This document shows positions 1-33,258 of a stretch of DNA of 33,258 bases, one piece after another. Both the position numbers and the translations under genes were made by a program. Positions within the stretch are counted from its first letter, which is position 1. Every line of letters begins with the position of its first letter. The DNA is from a virus: positions 1-33,258 of IMG/VR virus record IMGVR_UViG_3300009124_000054. One strand, given 5' to 3'. The notes under the pieces are model-generated. The model saw nothing but the letters and a program-made list of their open reading frames with translations, was not told the origin of the DNA and did not search any database.

Positions 1-41
1 CCTCTACGTCTCGTGGGCTCGGAGATGTGTATAAGAGACAG
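1..41. other. Sequencing adapter remnant (Nextera i7 side)
   Basis: Bases 8-41 match the Nextera read-2 transposase adapter, ending in the 19-base mosaic end AGATGTGTATAAGAGACAG. Bases 1-7 match the last seven bases of i7 index N712 as I remember the index list. This is library sequence and not phage DNA; the real insert starts at 42. Confidence 0.97.
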
Positions 42-430
42 GGTCTTGATAGTTCAAGCCATAACATATAATATTGTGTATATTTTTGCGGATTTCTAAA
101 TAAATAAACTACATCATCTGCACTTAATAAAAAACCAACATTTAACAAAGCATCTGCAAAATCTGATAACTCAATGTAGTCTTTTTGAAACTGTGCAACT
201 CTGTCTGTAAGAATTTTGTCTTCATTTTTATCAGACATATATTCTGTGTATTGAGCACCCGCAATTGCTATTGCGTGAGATATCCACTGTAACATTTCTT
301 CATTAACAATAAACATTTCTTCCGGTTGTTCCATATTAAAATCCATTTCTTCAGATTTACCAATAGGACATGACGGGTGGTGTAAATTGGTTGCTAGTGA
401 GCCACAGACTCTACATCTTTGTTTTTTCAT
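42..430 (-). CDS. Partial small Zn-ribbon-like protein, 3' end missing
   Basis: Reading leftward from an ATG at 430, the frame stays open for 129 codons and runs into the adapter at 41, so the C-terminus is missing. The N-terminus is basic (MKKQRCRVCG) and holds a CxxC pair at residues 6 and 9, then HH and a further Cys (HHPSCPIG), which could bind one zinc. The rest looks helical and acidic with no family I recognise. The stop of the upstream gene lies 4 nt before this start, so the two are probably co-transcribed. The product could be a small metal-binding accessory protein; function unknown. Confidence 0.7.
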
Positions 431-434
431 AACA

Positions 435-890
435 CTAATCTACCACATCTTCCATAAATAAATCGTCATAGTCTAAATCTTTACACCAATCTTTTATAAC
501 TTCTCCCTTTTTATTTAATATAAGCTGTCCCTCTTGCATATTTTCAATAGAGAAGTGCTTAAAGTTAATATCAATTTTGTAATCTTGATTAATTCTTGAA
601 ACTAAAGTTACTAAAGGAGCCCAAGCACTATCAAAATTATAAGTAACTTTATTTTCTCTAAAGTTAACTTCTTCTCCAGTGTACCAATCTCCCCACTTAC
701 CACCATAGTTAGCAATAGTCCAATTGTATCTATCTTCACAATCTTCGGGAATAGGATATAAAGATTCTGCTAATAAAAGATGTCCTAACATAGCTTCATG
801 TTCAGATTTCTTAATTAATTTTCTAAATGAACTCATGTCATCTTCTGCTTCAAAAGATAATTCTAAGGAATTGTGTACAATATTAGGCAT
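435..890 (-). CDS. Api92/YubB-like ferredoxin-fold protein
   Basis: A 151-residue protein. It resembles the YubB/Api92-like family of phage and plasmid proteins, with the typical order of an N-terminal small strand region, YPIPE (about 46-50), then YNWTIANYGGKWGDWY (about 55-70), an AWAP motif near 90 and a strand-rich end. The ferredoxin-like fold is known for the family, but its biochemical role is not. Its ATG shares bases with the stop of the preceding gene (TAATG at 888-892), which indicates translational coupling in a minus-strand operon. No signal peptide or membrane segment. The family call rests on remembered motif similarity. Confidence 0.75.
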   Translation of the reverse strand: MPNIVHNSLELSFEAEDDMSSFRKLIKKSEHEAMLGHLLLAESLYPIPEDCEDRYNWTIANYGGKWGDWYTGEEVNFRENKVTYNFDSAWAPLVTLVSRINQDYKIDINFKHFSIENMQEGQLILNKKGEVIKDWCKDLDYDDLFMEDVVD

Positions 891-1090
891 TACTTTAACT
901 CTCTTGCGTCTAATCTACCACGAACTCTTGGTTGCTTAAATTTGTGATGTACAAAACACTCAGTACGCTCGTTATACTTTGATAAAGTAACTTCGCACTC
1001 TTTCTCACTACAGGTTCTACCCTCATCGTAAACTTTACTTTTTCTAGTAGCGTATTTTGTTTTGCTACCCTGCATATATAAATTAGACAT
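890..1090 (-). CDS. Small basic protein with C4/CCCH-type zinc motif
   Basis: I take the ATG at 1090 (66 residues, MSNLYMQG) over the in-frame ATG at 1111, because an AGGAGG Shine-Dalgarno sits 6-12 nt before it, inside the upstream gene. The central TCSEKECEVTLSKYNE plus TECFVHH gives Cys-x4-Cys-x12-Cys-x2-His, a likely single zinc site. Similar short 'C-C-LS-YN-C-H' proteins are, as I recall, common in aquatic phages without a known role. The C-terminus is Arg-rich. It overlaps its neighbours on both sides by a few bases, so it belongs to the same coupled operon. Confidence 0.75.
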   Translation of the reverse strand: MSNLYMQGSKTKYATRKSKVYDEGRTCSEKECEVTLSKYNERTECFVHHKFKQPRVRGRLDARELK

Positions 1091-1259
1091 ATTCTTCCTC
1101 CTCGTCTTCATCTAAAATTACTAAACAACAATCAGTAACATACTTCATGTCGTTTGTTTGTGAATAATCAGTGTAACTATTACACTTTGGGCACCATTTA
1201 GACCAAATAGGTTGCCCCTCTTGTGTGTAATCAACTATAAATGGGTAATGTTCTTGCAT
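1083..1259 (-). CDS. Small acidic-tailed CxxC protein
   Basis: A 58-residue protein if started at the ATG at 1259, which overlaps the upstream stop (TAATG) and has GGAG about 9 nt before it; an in-frame ATG at 1277 is the alternative. It contains WCPKC and a later DCC pair, which together could form a zinc ribbon, and ends in a run of Asp/Glu. The family is not recognised. Its DNA also carries the Shine-Dalgarno for the next gene, so translation of the two is likely coupled. Confidence 0.65.
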   Translation of the reverse strand: MQEHYPFIVDYTQEGQPIWSKWCPKCNSYTDYSQTNDMKYVTDCCLVILDEDEEEEYV

Positions 1260-1435
1260 TATTTCATCTCCAAACATTCAACCATTACATCATGAACGCT
1301 TACATTTTTCTCAATATCTTTTTTAAGAGCAACATAAGTGTTCTGTTGATATTTGCTTTGTTCATCTTCTTGAAATGTATTGACAATAATTACATAATCG
1401 TCTGCATCAAAATATTTCCAATTATCAGTCTTCAT
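1259..1435 (-). CDS. Hypothetical small protein
   Basis: A 58-residue frame (MKTDNWKYFDADDYV... ending CLEMK). The start at 1435 is preceded by GGTGGGG about 4 nt upstream, and the stop overlaps the next ATG as TAATG at 1257-1261. This overlap, repeated at most junctions of this block, is the main reason to accept it. No domain is recognised; the middle is Gln/Lys-rich and probably helical. It overlaps the 3' end of the preceding gene by 11 nt. Confidence 0.65.
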   Translation of the reverse strand: MKTDNWKYFDADDYVIIVNTFQEDEQSKYQQNTYVALKKDIEKNVSVHDVMVECLEMK

Positions 1436-1598
1436 AGCCCCACCTGTTGTAATCGTATGGACTTGCGTTATAAAGCATTACGAAAGATTTATCAAAAATT
1501 TTTCTAGCAAACTTGTGCCCAAGCCTTTTAGTAAAGGTATCTCGTGCATCAAGCTTTTCTAAAGCTACTAATGAATATTCGTTGAGTGATTTAATCAT
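1425..1598 (-). CDS. Hypothetical small basic protein
   Basis: 57 residues from the ATG at 1598 (MIKSLNEYSL), which is preceded by a strong AGGAGGAAGAATA ribosome site and overlaps the upstream stop as TAATG. An in-frame ATG at 1628 would lie inside the upstream gene and has no such site. The sequence is rich in Lys/Arg and aromatic residues and ends NRWGYED. No family recognised; part of the same coupled run. Confidence 0.65.
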   Translation of the reverse strand: MIKSLNEYSLVALEKLDARDTFTKRLGHKFARKIFDKSFVMLYNASPYDYNRWGYED

Positions 1599-1717
1599 TA
1601 TTCTTCCTCCTCTAGATGTTCTAACCAATCACTTGGTTGCATACTTAATACAAATTCTTCTGCATCTTTATCATTTTCAGCGTGAAAAGATACAAATACT
1701 GTGTAGACTTTATCCAT
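1598..1717 (-). CDS. Hypothetical mini-protein
   Basis: 39 residues (MDKVYTVFVSFHAEND... ending HLEEEE). A single short strand-helix-type peptide with an acidic tail. It is accepted because it fits exactly between TAATG junctions at 1598 and 1717 and carries the Shine-Dalgarno of the following gene in its last codons. GAGGAAGAATA precedes its own ATG. No family recognised. Confidence 0.6.
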   Translation of the reverse strand: MDKVYTVFVSFHAENDKDAEEFVLSMQPSDWLEHLEEEE

Positions 1718-1851
1718 TATTCTTCCTCTTTTATTACACCTGTATCTACATACCATTGATGTAATATTTTCTGTTGGTCATCATCTAGCAAATCAACAAC
1801 AAAGTTGTATCTTTTAATCGCTATGTCAAACAATCTTTTCATTTCGTCCAT
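1717..1851 (-). CDS. Hypothetical mini-protein
   Basis: 44 residues (MDEMKRLFDIAIKRYN... ending VIKEEE), predicted mostly helical. Both ends are TAATG overlaps with neighbouring genes (1717-1719 and 1849-1853). As in the adjacent genes, the last codons (GAG GAA GAA TAA) double as the ribosome-binding site of the next gene. Function unknown. Confidence 0.6.
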   Translation of the reverse strand: MDEMKRLFDIAIKRYNFVVDLLDDDQQKILHQWYVDTGVIKEEE

Positions 1852-2051
1852 TATTCTTCCTCCGTATTGTCGTAAAAAAGACGAGCAGTAGTTTCAAATT
1901 TTGTAAATTTACTCATATTGCTAGATATTTTGTACCTATCATAAACTACTTGTATGGCAAAATTTTGGTCGTGTGTATTCACAACCTCATCAATCATTGT
2001 CATATTTTCGTTTTCATCTTGATAAGTTATTGATACATCTGTTTTCCACAT
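1851..2051 (-). CDS. Hypothetical small protein
   Basis: 66 residues (MWKTDVSITYQDENE...). The N-terminal half reads as strand segments and the rest as mixed strand and helix. An AGGAG site lies about 10 nt before the ATG at 2051 and the stop overlaps the next ATG. No recognised domain, signal peptide or membrane span. Confidence 0.65.
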   Translation of the reverse strand: MWKTDVSITYQDENENMTMIDEVVNTHDQNFAIQVVYDRYKISSNMSKFTKFETTARLFYDNTEEE

Positions 2052-2055
2052 AGTC

Positions 2056-2199
2056 TTATTCTCCTTTGTCCGTTATATTTTCGTCACGAGCAACCCATAA
2101 GTCCTCGTTCTTTTTTTGTTTGTCGTAATTTCTAAGTTCAATCATAAACTTTACTCTAGAAATTAATTCTTTTATTAAGTTGTTTAGAAAGTTTTTCAT
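2056..2199 (-). CDS. Hypothetical small helical protein
   Basis: 47 residues (MKNFLNNLIKELISRVKFMIELRNYD...). The first 25 residues form an amphipathic helix with basic residues; the rest is charged. A perfect GGAGGTG ribosome site sits 5 nt before the ATG at 2199. It lies between the lysozyme-like gene and the run of coupled mini-genes, and is probably the first cistron after the lysozyme. No family recognised. Confidence 0.65.
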   Translation of the reverse strand: MKNFLNNLIKELISRVKFMIELRNYDKQKKNEDLWVARDENITDKGE

Positions 2200-2240
2200 A
2201 AAGCACCTCCTTGTTCGTCTTATACTGATATCAATATAGT

Positions 2241-2792
2241 TTAATAGTTCTCACTTGTCCACTTTATTTTGAATTTTTTTTCATCTTGCCAACACCACTG
2301 ACTAGAACTCCAATCTCTCCATTGAGTTCTACCGTAAATATCCTCAGCTAAAACAGAACTAGCATAGATATTCCAATAAGCTGATTTCTGTACTGGTACA
2401 AAAGAAAAGCCAAAACTTGTCTTAGAAACTTTTTGTTCCAAATAAGGTCTTCCATTTTTTAGTACAACCCATTCATTCCAATATGGAACATAGTTGTTGT
2501 CTGCTAACCAATTCCAAGTCCAAGACACGAATTGCATAACGCCTGTGTCATAGTTTCCCTCAGCAGTTCTTACTGCTTTTTCTTTACCACGACTTTCACA
2601 CCAACCTATACGAATAGCAGTATCAATATTTTCTTCATCATAAAATTCATAGTATAGAGGTGCATATTCCCACATAGATACAGGAACATTATCTTTACAA
2701 TTTAGATAATTTGATAGGTAATAACTATCAGACTCTCCACTTGTACTTGGAGTGCCTAAAGTAGCTAGAAATATAATGCAACTTGTAATCAT
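2241..2792 (-). CDS. Secreted lysozyme/transglycosylase-like protein (candidate endolysin)
   Basis: 183 residues. A short hydrophobic N-terminus (about residues 2-12) looks like a signal peptide. The core WCESRGKEKAVR (from residue 64) followed by DTGVMQFVSWTWNWLA (from 82) matches the lysozyme-like/SLT and Rpf-type fold; the likely catalytic Glu is E66, right after a Cys, and GVMQF is the usual second motif. These enzymes cut the glycan strands of peptidoglycan. In a phage this would be the endolysin or a virion-associated lysin; the signal peptide fits export without a pore-type holin. GAGGAGG precedes the ATG, and a consensus promoter lies just upstream (2822-2851). Confidence 0.75.
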   Translation of the reverse strand: MITSCIIFLATLGTPSTSGESDSYYLSNYLNCKDNVPVSMWEYAPLYYEFYDEENIDTAIRIGWCESRGKEKAVRTAEGNYDTGVMQFVSWTWNWLADNNYVPYWNEWVVLKNGRPYLEQKVSKTSFGFSFVPVQKSAYWNIYASSVLAEDIYGRTQWRDWSSSQWCWQDEKKFKIKWTSENY

Positions 2793-2821
2793 AATAAAAC
2801 CTCCTCGTTCGCTAGTTCCCT

Positions 2822-2851
2822 AGTATAACGAATTAGTTATATTTATGTCAA
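2822..2851 (-). promoter_or_regulatory. Sigma-A-type promoter for the lysozyme operon
   Basis: On the minus strand: TTGACA (2851-2846), an 18-nt spacer, then TATACT (2827-2822). It lies in the gap after the 77-residue gene and about 30 nt before the lysozyme ATG, so it should drive the lysozyme and the mini-gene run downstream. Confidence 0.75.
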
Positions 2852-2852
2852 G

Positions 2853-3086
2853 TTATATTCTTTCTAACTTACCTAATATAATTTGTCTTGCATTCATAGA
2901 CGCACTTTTAGGAGACTTACCACCTGTTGTTGTGTAATGGATTAATTCTCCGTCCATTGTTTGTCTATAAATATTAGCGTCATATCCGAGCATTAATTCG
3001 TTCCAAGAAACGACAACATAATACTCATCAAACCAAAAGGACACATCCTCTTGGTTATTATTGACGCTAGTCAATGTATCTCGCAT
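2853..3086 (-). CDS. Hypothetical protein, probably leaderless
   Basis: 77 residues (MRDTLTSVNNNQEDVSFWFDEYYVV...), with a strand-rich first half and a basic end (QIILGKLERI). No family recognised. There is no Shine-Dalgarno before the ATG at 3086. Instead a perfect TATAAT lies exactly 6 nt upstream (3098-3093 on the minus strand), which would put the transcription start at or next to the ATG. It diverges from the structured transcript on the plus strand. Confidence 0.65.
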   Translation of the reverse strand: MRDTLTSVNNNQEDVSFWFDEYYVVVSWNELMLGYDANIYRQTMDGELIHYTTTGGKSPKSASMNARQIILGKLERI

Positions 3087-3092
3087 ATACTA

Positions 3093-3098
3093 ATTATA
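3093..3098 (-). promoter_or_regulatory. -10 box (TATAAT) of a leaderless gene
   Basis: TATAAT on the minus strand, 6 nt before the ATG at 3086, with no clear -35 match. This spacing is one of several identical cases in the window (see 19398, 21345, 30526, 31198). Confidence 0.6.
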
Positions 3099-3140
3099 TA
3101 GCATTTAAAAATAAAAAAAAGGTATTTTGCACATATAAAC

Positions 3141-3168
3141 TTGACAATATTATTAAGGTGTGTAATAT
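3141..3168 (+). promoter_or_regulatory. Consensus promoter for the 3170-3600 transcript
   Basis: TTGACA (3141-3146), 16-nt spacer, TAATAT (3163-3168). Transcription should start near 3175 and run through about 430 nt without a gene before the HTH gene at 3604. This is one of the clearest promoters in the window. Confidence 0.75.
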
Positions 3169-3169
3169 A

Positions 3170-3600
3170 GTTCACAGTGATACTATTACTTGGTACACAA
3201 GTCAGGAACCAAACACGCAAGTGCAAGGGAAAAGAGGTATAAACAGATTAACTTTCCTGTTCCTCTCGCCAAGTAAAAGCTACCGGTAGGTAGCACACTA
3301 AGTTGAGGTGCCCTAACCTTTGATAAAAAAAACGGGTGGGTTATTAGTTTGCCCTTATTCGCTTCAGCTTAGTGTGGTACTTACCTCCGTCACAGATTAA
3401 CCACCTGTGGTGTTGGCAGGGATGTATTAGGGATGACATCTAACGGCTACAAAGTAAGTATCAAGCTATTTACTGAAACTTAATACCCAATGGGCGAATA
3501 AGTACAGAGGTAGGTAGCTTGTAGCACATAGTAGTAATAGTGGGTAGTAGCTTAGGCGAAGAAACTATGAAGGTGTGTTACAAGCTATTTATAAGGAGAT
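3170..3600 (+). ncRNA. Candidate structured non-coding RNA or long structured 5' leader
   Basis: No convincing gene lies here on either strand, but the RNA could fold extensively. Domain 1: TTACTTGG (3186-3193) pairs with CCAAGTAA (3269-3276), enclosing AGGAAC (3204-3209) with GTTCCT (3259-3264) and a CAC-GCAA-GTG hairpin with a GNRA loop (3214-3223). Further 9-bp matches: 3294-3302 with 3368-3376, and 3354-3362 with 3494-3502, which cross and would form pseudoknots. The 3' end has a 14-bp helix with a single G-U pair (3515-3528 with 3574-3587), ending 6 nt before the AGGAG of the next gene. The 9-bp matches alone could partly be chance; the 14-bp helix and nested domain 1 are unlikely to be. 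I found no tmRNA, RNase P or group I intron hallmarks. Confidence 0.6.
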
Positions 3601-3603
3601 AAA

Positions 3604-3921
3604 ATGTACAACGCAGAAAATACACCTTTAGGTGTAAGTGAAATCGCAAAAATTCTAAAAGTGAAACCAGATACAGTTTCATCATGGCAACTTCGAAATA
3701 ATTTACCTAAACCAGATTGGTACATCAATGATATGAAAACAAGAATCTGGACATTAAAAACTATTATTGATTGGGCTAACGCTACTGGACGTAATAAATA
3801 TAAATTATCTTACGAATCTGCACAAAATTTTTTACTAGGAAAGAAGCCAAAAGTCGAAGAAGGAACATCAAACCTTATTAATGTTGACTTTATAGGTAGT
3901 TACGACGATTCTGATTTATAA
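3604..3921 (+). CDS. MerR/excisionase-type helix-turn-helix protein
   Basis: 105 residues. GVSEIAKILKVKPDTVSSWQ (residues 10-29) is a clear helix-turn-helix, followed by LPKPDW and a wing-like segment ending RIWTLKTIIDWANATGR, as in MerR-like, AlpA-like or excisionase-like DNA-binding domains. The rest is a short acidic tail. AAGGAG lies 6 nt before the ATG. It sits at the head of the plus-strand early block, behind a long structured leader, so it is a plausible regulator of early transcription. Which DNA it binds cannot be told. No integrase is visible, so an excisionase role is not favoured. Confidence 0.75.
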   Translation: MYNAENTPLGVSEIAKILKVKPDTVSSWQLRNNLPKPDWYINDMKTRIWTLKTIIDWANATGRNKYKLSYESAQNFLLGKKPKVEEGTSNLINVDFIGSYDDSDL

Positions 3922-3958
3922 AAATATTACATTATATTATTTGCATATAATTTAAATG

Positions 3959-3967
3959 TGATATATT
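3959..3967 (+). promoter_or_regulatory. Possible extended -10 promoter
   Basis: TGaTATATT (3959-3967) is an extended -10 in the 103-nt gap before the gene at 4025; a second TATAAT lies at 3946-3951. Neither has a good -35. The gap otherwise shows only an AT-rich stretch and the GAGGGGG ribosome site. Confidence 0.35.
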
Positions 3968-4024
3968 GGTTAAGTTATTTTAATTAATAACGTAGAAGTA
4001 CAAGCGAGTGAGAGGGGGTCTTTT

Positions 4025-4555
4025 ATGGAAGAAAAAGAAATCAACAATGTATCAGACATACTTGACACAGTAAAAGAAATTACTGATTTTCAATATGTTG
4101 ATACAGATACACGTGATGAGTCTTTGGAGGAAGTTAAATCTAACTTCCCTCAAAGCACACAAGAAGTAATGGACTTACTTTACAAAGTAAAATCTGTAAA
4201 GAGAGCCGTTACTTTATTAGAAACCGAACTCAAAAACAAATTAGCTTATGACTTACAGGGCAAAGCTAAAAGAGTTGGTAATGAAATTGTCATTGGTAAA
4301 GGTACTAATACCTATAAGCCATATGACGTACACAAAGTGCTTGATTACTTAGGAGATGATTGGAAAACTGCGGTTAGACCTGCGTTCAGAACAACTGCAA
4401 TCAAAGCGATTGCTAAAGAACGTGGAGATAATCCTTTTGTTATATTTGATAGTTTATTTGAAACTGTTACAACAGGAGATGTTTCGATTGTTCCCGAGAA
4501 TAAAGCACCTAAGAAGTATCAAAGTCTTAATGACGGAGAGGAGATGAGTATATGA
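4025..4555 (+). CDS. Conserved-type phage hypothetical protein
   Basis: 176 residues. The first 45 are acidic and probably disordered; residues 46-80 form a likely helix with LLETELKNKLAYDLQ; then a small strand segment (GNEIVIGKGTNTYKPYD) and further helices. No family recognised. It is the first cistron of a tightly packed run that leads to SSB, which suggests an early or DNA-metabolism role by context only. The start has GAGGGGG about 9 nt upstream. Its 3' end overlaps the next ATG (ATATGA). Confidence 0.7.
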   Translation: MEEKEINNVSDILDTVKEITDFQYVDTDTRDESLEEVKSNFPQSTQEVMDLLYKVKSVKRAVTLLETELKNKLAYDLQGKAKRVGNEIVIGKGTNTYKPYDVHKVLDYLGDDWKTAVRPAFRTTAIKAIAKERGDNPFVIFDSLFETVTTGDVSIVPENKAPKKYQSLNDGEEMSI

Positions 4556-4785
4556 AAGACGTATTTAAAGAAATAGAAAGTCAGATTGCTAAAGTCTCTG
4601 AAATACTTAGCACTAGATACAATATTAGTGGGAACATTCTAACTAATAAACAAATACAAAACACAGTCGATTGTCAAGAGGCATTCGATAAAGGTGTAAT
4701 GGTTGGTTCATTAGACGGATTGAGATACGCTAAAGATATTGTTGAAAGAGAAATGATTGACGCAGGAGACACAAATGCCTTCTGA
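4552..4785 (+). CDS. Hypothetical small helical protein
   Basis: 77 residues, predicted largely helical (MKDVFKEIESQIAKVSEIL...). It has AGAGGAG about 10 nt before its ATG and overlaps the upstream stop by 4 nt. Its final codons overlap the start of the DUF932 gene by 11 nt, so all three are likely coupled. No domain recognised. Confidence 0.65.
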   Translation: MKDVFKEIESQIAKVSEILSTRYNISGNILTNKQIQNTVDCQEAFDKGVMVGSLDGLRYAKDIVEREMIDAGDTNAF

Positions 4786-5740
4786 AGTTGAAACAATGTT
4801 TAGTGCGAACATACCTGCATGGCACCGACTTGGTGTTGTGACTAAGGGTGCATTGACATCTACTGAGGCAATAGAAAAAGCAGGATTGGATTGGACAGTT
4901 ACTTTAAATCCTTTATTTACTGGGGTTACTGACGCTGGTGGAGAAGAATACGGGGTAGAAGTTCCAAATCATTTTGCTACTATTCGTGAAAGCGACAATA
5001 GTGTTTTGGGTGTTGTTGGTAATAGATATACACCAATACAGAACATTGAATGTTTTGATTTTATGGATACAGTTGTAGATGATAGTGAAGCTACTTATGA
5101 AACAGCAGGTAGTTTATTTGGAGGAAGAGTTGTATGGATGTTGTTAAATCTTAATAAACCTGTAAAGGTTGATGAGGACATAACACATAATTACCTACTT
5201 CTTACTAACTCTCATGACGGTAGTTCAAGCTTAAAAGGCTTAACTACACCGATTAGAGTTGTATGTGCAAATACTTTAAGAATGGCTCTTAATGGAAAAA
5301 AGAATAGTTTTGCTTTTAGACATACTAAGAACTTACAGGGTAAAGTTGCACAAGCAAGAAGTATATTGACTGGAAGTTATGAATACATTGATGAGTTCCA
5401 GTTAGAAATGGGAAAACTTTTGGACACAGAAATCACAAATCAAAGGTTTGTAGAAATCATGGACACAGTTTTACCAATTCCGGAACCAACAACTGAAAAC
5501 GTTAAAGCAGTTACTAGGATAACTAACCAACGTGGAGAGATTACTAGCCTATTTAATAATCCCGAATTTGCTACTCAAAAAAATACTGCATGGGCATTAA
5601 TTAATGCAACTTCTAATTATGAACAATGGAAGGCAAGTATTAGAGGTAAAGCAAGTCGTGAGGAAAAATTAGCAAGTAAAACACTACTTGGTATTGAAAA
5701 TCCTATAACAGATAAAGTACATTCTTTGGTAGGTGTGTAA
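4775..5740 (+). CDS. DUF932 / TIGR03299 phage-plasmid protein
   Basis: 321 residues from the ATG at 4775, which has GCAGGAG at a good distance; an in-frame ATG at 4757 lacks one. The sequence follows the DUF932 pattern: AWHRLG near the start, GLDWTV, then NSVLGVVGNRYTPIQN, FDFMDTVV, YETAGSLFGGRVVWMLL and CANTLRMAL. The family (also modelled as TIGR03299) is widespread in phages and plasmids of actinobacteria and others, and its biochemical role is not established. It is usually found among early genes. Full length for the family, no missing motif. Confidence 0.85.
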   Translation: MPSEVETMFSANIPAWHRLGVVTKGALTSTEAIEKAGLDWTVTLNPLFTGVTDAGGEEYGVEVPNHFATIRESDNSVLGVVGNRYTPIQNIECFDFMDTVVDDSEATYETAGSLFGGRVVWMLLNLNKPVKVDEDITHNYLLLTNSHDGSSSLKGLTTPIRVVCANTLRMALNGKKNSFAFRHTKNLQGKVAQARSILTGSYEYIDEFQLEMGKLLDTEITNQRFVEIMDTVLPIPEPTTENVKAVTRITNQRGEITSLFNNPEFATQKNTAWALINATSNYEQWKASIRGKASREEKLASKTLLGIENPITDKVHSLVGV

Positions 5741-6084
5741 TGATTACTTTGCCTATCAGAGACTTTATCGCAAAACAAAAATTACCTAACAATGCTAGGA
5801 CTAGAGACGCTAGCCTTCATTTAGCTATGGTATGTTCTTTGCTTAACTTAGAAGAAAAGCAAGTACATGAAATAGCTGAGGCAAGTGCAAGAGTATTTAG
5901 AATATTGAAAAAGGATTTACCTTTAGAGTCTAAATACAGAAAAAATTATCGTATGGGTACTTATATGAAAAATGTTGAAGATATATTTTCATACATAGAA
6001 TCTAATATGGTATTTGGTTCTGAGCATAAAATATTTAGTGAGCTTGAAAAAGAAAAAGCCAAGTTCAGAGGGGAAATAGCATGA
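5740..6084 (+). CDS. Hypothetical helical protein
   Basis: 114 residues, predicted almost wholly helical (SLHLAMVCSLLNLEEKQVHEIAEASARVF), with a basic middle (KYRKNYRMGTYMKN). Start overlaps the DUF932 stop as TAATG. No family recognised. Its position between DUF932 and SSB suggests an early gene. Confidence 0.65.
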   Translation: MITLPIRDFIAKQKLPNNARTRDASLHLAMVCSLLNLEEKQVHEIAEASARVFRILKKDLPLESKYRKNYRMGTYMKNVEDIFSYIESNMVFGSEHKIFSELEKEKAKFRGEIA

Positions 6085-6371
6085 TGACTAAAGAAATAGA
6101 AGTGGGTGCAATTTTATCTGATGATGAGTTAAATAACTTCCCAACAGGTAGAGGTAGACGTTCTTTAGGGGACGAAAATCCGCAGTGGTTCAGCGATATG
6201 AATCAAGCAGACGGTAAAAATGTAGTATTAGAAAAGTTACCTTTAAATACTACAACACATAGCCGTATTGCAAATAGAGCAGTAAAGTATAGCAAATTGT
6301 ATAAGAACGATTATAAGTTTTCTGTTAAGAGTTCAGAAGGATTTGTTTATTTTATTGGGAGAGCAATTTGA
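6081..6371 (+). CDS. Hypothetical small protein
   Basis: 96 residues starting ATG ATG, with GAGGGG about 7 nt upstream and a 4-nt overlap with the preceding stop. The sequence has a FPTGRGRRSLGD segment, then a region with ANRAVKYSKLYKNDYKFSVKSSEGFVYF that reads like a small alpha-beta unit. No family recognised. Confidence 0.65.
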   Translation: MMTKEIEVGAILSDDELNNFPTGRGRRSLGDENPQWFSDMNQADGKNVVLEKLPLNTTTHSRIANRAVKYSKLYKNDYKFSVKSSEGFVYFIGRAI

Positions 6372-6391
6372 TATTACTAGGAGTGCTAATA

Positions 6392-6466
6392 ATGGGTAAA
6401 CCTCAATTAATAAAGGGTTCAATGTCCATTGTACTTCCCAGCTGCGAAAGGTCTGGTAATTTATGA
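6392..6466 (+). CDS. Possible 24-residue leader peptide
   Basis: A 24-codon frame (MGKPQLIKGSMSIVL... ending RSGNL) with a good AGGAG site 8-12 nt before the ATG. Its TGA overlaps the next ATG (ATGA at 6463-6466). The next gene has only a weak site of its own, so translation of this peptide could carry ribosomes to it. Could be chance. Confidence 0.4.
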   Translation: MGKPQLIKGSMSIVLPSCERSGNL

Positions 6467-7023
6467 GACTTGAAGACGGAATATCCAAGAAACAATGGAT
6501 AGAAGTGGTATCATGGCTAAATTTTCGTTGGGATAACGCAAAGTTAGATGACGAAAAAATTAAAGCATTATATCCGGACTTCGCACAATTCCCGGAAGAT
6601 GTAATGTGGAGAGCTATGCAGACTTATTACGATAGTGGTAGTAAGTTCTTTAACATTGTTGAGTTAAGGAAGATTTGTATTGAGGAATATAATGAATACC
6701 TTAGAGACCTTGACAACAAACAAAAAGCAATAGGCATGGGAGAAGTAATGCGTCGTGATAAAGGCGGATTGATTGAGTATCTTAAATTAAATGGATATGA
6801 AAGCTTTGCTCATGCAGTTTGGGATGTAACCATGAAACGAATTAGAAGTGGTAAAGCTTTACCTACTGATGATTTATCATGGGATACAGAGGAAGATTGG
6901 ACTTCTGCTAAACCTAATTGGACTCAAATGTTCGGTAAGGAAATGACCATTGAGCAATTAGAAAAAAAGCGTGAGGAAGAATCTAAAGTTAACGAAAAAA
7001 GGAGCGTTTATAATGGCGACTAA
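6463..7023 (+). CDS. Possible helicase-loader/replisome-organizer-like protein
   Basis: 186 residues. The N-terminal 70 residues (WIEVVSWLNFRWDNAKLDD, then YPDFAQFPEDVMWRAMQTYY, then FFNIVELRKIC) resemble in pattern the small helical domain of phage replisome organizers or helicase loaders of the G39P kind, which read 'Y-x-F, V-x-x-A, Y, F-P-x-I-x-E-L'. The C-terminal half is charged and ends in a coiled segment. It lies directly before SSB and overlaps it, which fits a replication role. This assignment is based on a remembered pattern and is weak; a structure search would decide. Confidence 0.45.
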   Translation: MRLEDGISKKQWIEVVSWLNFRWDNAKLDDEKIKALYPDFAQFPEDVMWRAMQTYYDSGSKFFNIVELRKICIEEYNEYLRDLDNKQKAIGMGEVMRRDKGGLIEYLKLNGYESFAHAVWDVTMKRIRSGKALPTDDLSWDTEEDWTSAKPNWTQMFGKEMTIEQLEKKREEESKVNEKRSVYNGD

Positions 7024-7483
7024 CAATAACACAATCTTGGTTGGACAAATTATGCAACCGGAGATTAGACAAACAAGAACTGGTAAAACAGTTGCAAAAG
7101 CCCGTATGGTTGTTAAAACTTCCGGAGACGGAGATGATATGTGGGTATCTGTAAATATGTGGGAAAACCTAGCAGATAACTTTAACTTTTCATTCCCGGA
7201 GGGACAAAAGACTGTAAGGGTTATGGTTACAGGTAGATTACAAGAAGAAAAGTGGACTGACAAGACTGGTAACGAAAGACGAGAACTTGTTGTTACTGCT
7301 GACCAAATTGCAATCTGCATGGACTATCAAACTGTAAGTGGTATTACATATCAAGCAAGTGCTAAAAATGAAAATACATACACAAACAATACTCAAATGG
7401 CTAAAGATGTATTGGGTGCAGTTGAAAAACAACCGGAACCGGTAGCAAGAACTAATTATGCTGACGGAGAGGCTCCATTTTAA
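7013..7483 (+). CDS. ssb: Single-stranded DNA-binding protein
   Basis: 156 residues from the ATG at 7013, which has AGGAG 7-11 nt upstream (an in-frame ATG at 6971 lies inside the previous gene). OB-fold pattern: NTILVGQI at the start, RTGKTVAKARMVV, WVSVNMWENLADN, VRVMVTGRLQEEKW and RRELVVTADQIA. The tail is low-complexity and ends DGEAPF, a slightly altered form of the acidic SSB tip that docks replication and repair proteins. It coats single-stranded DNA during replication. It overlaps the preceding gene by 11 nt. Confidence 0.88.
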   Translation: MATNNNTILVGQIMQPEIRQTRTGKTVAKARMVVKTSGDGDDMWVSVNMWENLADNFNFSFPEGQKTVRVMVTGRLQEEKWTDKTGNERRELVVTADQIAICMDYQTVSGITYQASAKNENTYTNNTQMAKDVLGAVEKQPEPVARTNYADGEAPF

Positions 7484-7484
7484 A

Positions 7485-7778
7485 ATGGTAAGTAAAGATT
7501 TGTTATCGTGGGCAGAGGAGGAAGAAAACATCTCTGTTGTAAAATCTGAAACTCACGATAACAAGTTTACTCAAATGGACACACTTAAAGGTATGTTGAT
7601 AGAAAATATCTATGGTGTTTGCTCTACTGACATATTAAAAGAGTATATACCTCGTGGTTCTGCGTTAATTTGGACACTTAGACACGAGGAAAATTGGATA
7701 ATAGATACTGAAAATTGTGATTTACATGAACATAAAACTCATCAAATAAAATATGTATATCGTGGAAAAAAATACTGA
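7485..7778 (+). CDS. Winged-helix (HTH_55-like) protein
   Basis: 97 residues from ATG 7485, one base after the SSB stop. From about residue 25: a helix (LKGMLIENIYGVCSTDILKE), then YIPRGSALIWTLRHEENWII, then CDLHEHKTHQIKYVYRG. This order (helix, 'R-x-x-x-x-I-x-x-LR', then a beta wing) matches the winged-helix domains found in many small phage proteins. DNA binding is likely, target unknown. It overlaps the next gene by 26 nt. Confidence 0.55.
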   Translation: MVSKDLLSWAEEEENISVVKSETHDNKFTQMDTLKGMLIENIYGVCSTDILKEYIPRGSALIWTLRHEENWIIDTENCDLHEHKTHQIKYVYRGKKY

Positions 7779-8001
7779 TATAGATATATTAGGTAGACAA
7801 ACTGCCTTAAAGTTACAATCTCTTATGGCTATTGTTGAATATGATTTTAATAGACACGAGCCATGTTTAGTTTGTGGAGAGAAATACTTTAAACATTATC
7901 CCGACGGACTTCCCTGCGAAACTGATACAGATATTAAAGACCTGTATAGTAAAGATAGGTGGGGAAATAAAAAAATCCTAAAAAATCCTAAAAAATCCTA
8001 A
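7753..8001 (+). CDS. Small CxxC protein ending in a tandem repeat
   Basis: 82 residues from ATG 7753; a GTG at 7762 (MEKNTD...) is an alternative start. CLVCGEKYFKH (about 38-48) followed by a Cys at LPCE gives a likely zinc knuckle. The last ten codons (KKILKNPKKS) are encoded by a 10-bp tandem repeat that continues past the stop, so the C-terminus may be of recent, slippage-derived origin. No family recognised. Last gene of the plus-strand block. Confidence 0.6.
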   Translation: MYIVEKNTDIDILGRQTALKLQSLMAIVEYDFNRHEPCLVCGEKYFKHYPDGLPCETDTDIKDLYSKDRWGNKKILKNPKKS

Positions 8002-8008
8002 AAAATCT
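7971..8008. repeat. 10-bp tandem repeat AAAAATCCTA, about 3.8 copies
   Basis: Three exact copies at 7971-8000 and a partial fourth to 8008. The unit is not a multiple of three, so each copy reads in a different frame at the end of the preceding gene. It borders the repeat-rich convergent region. Confidence 0.9.
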
Positions 8009-8440
8009 AAAAACTCTTACAGTCTTATTCCCTGATGGCACAAACTACACCAAACCCCATAAACACTGGGCTTTTACACAAATCTAGAGTTTATGAAGAG
8101 AATGCGCAAAACAAACATTAAACCCCGCAAACATTGAAAATTTCGCTATAAATACTTAAAATCCCTTTATTTACTAGCATTACTGTTCTCTGGCTTCGAG
8201 ACAGCAACGTGCATCAGGTTCCCAGAAGACGACATTAAACCCCATAAATACAGACTAATTCCCAAATTCCCAAATCTATGTATAGAAGAATAGAAGATTC
8301 CCAAATTCCCAAAAGTGCTAGTCATTTTGAATATACTTATACGATTAACTAAATTTTTAGGGGTTTCAAACCTAACTCGCCGCGCTGGGGTCAAAATTGA
8401 ATTTAGGTATACTTCTCCGGGAATGCAGGAAAAGAAAGGA
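8009..8440. other. Convergent intergenic region with iteron-like repeats (candidate origin)
   Basis: No gene on either strand. AAACCCCATAAA occurs at 8052-8063 and 8237-8248, with a variant (AAACCCCGCAAA) at 8120-8131 and an inverted AGGGGTTT at 8359-8366. ATTCCCAAATTCCCAAA (itself an 8-bp tandem) occurs twice, at 8258-8274 and 8297-8313. AT-rich stretches lie between. Clusters of short direct repeats near SSB and loader-like genes are typical of phage replication origins, but initiator binding cannot be shown from sequence alone. Confidence 0.45.
8258..8313. repeat. Pair of 17-bp direct repeats ATTCCCAAATTCCCAAA
   Basis: Exact copies at 8258-8274 and 8297-8313, 39 bp apart start to start (close to four helical turns). 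Each is two head-to-tail copies of ATTCCCAA plus one A. Confidence 0.9.
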
Positions 8441-8441
8441 A

Positions 8442-8492
8442 CTACTACTAGGTAGTAGCTACTATAAGGCTCCCCTTTGTAGAGGAGCCTTA
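8442..8492 (-). terminator. Hairpins at the end of the minus-strand accessory operon
   Basis: TAAGGCTCC (8465-8473) pairs perfectly with GGAGCCTTA (8484-8492), extended inward by two more pairs across one mismatch. A second stem-loop (CTACTA/TAGTAG) sits at about 8443-8459. They lie just after the last minus-strand stop (8505), with a pyrimidine-rich stretch following on that strand. The strong stem could also stop plus-strand transcription, although a classic U-run is missing on both sides. Confidence 0.6.
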
Positions 8493-8504
8493 ACTAGCTA
8501 CATA

Positions 8505-8672
8505 CTATCTATTCTCCCACCAACCAAAGAATAGTGCTAGCACGACAGTTACTAATGGAACACCAATAGCAGTATAAGCAATTACTGACCACAAGTACCC
8601 AATAGGGTCTGTGTTGAACAGCTCATATGCTGATGTTGCAAAAGTAGCTACGATTATTGTGCTTCTTGTCAT
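8505..8672 (-). CDS. Small single- or double-span membrane protein in the amidoligase operon
   Basis: 55 residues (MTRSTIIVATFATSAYEL...). Residues 26-50 (YLWSVIAYTAIGVPLV then TVVLALFFGWW) are strongly hydrophobic and should span the membrane; the N-terminal part is only mildly hydrophobic. GGAGG lies about 8-9 nt upstream, and its ATG overlaps the stop of the amidoligase as TAATG, so it is translated with it. It could anchor the ligase system at the membrane or act as a holin-like peptide; neither is shown. Confidence 0.65.
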   Translation of the reverse strand: MTRSTIIVATFATSAYELFNTDPIGYLWSVIAYTAIGVPLVTVVLALFFGWWENR

Positions 8673-9877
8673 TATGAGTTACCTCCATAGTTGTCTTCTT
8701 CATTTAGTTGTATTAGATATGGCAACAAGTCAGTTCCATAAGTAAGCGATTGCTGTTTATGAGAATCTGAATCGTCCCAATTCATTTCTAAGAACCTAGC
8801 AAGTTCTTCATTGAAGCCCTTCCTTATTGGATTCTTACAATAACTTACAAACGAATGCAAGTTAGTCACATATTGTAGAGCCTCTTTATATCTACCTTCA
8901 TTTATATAGTCTGAAAGAAGATGTACATATCTCCAACATGCATCTAAGAATGCCATGTTCTTAATTAGTCTATCTGCACGTAAGTTAGAATTGAATGCTC
9001 TAACTTCCATTGTTGTACCATGACCATTAAGGTTTAGTGCGGAATATCTACCGGCTTGCGAAGTTCTTCCGTTCTTAATGACATCGTAGAATATTTTACC
9101 GAGCTTACCTGCATTAAGGTCGCTTCTATCATATTCTCTATCGACTGGTACATTGTAATGGCACCATTGGTTTGCAGACCTTTGACATATGATTTCCAAG
9201 AACGGTTTACCGTAATCGTCAACATATAGTTCAAAGGTTCTCCATAGAATAAGGAACAAATAAAGTTCCGCATCTGTGAAGGCAGCTTTAGGCATATGTA
9301 TGTGTATACCTGCACTGTCATTCCAATAGCCAGACAAGCCACCTGCATTGTCTTCGACAATCTGTGCAAATGGTTTGAATGACTCAACTGTCATTGGTTG
9401 GAAGTTGAATTCCACACCGTTGTTAAGTGAGCCATCATATTTTGCTATTATCGGACTGATGTAAGGATATGTTTGTCTACCCTTACTTATTGCAAAGTCA
9501 CGCATGTTCTTGTAAAGATATTCATTAGATTTAGTAATGATATCTGCTACAGGTTGCCAACTATGCATGTCACCATAATCGCAATCGTAGTCACAGTAAC
9601 CATGGTCAGCCTCGTAACAGTAATCGCAATTACAGTCACAGTCGCCATCAGTATACTCTGCTTCCAATTCCATACCCATAGGGATACCAGTTTCCCAGTA
9701 TCTCTTTTGGATATTCTTTGTTGCTTGCTCCGTAGAGCATTTACCATTTCTTCTACCAGCTGGTAGACCAATAGTATTTTTGTGTACTACAAAGACACCG
9801 TGCGAACTACGCACCGAACTCAATGAGCTCGGTGTTTCGTCTATGTCGTGTCTTATGTTTTCTGTACTTCTAGGCAT
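8672..9877 (-). CDS. Amidoligase_2-like COOH-NH2 ligase with Cys-rich insert
   Basis: 401 residues. Motifs of the glutamine-synthetase-fold amidoligase family (Pfam Amidoligase_2): GMELEAE (68-74), KYDGS with D148, GVEF with E156, GIHIH (191-195), and TTMEVRAFNSN (288-298). In this fold the acidic residues bind Mg-ATP, and the enzyme joins a carboxylate to an amine. Between motif 1 and motif 2 there is an unusual Asp/Cys-rich stretch with Cys at 80, 82, 84, 87, 95 and 99, a likely metal site. The substrate is unknown. AGGAG precedes the start. It is followed, with a 1-nt overlap, by a membrane mini-protein and preceded by a second amidoligase, so both probably act in one pathway with the amidotransferase at 12666. 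Confidence 0.75.
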   Translation of the reverse strand: MPRSTENIRHDIDETPSSLSSVRSSHGVFVVHKNTIGLPAGRRNGKCSTEQATKNIQKRYWETGIPMGMELEAEYTDGDCDCNCDYCYEADHGYCDYDCDYGDMHSWQPVADIITKSNEYLYKNMRDFAISKGRQTYPYISPIIAKYDGSLNNGVEFNFQPMTVESFKPFAQIVEDNAGGLSGYWNDSAGIHIHMPKAAFTDAELYLFLILWRTFELYVDDYGKPFLEIICQRSANQWCHYNVPVDREYDRSDLNAGKLGKIFYDVIKNGRTSQAGRYSALNLNGHGTTMEVRAFNSNLRADRLIKNMAFLDACWRYVHLLSDYINEGRYKEALQYVTNLHSFVSYCKNPIRKGFNEELARFLEMNWDDSDSHKQQSLTYGTDLLPYLIQLNEEDNYGGNS

Positions 9878-9903
9878 GATTATTATCTCCTATGTTTTTT
9901 TTA

Positions 9904-12630
9904 TTATATTGTATTACCAAGGCGTGTCACTGGTTGAGCAGGCTCAATAGCTTCCTCTACCACTTCCTCAATAATTTCTTCTTCTGGTTGCTCCCAGAGA
10001 GAATCAATTTCGTCTTCAGATATTTCCAAGTCGTCATCGTTTCTCAATAAGAACTCCATAAGATGTTGATACTTATGATGATTGTCTTGTATAAATTGAA
10101 CAAATACTTGCTCAATGTTTAAGACTGCATCAAAGCCTTCATCTTGTGTGTTCCTAATCAGATTCTCTTCAGCATCTGACCATTCGTCGGCTTCATTACG
10201 CCAAGTACTGATTTCATTTAGCAATGATTCATCAGGACCTAGTTCATTATCCCAACTGGAACTGTCTGACTTCCACATTGTGAAGTCATACAATGCTTGA
10301 ACAAATTCTAAGTTCTTAAGAACTCTATTGCCCTTAGCATTGGAGTTGAAGTATCTTAGCTCAATAGTGTTATTGTGCATAAGGTTAATACCTTGATACT
10401 TGCTTGAGTTGTTAGCACGTCTTGAACGAACAACCGCTGCAATAGCATTAGGCACATCGTGGTACTCTAATTGGTCCCAAGATGTCCAGGTATTGCTTGG
10501 TCGTTGTGCAATGTATCTAAGCAATCCGTTTGCATTCCATTGCAGTGCTTGTAGCGCTGACAAGAATGTATAACCGTGTTGCTCAGTGAATGCGTCCCAT
10601 GGTATATGTATGTGAATACCTACACCACCAACACTGTGTGCTTTGTAGTTTTGCTCAGTCATGTACCAGAATGTCTTAGGAGCATTTTGCCATGCTCTCA
10701 TAGACATTGGCTGAGAAATAAACTCAGCACCAGTACTTGATGGTAGTGAGCCATCACGTTTGATGTACATTAACTGTGGAGCTACATCATATGACATCTT
10801 ACGATAGTCATTAGGATGGAATGTTTCTAATGTTCTCTGGAACAATTGCATTGGTCCAACATTAGATTGTTCTCTAGTATCTCTAGCAATAAGCTCGAGC
10901 TCTAGACCCATAAACAATCCATACTCTCTGTGCCATGATGTACACCTATGGTTAGGTATATCATGTTCAGAACAGTAAGCATAGTCACCACTTGAGCCTT
11001 CTGTGAATGTTGAGTAATATTTTCCATCAATATAGTCAACATAATAGAAGTCTGGTCGATAGTTGTATGCGTTCTTCTCTTTGTTTAGGCGTATGCCATG
11101 AGAAGGTTCAAGCCAACCATCGTCAACTACTCTACTCTCTTCTGCTCTACTTGCGTATCTCATTCTGAAATCACGGTCTTCCATCATAGAGTCAATCCAC
11201 ATAGCAATGTGGTCACCTCTTAAATCGTCTGACCTGTATTGAGCAGGAAATGAATCAAGAATAGGACTGAACCTATCCAAGAACTCTGTTCTCTCAGATG
11301 AACTACTTGTCATTTGACTAGCAATAGCATCCTTACGTAACGTAGTTAACGTAAAGCCAATGTTCATTCTTGATGACATAGGAAGTTTCCTAAGCCATGT
11401 AAGATAACGTCTTGTCTCTACTGGTAACTTAAGGTCATTTACCTCAATGTCAATGTTGTTATCCTCTAGGAACTCTTCATCAACTCGCCAATCATAGTCA
11501 CGTCTACCAACTGGTCTTTCACCAGTATCGTCAACGTGTCTTAGTCTGATTGGTCTGTCATTGGCTGCAACTTCCATATCTTCATGGCTGTTGTAAGCAG
11601 CTATAATCCAAGACTTTTGCCAAGGGTTATAAGATAGTCCATGAGTAGCAATACATTGATAGCAAATTCTGCTTCTTGTATTTTGATAACTACGTACTTT
11701 GTACCAGTCAAGCATCATAACGTCATACTTGTGATGACATATGTTACATGTAGAGTACTTACGGTTGTTAGCCCATTTGAATTTACTTATCCAGTTTCCT
11801 GAATAGTTGTCAAATACCTGACCACCATTTGACCTACCATACCAATAACCTCTCTTAGCTGAGAACCAAGTCTTAGCTGAAGCTGACCTGTAATAAACTG
11901 AGTCGTAACTCAATTCACTACCATTGCCAGGTAAGGCATATGATATGTAGTTATCAGTAACCATAGGAATACCAACGTATCGTAATGGTAAAGTGTCCCA
12001 TTGTTTAGGATACATTTGATATTGGATATGATTTCTAAGCACAGTAGTTATCTCTGTCTGTGAATAGTCATCACTATCCGCAACACCACTTGATATACAC
12101 TCATAATGAGATATCCAAGTTGCTCTTGGGTTACTGTAATTAACAGCTCCGAATCTATCTGCCAATAGATTACGTAACCAATTAATTCTGGAACCGTATG
12201 TATAGTTGCTTTCCAATGTGGTGTAGAAAGGTTCTGTCACGAATACTGAATATATACTATTCAATACTTCTATGACAGTCCTTACGTCTACATCATGATT
12301 ACTTGCGTAAGCATGAGCTCTATTGGATACAACGTCCTGCATACTGCGTTTCCATTTTGCAGATGCCTCTTTAAAGTCTCTAACATTATCTTGTGTTAGT
12401 GACTCAATGAGTTCGGCAACGTCAATAGATATAATTGCATTGTACTTCTTCTTACTACCAGTAAGGTTAGGAGTTTCACGCAACCATCTATTGTAACTAT
12501 AATCAGTATTGTCTTGATGAAGTGGGTGGTCTGAACCACTACGACTTTCATCTACAATATTGATATACTGTGCCTTTATATGCTCATACGGGAGCTTAGA
12601 CCCCCGTATGATACCTGTATATTCGGACAT
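9904..12630 (-). CDS. Large protein with C-terminal amidoligase_2-like domain and Zn finger
   Basis: 908 residues. The C-terminal part (about 573-785) repeats the amidoligase motifs: GLELEL (575-580), KRDGS with D626, GAEFISQP with E636, GIHIHIP (671-677), IAQRPSNTW and NTIELRYFNSN (754-764). A C4 zinc finger lies in the N-terminal region (C295, C298, C323, C326), and a second possible metal site at C553, H556, H561, C563. Residues 1-290 and 340-550 are of unknown fold. The last 60 residues are very acidic. AAAGGAG precedes the ATG. The long N-terminus may recognise the protein or cell-wall substrate to be modified; this is inference. Its partner ligase starts 27 nt downstream. Confidence 0.7.
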   Translation of the reverse strand: MSEYTGIIRGSKLPYEHIKAQYINIVDESRSGSDHPLHQDNTDYSYNRWLRETPNLTGSKKKYNAIISIDVAELIESLTQDNVRDFKEASAKWKRSMQDVVSNRAHAYASNHDVDVRTVIEVLNSIYSVFVTEPFYTTLESNYTYGSRINWLRNLLADRFGAVNYSNPRATWISHYECISSGVADSDDYSQTEITTVLRNHIQYQMYPKQWDTLPLRYVGIPMVTDNYISYALPGNGSELSYDSVYYRSASAKTWFSAKRGYWYGRSNGGQVFDNYSGNWISKFKWANNRKYSTCNICHHKYDVMMLDWYKVRSYQNTRSRICYQCIATHGLSYNPWQKSWIIAAYNSHEDMEVAANDRPIRLRHVDDTGERPVGRRDYDWRVDEEFLEDNNIDIEVNDLKLPVETRRYLTWLRKLPMSSRMNIGFTLTTLRKDAIASQMTSSSSERTEFLDRFSPILDSFPAQYRSDDLRGDHIAMWIDSMMEDRDFRMRYASRAEESRVVDDGWLEPSHGIRLNKEKNAYNYRPDFYYVDYIDGKYYSTFTEGSSGDYAYCSEHDIPNHRCTSWHREYGLFMGLELELIARDTREQSNVGPMQLFQRTLETFHPNDYRKMSYDVAPQLMYIKRDGSLPSSTGAEFISQPMSMRAWQNAPKTFWYMTEQNYKAHSVGGVGIHIHIPWDAFTEQHGYTFLSALQALQWNANGLLRYIAQRPSNTWTSWDQLEYHDVPNAIAAVVRSRRANNSSKYQGINLMHNNTIELRYFNSNAKGNRVLKNLEFVQALYDFTMWKSDSSSWDNELGPDESLLNEISTWRNEADEWSDAEENLIRNTQDEGFDAVLNIEQVFVQFIQDNHHKYQHLMEFLLRNDDDLEISEDEIDSLWEQPEEEIIEEVVEEAIEPAQPVTRLGNTI

Positions 12631-12665
12631 TAGTTTGTCTCCTTTGTATTTTTATTTATTTGTAA

Positions 12666-13769
12666 TTAAAAAGGAAGCGTTTCTTGCTTCACTTCTTTTT
12701 TCTTGGTTGACTTTTTAAAGTCAGCTTTTGCTTGTATCTGAGCACCTTCGTACTCTGAAGCGTCTGCTATATAATTACCAAGTTGACAATCGTCGCTACA
12801 TGTTCTGACACCCCAGACTGTAATAGCTTTATCACAGTCAAAGCATCTCCATATACCGTTCTCATCAATTTCAGCCCATAGACCGTCCATTGCATCTTCA
12901 ATGGTTTGGTAACCAGTGTTAGCTTGCAATGTTTCCCATGTGGCAACGAATGCATCATCGTCGAGCAATTGCTTATCATAAGTCAATCCCTCATGTTTGA
13001 TTGCTCGTCGCTCTAAGTTAGCTTGAGCTTCATCGTTGATATGGTCATCGTAGTAAATGATTTCACCAGTTTCTGGGTCAACATACCCATCAGCTCTAGT
13101 GTCAATCAAGTCGCTGTCTCTTGAGACAGGTGCTTGATAACCATTCCACTGCTTGCCAGTCTTATATGGCTTATATGTCTTAACTATCTTAGGTCTACAA
13201 TAAGATGAGTTTGAATACCAAACTTTCCCATCATATTGACCATAGTGAGAGTTAATTATATATGATTCTCTCTTGTGCGCTTTGCTAGCAGACAAGAACA
13301 CAAACTTGTTGTGTCCAATAATATCTCCAAGCATTTCTCGCCAAGCTTCATCATCTAACACTGCATCAAGGTCTGTGTAATTAAACAACATCTCATTGAT
13401 GTATCTTGTGTCAGATATGTCTTGCTTTGCAGGTGGTATAAATGCGCTAGGCAATATACCATTGTGTGCAAACACAAGGTCTTTTCTTTGTTTTCCGTTA
13501 CTCATTACTTTGAATGGGTGTACATTAGGTATACATATAGAACCGTGTGTAGCGATTCTTGTGTGTACCAATATGTCGGATTGACCATACTCTTCAATGA
13601 TTCTGTCAAAGTTCATCTTGAACTTTTGCATCTTCATTGTTTTGTAGGTCTTTACTTTGCCGTCATCAATGTAAGCAATACCGCCACCATCTGGGTTGTT
13701 CTCCCACATGGATGTCAAAGCATTGTCATCTATTGTATGTCCGGCTGGCACTGATGCGATAATACACAT
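12666..13769 (-). CDS. Class II glutamine amidotransferase (Ntn hydrolase)
   Basis: 367 residues. It begins MCIIAS, so Cys2 becomes the N-terminal nucleophile after Met removal. Other class II motifs are in order: NPDGGGIAY (25-33), HTRIATHG (69-76), NVHPF (82-86), AHNG (101-104, oxyanion hole) and SDT (119-121). Such domains hydrolyse glutamine and pass ammonia to a synthase domain. None is fused here: the C-terminal third instead carries a possible zinc ribbon (CFDCDKA then CSDDC). The natural ammonia acceptor is therefore one of the two amidoligases encoded directly downstream. AGGAGG lies 8 nt before the ATG. Confidence 0.85.
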   Translation of the reverse strand: MCIIASVPAGHTIDDNALTSMWENNPDGGGIAYIDDGKVKTYKTMKMQKFKMNFDRIIEEYGQSDILVHTRIATHGSICIPNVHPFKVMSNGKQRKDLVFAHNGILPSAFIPPAKQDISDTRYINEMLFNYTDLDAVLDDEAWREMLGDIIGHNKFVFLSASKAHKRESYIINSHYGQYDGKVWYSNSSYCRPKIVKTYKPYKTGKQWNGYQAPVSRDSDLIDTRADGYVDPETGEIIYYDDHINDEAQANLERRAIKHEGLTYDKQLLDDDAFVATWETLQANTGYQTIEDAMDGLWAEIDENGIWRCFDCDKAITVWGVRTCSDDCQLGNYIADASEYEGAQIQAKADFKKSTKKKEVKQETLPF

Positions 13770-13809
13770 AAGTTATCCTCCTATTATTATTATTATTTTA
13801 TTGTATTGA

Positions 13810-14205
13810 TTAAAGTATATCACCATTAGACATTGCTGTCAAATCCTCTACTGAGTAGAGCTTCTGATACCATGGACTAATCCATAGACCATCGTGATAT
13901 AAGTTAAACGGTTGTGAATAGCTGAATCGCCTTACGAATGTAAATGCAACCATACTACTCCAATCGGTTAATACCATGTTTGCAAGCATAAATGCTTCAG
14001 TAGCACTCAACTGATTGAATACTTCTGGTACTGCATCTATTACTTCTAACATAGCTCTGAAGAATTTTGCATCTGTTTTAACAGTGAAAGCATTTGTTTC
14101 AGGTAGGTTTATCCAACCGTCCTGTATAAACTTAGCTTCCTTTGCTAAAAGGTCAGCATGCTTCTTCAATTGTTTTTTGTCATTACTTGTTAAGTAATTG
14201 TTCAT
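13810..14205 (-). CDS. Hypothetical protein upstream of the amidotransferase
   Basis: 131 residues: a Lys-rich helix (LKKHADLLAKEAKFI), a central helical part (AMLEVIDAVPEVFNQLSATEAFMLANMV) and an aromatic C-terminus (GLWISPWYQKLYS). No family recognised. TAGGAGACTATAACA before the ATG is nearly the same leader as used by the next gene upstream, a sign of an operon built with a common ribosome site. The role may be tied to the ligase cluster by position only. Confidence 0.65.
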   Translation of the reverse strand: MNNYLTSNDKKQLKKHADLLAKEAKFIQDGWINLPETNAFTVKTDAKFFRAMLEVIDAVPEVFNQLSATEAFMLANMVLTDWSSMVAFTFVRRFSYSQPFNLYHDGLWISPWYQKLYSVEDLTAMSNGDIL

Positions 14206-14217
14206 TGTTATAGTCTC

Positions 14218-14487
14218 CTATATTTTATTTATTTTATTATGTAGCAATTGATGGTTCAACGCTGTCGCAGCTGAATGCTCTCTTGCTCTTTGTTCTTGTC
14301 TAGCTTTCTTAGCTAAACGAGAATTTCTGGCTCTAGTTTTCTTCTCAAGAGAATACTTCCTACCGCCACTGTATTTTGGTTTACGACCCAAACTAAATTC
14401 GTCTATCATTCTTTCGAATGTAGAGTCTTCTGATTGTGTGTCGTCAATCATTCCAAGCTCATGCTTTATTTGATTGTTTAGTTTCAT
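14218..14487 (-). CDS. Hypothetical small, very basic protein
   Basis: 89 residues. An acidic first third is followed by a strongly basic stretch (GRKPKYSGGRKYSLEKKTRA then RNSRLAKKARQEQRAREH), probably a charged helix able to bind nucleic acid. No recognised domain. TAGGAAAC precedes the start. It is separated from the upstream gene by an intergenic hairpin (14533-14583). Confidence 0.6.
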   Translation of the reverse strand: MKLNNQIKHELGMIDDTQSEDSTFERMIDEFSLGRKPKYSGGRKYSLEKKTRARNSRLAKKARQEQRAREHSAATALNHQLLHNKINKI

Positions 14488-14532
14488 TGTTATAGTTTCC
14501 TATTGTTTATATATATTTTGTATTTTTTGACA

Positions 14533-14583
14533 TAATAGGCCGGGAAATCCTATGAATTTATTCCGACCTATTAAGGTCAAAGA
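14533..14583 (-). terminator. Intergenic hairpin
   Basis: TAATAGGCCGG (14533-14543) and CCGACCTATTA (14573-14583) form an 11-bp stem with one wobble pair (G-U on the minus-strand RNA) and a 29-nt loop. It lies between two minus-strand genes. No U-run follows, so it may be a processing or partial termination site. Confidence 0.5.
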
Positions 14584-14590
14584 GTCAGTT

Positions 14591-15169
14591 TTAATTCTTG
14601 ACTTGAATTAGATATTTAAGTGCTGCAAAAGGTTTAGTTTCTACATACTCAATATCAGCTGTTGAATAAGAGTTGTGAACTATATCCATACGGATTTTTT
14701 CACAAGACTTTTGAAGTCGTAAGACTTCTTGTCTAATTAACATATCAATACTTTTGACTTTGTTACCAGTAACAATGTCTCCGTTAATGATAGAGTAATT
14801 GATTCTATTCAACTTAGCGTCTTGATAACGTCTCCATGCAAATGCTTCTATATCAGCTTCTGCAATAAAGACTTGCCAAGAGTTTCGGGCTACCTTCCAC
14901 TCTGAACAAAATGTACCGTCAGTACTAGAGCATTCATCAGAATGCACTTCTTTGACGACACCATTATCTTCGACTTTGTCAAAGAGACAAGTGTTTGCAT
15001 ACTTTTCTTGAAAGTGTGCTTTGTCTACTTTGCGTAATGTGTACAACATAGATATCCTGTCACATCTACTACAAAAACAACGAGTCTCAAAAGTATGAGA
15101 GTCATCTTTGTGTAAAGTGATTTCAATCTGTTCTTTTTGTTGTACTTTTGTGTGGTTTTTTCCACTCAT
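14591..15169 (-). CDS. Hypothetical Cys-containing protein
   Basis: 192 residues. RCFCSRC near residue 30 and further Cys at about 61, 80 and 87 (NTCLF, DECSS, TFCSEW) suggest a bound metal in the N-terminal half. The C-terminal half is helical and ends VETKPFAALKYLIQVKN. No family recognised. TAGGAAAC lies about 9 nt before the ATG. It is the second gene below the inverted-repeat-flanked gene. Confidence 0.65.
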   Translation of the reverse strand: MSGKNHTKVQQKEQIEITLHKDDSHTFETRCFCSRCDRISMLYTLRKVDKAHFQEKYANTCLFDKVEDNGVVKEVHSDECSSTDGTFCSEWKVARNSWQVFIAEADIEAFAWRRYQDAKLNRINYSIINGDIVTGNKVKSIDMLIRQEVLRLQKSCEKIRMDIVHNSYSTADIEYVETKPFAALKYLIQVKN

Positions 15170-15210
15170 GATAATAGTTTCCTATCTTCAATTTATTATT
15201 TTGTATTACT

Positions 15211-15236
15211 GGAGCCGATTGCAGTGGACTGAGCCA
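15211..15236. repeat. Left arm of a 26-bp imperfect inverted repeat
   Basis: Pairs with 16358-16383, 22 of 26 positions matching; the first ten bases GGAGCCGATT are exact. The arms enclose the 337-residue gene. This arm also contains the start of a local 6-bp hairpin (CAGTGG/CCACTG, 15222-15239). Confidence 0.8.
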
Positions 15237-15246
15237 CTGTTTAGTT

Positions 15247-16260
15247 TTAAGCTAAGTTCTTAATCAAAGCTTCAGCGTTTGCTATTTGACTAGCAATAAC
15301 TATTTGCTTTTTCTTAAGGTCCTTAACTGCCCACTTAGTGTTAAGTACTTTACCACCTTTGTATTTGTCACCAACATTGGATTTAAGTACAGTTTTCACT
15401 GCATCCTTGTTGGATGACTTTACTTCAGCAGCTAAGTTACCATTCACATAGTCAAGCGCAAAGTTGACATCATCAAGTTGCATTTGCAATAGACGATAGT
15501 TTCTTCTTGCTCTTCTAAGTGGAGATACTTTATTAAGCTCTTCATGCAGTGCAAAAATAATAGAGAATTCATCAAATCCTCTATCTTTAGCTAAAGCATA
15601 CATAGGAGCTAAGTGCTTATCCAGAATGGCTTTCTGGTTATAGCAAGCTTCTATTTGAGCCTCTTTAGTATCTTGGATGGCTTGCTCACATCTTCTTTGT
15701 GAACCGTCTGCCCATGTGCTAGCACATATGAAACAGTCATCATAAAAAGACATGGCTGGTCTTGATGGATTTGAATCCACTTTTGACTTGCCATCCCCGA
15801 TGTTTGTCACACTGTATAGATTGCGCATATCTGCTTCAACATAAACTCCATCTATGTTTTTGTAGAATCGCTTACCTGTCCAGCATGGCTTGACATCGCT
15901 GATTACCATACCCTCAGAGTCTCTGACAGTAATACCAAGCTGCTCATGACCTAGCTCTGGAATGTAATATGCTTCTGCAAACACTTTCTCGAACTTGCCA
16001 TAAACAGACTTGACCTGTGCAAAGGTTCCTTCTGGATATGAATTTAAGATACTTGTAAAAGTACCTGGGACAATACCTTTGAATTCCCAAACATGGGATT
16101 CATCAGTAACCCTGATTACAGCCTCTCTCAAGGCCTCCAAAGATGGAGAATACAACTTTTGCTTTACAGCATCAATTGTCTCACATCCAAGGAGTGCGAA
16201 AAAGAACATGAACTTGTTCACATTCATTTCTCGACTTAGTATTTTTCTGAATGACTTCAA
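15247..16260 (-). CDS. Hypothetical protein with TTG start, flanked by inverted repeats
   Basis: 337 residues. The TTG at 16260 is chosen because GAAAGGGG lies at the right distance (about 7 nt); the first ATG is 11 codons later and has a poor site. A short hydrophobic patch (FMFFFALLGC, about residues 17-26) is followed by a mixed alpha-beta region with scattered Cys (CWTGKRF, CFICAS, RRCEQ) and a helical, Lys-rich C-terminus. No family is recognised, and I see no transposase or recombinase motif although the gene sits between inverted repeats. Its leader is rich in hairpins. Confidence 0.65.
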   Translation of the reverse strand: MKSFRKILSREMNVNKFMFFFALLGCETIDAVKQKLYSPSLEALREAVIRVTDESHVWEFKGIVPGTFTSILNSYPEGTFAQVKSVYGKFEKVFAEAYYIPELGHEQLGITVRDSEGMVISDVKPCWTGKRFYKNIDGVYVEADMRNLYSVTNIGDGKSKVDSNPSRPAMSFYDDCFICASTWADGSQRRCEQAIQDTKEAQIEACYNQKAILDKHLAPMYALAKDRGFDEFSIIFALHEELNKVSPLRRARRNYRLLQMQLDDVNFALDYVNGNLAAEVKSSNKDAVKTVLKSNVGDKYKGGKVLNTKWAVKDLKKKQIVIASQIANAEALIKNLA

Positions 16261-16357
16261 AAGAATACCCCTTTCGGATTAACCCGGTCTAACTTTTGTT
16301 AGACAACTACGGGTGGGCCTAAGCCCATACTGTGTACCTTGCTACGATACACACTAT
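16261..16357 (-). other. Hairpin-rich leader of the 337-residue gene
   Basis: In RNA order on the minus strand there are three stem-loops: TGTGTA/TACACA, TGGGC-TTAG-GCCCA, and GTCTAAC-AAAA-GTTAGAC (7 bp). These are followed by the GAAAGGGG ribosome site. A GTGGGC in the adjoining repeat arm could compete for GCCCAC, so alternative folds are possible. No gene here. Confidence 0.5.
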
Positions 16358-16383
16358 GGACTCAGCCCACTGTAATCGGCTCC
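16358..16383. repeat. Right arm of the 26-bp imperfect inverted repeat
   Basis: Reverse complement of 15211-15236 with 4 mismatches. No target-site duplication is visible outside the arms (flanks tattact and aacagtc differ). Confidence 0.8.
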
Positions 16384-16484
16384 AACAGTCTTGAACTATT
16401 TTTATAGACTTTCGGTGTCTAGCGGGTAATCGCTTGCCATTGCTTCTTTAGTTTTATGTCTTACTAGGACAGACCCTTAGTGGT
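16384..16484 (-). other. Intergenic region with a degenerate copy of the leader repeat
   Basis: Plus-strand bases 16449-16470 (TAGTTTTATGTC then TTACTAGGAC) match the core of the leader repeats at 17145-17165 and 17345-17365. On the minus strand a stem TAGT/ACTA stands where the other copies have GAGCA/TGCTC, and AGACC/GGTCT hairpins precede it. Only a 12-codon frame follows, so this copy has no real gene behind it. Confidence 0.5.
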
Positions 16485-16793
16485 CTAGCTTTTAACAGCG
16501 ACCGCGTACTCTACGCCATCTTTGATGAATGTAACATCAGAAACAACTTCTAGTTTCTCTTCTGCATACATATCACCAAACAGGTATTGGATATACTCAT
16601 TGCTCTCCATTACCAATTGGTTAGGTACGATGTCGACAGCGCTTGCTTTTTCAAGCCATATAGCTTTAGAAGCATGCTTGCAGCCAGAGTATGTATCTGA
16701 CATTCTGCAGTCTTCTTTTGCCATTAAACGAGATGTAGTTCTCGCATTGACTTTAGAAGCAAGACGATTAAGTTCTCTTCCGAGACCTTTCAT
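16485..16793 (-). CDS. Hypothetical small protein
   Basis: 102 residues: a basic N-terminal helix (GLGRELNRLASKVNARTTSRL), two Cys (about 29 and 38), and an acidic, strand-rich C-terminus (EEKLEVVSDVTFIKDGVEYAV). No family recognised. AGGAGG lies 4-9 nt before the ATG. A structured leader of about 190 nt precedes it. Confidence 0.65.
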   Translation of the reverse strand: MKGLGRELNRLASKVNARTTSRLMAKEDCRMSDTYSGCKHASKAIWLEKASAVDIVPNQLVMESNEYIQYLFGDMYAEEKLEVVSDVTFIKDGVEYAVAVKS

Positions 16794-16981
16794 CTGTCCT
16801 CCTATTTATTTAGTTTGTAAAATAGATTACAATTATCACCTAAAAATAACCTATTAACGGCAGGGTTGCTATGCCTGCACATTAGAGCCTACCCAGTAGG
16901 AAGATAGGCTCCGGGCTGCAGACTAAGCGTTATCTATTAAGTAACTTGCACACATGAACTGGGTCACATGTACAATCAATG
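16794..16981 (-). other. Structured leader of the 102-residue gene
   Basis: On the minus strand CTGCA/TGCAG encloses GAGCCTA/TAGGCTC (7 bp), and GCAGG/CCTGC could form an alternative hairpin that uses the same TGCAG bases. TAACG/CGTTA would close the whole unit. An AT-rich stretch then leads to AGGAGG. No gene is visible. Confidence 0.45.
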
Positions 16982-17125
16982 TCAGTTGCAGTAGTCATAG
17001 TCATCTATAACTCTGATGACATAAGCATTTTCTTCTATCTTTACTGCAAGGCTTAATGGAATGTTTTCCATAATCCAATCTTGGACATATACCCACGTGC
17101 AGAAAAGACTAATGAGATGCCTCAT
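16982..17125 (-). CDS. Hypothetical mini-protein
   Basis: 47 residues (MRHLISLFCTWVYVQDW... ending DDYDYCN). The first 20 residues are hydrophobic and may sit in a membrane; the end is acidic. AAGGAAA lies about 6 nt before the ATG. It follows leader repeat copy A directly, which supports it being a real, regulated gene. No family recognised. Confidence 0.6.
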   Translation of the reverse strand: MRHLISLFCTWVYVQDWIMENIPLSLAVKIEENAYVIRVIDDYDYCN

Positions 17126-17208
17126 AGAATTTCCTTTCTGAGCAGTTTTATGTCATGCTCAGGACGGTTTAGTTACTTCCCACTTACGGTTGTGGCTTAC
17201 CGGCTCGG
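17126..17208 (-). promoter_or_regulatory. Leader RNA repeat, copy A
   Basis: In RNA order: CCAC-AACCGTAA-GTGG hairpin, then AAGTAACTAAAC, then CTGAGCA/TGCTCAG (7 bp, 17156-17162 with 17138-17144), then AAGGAAA and the ATG. It aligns base for base over much of its length with copy B exactly 200 bp away. It fills the whole gap between two mini-genes. Confidence 0.75.
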
Positions 17209-17325
17209 TTAAGAGCAGTTACAAATCTGGCCCACGCCTGACTTGCAAATGCCACTAACCTTGCATGTGTTGCACACATCATCTGATGATGAGTGTAGCA
17301 ACTGGCTGCAATGCCAGCACATCAT
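17209..17325 (-). CDS. Cys-rich mini-protein
   Basis: 38 residues with 8 Cys: MMCWHC near the start, CNTC in the middle, then GICKSG and ICNCS at the end. Two zinc sites or a disulfide-rich peptide are possible. AAAGGAG lies about 5-6 nt before the ATG at 17325 (a second ATG follows at once). It sits between leader copies B and A. Without a signal peptide, zinc binding in the cytoplasm is more likely. No family recognised. Confidence 0.6.
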   Translation of the reverse strand: MMCWHCSQLLHSSSDDVCNTCKVSGICKSGVGQICNCS

Positions 17326-17449
17326 ATGCTCTCCTTTCAGAGCAGTTTTAGGTCATACTCAGGACTGTTTAGTTACTTTCCAATAACGTTTGGCTTACGG
17401 CTGGTTGAGTGACAGAGATTGCCAGCGTCTCCGGACAGTGTCAGGCACA
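17326..17449 (-). promoter_or_regulatory. Leader RNA repeat, copy B
   Basis: RNA order: a head with GAGA(C)-GCTGG-CAA-TCTC and, further on, CCAGC, which could fold as an H-type pseudoknot; then CCAA-ACGTTA-TTGG, AAGTAACTAAAC, GAGTA/TGCTC and the ribosome site. The CCAA/TTGG stem replaces CCAC/GTGG of copy A, keeping the pairing. The head is shared with copy C. Confidence 0.75.
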
Positions 17450-17752
17450 CTACTCCTCTTCGGAGAGATGACCGTACAGATACTCAGCTTCTTTGAGTTC
17501 TGCATTCATCTCTTCTATGGAGTAATGCTTCCAGTCAATGTGACGTGGTCTAACACCTGCAACATCTTTGTAGAAATCTGAGAATCTACTGTAATGTTCC
17601 ATGCGCCAGAACTCGTCTACTGACTGGACATCCATTAAGCGGATATCCTCAAGAATGTCAGAAACATAAGAATAATATCCATGTTCCTTCATCCAAGCGG
17701 GTCTCGCTATCAGGACCCAAAGAGCAATAAAATACTCTTTGAGCTTAGCCAT
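17450..17752 (-). CDS. Hypothetical protein
   Basis: 100 residues from the ATG at 17752, where AAAGGAGGTG is a near-perfect ribosome site; an upstream in-frame ATG at 17818 lies in the leader hairpin. The first 20 residues (LKEYFIALWVLIARPAWM) are hydrophobic with basic residues and could dip into a membrane. The rest is charged, with DILEDIRLMDVQSVDEFW and an acidic end (LSEEE). No family recognised. Confidence 0.65.
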   Translation of the reverse strand: MAKLKEYFIALWVLIARPAWMKEHGYYSYVSDILEDIRLMDVQSVDEFWRMEHYSRFSDFYKDVAGVRPRHIDWKHYSIEEMNAELKEAEYLYGHLSEEE

Positions 17753-17910
17753 AACTATCACCTCCTTTCGGTTCGTATAGTCGGATAGGCAAATATAATA
17801 AAGCCCACCAACCTCCATGATGGGCTCTATATATTTGTTTAGTTTCCTAATATCGTTTAGGTTTAACGGCTGGTTGATTAACAGAGATTGCCAGCATCTC
17901 CGGGAAGCAA
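17753..17910 (-). promoter_or_regulatory. Leader RNA repeat, copy C, with terminator-like hairpin
   Basis: The head GAGAT-GCTGG-CA-ATCTC and CCAGC matches copy B, followed by CCTAA-ACGATA-TTAGG (17861-17846), again a changed but paired stem, and AAACTAAAC. Then a long hairpin (17836-17821 with 17807-17791, GCCCA/TGGGC core and AT-rich base) ends in a T-rich run, as in a transcription terminator or attenuator, before AAAGGAGGTG and the ATG. Confidence 0.7.
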
Positions 17911-18069
17911 TTAAGCTGTTCTACCGAAGGCAGCCATATTGCCACAGTCATAACAAATGTTATGAAGTTGGCCTTCAGCTAACCCAAGTAGAAGTCCATC
18001 TGTACCAGAATGTACAATGTGAGACGCTGGGTCTACAGTGTTACATTCCTTACAGATTTCTTCTGCCAT
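17911..18069 (-). CDS. Small double-CxxC zinc-ribbon-like protein
   Basis: 52 residues. CKEC at residues 6-9 and CYDC at about 39-42 form a standard four-Cys zinc ribbon separated by a loop. AAAGGAGGTG precedes the ATG. A 14-bp-total hairpin (18108-18150) lies just upstream. Proteins of this size and pattern are common in phages as inhibitors or adaptors of host enzymes, but no specific family is recognised. Confidence 0.65.
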   Translation of the reverse strand: MAEEICKECNTVDPASHIVHSGTDGLLLGLAEGQLHNICYDCGNMAAFGRTA

Positions 18070-18107
18070 TACTTCACCTCCTTTCCTTTTCAGATAGTCG
18101 ATGATAT

Positions 18108-18150
18108 AGATAAGTCCAAGCTCACCAGTTACGATGAGCTTGATTTATCT
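18108..18150 (-). promoter_or_regulatory. Hairpin between two mini-genes (attenuator-like)
   Basis: AGATAA (18108-18113) with TTATCT (18145-18150) and CAAGCTCA (18117-18124) with TGAGCTTG (18135-18142) form a two-part stem. It overlaps the stop of the 43-residue gene and is followed by GACTAT and AAAGGAGGTG, the same order as in leader copy C. Confidence 0.65.
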
Positions 18151-18280
18151 ACAGTCCTATAGACTTGTAGAATTTGCGGTACCATTTAGTTGCCCACAAT
18201 GGTGACAACTTGCCACCAAGGATGAACAAAGCTGGTACCAGACCCAACCAGAAGATTGGGTCAAGTACTGATGCTATCAT
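18149..18280 (-). CDS. Small membrane protein
   Basis: 43 residues (MIASVLDPIFWLGLV... ending KFYKSIGL). Residues 5-23 are hydrophobic and likely span the membrane once, followed by a basic tail with Trp and Tyr at the interface (WATKWYRKFYK), which predicts a cytoplasmic C-terminus. AAAGGAAAG precedes the ATG, which overlaps the stop of the previous gene (ATGA). It could be holin-like or an anchor; not decidable here. Confidence 0.6.
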   Translation of the reverse strand: MIASVLDPIFWLGLVPALFILGGKLSPLWATKWYRKFYKSIGL

Positions 18281-18402
18281 TCACTTTCCTTTCTTAGTTT
18301 CTCTATGTTACATATGTGACATATGTTCATAGCTTTTGTTGTTGTTTGCATTACATGGAAAGACTTGTTATGTCTTTCGCACTTTACTGTATTAACAGCC
18401 AT
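18277..18402 (-). CDS. Small zinc-finger-like protein
   Basis: 41 residues (MAVNTVKCERHNKSFHVM... with NICHICNIEKL). One Cys and His near residues 8-11 plus CHIC near 28-31 could bind zinc. AAAGGAG lies at the right distance before the ATG at 18402; an in-frame ATG 17 codons upstream lacks a site. Overlaps the next start as ATGA. No family recognised. Confidence 0.6.
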   Translation of the reverse strand: MAVNTVKCERHNKSFHVMQTTTKAMNICHICNIEKLRKESE

Positions 18403-18509
18403 GCAGTCTCCTTTCTTATTTGTTTTTGTTGTATTTATTAAGTCAACATTCATGCCAAAACAAACATAATTTGCCTGGATTGGCTGAAATTTGTTTATAG
18501 ATAATTCAA

Positions 18510-19139
18510 TTAAGGTATAACTATCTTAGAGAAGTCATAAGGTAAGTTTAGGACTTGCTCTTGTGCAGGATAGATAATTTGAATATCTTGAACATTGAAA
18601 CCATTATCCTCAAGCAATTTACCATATAGTAAGCATTGCTTGTAGTGCTCATTGAATTTATCTTGAGTAGGTGCTTGATAATTTTTCATATCAACAACAG
18701 TTACAGAACCATTTTCGTTATGTAATACAATATCAGCAGTACCACCTAAAGCAAGGAATTTATTTAAGTCAGTATATAAACCTTGCTCATTAGTTTGTAT
18801 TAATTTACCATAAGTATCAACAACATAATTAAAGTGATGTTGTGCAACTTTCATAGCATCATTAATAATATCAACTGGAGGCATAGTGTCTTGAACAGGT
18901 CTAAACCTCTCAAAGACAAAACGCTTTTCATCTTTAACAAATATAGTGGCTTGTTGAAACGCATCTCTTAAATTCAATCCATTGTATTTGTGGAATTGAT
19001 AAGCACTGTGTACAACATTACCAATAAACATATAGTATTTAGATAACCATTGTGAATTCAATACATTTGTATTAAAGTTTACAGGTATCGCATTAACTAA
19101 TTTTAAATTGTTATTTGATGGACTAATTAACTTTTTCAT
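18510..19139 (-). CDS. PD-(D/E)XK nuclease (RecB/Cas4-like)
   Basis: 209 residues from the ATG at 19139, which is preceded by GAGGTG; a longer frame to 19307 would cross the promoter. GNVVH (40-44), then GGTADIVL with D136, then VVDMKNYQ with D150 and K152, then HYKQCLLYGKLL (165-176) follow the PD-(D/E)XK exonuclease pattern of the RecB/Cas4 type. These cut DNA with a metal ion and act in recombination or replication. No four-Cys iron-sulfur set is seen, so it is not a typical Cas4. First gene of the long minus-strand operon, behind a clear promoter. Confidence 0.75.
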   Translation of the reverse strand: MKKLISPSNNNLKLVNAIPVNFNTNVLNSQWLSKYYMFIGNVVHSAYQFHKYNGLNLRDAFQQATIFVKDEKRFVFERFRPVQDTMPPVDIINDAMKVAQHHFNYVVDTYGKLIQTNEQGLYTDLNKFLALGGTADIVLHNENGSVTVVDMKNYQAPTQDKFNEHYKQCLLYGKLLEDNGFNVQDIQIIYPAQEQVLNLPYDFSKIVIP

Positions 19140-19161
19140 TTTTTTCACCTCTTTTCTTTTA

Positions 19162-19190
19162 ATTATAATGAAATAATTATTATTTGACAA
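19162..19190 (-). promoter_or_regulatory. Sigma-A-type promoter of the minus-strand accessory operon
   Basis: On the minus strand TTGTCA (19190-19185), a 17-nt spacer and TATAAT (19167-19162). The start should fall near 19155, about 15 nt before the GAGGTG/ATG of the nuclease gene. Confidence 0.75.
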
Positions 19191-19384
19191 AAAGACACTA
19201 TATATAATTTGCTCTAAAGTCTTTGGACTTATGGTCAAGCGTCTCATACTTTTGTGTCTTAACAAATTCTTACCCCAGGGTATATATGGGATTAAAAAAT
19301 GCATCATGCCTTCGGCAAGCTCCGTGCGTAAAATTTTTCTGTTTTTTCAATACTTGAAAAGCCTTATTTCGTCCAAGGGGCTAG
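19191..19384. other. Divergent intergenic region before terS
   Basis: About 190 nt with no gene, between the minus-strand promoter and the small-terminase promoter. It contains a TATATATAGTG stretch and a small TGCC-TTC-GGCA hairpin (about 19309-19319). The region just upstream of a small terminase gene often holds the packaging site, but no repeat or cohesive-end signature is visible. Confidence 0.35.
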
Positions 19385-19390
19385 TAAAAT
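19385..19390 (+). promoter_or_regulatory. -10 box of leaderless terS
   Basis: TAAAAT ends 7 nt before the ATG at 19398, and no Shine-Dalgarno lies in between. Confidence 0.45.
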
Positions 19391-19397
19391 CAAGTGT

Positions 19398-19865
19398 ATG
19401 GCAAGACCTACCAAACTTACACCCGAAGTGCAGGAAAACATATGTAATTGGCTAAAACTTGGTTACTACCAAGAGGATGCCGCGATTATGGCTGGTATTT
19501 CCCCCTCTACTTATTATGAATGGATGAAAAAAGGGGATGATGAAGGCAAGCAACTAGAGAGTGGCAAAGGTCTACCTGCACCAGCTAATGACAATTCCCT
19601 TATTGCCCCTTTGGACGAAGCCCAAGAAGGTGAGGTTATTTTGCCATTTTTGGAGTTTTCGGAGGCAGTAAAAAAAGCAAGAGCCGAGGCAGAAGGCGCA
19701 CACATAAGGAATATCAGGAAGGCTGCTGACAATGGAGTATGGCAGGCTAGTGCGTGGTTCTTGGAGAGAAGTTTTCCTAGGAAATGGGGTAAAAGAAGTC
19801 AGCTCGAAATTGCGGCTGGAGATTCAGACGAACCTATCCAATTCGAAATTAATTACGGAGATTAA
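19398..19865 (+). CDS. terS: Small terminase subunit
   Basis: 155 residues. PTKLTPEVQENICNWLKLG, then DAAIMAGISPSTYYEWMKKG, is the helix-turn-helix DNA-recognition part of terminase small subunits; the later EFSEAVKKARAEAEGAHIRNI and GVWQASAWFLERSFPRKWG form the helical oligomerisation part with the usual 'W..A.W.LER..P..W' signature. It binds the packaging site and hands DNA to the large subunit. It is separated from terL (22472) by regulatory and accessory genes, which is uncommon. Probably leaderless; a hairpin follows the stop. Confidence 0.82.
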   Translation: MARPTKLTPEVQENICNWLKLGYYQEDAAIMAGISPSTYYEWMKKGDDEGKQLESGKGLPAPANDNSLIAPLDEAQEGEVILPFLEFSEAVKKARAEAEGAHIRNIRKAADNGVWQASAWFLERSFPRKWGKRSQLEIAAGDSDEPIQFEINYGD

Positions 19866-19866
19866 A

Positions 19867-19882
19867 AAGCGATATTTCGCTT
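19867..19882 (+). terminator. Hairpin after terS
   Basis: AAGCGA-TATT-TCGCTT, a 6-bp stem starting 2 nt after the stop codon. No U-run follows, so it may protect or end the transcript only weakly. Confidence 0.5.
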
Positions 19883-19992
19883 AGTGTCACGCACATATCT
19901 TCTGGTTTTTTCTTGCCCATTTCAAACCTACATCTAATTTCCTAATTTTCGTATTCGCCATGATATTAGTAAGCCTTTTTGTAATCCTTTTT

Positions 19993-20008
19993 TCGAACAA
20001 ATGTTCGA
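19993..20008. promoter_or_regulatory. LexA/SOS box in the whiB promoter
   Basis: TCGAAC-AAAT-GTTCGA is a perfect palindrome and an exact match to the mycobacterial LexA consensus TCGAAC-N4-GTTCGA. It ends 1 nt before the likely -10 (TACAGT, 20010-20015) and 15 nt before the ATG, so bound LexA would block RNA polymerase. DNA damage in the host should therefore switch on this gene. Confidence 0.75.
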
Positions 20009-20009
20009 G

Positions 20010-20015
20010 TACAGT
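20010..20015 (+). promoter_or_regulatory. -10 box of whiB
   Basis: TACAGT fits the TAnnnT pattern and ends 8 nt before the ATG, with no Shine-Dalgarno between. An alternative TATCTA at 20015-20020 is too close to the start. Confidence 0.4.
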
Positions 20016-20023
20016 ATCTATAT

Positions 20024-20296
20024 ATGGATTTACATACAGAACTAGCTGATTTACTAGCAGTACCTAGTTTTTATAAATATGCTAACTGTAAGGGAGTTAA
20101 TCAAGATGATTTCTTTCCAGAGCGAGGAAGTTCTACAGTTATTGCTAAAAAGATTTGCAGCGAATGCAAAGTCCAATCCGAATGTTTGGAATATGCGGTC
20201 GAACGCAAAGAAAGATTTGGTATTTGGGGAGGTAAATCAGAGAGAGAACGAAGAGCTATTCGTAGAGAAAGGCGTAAAAATGAAAAATCTAAGTGA
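20024..20296 (+). CDS. whiB: WhiB-family iron-sulfur transcription factor
   Basis: 90 residues. The four cluster ligands are C22, C45, C48 and C54 (Cys-x22-Cys-x2-Cys-x5-Cys), followed by the G-I-W-G-G turn (66-70) and a basic tail (RRAIRRERRKNEK), the full WhiB pattern. WhiB proteins bind a 4Fe-4S cluster and the housekeeping sigma factor, and occur only in actinobacteria and their phages. Phage copies can redirect host transcription, as known for mycobacteriophage TM4. The promoter carries a perfect SOS box. It overlaps the next gene by 17 nt. Confidence 0.92.
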   Translation: MDLHTELADLLAVPSFYKYANCKGVNQDDFFPERGSSTVIAKKICSECKVQSECLEYAVERKERFGIWGGKSERERRAIRRERRKNEKSK

Positions 20297-20885
20297 TTTT
20301 ATCTTTATAGACTTTGAAACAACAGGAAAAGATTTAACAGGAAGATATTATTTCGATAAAAATGTATCAAAAATGGACGCAGTCCAGATTGCTTTGGTAT
20401 GGTGGGACGGTTCAGAGTTTACATCTGCACACTCGTACATCAAACCCCCTAATGCTTACTTTGATTTAAAATGGTCTTTTGCCTCTCCAGACCCTAATTT
20501 ATGTATTAAAGCACCAACTTTTGATAAATTGTTTCCAATATTAGTAGGCTTAGTTGGAAAAAAAACACTTGTAGCTCATAATGCTAAGTTTGATAAAAAG
20601 GTAATGCAAGATACTTTAGATTATTACAACAAACCAATGTTTACTAATGAATGGCTATGTACTAAAGAATTAGCAAAAGATTATTTTTCAAAAGGAACTA
20701 AATGCTTTGATTCTTGTAAATCTAATTGCAGTGGTTATACACTAAGTCATTTACATCATGAATTTGGTTTTGGAGATTATGAAGAGCACAATGCTTTAGA
20801 AGATACATTTGCTGTAGCAAATATTTTTCAAATACTAAATAAAGATAGACAAGATAAAATAAAATCAGATTGGATTTTTGTATAA
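20280..20885 (+). CDS. DnaQ-like 3'-5' exonuclease (DEDDh)
   Basis: 201 residues from the ATG at 20280, with AAAGG upstream. FIDFETTG gives D11 and E13 (motif I), VAHNAKFD holds the motif II Asp, and EEHNALEDTFA gives the His-x4-Asp of motif III. This DEDDh set uses two metal ions to remove 3' nucleotides, as proofreading subunits and RNase T do. No polymerase is visible in the window. A Cys cluster (KCFDSCKSNC, about 140-149) lies before motif III. It shares the whiB transcript, so it may also be damage-inducible. Confidence 0.82.
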   Translation: MKNLSDFIFIDFETTGKDLTGRYYFDKNVSKMDAVQIALVWWDGSEFTSAHSYIKPPNAYFDLKWSFASPDPNLCIKAPTFDKLFPILVGLVGKKTLVAHNAKFDKKVMQDTLDYYNKPMFTNEWLCTKELAKDYFSKGTKCFDSCKSNCSGYTLSHLHHEFGFGDYEEHNALEDTFAVANIFQILNKDRQDKIKSDWIFV

Positions 20886-20950
20886 AAACAGACTTGTGTA
20901 ATAATTATTTTACATAGATAGCCTCCTTTGTTGTTTATGTATGTACTGAA

Positions 20951-20987
20951 AGAGATAAGTCCGTCCTGTGAGGCGGACTCTCTTTTT
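20951..20987 (+). terminator. Rho-independent terminator after whiB-exonuclease
   Basis: AGTCCGTC (20958-20965) pairs with GGCGGACT (20972-20979), extended by AGAG/CTCT at the base, followed by CTCTTTTT. A classic intrinsic terminator. Confidence 0.8.
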
Positions 20988-21022
20988 AAATACCACTCTC
21001 CTATGATATAGTTACAAGTACG

Positions 21023-21250
21023 ATGATAAAAGACTATATATTTCCAAATACAAATCGATTCAAAATAGTGGAGGAGACTGAAGAACACTTCTTAGTTGAA
21101 TATTATAAAAGTAATCAGTTAGTAGAAGATTTTTATATTCCAAAGCAAGATGACCCTGATACTATTCGTACTGCTTTATTGTTTTGGTATAGTCAAAGAT
21201 TTTTAATAAGAGCACCTTCAAATACCACTTTATCAAGTACTAAGAGCTAA
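21023..21250 (+). CDS. Hypothetical small protein
   Basis: 75 residues: a strand-rich first half (FKIVEETEEHFLVEYYKSNQLVEDFYIP) and a helix (PDTIRTALLFWYSQRFLI). No family recognised. There is no Shine-Dalgarno; TATAGT (21007-21012) lies 10 nt before the ATG, so the leader would be only a few bases. It is bracketed by two terminators and is probably its own transcription unit. Confidence 0.6.
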   Translation: MIKDYIFPNTNRFKIVEETEEHFLVEYYKSNQLVEDFYIPKQDDPDTIRTALLFWYSQRFLIRAPSNTTLSSTKS

Positions 21251-21292
21251 AGTTAAATTGTCGGCATCCACACCGACCTCCTCCCATCATCG

Positions 21293-21310
21293 GCTCTTCT
21301 TCGGAAGAGC
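21293..21310 (+). terminator. UUCG-capped hairpin terminator
   Basis: GCTCTTC (21293-21299), loop TTCG, GAAGAGC (21304-21310), with a loose T-rich tail. A 5-bp GTCGG/CCGAC hairpin lies just upstream. It separates the 75-residue gene from the SET gene. Confidence 0.7.
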
Positions 21311-21332
21311 TGTATCTAATTTTAAATTCTGT

Positions 21333-21338
21333 TAATAT
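21333..21338 (+). promoter_or_regulatory. -10 box of the leaderless SET gene
   Basis: TAATAT ends 6 nt before the ATG at 21345; no Shine-Dalgarno is present. Confidence 0.5.
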
Positions 21339-21344
21339 ATTTTT

Positions 21345-21641
21345 ATGAAACAGTACAGACCATTACCTAATAGTTTAACTATTAAACAATCAGAAATAGA
21401 AGGATTAGGTTTATTTGCTAAAGAATTTATTTCAGCAGGAACTAATCTTGGAATATCTCACGTAGCTTCAGATAGATTTGATAATGGATGGATTAGAACT
21501 CCACTTGGAGGATTTGTAAATCATTCAGATGAACCTACCTGTAGAACAATATTAAAAAAAGAAGAAGTATATCTTGAAACTTTGAAAGATATTCAATCAG
21601 GAGAAGAGCTTACCTTAAAATACACTTGGTATAAGATATGA
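21345..21641 (+). CDS. SET-domain protein (putative protein lysine methyltransferase)
   Basis: 98 residues, a minimal SET domain. IEGLGLFAKEFISAGT (18-33) is the S-adenosylmethionine-binding start, GGFVNHSDEPTC (55-66) carries the N-H-S motif, and GEELTLKYTWY (86-96) is the closing E-L..Y motif with the active-site Tyr. SET enzymes move a methyl group to lysine side chains. The target, host or phage protein, is unknown. It is likely leaderless and starts a run that leads through HNH and Zn-ribbon genes to terL, overlapping the next gene by 4 nt. Confidence 0.8.
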   Translation: MKQYRPLPNSLTIKQSEIEGLGLFAKEFISAGTNLGISHVASDRFDNGWIRTPLGGFVNHSDEPTCRTILKKEEVYLETLKDIQSGEELTLKYTWYKI

Positions 21642-22015
21642 CAACTTGGGATGCTGAAAATGAAACTTGGGCAGAATTTAAAAAAAGAAGAAGTAAAAAC
21701 TCTGGTATATCCGGTATGGGTCAGAAAAAGCGTGAAGGTACTGGAAAAATAAATAAATCAGCTCTGAGAGAAAAAGCATTAAAACGAGCAAACTATAGAT
21801 GTGAGTGGCCAGAGTGCGATACTACACAATGGTTGGAGATGGCACACATTACTGGAATTGGAATGGGAGGCATGAATCGAAATATTTCGAACGATGAAGG
21901 TAATGTTGCTATCTTTTGTAAATACCACCACGATATTTTTGATGGTAAAACAATAACTGGAGCAAAAAGAGAGTACACTAAGTTCGTAAGAGCTTACTTG
22001 AGGAGATTTGTGTAA
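21638..22015 (+). CDS. HNH endonuclease
   Basis: 125 residues. A basic N-terminus is followed by RCEWPEC (C55, C60), LEMAH (H70), NISNDEGN with N89, and FCKYHHD (C94, H97, H98), the metal-bound beta-beta-alpha HNH fold with two structural Cys pairs. HNH proteins beside terminases nick DNA during packaging in many phages. The position three genes before terL supports that role. Start overlaps the SET stop (ATGA); stop overlaps the next ATG. Confidence 0.85.
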   Translation: MTTWDAENETWAEFKKRRSKNSGISGMGQKKREGTGKINKSALREKALKRANYRCEWPECDTTQWLEMAHITGIGMGGMNRNISNDEGNVAIFCKYHHDIFDGKTITGAKREYTKFVRAYLRRFV

Positions 22016-22260
22016 TGCCTAGATATGAACATAAGTGTATAAAAGATGTTTGTGAATTTTTATTTGAAGTTACTTATAGAATAACTGAAGAACCTAGTAT
22101 TAATTGTCCTAAATGTGCTAGTCCAACAAAAAGACAAGTATCATCAAACGTAATGTTTGAAACACCAATGGATGCTGATTGGGTTGATGACCCAAGAACA
22201 TTAAGCCCAAAGACGATTGCACAAGCTCAAAAAGCAAGTAAACAAAAGTATAGGTGGTAG
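22015..22260 (+). CDS. FmdB-type zinc-ribbon protein
   Basis: 81 residues. PRYEHKC near the start and CPKCASPTKRQVS (31-43) follow the FmdB/Zn-ribbon_8 pattern (Y-x-x-x-C ... C-P-x-C). GAGGAG lies about 9 nt before the ATG. Family members are small putative regulators with no settled function; in phages they often lie beside the terminase. The C-terminus (TIAQAQKASKQKYRW) is helical and basic. Confidence 0.75.
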   Translation: MPRYEHKCIKDVCEFLFEVTYRITEEPSINCPKCASPTKRQVSSNVMFETPMDADWVDDPRTLSPKTIAQAQKASKQKYRW

Positions 22261-22266
22261 GAGAGT

Positions 22267-22479
22267 ATGGATTACGAACACATTTCAGAAGAAGATAAAA
22301 TTACAATTATCACGAATCAATTAAAACAAATGGAGGGACAACACTTTAGTTTATCTTTAGTAGAACCTTCTAGACTTCAAGAAGAACAACAACATATTGT
22401 TTGGAGACAACAAATTATGCAATTAGAAAAAAGTATTGAACTTCTTCGTAAGAATAAGTCAAAGTTAGAGAATGGCTAA
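22267..22479 (+). CDS. Hypothetical coiled-coil protein before terL
   Basis: 70 residues, Gln/Glu-rich and almost fully helical (IVWRQQIMQLEKSIELLRKN), probably a short coiled coil. TAGGAG precedes the ATG. It overlaps terL by 8 nt, so its translation is coupled to the terminase. No family recognised. Confidence 0.65.
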   Translation: MDYEHISEEDKITIITNQLKQMEGQHFSLSLVEPSRLQEEQQHIVWRQQIMQLEKSIELLRKNKSKLENG

Positions 22480-23686
22480 ATATGCGCCGAAACTTCCTGG
22501 ATTACATGATGCGCAGAGAGCTGTTGCAGATAGTCAAGCAAGGTGGAAGATTCTTTGTGCTGGTCGCAGGTTTGGTAAAACTAGACTCGGTGTTCAGTTA
22601 TGTATCGAAACTGCCTTGGCAGGTGGTAGAGCTTGGTGGGTTGCTCCTACTTTTGCTATTGCTCGTGTTGGTTGGAGGGCGTTAGAATCTGCAGCACTTT
22701 CTTTTCCTAAAGAAATTGAACCAAAAATTTCAATCGCCAATATGGAAGTACAGTTTCCTAATGGTGGTTTTATTGCTTGTAAGTCTGCTGATAATCCGCA
22801 AAGATTAAGAGGTGAAGGTTTAGACTTTATCGTTATTGATGAGGCAGCTTTCGTAAAACCTGAAGTTTGGCAAGAAGTATTACGTCCTACATTAACTGAA
22901 AGAAAAGGTTCTGCTTTATTTATTTCTACTCCTCTTGGTATTGGTAATTGGTTTTATGACTTATGGCAAACTGCAGAAGAAAGAGAAGATTGGGAAAGAT
23001 TTCATTATTCAACTGTAGACAATCCAAATATTGACCCAGAAGAAGTTGAAGCAGCTAAAGGAGAAGTTGGTTCTATTGTTTTTGCTCAAGAATACATGGC
23101 AGAGTTTATTGAAGCGGGTCAAGGTTTATTCAAACAAGAGTGGTTTTCTTATTATGATGTTATGCCTAATGGTAATTATGTAGGTGGTGGTAATAATTAT
23201 GCGCCAAGAGATATGCAACACTTTGGAACATTAGACGTTGCTGTAACTACTGAGGAAAGGAGTGACTACACAGTAATAATTAGTTTTGCTCAAGCAAATG
23301 GAAAACTTTATGTAGAAGATGTAGTTAGAAGAAAAATGGAATCTCCTGATATTATTCCTGAAGCTAAAAGATTAGCAAGCCAAAATAACTGGTCTCATAT
23401 TTGTATTGAAAATCAAGGTTTATCTAAACCATTCATTCAAGAAGCTGGAAGGTCTGGTTTAAGAGTTAGAGAAATTAGAGCTGAAAAAGATAAAATAACC
23501 AAAAGTTTACCCCTATCGGCTAGGATGGAGGCAGGTGACATCTTGTTTAGGAAAGATGCACCTTGGTTAGCAGACTTAGAAAGAGAACTGTTAACGTTCC
23601 CTGTCGGTAAAAATGACGACATGGTGGACGCACTGGGATTAGCTGCCTCAACTTTGCAGCAAAGAAGAAGTTGGGAAGCTTTTTAA
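22472..23686 (+). CDS. terL: Terminase large subunit
   Basis: 404 residues. Walker A AGRRFGKT (30-37), Walker B FIVIDEAAF with D123 and E124, and the coupling motif STP (152-154) form the packaging ATPase. The nuclease domain follows with D255 (TLDVAV) and D386 in NDDMVDALGLA. It pumps DNA into the prohead and cuts it. The length is slightly short for the family but all motifs are present. Its own ribosome site is weak, so coupling to the previous gene is likely. Confidence 0.93.
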   Translation: MAKYAPKLPGLHDAQRAVADSQARWKILCAGRRFGKTRLGVQLCIETALAGGRAWWVAPTFAIARVGWRALESAALSFPKEIEPKISIANMEVQFPNGGFIACKSADNPQRLRGEGLDFIVIDEAAFVKPEVWQEVLRPTLTERKGSALFISTPLGIGNWFYDLWQTAEEREDWERFHYSTVDNPNIDPEEVEAAKGEVGSIVFAQEYMAEFIEAGQGLFKQEWFSYYDVMPNGNYVGGGNNYAPRDMQHFGTLDVAVTTEERSDYTVIISFAQANGKLYVEDVVRRKMESPDIIPEAKRLASQNNWSHICIENQGLSKPFIQEAGRSGLRVREIRAEKDKITKSLPLSARMEAGDILFRKDAPWLADLERELLTFPVGKNDDMVDALGLAASTLQQRRSWEAF

Positions 23687-23701
23687 TACTGGGAATATAT
23701 T

Positions 23702-26700
23702 TTGGAAGAAAAAAGCAGATTACAAAAAGCTTTAGATTTCATTACGCCTTCAAGACGTAATGAAAGTAAAGTACAATCAAATTACAATCAGTTATTTGGC
23801 AATGATGCCTCAATTTACGGTTATAATACTACATCAGGTTTTTGGGAAGCAGACAAACTAAAAGAAATAGGAGATGGTTCTGGTAATTCAGCTGTAACAG
23901 CATGTCTTAATGTTTTAGCTACCTCATTTGCTGAACCTACACTTCAAGTAGTAAAAAGAGACCAAACATTTGGTGATAGAGAAGTAGATTATTCTCACCC
24001 ATTAGTAGAACTTCTTAGAAGACCTAATCCATTTATGTCACACAACCTATTATCTCACTATATAGTATTAGGTTTAAATACAGCAGGTGATGCCTTTCTT
24101 TATAAAAACAGAAACAAACAAGGTAAAGTTGTAGAACTAATTCCTTTAATGCCACATCTTGTAGAAGTTAGAGGAAACGAACAACAATTAATTACTCACT
24201 ATGAATATTACACATACGGTAAAGGTGAATTTGTAAAAATAGATGTTAAAGACATGGTACATATCCGACAAGGAATTGACCCAAATGACCACAGAAGAGG
24301 TCACGCACCACTTAAATCAGTACTAAGAGAAATTTTAGGTGACGAATCAGCTGGACAGTTCACAACTGCTCTATTGAACAATATGGCTGTACCGGGTGTA
24401 GTTCTTACACCTAGAAGTGATGGTTATGGTGGTCCTACTAAAGAAGAAGCAGAAGCTATCTCTGCAATGTACAAAGAAAAGTTTGGTGGAGCTAATAGAG
24501 GTGCTCCTATGGTTTTATCTGGTGCAATGAACGTTGAGGTAGTTTCTTTTACACCAGACCAAATGAAGTTAGCTGAACTTAGAAGAATACCAGAAGAAAG
24601 AGTATCTGCGGTTTTAGGAGTGCCCGCTATACTCGCCGGACTCGGGGCTGGATTGGACGCGGCCACTTTTAACAATACTAAAGAATTAAGAGAATTTTTT
24701 ACAGAACAAAAACTTGTTCCAATGTGGAGAACAGTTGCTAACGAGTTAACACATCAATTACTTATACCTGATTTTGGTGATAATGGAAAAATGTGTGATT
24801 ATGATATACAGTCTGTTAGAGCTTTACAAACTGATGTAGACAATCTTTATAAGAGAGTAAACATGGGTGTATCTGGTGGTTGGATAACAATCGGAGAAGC
24901 TAGAAAAGTTGTAGGTTTGGATGTTGACGAAAGACATGAAGTATATCTAAGACCACTAAATATGATTCAAGTAGATTCTGATGGCAACGCAATATTGAAT
25001 GATATGCCTGAAGCAAATAGACAACAAGCACAAGCAGAACAAGAAGGACAACCTTTACAAGCTGCTAATGCTAATGTTGAAACCGAACAAAAAGATTTAC
25101 TTACATTGGAAGAATATCCACAAGTTAATTTAAGAGACCAAAGAATACAACAAACTGAAGAACCTCGTAATGAAGAAAAGTATATTGCTAAGATGCCTAA
25201 TGGTTCATACTGTGTAATAAGTCATGACACAGGAAAAGTAATTAAATGTTTTGAAACAGAAAAAGAAGCAGAAGCTTACTTAGGTAAAAAAGATGCAGCA
25301 CCAGTAATGGCTGATACTTATACTACTCCTGAAGAAGCTACAGCAAGAGCAAAAGAATTAGGTTGTGATGGTTATCATGTTGTTGATAGAGGACCAGCAG
25401 GTAAGTTTTATATGCCTTGTAAAAATGACGAAGACTACGATAAGTTAATAAAATCTGCACACCCAGATAGAAATACTTCTAGCAATATGTTTATGTATGA
25501 CACAATTGAAGCTGCTGAAAGAAGAGCAGAAGAAATGGGATGTTCTGGATATCATGAGCATGATGTAAGAGGGACAACTTACTATATGCCTTGTGCTACA
25601 CATGAGCAATTGGAAAGGTCAAAAAAATCTTATCTAGTTGATATAATGGAAGAACTTAAAGTTAGCTTAGAAGAAGCAGAAGTTATTATGGAATCACAAT
25701 TTAGTATAGAGCCAGAAAATATCAAGAAAGAAAAACCTAAAAAAGATAGAACGAATTTTCCTAGTCCAGGAGATGACAAACAAGTTTCAATATCTAATTC
25801 TAAATATAAACAATTTCCTTATGGTTATGCAAGAGACCTAAAAGAAAATTGGCCTGAGATTTGGAGAAGAGCTGGTAACGGTGGTAATCCACCTACATCA
25901 TTTACTGGTAATGATGCTTTTAGAAACTGGACTAAATATAAATCTGGTGATAGAAGTGAATCAGTTCTTAATTGGGTAAGAAGAAGAGAACGTTACATGG
26001 GAAGACATCAAGGTAACAACAGACTTAATGGAACTATTGCAAATATTAAATGGGGCGGTGTGTCCAATATTGGTGTTTCTGCAATGAAGAAAATTGTTAA
26101 TGACCAAAAGAAAGTTGTTAGAACTAGAAGAAAAGCTGCTGAAAGTATGGCTGATGAAATTTATGAAGAAAAATTATCTGAGACAAAAGCAGTTTCATCT
26201 AGAGTGAGAAAAGCTTTAGTTCAAAAAGTAAAAGACCACAATGATAAAAATCCAAAGTATAGAGCAAACCTTAGAACATTAACATCTGTATTTAACAGAG
26301 GTGTAGGTGCTTATCGTACTAACCCTGGTTCAGTTAGAGGAAATGTAACAGGAGCTGACCAATGGGGATTAGCAAGAGTTAACGGTTTCTTACACGCTTT
26401 AAGAACTGGTAGATTTAAAAGAAAACCATATGACCAAGATTTATTACCTAGCAATCATCCTTTAAGCTCAAAGAAGTCTGGAGAAATAGAAGAGAAAGCT
26501 TCTAGTGTCAGTGTCGGACAGTCGGTAAGCTGGTCTATAAATAAAGACCCAGACCCACCATCAACAGTTCATGGAATTGTTACTTCTGTTAATAGTGAAA
26601 AGAAAGAAGCCACAATGCAAGTGTATGCAATAATGGAAGACGGAAGTCACAAAAAAACAGACAGAAAAGTGACTATGCCTATATCAAAATTAAAAGTTAT

Positions 26701-26716
26701 AAAACCAATTAAATAA
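23702..26716 (+). CDS. Portal protein with long C-terminal fusion
   Basis: 1004 residues from a TTG at 23702; no ATG fits better. Residues 1-430 match HK97-family portals (NSAVTACLNVLATSFAEP, HPLVELLRRPNPFMS, MVHIRQG, PEERVSAVLGVPAILAGLG). The rest is extra: two related segments with GC-D/S-GYH and YMPC near 554 and 613, a DUF5824-like stretch (about 836-930, FNRGVGAYRTNPGSVRG then ARVNGFLHALRTG), and a final SH3/Tudor-like domain (about 934-1004, VSVGQSVSW). The portal is the dodecameric DNA gate of the head. Most HK97-type portals are about 400-500 residues, so the fusion more than doubles it. Confidence 0.85.
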   Translation: MEEKSRLQKALDFITPSRRNESKVQSNYNQLFGNDASIYGYNTTSGFWEADKLKEIGDGSGNSAVTACLNVLATSFAEPTLQVVKRDQTFGDREVDYSHPLVELLRRPNPFMSHNLLSHYIVLGLNTAGDAFLYKNRNKQGKVVELIPLMPHLVEVRGNEQQLITHYEYYTYGKGEFVKIDVKDMVHIRQGIDPNDHRRGHAPLKSVLREILGDESAGQFTTALLNNMAVPGVVLTPRSDGYGGPTKEEAEAISAMYKEKFGGANRGAPMVLSGAMNVEVVSFTPDQMKLAELRRIPEERVSAVLGVPAILAGLGAGLDAATFNNTKELREFFTEQKLVPMWRTVANELTHQLLIPDFGDNGKMCDYDIQSVRALQTDVDNLYKRVNMGVSGGWITIGEARKVVGLDVDERHEVYLRPLNMIQVDSDGNAILNDMPEANRQQAQAEQEGQPLQAANANVETEQKDLLTLEEYPQVNLRDQRIQQTEEPRNEEKYIAKMPNGSYCVISHDTGKVIKCFETEKEAEAYLGKKDAAPVMADTYTTPEEATARAKELGCDGYHVVDRGPAGKFYMPCKNDEDYDKLIKSAHPDRNTSSNMFMYDTIEAAERRAEEMGCSGYHEHDVRGTTYYMPCATHEQLERSKKSYLVDIMEELKVSLEEAEVIMESQFSIEPENIKKEKPKKDRTNFPSPGDDKQVSISNSKYKQFPYGYARDLKENWPEIWRRAGNGGNPPTSFTGNDAFRNWTKYKSGDRSESVLNWVRRRERYMGRHQGNNRLNGTIANIKWGGVSNIGVSAMKKIVNDQKKVVRTRRKAAESMADEIYEEKLSETKAVSSRVRKALVQKVKDHNDKNPKYRANLRTLTSVFNRGVGAYRTNPGSVRGNVTGADQWGLARVNGFLHALRTGRFKRKPYDQDLLPSNHPLSSKKSGEIEEKASSVSVGQSVSWSINKDPDPPSTVHGIVTSVNSEKKEATMQVYAIMEDGSHKKTDRKVTMPISKLKVIKPIK

Positions 26717-26788
26717 CACACATTTTTAAAACATCTGTAATAATTCTTTATATAGCGTACCTTATTACTGTTAACAGGAGAATAGGTA
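26717..26788 (+). other. Short gap between portal and protease
   Basis: 72 nt, AT-rich, with an AACAGGAG ribosome site near the end. No clear terminator; possible weak -10 elements (TATATAG) only. Confidence 0.4.
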
Positions 26789-27928
26789 ATGTCTGAAAAA
26801 GAAGTTAAGAATATTGACCTCGAGTTCAAAACGGACTCAGAAGGTAAAGTCTCAGCTGTGTTTTCAGTTTTCAACAATTTAGATTCCGATGGAGATGTGG
26901 TAGTACCTGGTGCTATCAAATCAGGCTTCAAATCAGGTGATGTTCCAATGGTATGGGCTCACAAATGGGATATGCCAATAGGCAAAGGACAAATCACTTC
27001 AGATGGCGATAAAGCTACATTTAGTGGTGAGTTCTTTTTGGATACTGAATCTGGCAAAGAGGCTTATAAAATTGTTAAAAACATGGGTGACATGCAACAA
27101 TGGTCATTCGGTTATAGAGTCAATGACTCAGAGAGAGGTAAGTTTGGCGACGATGAAAAAGACGCTAGATACCTTAAAGACCTCACAGTTTATGAAGTTT
27201 CACCAGTTCTTGTTGGAGCTAATCAAGATACATACACAATGGCGATTAAATCAAACACAGAACTATTAGAAGAATTAACAGGAGTTGAAGAAGACCAAAA
27301 AGGTGTTCTTGGTAACTCTACATTCTTTGAGAAAGAACCAGAAGATGAAGATGGTTCAGAAGAAGAAAAAATGTGTTCTAACTGCACAAGTATGATTGAA
27401 AATCCAGCAGCTTATTTAAAAGAGTTGTCTGAATCTCAAGATATAGAAGTTGAGACACAAGAAGAGATTTCAGAGGAAGGTTCTAAACCTTTCTCGGAAC
27501 AAGTCAAAGATGTGCTTGCTGCATTAAACGACTTGATGGTACGAGCTACCGCCATAGCGATGTTGCGTGCCAAAGATGGAAGGAAATTAGGCGAAAAAGC
27601 CACTGAAGCACTACGTGCAGTTCAAGATGACCTACAAGATGCTTGGGTTGAAATAGACCAATTTATCGATAATGTAGGTGACACTGAAGAAGTAGTTGTT
27701 GAGGATAGCGTTGACGTAGAAGAAGAACAATCAGTCGAGGAAGTTGAAGACATCGATACAGAGGAACCTGTAGTCGAAGAAGTCGAGGTTGAATCCAACC
27801 CAGAGGTTGAACCAGTCCAAGCTGAAGATAACACTGATTCCGTTGATGACGAGGCTGAAGCCTTATGGTTAGAGGCACAGCAAAATATTGCTGAGTCTTT
27901 GGATGCTGAATTAGAAGTAGAAGAATAA
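26789..27928 (+). CDS. HK97-type prohead protease
   Basis: 379 residues. The protease domain is residues 1-155: FNNLDSDGDVVVPGAI, WAHKWDMPIG with catalytic H58, QQWSFGYRV with S106, and YEVSPVLVGAN with E136, the S78/U35 pattern. It trims scaffold and capsid during head maturation. Residues 156-379 are very acidic, with long Glu/Asp/Val runs; such tails commonly serve as scaffold or are cut off. A CSNC pair sits near 193. AGGAG precedes the start, and the capsid gene follows 20 nt later. Confidence 0.9.
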   Translation: MSEKEVKNIDLEFKTDSEGKVSAVFSVFNNLDSDGDVVVPGAIKSGFKSGDVPMVWAHKWDMPIGKGQITSDGDKATFSGEFFLDTESGKEAYKIVKNMGDMQQWSFGYRVNDSERGKFGDDEKDARYLKDLTVYEVSPVLVGANQDTYTMAIKSNTELLEELTGVEEDQKGVLGNSTFFEKEPEDEDGSEEEKMCSNCTSMIENPAAYLKELSESQDIEVETQEEISEEGSKPFSEQVKDVLAALNDLMVRATAIAMLRAKDGRKLGEKATEALRAVQDDLQDAWVEIDQFIDNVGDTEEVVVEDSVDVEEEQSVEEVEDIDTEEPVVEEVEVESNPEVEPVQAEDNTDSVDDEAEALWLEAQQNIAESLDAELEVEE

Positions 27929-27948
27929 TATCATAGGAGATATAGACC

Positions 27949-29181
27949 ATGAGTGAAGTAGCAAAGCTCAAAGAGCAAATTGCAAAATCTCGTGAAGAAC
28001 TTAAGTCTGCTTTTGATAATCAAGAAGACGGCAAGTACAGTGCTGAAGCCAAAGAGAAAATCAAAGGCCTCAACACAGAACTTTCTGGACTTGTTGATGA
28101 TTTAAAAGTTGAAGAAGCTAGAGTTCAAAACGAGAAAGCTTTAGAGGTTGATAATGAGCCTGTAAATTCTATACCTAATGCAATGCCTGAGCAAAAAGGT
28201 CCACAATCAATTGGGGAACAATTTGCTGATACAGATGCTTATAAAGCATATGTAGAAAAAGGTGTTAAAGGTGTAGATTCTCAAGCAGAATTTAAAACCA
28301 CATTAAACACAACTGGTTATCCACCAGAGAGCTTAAGAGCTCCTGGAATCCTAGAGACCGCTCTTCGTAATCCAGACAGCGTTATTGGATTGTTTGACCA
28401 AATTCAAACATCTCAAAATGCTTATGTTTACTTAGAAGAGACAACTTTTACTAACAATGCAGGTTCTATTGCAGAATCAGGAGACATCTCCTCTTCTCTA
28501 GAATCAGCACTTGCATTTACAGAAAGAACAGAATCCATCAGAAAGATGGCTACTTTCTTGCCTGTAACTGACGAGTTGTTAGCAGACGTTGCCGGTATTC
28601 AAGGATATGTCAACTCACGTTTATCAACAATGATGAAGTTGAACTTGGACAACCAACTTATTAACGGTGATGGTTCAGCTCCTAATTTAACTGGTGTATT
28701 AAATAAAGCCGGAATCAATACATTTGATTACGCTTTACCATATGCTGGAGAATTAGGAAAACTTGGACAAATCTACCAAGCAATTACTGAAATCAGAAAA
28801 GACGCTTTCGTCGAACCTGATGCAATAGTAATGCACCCATCAGACTGGTACGACATCGTAACATCTGTCACAGAAGTAGACACAAGCGGTTCTAAGAACC
28901 CATTATTTGTGGTTGCTGGTGGCTTTGGTGCCGATGCTGCTCCAAGAATTTGGGGACTAAGAGTCGTTCCTTCAACAGTTATTGCTGCTGGAACAGTACT
29001 TGTTGGTAAGTTCAGTGGTGGCGACGCAGCTCAAGTAATTATGAGAGAAGGCGTTGACCTAGCTGTTTCTGACAGCCATAGCGATTTCTTTGCTAAGAAC
29101 CAATTAGCAATTAGATTAACAATGCGTTTAGGTTTCGCAGTTTACAGACCTGCCGCATTCTGTACTATTACTAACTTTTAA
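27949..29181 (+). CDS. Major capsid protein (HK97 fold)
   Basis: 410 residues. The N-terminal 100 residues are a charged coiled coil (the delta or scaffold domain, with AKLKEQIAKSREELKSAF), then FKTTLNTTGYPPESLRAPGI marks the start of the mature subunit. DSVIGLFDQIQT, AFTERTESIRKMATFLPVTDELL and LNLDNQLINGDGSAPNLTGVL are the usual landmarks, ending with a FAVYRPAAFCTI strand. It forms the icosahedral shell. TAGGAG lies upstream and a strong terminator follows, so transcription of the head genes is stepped down after it. Confidence 0.92.
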   Translation: MSEVAKLKEQIAKSREELKSAFDNQEDGKYSAEAKEKIKGLNTELSGLVDDLKVEEARVQNEKALEVDNEPVNSIPNAMPEQKGPQSIGEQFADTDAYKAYVEKGVKGVDSQAEFKTTLNTTGYPPESLRAPGILETALRNPDSVIGLFDQIQTSQNAYVYLEETTFTNNAGSIAESGDISSSLESALAFTERTESIRKMATFLPVTDELLADVAGIQGYVNSRLSTMMKLNLDNQLINGDGSAPNLTGVLNKAGINTFDYALPYAGELGKLGQIYQAITEIRKDAFVEPDAIVMHPSDWYDIVTSVTEVDTSGSKNPLFVVAGGFGADAAPRIWGLRVVPSTVIAAGTVLVGKFSGGDAAQVIMREGVDLAVSDSHSDFFAKNQLAIRLTMRLGFAVYRPAAFCTITNF

Positions 29182-29198
29182 TAGTACTTAAAGTTTAT

Positions 29199-29225
29199 AA
29201 AGGGCGGATTTGTATTCGCCCTTTT
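29199..29225 (+). terminator. Terminator after the major capsid gene
   Basis: AAAGGGCG (29199-29206) pairs with CGCCCTTT (29217-29224), ending in TTTT. A clear intrinsic terminator that would make capsid mRNA more abundant than the genes after it. Confidence 0.8.
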
Positions 29226-29249
29226 AAACACTTAATAGTAGGAGAAAAA

Positions 29250-29378
29250 ATGAACTCAAATTTAAATGGATTTGGATTAATACAAAGAGAAGAAAAGTTT
29301 TTTGATAATTCTGAAAAAATTTTACAAAGATTTAAAATCAAAGCAACTATGGAAGTTGCTATGGAAGAAGAAGAGTAA
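29250..29378 (+). CDS. Hypothetical mini-protein after capsid
   Basis: 42 residues (MNSNLNGFGLIQREEKFF... ending VAMEEEE), helical with an acidic end. AGGAG lies 7 nt before the ATG. Stop and next start overlap as TAATG, coupling it to the basic mini-proteins. No family recognised. Confidence 0.65.
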   Translation: MNSNLNGFGLIQREEKFFDNSEKILQRFKIKATMEVAMEEEE

Positions 29379-29479
29379 TGCCTAGAGGCAGACCAAAATC
29401 ATACAGGATGGGTGGACGAGTTCGTCCTAAAAAGATGAAGCGTGGTGGCCGAGTTCGTAGACCTAGGAGAAGAAGATAA
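29378..29479 (+). CDS. Protamine-like Arg-rich mini-protein
   Basis: 33 residues, more than half Arg or Lys, with GGRVR occurring twice and an all-Arg end (RRPRRRR). No acidic residue at all. It should bind DNA tightly and lies right after the capsid gene, so it could help condense or hold packaged DNA, like protamines or adenovirus core peptides by analogy. The TAATG overlaps on both sides support that it is translated. No family recognised. Confidence 0.65.
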   Translation: MPRGRPKSYRMGGRVRPKKMKRGGRVRRPRRRR

Positions 29480-29541
29480 TGGGTTATAACAAACCAAAAA
29501 AACGCAGTACAAGTAAAAAACCAAAAAAACCTAGAAGATAG
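29479..29541 (+). CDS. Lys-rich mini-protein
   Basis: 20 residues (MGYNKPKKRSTSKKPKKPRR), a repeated K-P-K/S-K-K pattern like histone H1 tails. It starts within the stop of the Arg-rich gene (TAATG). It may act with it; the small size makes the call uncertain. Confidence 0.45.
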   Translation: MGYNKPKKRSTSKKPKKPRR

Positions 29542-29555
29542 GTTAGGATAGCATT

Positions 29556-29834
29556 ATGTATACAATATTAGATACCAACGTTTATAAATTACCTGACGGA
29601 AAAATTTGGAAAGGTGTTCCAGCTGATTTACCAACAAGTAACGCAGACTTGATTGCTAAAGCTGGTAAAGAGTATCCAACTGAATGGCTTAAAGAGCAAG
29701 GTGCTCTTGATAAACCTAAAAAAGCAGCTCCTGCTAAAAAAGTAGAAGCTGAAAAGGTTGAAGAAAAAGCTGAAGTTAAAGCTCAAAAACCTGCTGAAAA
29801 TAAAGCCGTCAAAGCTAAAGTAGAAGACAAGTAA
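29556..29834 (+). CDS. Hypothetical protein with Ala/Lys/Glu-rich tail
   Basis: 92 residues. A folded-looking first part (YTILDTNVYKLPDGKIWKGV then PTEWLKEQGAL) is followed from about residue 50 by a low-complexity tail of Ala, Lys, Glu and Pro. Such tails resemble histone H1 ends and head-decoration or linker proteins. Position between capsid and connector fits a minor head protein. GTTAGGA precedes the ATG. Confidence 0.6.
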   Translation: MYTILDTNVYKLPDGKIWKGVPADLPTSNADLIAKAGKEYPTEWLKEQGALDKPKKAAPAKKVEAEKVEEKAEVKAQKPAENKAVKAKVEDK

Positions 29835-29851
29835 ATCAGGAGGTCTAACTT

Positions 29852-30511
29852 ATGGCTTTCTGTACAGCTGCAGATGTAGAAACATTTGCTCTTATAGACT
29901 TTTCATCAGAATTAGAAAATCATTTAACCAATGAATTAATACCTATTGTTGAAGACGCTATTAGAGAATATGTTGGATACACAGTAGATTATGGAACTCA
30001 CACTGAAACATTTTCAGGTAATCAAACCAGAGAGTACTTCTTAGACGAAAGACCTGTAAATTCAGTTACTTCTGTAGTAGAAGATGGAACAACACTTACT
30101 TACGGAAACCAAGAAGATTTCTTATGGTATTCAAACGGAAGAATAAGAAGAATAGGTTCTCGTTGGTCTTTTGCTTATCCTGACAATATAAGTGTTACAT
30201 ATACTGCTGGTTATGATACAGGTGGTGGTGTTGGACCTTCTTTGCCAAGAGCATTTAGAGTTGTTGCATCGAGAGCTTCAGCAAGACTATTAGAATCAGC
30301 TTTAGTATTGTCAGCTCAACAAGAGCCTAATGAAATTGTTGCACAAAATCCTTCACAAAATCAAGTAGGTAATTTTACAGCTACAGATTCTGAAGCAGTA
30401 GGTGATTATCAAATAAATTATGTAGGAAACATAGGCATGAACTCAATTGCCGTTTTATCTGGTGCTGATTTAAATATGCTTGGTCAATACAAGAAAACTT
30501 TCTTTTTATAA
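29852..30511 (+). CDS. Head-tail connector (gp6-like adaptor)
   Basis: 219 residues. FCTAADVETFALIDF, ELIPIVEDAIREYVGYTVD, ERPVNSVTSVVEDGTTLTY, NISVTYTAGYDTG and LPRAFRVVASRASARLLES follow the pattern of HK97 gp6-type adaptors, which form the ring below the portal. CAGGAGG lies upstream. The position just after the head genes agrees. Confidence 0.78.
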   Translation: MAFCTAADVETFALIDFSSELENHLTNELIPIVEDAIREYVGYTVDYGTHTETFSGNQTREYFLDERPVNSVTSVVEDGTTLTYGNQEDFLWYSNGRIRRIGSRWSFAYPDNISVTYTAGYDTGGGVGPSLPRAFRVVASRASARLLESALVLSAQQEPNEIVAQNPSQNQVGNFTATDSEAVGDYQINYVGNIGMNSIAVLSGADLNMLGQYKKTFFL

Positions 30512-30513
30512 GA

Positions 30514-30519
30514 TATAAT
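30514..30519 (+). promoter_or_regulatory. -10 box (TATAAT) of an inserted leaderless gene
   Basis: A perfect TATAAT ends 6 nt before the ATG at 30526, between two structural genes, with no Shine-Dalgarno in between. Confidence 0.6.
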
Positions 30520-30525
30520 AGGCTT

Positions 30526-31173
30526 ATGCCTATAAGAAAAGCACCTACACCAGAAGAAGCAAGAAATTTATTTCTTAGATTTCCTAATAAAAAATTAAAA
30601 GACTGGGCTGATGAATGGGGGTGCACTGCTGAAAGAGTTCGTCAAATAAAATTAGAATCTGGTGTAAAGTCTAAATTTAAAATTGATATATCTCTAGCAA
30701 ATAAAATTGCAGAGTACATATCTCAAGGAAAATATACTTTAACTTCTTTAGAAATGTATGAAGAGTTTCCTATTGGAAGAGATGCATTTATGACTTGGAT
30801 GAGAAAAGATAAAGAAGTTCAAAATTTAATTGCTCAAGCTCAAAATGAAGCTCAAAAAAATAAATTAAATCCTAAAGAAAAACAATGTAAATCTTGTAAC
30901 GAAGTAAAAAACATTCTTAATTTTAAAAAAAGTCAAAGATATGCAGATGGATTAATTCCTTACTGTAAAGATTGTATAAATATAAATATTGAAAAAGTTG
31001 CTCCAAATTCAAAAAAAATATGTTTAAAATGCAAAAAAGCAAAATCTAGAAAATCTTTTACAAGGAATATGAATTTTTCTGATGGATTAGTACCATTTTG
31101 TAAAACATGTAAGTCAAATGCTAGAAGAGTTAAAAGGTCAATTAACACAAAACTTTCTGATACCGCAAATTAG
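30526..31173 (+). CDS. HTH plus double zinc-ribbon protein inserted among structural genes
   Basis: 215 residues. N-terminal helix-turn-helix-like part (KLKDWADEWGCTAERVRQIK, 23-42), a second helical part, then two copies of a zinc ribbon: CKSC...YADGLIPYCKDC and CLKC...FSDGLVPFCKTC. The 'C-x-x-C...F...DG...YCK-x-C' unit is the one found in phage endonuclease VII-like proteins, but the nuclease core itself is not seen. It has its own -10 and probably no leader, and is flanked by connector genes, so it looks like a moron or a former homing-type insertion. DNA binding is likely. Confidence 0.65.
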   Translation: MPIRKAPTPEEARNLFLRFPNKKLKDWADEWGCTAERVRQIKLESGVKSKFKIDISLANKIAEYISQGKYTLTSLEMYEEFPIGRDAFMTWMRKDKEVQNLIAQAQNEAQKNKLNPKEKQCKSCNEVKNILNFKKSQRYADGLIPYCKDCININIEKVAPNSKKICLKCKKAKSRKSFTRNMNFSDGLVPFCKTCKSNARRVKRSINTKLSDTAN

Positions 31174-31185
31174 TAAGGTTACTGT

Positions 31186-31191
31186 TAAAGT
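31186..31191 (+). promoter_or_regulatory. -10 box of the head-closure gene
   Basis: TAAAGT (TAnnnT type) ends 6 nt before the ATG at 31198; a short GTTAC/GTAAC hairpin overlaps it. No Shine-Dalgarno is present. Confidence 0.4.
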
Positions 31192-31197
31192 AACAAT

Positions 31198-31548
31198 ATG
31201 GCCGGGAAAATAACAACAAGATTATACACTGATAAAATAAATGTTCAAACATTAGATGATACATCTATTGACGAAAGAGGACTTGAATCAAATAGTTGGG
31301 AAACTACATCATCAAATGTTATTTGTCATATACAAAATTTAGGAAGTCAAGAAAACAGACAAGGTAGAAATACAATACTGACTAATTTCATAATAAGCAT
31401 ACCTAGTAATGTAAATATTGAAGCAGATATGAGATTACAAGATGTTGTTGATACAGATATATATTACGAAATTGATGGAGTAAGGAAGTCTTTTACTAGA
31501 GACAATAGAGTTATTGGAATAACTGTTACTTGTCATACTTTTAACTAA
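31198..31548 (+). CDS. Head-closure / head-tail joining protein
   Basis: 116 residues, strand-rich: RLYTDKINVQTLDDTSIDERG, WETTSSNVICHIQNLGS, ADMRLQDVVDTDIYYEIDGVR. The 'Y-x-D-x-I-x-V...W...V...I...D.....YYEIDGV' layout matches phage head-tail joining proteins (SPP1 gp16-like). It would close the connector below the adaptor ring. Its stop overlaps the start of the next gene (TAATG). Confidence 0.65.
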   Translation: MAGKITTRLYTDKINVQTLDDTSIDERGLESNSWETTSSNVICHIQNLGSQENRQGRNTILTNFIISIPSNVNIEADMRLQDVVDTDIYYEIDGVRKSFTRDNRVIGITVTCHTFN

Positions 31549-33191
31549 TGGCTTATAGACCAGGACAATACGTTCGTGAATTTTTTACGAGCGGTGGTTT
31601 TACTTTAACAGATAGAAGTCCAAAATATGGACCAGGTAAAATACCTTTATTTAAATCTTTGTCAAGATTAAACAAAAAAGAACTTATTTATGCTGTAGGT
31701 TACAACTTATCAACTTTAGGAGCGTTTGGAGTTGACACTGCAATGGTTGGTGCAATACCATATATGGTAGGACAATATGCAAACACAATAAATTCTTTTA
31801 GAAAAAATTTAAAAAACCCATCTAATGTTCTTGGTGGTCAAATAATTGCACGTCAAAAGTTATTAGGAGGAGCTAAATTAGTTGGTAGATTTAGACCTGC
31901 TGTTACTAGTGCTTTAAAAACTAATACTCCAATAGACAGAGCTACAAATATTATTATAGGTAGAGAAACACAAGCTATGTTAAAACAGGCTAGAAGTGCT
32001 GGTACTGCTGGAACTATCGTAAGTTTAATACAATCTGTCAATCCATCTGTAATGGATAATCAGCTTTTAAAACAAGCAGAAATTCCTAATAAAGGAAATG
32101 TATTTGTTAAATGGAGAGATAGAACTTTTGCTGAAGCTTATACGAATGCACCAGACCCATTTTCAAACAATCCAATAATGCAACTTAGAAAAGCACAAGC
32201 CAAAAAAGAAGCAGCTAGGGCTAAAAGAGGTGGCAAAAGTAGAACATACGGTCCAGAACAAATGATTGATTTACAATTTGATATTCCACAAAACCCAGTA
32301 AGTGTAGATAAAGTATTATCTCAGTTATCTCTATCTGATGCAGGATTATTAGTAGGAACTGGTAGAGGGGGAAGGCAGAAGACTATAGCAGAAGCTATGG
32401 AAAGTGCTATTGCAAATCAAAAATACCAAAATGACGCTAACATAATGGGATTATCTCAGTCTGCAAGAAATGAACTTTACAGGCAAAACGAACATGATAG
32501 AGTTGGTAAATTATTATCATTCGGTGAATCATCTAGAACTTATGCAGATAGAGGATTACAGTCAAGTTTAACAGATGCAAGAAATCCTGTTATAGCACCT
32601 GGTGAAAGAGACATAAGAACTATGAATACTACTCAACAAATTGATACACATACTCTTAGAGAAACTAGACAATCAGCTATGACTCAATTTACAAATGCTG
32701 CACAATTAGATGCTGATAATTTAGCTGGAGCTTTACCTACTGATTTGTTCTTTAATAAAGAAGGAATGGACGAATTCAAAAACTTTCTAAGAGCTTTTGG
32801 ACAACCTATTACTAAATTAAACAGTATTACAGGTCCAAGACAAGCAGCTCGATTGCTTTCTTCTGCTATAACTATGATTAGTCATCAAGAACTAGGAGAA
32901 AATATTGTAAACATATTTACACAATCTAATGCAATTGATAGATTTTCTACAACATTAATAAGCCAAGGATATACAAATTTAGGTAATCAACTCAGAGCAT
33001 TATACAATTTTGATAGAGACGACATTAGGTCTCCAAGACCACAGGGGATATATGCAACAAGATTATCAGAAATAAATAGATTAAAAGAAGTTAATAAGAG
33101 CGGAGCTCAGATAACTAAAATGTTTCTTACAGATTCAGGTGGTGAGTACTTATCAGACCTCAGATTTAGACCTGCTGGTGAGTTAATATAT
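31548..33191 (+). CDS. Truncated long structural protein
   Basis: 548 real codons; the frame then runs into adapter sequence, which adds six false residues (LSLIHI) before a stop. The C-terminus is therefore missing. The N-terminus has a hydrophobic part (about 47-75, YAVGYNLSTLGAFGVDTAMVG), followed by long basic, Gln/Asn-rich segments. No family recognised. The place after the connectors and the length suggest a minor head or internal virion protein, but tail function is possible. Confidence 0.65.
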
Positions 33192-33258
33192 CTGTCTCTT
33201 ATACACATCTGACGCTGCCGACGATCTACTCTGTGTAGATCTCGGTGGTCGCCGTATC
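33192..33258. other. Sequencing adapter remnant (Nextera i5 side)
   Basis: 33192-33224 is the reverse complement of the Nextera read-1 adapter, starting CTGTCTCTTATACACATCT. 33225-33232 (TCTACTCT) is the reverse complement of i5 index 504 as I recall it, and the rest is the P5 flow-cell sequence. Not phage DNA. Confidence 0.97.

Follow-up and report, generated by a model that had tools for sequence, protein, structure and literature searches.

Modular H-type pseudoknots at cistron junctions of phage mRNAs as possible 5′-facing roadblocks

In Bacillus, the 5′ stabilisers of mRNAs are 5′-proximal structures that protect the downstream mRNA from RNase J1; they are simple stem-loops or bound ribosomes and carry no conserved sequence motif. 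The autoregulatory element of T4 gene 32 is an H-type pseudoknot ahead of that gene. The viral coremin motif (GUC-CGAA-GAC-GUUAAAC-UAC), which follows the loop rule YGAD or YGNNAD and requires a second hairpin, stalls both Xrn1 and scanning ribosomes (PMC10520033). A flaviviral xrRNA stops purified bacterial RNase J1 although the two never meet in nature, which indicates that such blocks are mechanical (PMC5760640).

The window analysed here is a 33,258-base IMG/VR virus record with HK97-type head genes (terminase, head maturation protease and major head protein) on the plus strand. Its minus strand carries a cluster of small genes at about 16.5–19.3 kb, within which three copies (A, B and C) of a repeated element are located. 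All strings quoted for these copies in a previous sequence-only reading were found, on the minus strand, and the relevant RNA is that of this strand, the coding strand of the mini-genes. In its direction, a 52-aa CxxC..CxxC mini-gene (17911–18069) is followed by copy C, a 100-aa gene (17450–17752), copy B, a 38-aa cysteine-rich mini-ORF (17209–17325), copy A and a 47-aa mini-gene (16982–17125). Copies A and B have 83% identity over 71 nt, in register and at the spacing of exactly 200 nt given before, and copies B and C have a 38-nt block with 92% identity in common. The earlier statement that the elements end at the ribosome site applies to A and B, whereas C stops about 80 nt short of its gene, from which it is separated by a long hairpin of processing or terminator-like type (17791–17835, minus strand; z = −5.5). 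Another long hairpin lies between two mini-genes (18109–18149, minus strand; z = −5.4) and has related copies in two relatives, L083 and L061. The same region was found with changes in the closest relatives (L083/L005/L007, L030, L035, L061, L066 and L073), and a comparison of the whole region with annotated phages returned no similar DNA.

Analysis of the copies resolved up to three modules per copy, arranged as m1-m3-m2, and each module is best read as an H-type pseudoknot. Copy A consists of m3-m2, copy B of m1-m3-m2 and copy C of m1-m3 followed by the hairpin; the relatives L035 and L066 carry m1-m2, and L048 carries m2 alone. On the minus strand, the m2 pseudoknot of copy A (GUC-CU-GAGCA-U-GAC-AUAAAAC-UGCUC; 17140–17166) is backed by covariation, with the closing fourth pair of its first stem (S1) not formed, and the moderately supported m3 pseudoknot of this copy (CGGU/ACCG with CCAC/GUGG; 17180–17203) starts 6 nt past the stop codon of the 38-aa ORF. 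Copy B comprises m2 (GUC-CU-GAGUA-U-GAC-CUAAAAC-UGCUC; 17340–17366), m3 (CGU/ACG with CCAA/UUGG; 17380–17399) and m1 (S1 CGGAGA/UCUCUG, second stem S2 GCUGG/CCAGC; 17400–17434), and copy C comprises m3 (CGUU/AACG with CCUAA/UUAGG; 17846–17868) and m1 (17869–17903), all on the minus strand. A possible degenerate m2 (GUC-C-UAGU-AA-GAC-AUAAA-ACUA; 16449–16470, minus strand), a weak case recognised by eye at E = 1.1, is located after a 102-aa gene. The central stems reported before (CCAC/GTGG in A, CCAA/TTGG in B and CCTAA/TTAGG in C) do exist, but each simple stem forms part of a pseudoknot, since the loop ACG pairs with an upstream CGT in the same module (CGGT/ACCG in A, CGTT/AACG in C). The second stem described for copy A (CTGAGCA/TGCTCAG) is better read as a further pseudoknot, in which GAGCA/TGCTC forms across a GTC/GAC stem. 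An alternative pairing exists in copy B, where TGCTCT can join AGAGCA across the ribosome site (17330–17350, minus strand) and would then exclude stem 2 of m2, a possible switch that is absent from copy A.

The m1 module has the layout CGGAGA-U-GCUGG-CAA-UCUCUG-UUANUCAA-CCAGC. In its 11 copies, 100% of the scored pairs form and five pairs are doubly changed (for example, GUAGG/CCUAC in L066 versus GCUGG/CCAGC in the others), which was reached in 0 of 500 shuffles. A relaxed m1 pattern retrieved only copies from this phage group, the other matches being without the module. The m3 module (CGU-AAG-CCAC-ACG-NNA-GUGG) is known from five copies, one of which (L030) contains a mismatch, and beyond this phage group a single match was found, with its second stem unpaired. 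Judged from these comparisons of sequences, the proposed folds of m1 and m2 can be held with very high confidence and that of m3 with moderate confidence, because of the five copies and the mismatch. A tRNA-like piece was observed directly after the m1 module of L061 (minus strand, about 60–145), with an acceptor stem GCTCAT/ATGAGC and a T-arm AGCAGGTTCGATTCCTGCT and without D and anticodon arms.

The m2 module is a 27-nt pseudoknot, N-GUC / CU / 5 bp / N / GAC-N′ / UNAAAC / 5 bp, in which the five bases after UNAAAC are complementary to the first five after CU. In both m1 and m2, S2 is formed between the loop of the S1 hairpin and the downstream sequence, as in an H-type pseudoknot. The consensus of the m2 loop is CU + RRNYA + N, and that of the third loop (L3) is NUNAAAC, most often GUUAAAC, followed by U; the flanking nucleotides show weak preferences. 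Viral contigs were scanned with a pattern that fixed the constants but allowed any bases in the closing pair of S1 and in the outer three pairs of S2, and at least 120 stretches were obtained. As the sets from such scans are preselected for GTC/GAC, CT and AAAC, the unbiased evidence lies in the closing pair, the outer three S2 pairs and a search free of S1. Among the matches listed, the outer three S2 pairs were formed in 126–138 of 141 unique sites, and 87 of 103 distinct sequences formed the closing pair, where 51.5 would be expected. In 56 distinct sequences, chosen without reference to these four pairs, 95.2% of the cells were paired, with 82 doubly changed cells versus 28.7 in shuffles and a covariation score of 0.459 versus 0.204, each reached in 0 of 500 shuffles; slid controls all dropped to 23–51% paired.

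When the GUC/GAC requirement was dropped, 143 of the 144 sites with the loops and S2 still paired in S1, and variants including GAC/GUC, AAC/GUU, GUG/CAC, CUC/GAG, CUG/CAG, CAAC/GUUG and ACAC/GUGU turned up without having been selected by the search. The S1-free descriptor gave 15 non-GUC elements in 2.04 Mb, as against 0–1 in five first-order simulated replicates. Altering the first loop (L1) or the AAAC constant in this search left none or one element, except for CU + CAAA, which corresponded to nine copies of one site in relatives of this phage. Since most altered versions gave no matches, the element depends on both constants, L1 = CU and L3 = UNAAAC. Selection on RNA structure, as claimed by the sequence-only reading, is therefore strongly supported, with compensatory changes in m2 among many unrelated phages and in m1 among relatives; neither a lack of covariation in homologues nor recent duplication alone describes these copies. 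A search of the region against Rfam 15, at the gathering score and at E ≤ 10, returned no relevant match. Riboswitches and ribozymes of phages, among them preQ1, SAM-II, glnA and hammerhead, were considered as candidates and dropped on account of misfitting constants and the empty Rfam result.

Further searches revealed m2 in more than 100 viral contigs and in bacterial genomes. BLAST with concatenated variants, for which E 0.1 was too stringent and E 10 useful for phages, identified m2 in phages of Staphylococcus (represented by Phietavirus), Streptococcus, Lactobacillus, Geobacillus (represented by D6E), Moorella, Corynebacterium, Mycobacterium (Labelle), Arthrobacter (Molivia, with a longer L3) and Paracoccus, and in phages of Nostoc, Microcystis, Acaryochloris and Synechococcus as well as in Microviridae; 19 records were verified base by base. 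The sole departure from the usual hosts and orientation is seen in the gammaproteobacterial Vibrio phage D456 g1 (L366), in which an m2-like element (1501–1528; S1 CTC/GAG, L1 CC, with S1 and S2 both pairing) is antisense to, and partly overlaps, an annotated small gene. At the sensitivity used, a search of 20,395 E. coli records gave no m2 match, and class-wide scans of cellular genomes gave counts (0/369, 1/300, 2/291, 0/247, 0/289 and 0/297) too sparse to compare. One scan of species genomes gave 120 pattern matches, of which 91 had all three free S2 pairs, where about 5% would be expected by chance. This wide distribution and the pseudoknots themselves go beyond what the earlier reading had seen. 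No phage or bacterial precedent for m2 was found in the open-licence PMC literature; one could exist in preprints or in the subscription papers, most of which lie outside that scope. It was also observed that in L239, L258 and L308 a cysteine-rich protein of 41–53 aa (FWI..CxxC..CKQSFRCxEVxCP..) ends 6 nt before m2, and a common segment, GCGTTTCTGGTT..GAGTCAG, follows m2. In three Clostridia loci (L247, L281 and L344), the segment in common after m2 is CACCGC(C)..CACCGCATCACCTGATCACTGATGG, perhaps a mobile element.

Among the described systems, coremin bears the closest likeness to m2. The S1 stem N-GUC/GAC-N′ corresponds to the first coremin hairpin (hp1), about 4 bp of GUC/GAC with a closing pair; the spacer GUUAAACU directly after hp1 is matched by L3 of m2, followed by U; and both elements measure about 20–27 nt, occupy intergenic regions or 3′ UTRs and are sometimes repeated. 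However, L3 is shorter than the coremin spacer of 8–10 nt, the 8-nt loop of m2 starts with CU and departs from YGAD/YGNNAD, and m2 has neither hp2, the strand after the spacer pairing with the loop instead, nor a constant downstream hairpin. Moreover, S1 of m2 also accepts sequences other than GUC/GAC, and the reports of coremin concern RNA viruses, those of plants and fungi and some others, whereas m2 occurs in DNA phages. As the loop rule and the second-hairpin rule both fail, m2 is not filed as coremin on its sequence; by analogy, it may work like coremin. With flaviviral xrRNA, m2 would share the character of a pseudoknotted roadblock facing the 5′ side, a role proposed here for m2, and tandem use, but xrRNA is a much larger ring fold around a three-way junction and has no sequence resemblance to m2. 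The Bacillus 5′ stabilisers resemble the proposed role of m2 in downstream protection and differ from m2, which has a conserved motif. Like the T4 gene 32 pseudoknot, m2 is H-type and, in S-CRM01, stands ahead of a gene-32 homologue (gp32), but it has other constants and is not specific to gene 32.

The position of m2 relative to genes was analysed in 228 elements with enough flank. The results showed that 71 of them begin 5–9 nt past the upstream stop codon, with a mode of 6 nt, and that only one lies nearer than 5 nt (each gap being one nucleotide less if the closing pair is counted). The upstream stop was TAA in 51 of 70 sites. The next start codon is mostly 20–29 nt downstream of m2, in a broad distribution. 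In annotated phages other than the Vibrio phage, m2 is located between genes of the same direction, and further copies lie after terminator-like hairpins or beside tRNAs. The downstream genes encode scaffold or major capsid protein in a Staphylococcus, a Geobacillus, two Lactobacillus and one Streptococcus phage, gp32 in S-CRM01, and tRNAs in Mycobacterium, Arthrobacter and Nostoc phages. No downstream gene is common to the named phages; those behind m2 are often ones needed in quantity. The former description of the copies as leader RNAs holds in that they precede ribosome sites; they are better described as cistron-junction pseudoknots, which also occur before tRNA genes and after terminators. 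For the same reason, of the roles suggested earlier, one in the processing or stability of mRNA is the better fit; control of translation is possible for A and B.

The post-stop position, the absence of a common downstream gene and the presence of capsid, SSB and tRNA genes downstream fit a roadblock that protects what lies downstream. The empty search of E. coli records likewise counts in favour of this reading. We propose, at about even confidence and by analogy with the viral elements, that modular H-type pseudoknots at cistron junctions of phage mRNAs act as 5′-facing roadblocks. Each pseudoknot would form a compact barrier towards the 5′ side, at which a nuclease coming from the mRNA 5′ end (RNase J, or a 5′-scanning RNase E) would be stopped. 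Decay could then be confined to the upstream cistron, and the part behind the barrier (capsid, SSB, tRNA or small regulators) would survive as a stable RNA with a defined 5′ end; the same structure might also stop ribosomes that slide on after termination, and the tandem modules in this phage would serve as redundant barriers. A wider formulation, to which we give slightly less than even confidence, is that phages across bacterial phyla share coremin-like, exonuclease-stalling pseudoknots that set operon stoichiometry via the protected 5′ end, a bacterial counterpart of the xrRNAs of eukaryotic RNA viruses; in this marine phage, three different knots would be stacked in tandem. In its simplest version, a device against RNase J, the proposal predicts that carriers are enriched in RNase J. 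Full-length RNase J (TIGR00649 over cut-off) was detected in 46 of 79 m2-carrying genomes versus 7 of 15 control genomes with chance hits, many of them incomplete MAGs, so that the enrichment predicted for RNase J as the sole partner was not found and the enzyme is not clearly associated with m2 carriers. The Omnitrophota carriers were consistently without RNase J; some carrier contigs are probably misbinned. The plausible variant in the Vibrio phage also counts against the proposal, as do the loop and the missing second hairpin by which m2 departs from coremin.

The ribosome, rather than a nuclease, could also be the machine that is blocked. A pseudoknot at the mRNA entry of a terminating ribosome might act as a translational fence that prevents sliding and reinitiation or tunes the coupling of cistrons, a reading which we regard as rather unlikely. 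It agrees with the sharp minimum gap of about 5 nt past the stop codon, with the blocking of scanning ribosomes by coremin (PMC10520033) and with the occurrence of m2 in bacteria without detectable RNase J. It also agrees with about 40 bacterial m2 sites that follow a conserved small ORF ending in ..RPVAHCKEGC (consensus ..RY[ML]xPVAHCKEGC), where the last Cys codon is exactly 8 nt from S1 and the position of the stop codon varies. On the other hand, many m2 copies stand before tRNA genes or after terminators, at sites with no nearby stop codon from which a ribosome could come. The 5-nt minimum and the exact 8-nt gap together suggest that the ribosome is at least a co-player. The small ORF looks like a redox- or metal-sensing leader peptide, and the arrangement, which would be a separate use of the same knot, argues that ribosomes meet m2. 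It was observed at L240, L259, L262, L290, L301, L302 and about 34 further genome loci, in Omnitrophota, Desulfobacterota, Peptococcaceae, KSB1 and others; by eye, the downstream proteins are ferredoxin-like, hybrid-cluster, copper ATPase and anaerobic ribonucleotide reductase proteins.

It is improbable that the pseudoknot is instead a translational operator or riboswitch that binds a phage protein or small molecule and thereby gates the downstream ribosome site. The 3′ strand of S2 does end within about 10 nt of the Shine-Dalgarno sequence in copies A and B, which the alternative TGCTCT/AGAGCA hairpin of copy B would mask, but the lack of a common downstream gene, a distance to the start codon that is often 20–40 nt or more, the positions upstream of tRNAs and the spread over many phyla are at odds with such a gate. 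Still less credit is given to an RNA processing signal, that is, an endonuclease recognition element or a self-cleaving RNA that cuts polycistronic or tRNA-bearing transcripts: m2 does lie between cistrons and beside tRNAs, but its weakly conserved flanks offer no conserved cleavage site, and it has no likeness to a known ribozyme or Rfam family. Programmed recoding, with the pseudoknot driving readthrough or frameshifting at the preceding stop, is very improbable: the spacing of 5–9 nt resembles that of frameshift pseudoknots, but the stops are mostly strong TAA codons, most frames beyond them close soon in all three phases, and this candidate was rejected on the lack of an open frame or slippery site. 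Equally hard to credit is a reading without any RNA function, as repeats from recent duplication or as a mobile or recombination site acting in DNA, since, against the in-register resemblance of A and B, compensatory changes affect both stems in many lineages, refuting this for m1 and m2, and in nearly all the named phages examined the element shares its strand with the genes on either side.

Whatever its function, m2 is a 27-nt structured RNA that matched no Rfam family and occurs in phages of Firmicutes, Actinobacteria, Cyanobacteria and Alphaproteobacteria and in Microviridae. If the roadblock reading is right and m2 blocks 5′-side decay, it would explain how much more capsid than portal is made from one operon, link phage mRNA biology to plant-virus xrRNAs and provide bacterial genetics with a portable mRNA stabiliser of very small size. 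If m2 acts on ribosomes, it would represent a widespread translation fence that has so far gone unnamed.

Several other features of the window were observed on the minus strand. A strong two-part hairpin (16868–16935; z −4.1) lies downstream of the 47-aa gene, and its tail, CAACCCTGCCGTTAA, is similar to the m1-m3 junctions. The string CGACTAT occurs at both 17758–17785 and 18078–18105, 20–30 nt before strong Shine-Dalgarno sites (CCTATCCGACTATACG.. and ATCATCGACTATCTG.., respectively). At 8672–13769, two proteins match an amidoligase-related PHROG family, one of them above the Pfam Amidoligase_2 cut-off, and a class-II glutamine amidotransferase-like protein adjoins the pair.
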